Shown one piece after another: positions 1 to 5,224 of a stretch of 5,224 bases of DNA; position 1 is the stretch's first letter, and every line of letters begins with the position of its first letter. The translations under genes were made by a program, and so were the position numbers. The DNA comes from a bacterium (GTDB lineage: Bacteria > CSSED10-310 > JAJRTK01), in the NCBI GenBank assembly GCA_024278345.1, contig JAJRTK010000141.1, forward strand, positions 1-5,224, written 5' to 3'. The notes beneath the pieces are model-generated. The model was given only the letters and a program-made list of their open reading frames with translations. It made no database searches and was not told where the DNA came from.

Positions 1-122
1 ACCCCCACCATCTTTGTTCCCCATCGTGCAATCCCCATGAAGCCATCCAACCTCCGCAGATCCAAAAATGCCACCCACCAGACCGTATCGCGATTCTCTC
101 CAGATAAAAAAGCCAGGTACAT
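1..122 (-). CDS. Possible divergent gene, 5' end only (unrecognised)
   Basis: Reading leftward from an ATG at 122-120, with a GTG just before it at 125-123, the frame stays open to the window edge for about 40 codons. It reads like real protein: it begins MYLAFLSGENRDTVWWVAF and continues with LDLRRLDGFMGIARWG. An AAGG lies 8 bases before the ATG. A competing frame starts at 46-44 (MASWGLHDGEQRWWG) behind a better GGAGG. I recognise no family in either. The frame is codon-aligned and antisense to the upstream open part of the FHA frame, which can by itself produce spurious open frames. If real, this gene diverges from the signalling cassette and the two would share a very short promoter region. 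Confidence 0.25.
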   Translation of the reverse strand, partial: MYLAFLSGENRDTVWWVAFLDLRRLDGFMGIARWGTKMVG

Positions 123-126
123 CACC

Positions 127-155
127 TTTGCCTTGATCTCGCGGGAAAGGATAAA
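127..155 (+). promoter_or_regulatory. Weak sigma70-like promoter before the FHA gene
   Basis: TTTGCC (127-132) and GATAAA (150-155) are separated by 17 bases, with 4 of 6 matches in the -10 box and a poor -35 box. Transcription would begin near 162, which suits the ATG at 207 but would remove the alternative TTG start at 156. The same GGAAAGGATAAA stretch could instead be the ribosome-binding site for that TTG, so the two readings compete. Confidence 0.2.
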
Positions 156-206
156 TTGGCTTTCAGGAAACGCGCTCTCCGACTTTCAGGCCCTGAGAAT
201 CTCACC

Positions 207-1424
207 ATGCTCTCAATGCTTCGGCGATGGTTTTTTTCCGCCTCTCAAGAGGCACGGATGCTGGAGCTGCGGGGTCTTCTCCTCGATGCTTGTGAACGGT
301 ATCTGCAGGCGGGACAACGCTCCGATGCCGTCAGGGTGCTCCTGGAGCTCGCGAGGTCCGCAGCACGCGAACCAACCGAAAGGAACCGGCATTTCCGACA
401 AGCCTTGGAGCTTGCCGATGATCCGGAACTACGCCGGCAAATCGCCGAGAACTTCCTGACGTTTCGTATGGAGCACCCCACCCTTGAAAAGGATCGGTCT
501 TTGAACCATCGACTCCTGGCCGAAAGCGGCAGGCACCGCCAACTAGGAGCAAGCCTCGAACAAGAAGGAGAAATCGACCGGGCCATGAAAGTCTACGTCC
601 AGGCGGGACTTCTCGATGAGATCGATCGCCTTGCCGCATTCCAAGGCCATCTTCGAGACAAAACCAGACGTGCCAATGAATTGCTCGACGAATTGGAGCG
701 GGCTCGGCTTTACCGTGACCGCCTCACCGAACTCGGGGTCCTCAAGAAGCTGGTCGAGGAAGTCCCAGGGCTCCCTTCGGCGGCTGAAGCTCGCAGGGAT
801 CTGGAATCGTTGGAGTCAAGACTTCTTGGCCCTCGGATTCTCCTCGACTCCACCGCTTTGCGAAAGCCGCTCCATATCCTGGTCTCCCGGAGCCTCACGC
901 TGGGTCGGGACTGGGAGTGCGATCTCCGGCTGGCCGGAACCGGGGTCAGCCGGCGGCACGCCAAGATCTACGCCCATGAGGCGCGCCTCTATGTGGAGGA
1001 TCTCCGCAGCGTCAACGGAACATTCCTGGACGGCCTGCGAATCGACGGCTACATCGAATTGCGAGGAGAAACTCGTCTTCTCCTTGGTCAAAGTGCCACC
1101 GTCCACTTGGTCCCTCTACCGACCCAAGAGGGGCAGACCCCCTCCATTCTTCTCCAAGACCGAGGATCCTCCCAAGAGTTTCTCTTTCTTGCCGGTCCCC
1201 TGACGTTGGGGGCTCCAGGCTCCATTTTGCTCCGACATCCGGCGTTTGAGGATAGTTCGGGCGCCTTACAGCTCCTCCCCAAAGAAGGCCGTCTTCTGCT
1301 CGAGCCAGCACCGGGAGGACCGACCGTGGGAACTGCTGAAAAAACCCTGGATCGCCCCATCGCTCCCTTCGAAGGCGAACGCTTCTTCATCCGGGATGTA
1401 GAGTTCTCCTTCCGCCAATGGTAA
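207..1424 (+). CDS. TPR-like/FHA domain protein with degenerate second FHA-like tail
   Basis: A 405-residue soluble protein predicted to read phosphothreonine signals. Residues 1 to about 205 are Leu/Ala/Arg/Glu-rich helices of TPR-like character (for example AMKVYVQAGLLDEIDRLAAF), ending in a charged, coiled-coil-like stretch. Residues about 210-303 form an FHA domain with its signature residues: GR at 233-234, SRRH at 248-251 and NGT at 270-272. These are the residues that hold phosphothreonine in this fold. Residues about 320-405 resemble another FHA beta-sandwich but lack the GR, SxxH and NG motifs. No signal peptide or membrane segment is seen, so the protein is probably cytoplasmic. Start: the ATG at 207 has a GAG 9 bases upstream. 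A TTG at 156 behind AAAGGA is an in-frame alternative adding 17 residues, and an ATG at 216 is also possible. The kinase gene follows after 25 bases, so co-transcription and a shared pathway are likely. Confidence 0.85.
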   Translation: MLSMLRRWFFSASQEARMLELRGLLLDACERYLQAGQRSDAVRVLLELARSAAREPTERNRHFRQALELADDPELRRQIAENFLTFRMEHPTLEKDRSLNHRLLAESGRHRQLGASLEQEGEIDRAMKVYVQAGLLDEIDRLAAFQGHLRDKTRRANELLDELERARLYRDRLTELGVLKKLVEEVPGLPSAAEARRDLESLESRLLGPRILLDSTALRKPLHILVSRSLTLGRDWECDLRLAGTGVSRRHAKIYAHEARLYVEDLRSVNGTFLDGLRIDGYIELRGETRLLLGQSATVHLVPLPTQEGQTPSILLQDRGSSQEFLFLAGPLTLGAPGSILLRHPAFEDSSGALQLLPKEGRLLLEPAPGGPTVGTAEKTLDRPIAPFEGERFFIRDVEFSFRQW

Positions 1425-1449
1425 GGGCCTGGACAAGGTACAATGACCC

Positions 1450-2637
1450 ATGAACTGGTGGAAAAAAAAGATGGCAGGCCGCCAGACCCCACTTGAGCCG
1501 AATCCCTCCACCGCCCTCCCGCCGGCTTTCAGGGAATCGGGGAGCCCTGTCTCGAAGGTGGAGGAAAAAGCTGAGAACCTCCTGAAAAAAGCTATCTCTC
1601 TTTGGAGAAACGGCCACGGTGCGAAAGCCATCCACTGCCTGCGCCCCCTGGCCAAAGAAGCCCACTCTTCCACCGGCCGCCAGGCCTGCTTACTCCTGTC
1701 GGAAATCTTCCTTGACTCCGGAGAAGAAGATCTTGCCCGGGACTTTGCCGAGATCGTCCTCACGGAGCAAATCGAATCTCCGGGAGCCTGGGCCGTGCTG
1801 CAAAAAACTCGCCGCGCCCCCATGCTCACCGTCGAAGAGGAGGCTCTTCCGGGAGATCGATTCACCCTTCTCCGGCTTCTTGGCCAAGGAGGTGGCGGCC
1901 ATGTCTATCTGGCCAACGACCGACTGCACGGAGCACCTGTGGCCCTCAAACGGCTCCATTTCTCCGAGGACGGAAAAAGCCTAAAAACTAGATTGCGAGG
2001 CTCCCTCCTGGTCTCCTCGATCCCTTCTCACCCTTGTTTGCTTCCCATTCTTGACGTCGATCCAGCCTTGGGTATTACGACCCATCCCTATATCCAGGGT
2101 AGTGATCTCCGCTCACTTTTGGGCTCACCCCTCTCCTTGGCTCGATGGCGGAAGAATATGTTGGCGCTGGTGCGAGGGCTGTCCCATCTTCACCACCACG
2201 GAATCCTCCATCTGGATATCAAGCCGTCGAACGTCCTTCTGTCGAACTCGGGGGATATTTTTCTCACCGACTATTCTCTGGCCTGTGACGCTCCCCCCTG
2301 GCCCGCCCTGGGGACTCCGGACTACGCTGCGCCGGAAATGCTCCTTGGCCTGACACCCTCCCCTGCCTCCGACATCTATTCCCTTGGAATCATCGCGTAC
2401 GAGCTCGCCGCGGGCAGGCGGCCCTTCCCGGCCGGCACGCCGGTCCGGCCTTCGGCCTTTCCCCCCATGAAAGACGACTTCGAGAGATTTCCAGCCGAGT
2501 ACTGTTCGCTGACTCACGAATCTCTGAAGCTCGATCCCGCCGCACGCCCGACGTGCGCGGATTGGCTGAGGATTCTACAGAAACGGGTGTCCAGAGGGCA
2601 ATTGCCTTCTGGTGAAGCTCAGGAGCAGAGCTCCTGA
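1450..2637 (+). CDS. TPR-like/Hanks-type Ser/Thr protein kinase, atypical catalytic motifs
   Basis: A 395-residue protein with a variable N-terminus, a helical repeat region at about 35-125 (AKAIHCLRPLAKEA and DLARDFAEIVL resemble TPR helices) and a Hanks-type kinase domain at about 134-385. Intact features are the glycine loop G145xG147xxG150xV152, the ATP-anchoring lysine K167 in VALK, catalytic-loop D256, K258 and N261, metal-binding D274, GTPDYAAPE (288-296) and D308 of subdomain IX. Altered features are HRD reading HLD (254-256), DFG reading DYS (274-276), and Gly/Ser at 184-185 where the helix-C glutamate is expected. The stretch from DYS to APE is about 23 residues and has no Ser or Thr between the DYS motif and T289. 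There is no transmembrane or extracellular sensor segment, so the protein is probably cytosolic. It could be an active atypical kinase or an ATP-binding scaffold. An AAGG at 1435-1438 is 11 bases from this ATG, which is long, so the start is uncertain and the in-frame ATG at 1471 is an alternative. Confidence 0.87.
   Translation: MNWWKKKMAGRQTPLEPNPSTALPPAFRESGSPVSKVEEKAENLLKKAISLWRNGHGAKAIHCLRPLAKEAHSSTGRQACLLLSEIFLDSGEEDLARDFAEIVLTEQIESPGAWAVLQKTRRAPMLTVEEEALPGDRFTLLRLLGQGGGGHVYLANDRLHGAPVALKRLHFSEDGKSLKTRLRGSLLVSSIPSHPCLLPILDVDPALGITTHPYIQGSDLRSLLGSPLSLARWRKNMLALVRGLSHLHHHGILHLDIKPSNVLLSNSGDIFLTDYSLACDAPPWPALGTPDYAAPEMLLGLTPSPASDIYSLGIIAYELAAGRRPFPAGTPVRPSAFPPMKDDFERFPAEYCSLTHESLKLDPAARPTCADWLRILQKRVSRGQLPSGEAQEQSS
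2619..2637 (+). promoter_or_regulatory. Perfect 8-bp hairpin across the kinase stop codon
   Basis: TCAGGAGC (2619-2626) pairs perfectly with GCTCCTGA (2630-2637) across a 3-base loop, AGA. The right arm contains the kinase TGA. No T-run follows, so it does not look like an intrinsic terminator. The left arm holds AGGAG, the only good Shine-Dalgarno core near the ATG at 2637, so the fold would hide it. It could also stabilise the 3' end of a processed FHA-kinase transcript. Confidence 0.45.
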
Positions 2638-2813
2638 TGGGTCCGGGCAGATCCCGAATTTGCGGGAGCCTTGCCCCGGCGCATCTCTCGGCCACCGCCT
2701 CACCGGAACTCCTTGGACGAAAGTCGACCGTAGAAAAGAGGCCCTCGAAGAAGGGGCGCTTGACATTCCCGGCGCCATGTCCCTTTGTTGGAAGGAAGAG
2801 CCATAGGACAATC
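2638..2813 (+). other. Gap between kinase and response regulator, weak promoter signs
   Basis: These 176 bases carry no convincing gene. The response-regulator frame is open throughout back to an ATG at 2637, but the 59 residues encoded are Pro/Arg/Lys-rich with no recognisable domain. A perfect TTGACA at 2760-2765 could be a -35 box. The best matching -10 is only TTTGTT at 2784-2789 with an 18-base spacer, so a promoter giving the regulator separate expression is possible but weakly supported. Confidence 0.3.
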
Positions 2814-3593
2814 ATGGGTGAAAAGAAACACAAGATTTTGGTCGCCGATGACGACATCCTGATTTTGAGGATGATGGCCAGCCAGCTCGAGGTAGAGAAT
2901 TACTCGGTCTTCTTGGCATCGGACGGCGTGGAAGCGCTGGAAATGGCAAGGAGTTACAAGCCCGATCTCGTGCTTCTGGATGTCATGATGCCCAGGATGG
3001 ACGGCTGGACCGTTCTCAAGCAACTTCGGAGCACTCCAGGCTGCGAAGCACTCCCCGTGATCTTCCTCACGGCCAAGAACTCGGCCCAAGATCGAGTGCA
3101 AGGCCTGGAGCTTGGGGCCGCCGATTACATCGCGAAGCCGTTCAGCCCGGAAGAGCTCATGCTCCGCATCGAAAGGGCCCTTGGGTCCGTGGCAAGGGAA
3201 CAGGGCAAACCTGGCGCAGGCGCCAACTCTTCTCCTCAGTCCAAAGCAGCACTCCATGGGCTGCTCCGGCACATTTCCCTCTCGGCCCTCTTGTCTCTCA
3301 TCGACTCCGAGCAACTTGGCGGCATTCTCACCTTGAGCAACAGCGCGTACCAGATGTCGGGGCAGATCGTGTTTCGTGCCGGCCAGGCCCTGGCTTCCCG
3401 AATCGAAGGGTTCAAGCGTGTCCGAAACGAAGACGCCATCTACATGATGATGGGCTGGAAACAGGGCACCTTCGACTTCAAGGTGGGCAGAGTCAAGCTG
3501 GAAGCCCAGATCCAGACCCCTCTCACTCAAATCCTTCTGGAGGGTGCCCGGCTCATGGAAAAGGACCGGCGGCTCTCAAGTCCGAACTTCTGA
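2814..3593 (+). CDS. Response regulator: REC receiver plus PatA-type DUF4388 domain
   Basis: A 259-residue cytoplasmic regulator. Residues 6-125 are a complete receiver domain: acidic pocket D12-D14, phospho-acceptor D56 in LLDVMMPRMDGW, switch residue T86 in FLTAK, and K108 in the AKPF motif. It should therefore accept phosphate from a histidine kinase, and none is encoded here. After a Gly/Ser/Ala linker (about 128-146), residues 147-250 match the DUF4388/PatA N-terminal family, with the usual layout of LHGLLRHISLSALLSLI, then GGILTL, then GQIVFRAGQALAS, and an ending like WKQGTFDFKVG. This output domain is found in regulators of motility, pili and gene expression, but its biochemical action is poorly defined and it is not a DNA-binding helix-turn-helix. 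The start is set by ATG 2814 with AGGA 5 bases upstream and REC beginning at once. An ATG at 2637 overlapping the kinase stop would add 59 featureless residues. Confidence 0.92.
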   Translation: MGEKKHKILVADDDILILRMMASQLEVENYSVFLASDGVEALEMARSYKPDLVLLDVMMPRMDGWTVLKQLRSTPGCEALPVIFLTAKNSAQDRVQGLELGAADYIAKPFSPEELMLRIERALGSVAREQGKPGAGANSSPQSKAALHGLLRHISLSALLSLIDSEQLGGILTLSNSAYQMSGQIVFRAGQALASRIEGFKRVRNEDAIYMMMGWKQGTFDFKVGRVKLEAQIQTPLTQILLEGARLMEKDRRLSSPNF

Positions 3594-3650
3594 CGTCCGG
3601 CACCACTGGGAAAACTCCCGGCCCACGAAGAGATTTGCCGTGCGTCTTTC

Positions 3651-3804
3651 GGGACCTATCAAATCCCCGCGTTTTTGCTTTACACTCTGCGGCGCCGCCC
3701 TGGTGGCACCGGCATCTTGCCGGTGGCGGGCTGGACGGGATTCACGGAATTGAACGGTGGGTTCCTTGCGTGCGTGGACTTGTCAACCGGATCTGATAGG
3801 TCCC
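3651..3804. repeat. MITE-like element bounded by 16-base inverted repeats
   Basis: GGGACCTATCAAATCC (3651-3666) and GGATCTGATAGGTCCC (3789-3804) are inverted copies matching at 15 of 16 positions and enclosing 122 bases. CGTCTT occurs at 3643-3648, two bases before the left arm, and again at 3805-3810, directly after the right arm. This could be a target duplication or chance. The interior holds the GTGILPV hairpin at 3707-3725 and no credible gene. It sits between two convergent genes, a usual place for dispersed repeats. Only one copy is in the window, so its repeated nature is inferred. Confidence 0.5.
3707..3725. repeat. GTGILPV-type palindromic repeat core
   Basis: CACCGGC (3707-3713) and GCCGGTG (3719-3725) form a perfect 7-bp stem with a 5-base loop, ATCTT. 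Read on the + strand, the surrounding bases translate as GTGILPV. On the - strand they read GKMPVPP. From memory, both peptides recur in spurious ORFs of Verrucomicrobiota and related genomes, where this palindrome is a high-copy intergenic repeat. Confidence 0.5.
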
Positions 3805-3816
3805 CGTCTTGCCGGC

Positions 3817-3845
3817 TGCCTGGGAAGGTTCCCGGCATTTTCTTT
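3817..3845 (+). terminator. Likely intrinsic terminator of the signalling operon
   Basis: TGCC (3817-3820) pairs with GGCA (3834-3837) and GGGA (3822-3825) pairs with TCCC (3830-3833) across the loop AGGT, with T3821 bulged. TTTTCTTT follows directly at 3838-3845. This suits termination of + strand transcripts from the response-regulator gene 224 bases upstream. The complement has no T-run, so it would not serve tadC, whose stop codon is only a few bases away. Some readthrough antisense to tadC is possible. Confidence 0.42.
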
Positions 3846-3848
3846 CCG

Positions 3849-4736
3849 TCAAAAGCCTCGGTTGAGCAACCCCCCGCTAATATCGAGGAACGAGAGCAGG
3901 AAAGCCCCAAAAATCAAAAGAAAAACGGAAGGCAAGATGAAGAGCATGATGGGAATCAGCACCTTCGTGGCCGCCTGAGCACCCGCTTTCTCCGCTCTTT
4001 GAAACCGCTCCGTCCGCATCTTGTCCGCCTGGGCCCGGAGAACGGCCCCGATGGATGCTCCCAATTGATCCGCCTGGATCAGGACAGCGGCAAAAGACTT
4101 GATATCGGCGATATCGACACGCCTGGCCAAGGCACGAAGAGCCTCGGCTCGGGTTTTTCCCATCTTGATCTCTTGCAGCATCAAGTGGAATTCATCCCGA
4201 AGCGCGCTTGGATCGGCTCTCTGGACGACGCGCCGGAGCGCGATTTGAAAATCGAGACCCGCCTCTACCGACAGGGTGAGCAGATCGATGAAATAGGGCA
4301 ACTCTCTCAGGATTTCCTTTTTCCTGCGCTCCACGATCCCCGAAAGCCAGAACCTTGGATAAAAGGAAGCAATGGCCGCCGCAACAATTGCCACCAAGAT
4401 GGAATAGACTTGGAGGATGAAGGGCAAGATTGCCGCGTAACAGGGCAAAACCATTCGAAAAGCGATAAATTCGTCGGCACTGATCTCCATCTGGAGACCC
4501 GCCGTTATGAGCTTGTTCTTCGTCTTTTCTCTGTACTGGGCAATGGGCAGCCGTGCAATGAACGGAACGAGTTGCCGCACAAAGGGCACCGCCAAGCGAA
4601 AGAGAAAAAGCCCCGGCACGCGGCGACGTTCCCCCGGGTTAAGGGCAAGCCGCATCTGCCGCTCTTCATCGGTTTCGAAGAACTGCATCGCGAACAGTGC
4701 CGTGGCGATTAAAATGCATAGATAGATTAAGATCAT
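3849..4736 (-). CDS. tadC: Type II secretion F-domain protein, TadC-like inner-membrane platform
   Basis: A 295-residue integral membrane protein of the GspF/TadC family, which forms the inner-membrane platform on which the secretion ATPase assembles a Tad (Flp) type IV pilus-like fibre. It has an N-terminal membrane helix (residues 1-20), a charged cytoplasmic stretch with RxKxKNKLITAG (about 69-80), a hydrophobic region of one or two helices (about 95-127), a T2SSF cytoplasmic bundle (about 145-265) and a C-terminal membrane helix (about 266-289). The ELPYFIDLLTLSVEAGLDF segment (145-163) is typical of TadC rather than TadB. Length fits the family. GGAAGAGAG lies 7 bases before the ATG. No tadB, tadA/cpaF or pilin gene is adjacent, although tadB and tadC are normally neighbours and both are needed. 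It is convergent with the response regulator and has its own promoter. A TadB assignment is the main alternative. Confidence 0.85.
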   Translation of the reverse strand: MILIYLCILIATALFAMQFFETDEERQMRLALNPGERRRVPGLFLFRLAVPFVRQLVPFIARLPIAQYREKTKNKLITAGLQMEISADEFIAFRMVLPCYAAILPFILQVYSILVAIVAAAIASFYPRFWLSGIVERRKKEILRELPYFIDLLTLSVEAGLDFQIALRRVVQRADPSALRDEFHLMLQEIKMGKTRAEALRALARRVDIADIKSFAAVLIQADQLGASIGAVLRAQADKMRTERFQRAEKAGAQAATKVLIPIMLFILPSVFLLIFGAFLLSFLDISGGLLNRGF

Positions 4737-4830
4737 TCGTGCGCTCTCTTCCGAACATGCGGCTCCACGCGCTTCACCCGATCCACGCCCGGGGACTCCC
4801 GGCCAAAACCGCTCCTAGCAAACGAAACCC

Positions 4831-4859
4831 ATTATGGCGACGCTATGAAAGAGCGTCAA
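4831..4859 (-). promoter_or_regulatory. Sigma70-like promoter for tadC
   Basis: On the minus strand TTGACG (4859-4854) and CATAAT (4836-4831) match the -35 and -10 consensus at 5 of 6 positions each, with the optimal 17-base spacer. Transcription should start near 4824, giving a leader of about 88 bases before tadC. The leader contains a small hairpin, CCGGG (4789-4793) with CCCGG (4798-4802), of unknown role. The promoter lies upstream of the oppositely directed aminotransferase stub. Confidence 0.65.
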
Positions 4860-4902
4860 CCCGCAAACTGATTTCCCCGCATAAGTCCGTACCAAAATTC
4901 CC

Positions 4903-5094
4903 ATGAAAACAAAACAAGATCCGGCTAACCGTTTCTCCAAGAGACTTTTTCTAGATCTTAGCTCCAACGCCTTGACTCGAGCCGTGGCGGAGCTGACAGT
5001 TTCAAAGGCTGCTTTCCTCGACCTGACACTTTCCAACCCCACCCGCGCACGCTTGGATCCGCCGGGTATCCACGCAAGGCGGGACAAAGATTAG
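4903..5094 (+). pseudogene. Truncated N-terminus of a PLP-dependent aminotransferase
   Basis: Only 63 codons remain before a TAG. Residues 9-52 (RFSKRLFLDLSSNALTRAV, then FLDLTLSNPTRA) match the start of class I/II pyridoxal-phosphate aminotransferases, in which an FSxR..D segment is followed by a DLTxSNPT motif that opens the substrate pocket. Family members run to about 400 residues, so the PLP-binding lysine and nearly all of the fold are missing. Similarity fades at about residue 53-56 (LDPPGI) and the tail HARRDKD looks unrelated. No Shine-Dalgarno sequence or promoter is evident upstream. The cause could be insertion of the sequence that follows, a deletion, or a frameshift, and the +1 frame is open to the window edge. 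The original protein probably acted on an amino acid, but its substrate cannot be told. Confidence 0.6.
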
Positions 5095-5224
5095 AAACAA
5101 AAGGAAAACGCGCAGCGCACAAAAATGTGGGCTGGGATCCCGTTGCCCTTTGTTGCAACGGGAAGTTGAGCGAGCTCCCTGGTGGGTGCAGGGCGAAGTC
5201 CTGCCAGGGGACGGGGGACAGCGT
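5095..5224. other. Non-coding, strongly folded sequence at the window edge
   Basis: No credible gene is seen. TCCCGTTGC (5138-5146) pairs perfectly with GCAACGGGA (5155-5163), a 9-bp stem with an 8-base loop. A second two-part hairpin follows: CCCTG (5177-5181) with CAGGG (5205-5209) outside, and GCAGG (5188-5192) with CCTGC (5200-5204) inside, closing over a GCGAAGT loop. A G-rich run (ACGGGGGACAGCGT) then leaves the window. This density of stems suggests a structured RNA, such as the 5' domain of a group II intron, or the end of a transposable element. I cannot assign a class. Confidence 0.35.

Follow-up and report, generated by a model that had tools for sequence, protein, structure and literature searches.

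A divergent Hanks-type kinase lacking the helix-C glutamate, encoded next to a TPR-FHA protein in a bacterium of the CSSED10-310 lineage

Gene content of the locus

The window analyzed here is one whole contig (C61) of 5224 bases from a 6.06-Mb genome that consists of 550 contigs and is 87.9% complete. It carries three genes on the plus strand and one convergent to them (open reading frame list and Pfam). The first plus-strand gene (156–1424) encodes a 422-aa protein with a TPR-like region and an FHA domain; its start codon is uncertain and may be the TTG at 156 or an in-frame ATG at 207 or 216. The FHA domain (897–1088, Pfam) retains the phosphothreonine-binding motifs GR, SxxH, and NG, as read from the sequence. 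Its closest solved relatives by sequence are the FHA chains 5a8i (deposited as ArnA) and 8s05, both weak matches (E 3e-5 to 4e-5). The second gene (1450–2637) starts 25 bp after the end of the FHA gene on the same strand and encodes a 395-aa protein that combines a TPR-like region with a Hanks-type kinase domain. It is followed, after 176 bases if 2814 (the best start) is correct, by a gene for a response regulator receiver protein with a DUF4388 domain (2814–3593, plus strand, Pfam).

The fourth gene (3849–4736, minus strand) encodes a T2SSF/TadC-like membrane protein. It has no recognizable tad neighbor on this contig, and because it lies on the opposite strand, we rejected an operon with the FHA, kinase, and receiver genes. 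Two stretches of the window belong to dispersed repeats: an intergenic repeat at 3690–3800, with about 40 more copies in the same genome that are nearly all 97–99% identical, and a second family at 5064–5224, with roughly 40 copies of 83–99% identity. The contig terminates inside the latter, which probably explains the assembly break there. An Rfam scan of the whole window gave no match.

The genome contains about 100 kinase matches and at least 34 FHA matches. Among the FHA and kinase matches listed, the pair in the window is the only one in which the two lie within 2 kb of each other. Together with the short distance, the shared strand, and the intact FHA gene, this supports a dedicated kinase–FHA pair, as the original prediction of an FHA reader had proposed; the support is thin, consisting of adjacency at one locus in one genome. 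A 9.2-Mb relative from the same phylum (G003) appears to be unusually rich in Ser/Thr signaling; it yielded 287 kinase candidates on a first look, along with 55 FHA matches.

Kinase domain and its altered motifs

The kinase domain was identified as Pkinase (PF00069; 115 bits against a cut-off of 31.7; residues 139–373), and its limits were placed at residues 136–373 (1855–2568) from Pfam, AlphaFold2, and the structural match to PknB. An AlphaFold2 model of residues 120–395, built from 37 kinase sequences, reached a pLDDT of 87.2 and a pTM of 0.86, so that an intact canonical kinase fold is predicted with confidence, although the model is ligand-free and the alignment of canonical kinases biases it toward the canonical state. 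The top structural match is PknB (5u94; Z 29.3, rmsd 2.0 over 245 residues), effectively tied with phosphorylase kinase gamma, CaMKII, and DAPK, and PknA is the closest in sequence (phmmer, E 3.4e-25). PknB and PknA carry HRD and DFG motifs, a helix-C Glu, and a longer loop with activating Thr residues, whereas the window kinase has HLD, DYS, Ser185, and a short loop; these features of PknB and PknA are well established and are borne out by the PknA alignment.

Upstream of the kinase domain lies a helical, TPR-like region (residues 36–122; 1555–1815). It is suggested by a weak TPR_16 match below the Pfam cut-off (residues 45–106, E 0.0033) and by five N-terminal helices in an AlphaFold2 model of the full protein, with pLDDT of about 65–79 for most of the region. 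This second model, built from 8 sequences, is poor overall (pLDDT 54.8) and was used for the N-terminal helices only. On the C-terminal side, no Pfam match, and hence no TPR, was found past residue 373, where just 22 residues remain. The protein also gave no PASTA and no rubredoxin match.

HMM alignment confirmed that the nucleotide-binding and catalytic residues are kept: the glycine loop GQGGGG (residues 145–150; 1882–1899), the beta3 Lys167 (1948–1950), Asp256, Lys258, Asn261, and Asp274, as well as Thr289 (2314–2316) and Glu296 of the APE motif. The changes proposed earlier in the neighboring motifs are equally present. HRD is replaced by HLD (residues 254–256; 2209–2217), which makes the catalytic loop non-RD, and DFG by DYS (residues 274–276; 2269–2277); these assignments, like those of Lys167 and Thr289, were checked at the codon level. 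To describe these motifs as several eroded catalytic motifs was, however, an overstatement, since both keep their catalytic Asp and both have precedents in active kinases.

The activation segment, DYSLACDAPPWPALGTPDYAAPE (2269–2337, HMM alignment), comprises 23 residues when counted inclusively from Asp274 to Glu296. This is the length given in the original prediction for the distance between DYS and APE, but the interval between the two motifs is only 17 residues. Similarly, the claimed absence of Ser and Thr before Thr289 holds for the residues that follow DYS, but not for DYS itself, of which Ser276 is a part. Thr289 is not a spare phosphosite but the Thr that is conserved in the P+1 loop as part of the GTPxYxAPE motif.

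The position of the helix-C Glu, first given as Gly or Ser, is now settled as Ser185 (2002–2004, codon-checked). A phmmer alignment with PknA, the HMM alignment, and the AlphaFold2 models, in which Ser185 lies inside helix C (residues 176–189), all agree on this site. A search for a Glu that could be placed in the helix instead found no Glu or Asp anywhere in residues 175–201. The fragmented source (550 contigs, 87.9% complete) leaves room for the idea that an ordinary, active RD-type kinase has been misread through an assembly sequence error. This is very improbable: the Ser185 codon, TCC, is three base changes away from GAA or GAG, Ser276 would need two changes, and both alternative frames contain stops just upstream of helix C and offer no properly placed Glu. 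With these frames closed, a compensated frameshift around helix C was rejected as well. As read from the sequence, the helix-C Glu is thus truly absent from the window kinase.

Comparison with the genome's own kinases and with relatives elsewhere

The kinases of the genome were aligned by iterated HMM, which yielded 79 rows with the helix-C column and 79 rows with the C-lobe; as some proteins are split over several rows, these counts refer to rows and not exactly to genes. The helix-C Glu is present in 76 of 79 rows. The exceptions are the window kinase, L044, which has Gly in this column and a Glu two residues further on, and L070, which has Arg and has also lost the catalytic Asp. The window kinase is therefore one of 2/79 rows that keep the Lys and both Asp residues but lose the Glu. 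An apparent loss in L023 and L025, with Pro in the column, looks like an alignment shift, as a Glu stands one residue earlier and the length differs by one residue. In the C-lobe, the HRD Arg is found in 64 rows and absent from 15, DFG Phe is kept in 74/79, and DFG Gly in 77/79. DYS and a loop free of Ser and Thr each occur in the window kinase only, and its activation segment is the shortest of the 79, the commonest lengths being 29 and 33. Judged against the genome's own kinases, the combined oddities of this protein thus appear to be more than chance.

Two further divergent proteins emerged from the same alignment. L070 (G000:C321:21900-23700) is kinase-like, has HQA in place of HRD, carries Arg where helix C normally has its Glu, and represents a candidate for a true pseudokinase. 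A kinase on contig C116 (L061; L104:4941-5819) has HYD, DLA in place of DFG, a 24-residue activation segment, and APV in place of APE, and keeps the helix-C Glu. Common ancestry of this protein with the window kinase is not supported, because the tree places it elsewhere; both are long-branched.

No orthologue of the window kinase was found in 8 genomes of the same phylum, in 386 genomes sampled across the domain, or in a further 44 genomes. Searches with six short peptide patterns likewise found none in a viral contig collection and none in a genome contig collection, where the hits were generic kinases with at most 39% identity. Across all searches, the nearest relatives were generic kinases with 26–39% identity and normal motifs, none of them an orthologue. 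The triad DYG occurs in the acidobacterial kinases L021, L022, and L024 and in the genome's own paralogue L040, so that Tyr is commonly found in place of Phe, and the Ser of DYS alone is special.

The tree gives the window kinase an end branch of 1.37, compared with a median of 0.57, and places it with no relative at good support. Such a long branch is compatible with relaxed constraint, and the protein may be a kinase that is decaying, with no special function behind its changes. The lack of an orthologue among the 386 sampled genomes, a large paralogue family that makes redundancy likely, and the presence of a second odd kinase in the genome (C116: HYD/DLA, 24-aa segment) would fit this explanation. 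We nevertheless consider it quite unlikely, as the frame of 395 codons is intact with normal codon-position G+C, the changes cluster in the regulatory machinery and spare the residues that catalysis requires, and AlphaFold2 predicts an intact fold.

Known systems and a possible mode of action

Pseudokinases are defined by loss of the beta3 Lys, the HRD Asp, or the DFG Asp (PMC12599244). The window kinase keeps all three (Lys167, Asp256, and Asp274), and with them Lys258, Asn261, and the P+1 Thr, which favors an active kinase. As aligned, every residue that touches ATP, metal, or the transferred phosphate is in place, and what has been lost belongs to the switch, namely the Arg for reading the loop phosphate, the phosphosites, and the Glu indicative of the active helix-C position. 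The original prediction had left the choice between a constitutively active enzyme and an ATP-binding pseudokinase scaffold; the retained residues favor the former, and the protein is probably not a dead enzyme but a kinase that is either always on or controlled by a partner.

The main rival is that the protein binds nucleotide without phosphotransfer and serves as an FHA platform that is switched through phosphorylation by another kinase. It draws on the combined loss of the Lys–Glu bridge, the DFG Gly, and the HRD Arg and on the shortened loop, and the phosphate could be supplied from among the genome's roughly 100 kinase matches. There is also a precedent in MviN, a bacterial pseudokinase whose tail recruits the FHA protein FhaA after phosphorylation by PknB (PMC12599244). 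MviN thus pairs a kinase fold with an FHA partner, as proposed for the window proteins, but it is a membrane protein without any catalytic motif. Given the residues retained in the window kinase, we regard this scaffold role as a serious but somewhat unlikely alternative.

For an active enzyme, the closest parallel is PknG, which acts with OdhI or GarA in Actinobacteria and is the only non-RD kinase of the M. ulcerans set (PMC4238996). PknG has TPRs, an unphosphorylated open loop, and a helix-C Glu that crystal structures show swung away from the Lys, and it recruits its FHA substrate via N-terminal autophosphorylation sites (PMC8546545). The window kinase shares the non-RD loop (HLD), a TPR-like region, and a candidate FHA partner, and the joint loss of the HRD Arg and of Ser and Thr from the loop fits a kinase that, like PknG, needs no loop phosphorylation. 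Furthermore, the Lys–Glu bridge is unformed in the PknG crystal structures, although PknG keeps the Glu that the window kinase lacks. The two also differ in architecture: in PknG the TPRs are C-terminal, a rubredoxin domain is mostly present, and the FHA partner is a small OdhI-type protein, whereas the window kinase has N-terminal TPR-like helices, no rubredoxin match, and a 422-aa TPR-FHA neighbor. Because its TPR-like helices precede the kinase domain instead of following it, the protein falls outside the PknG family, and the likeness is one of working mode.

The altered motifs have individual precedents. DYS is the triad of the hyperactive LRRK2 variant G2019S, whose effect was attributed in simulations to a Ser–Glu bond (PMC8201809). 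LRRK2, which is unrelated in architecture, shows that the triad can be active, but it retains the helix-C Glu that is believed to mediate the effect of Ser2019. As this Glu is missing from the window kinase, the same mechanism cannot operate there, and the precedent is one of tolerance and not of mechanism. The DYD bacterial kinases and POMK, like the window kinase, lack the helix-C Glu and have an altered DFG. However, DYD kinases carry Arg in beta3 and a second, compensating Asp, in place of which the window kinase has Lys167 and a DYS triad without a compensating acid, and POMK lacks the beta3 Lys that is kept here.

Taken together, these comparisons lead us to infer, with a probability of about one half, that the protein is a divergent but catalytically competent non-RD kinase that is independent of loop phosphorylation or activated by a partner and is paired with the adjacent TPR-FHA protein. 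The absent Glu, the long branch, the failure to find an orthologue in the genomes searched, adjacency seen in one contig, and a ligand-free fold model guided by canonical kinases count against this reading. Under the proposed mechanism, loop phosphorylation would be dispensed with, the HRD Arg and the Ser and Thr of the loop having been replaced by a short Pro-rich segment. The kinase would autophosphorylate outside the loop, possibly at Thr13 or Thr21 in the low-confidence, probably disordered N-terminus, and/or phosphorylate the neighboring FHA protein. The FHA domain would bind the resulting phosphothreonine, and the TPR-like regions of both proteins may scaffold the pair. Without the Lys–Glu bridge, basal activity would probably be low, and the TPR region or the partner may order helix C. 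The more specific proposal that ordering of the N-lobe, by the N-terminal TPR region or by binding of the FHA protein, replaces both the Lys–Glu bridge and loop phosphorylation in a working kinase that has lost the helix-C Glu, the HRD Arg, and the loop phosphosites is doubtful.

The substitutions are real and unusual in an otherwise ordinary type of protein, and there is so far no evidence for a new mechanism; as a single orphan sequence, the protein carries limited weight. If active, it would show in a natural protein how far the kinase switch can be stripped down and would join PknG as a second non-RD kinase that forms a unit with TPRs and an FHA protein. It would also be a native DYS kinase without the Glu on which the effect of LRRK2 G2019S is thought to rest.
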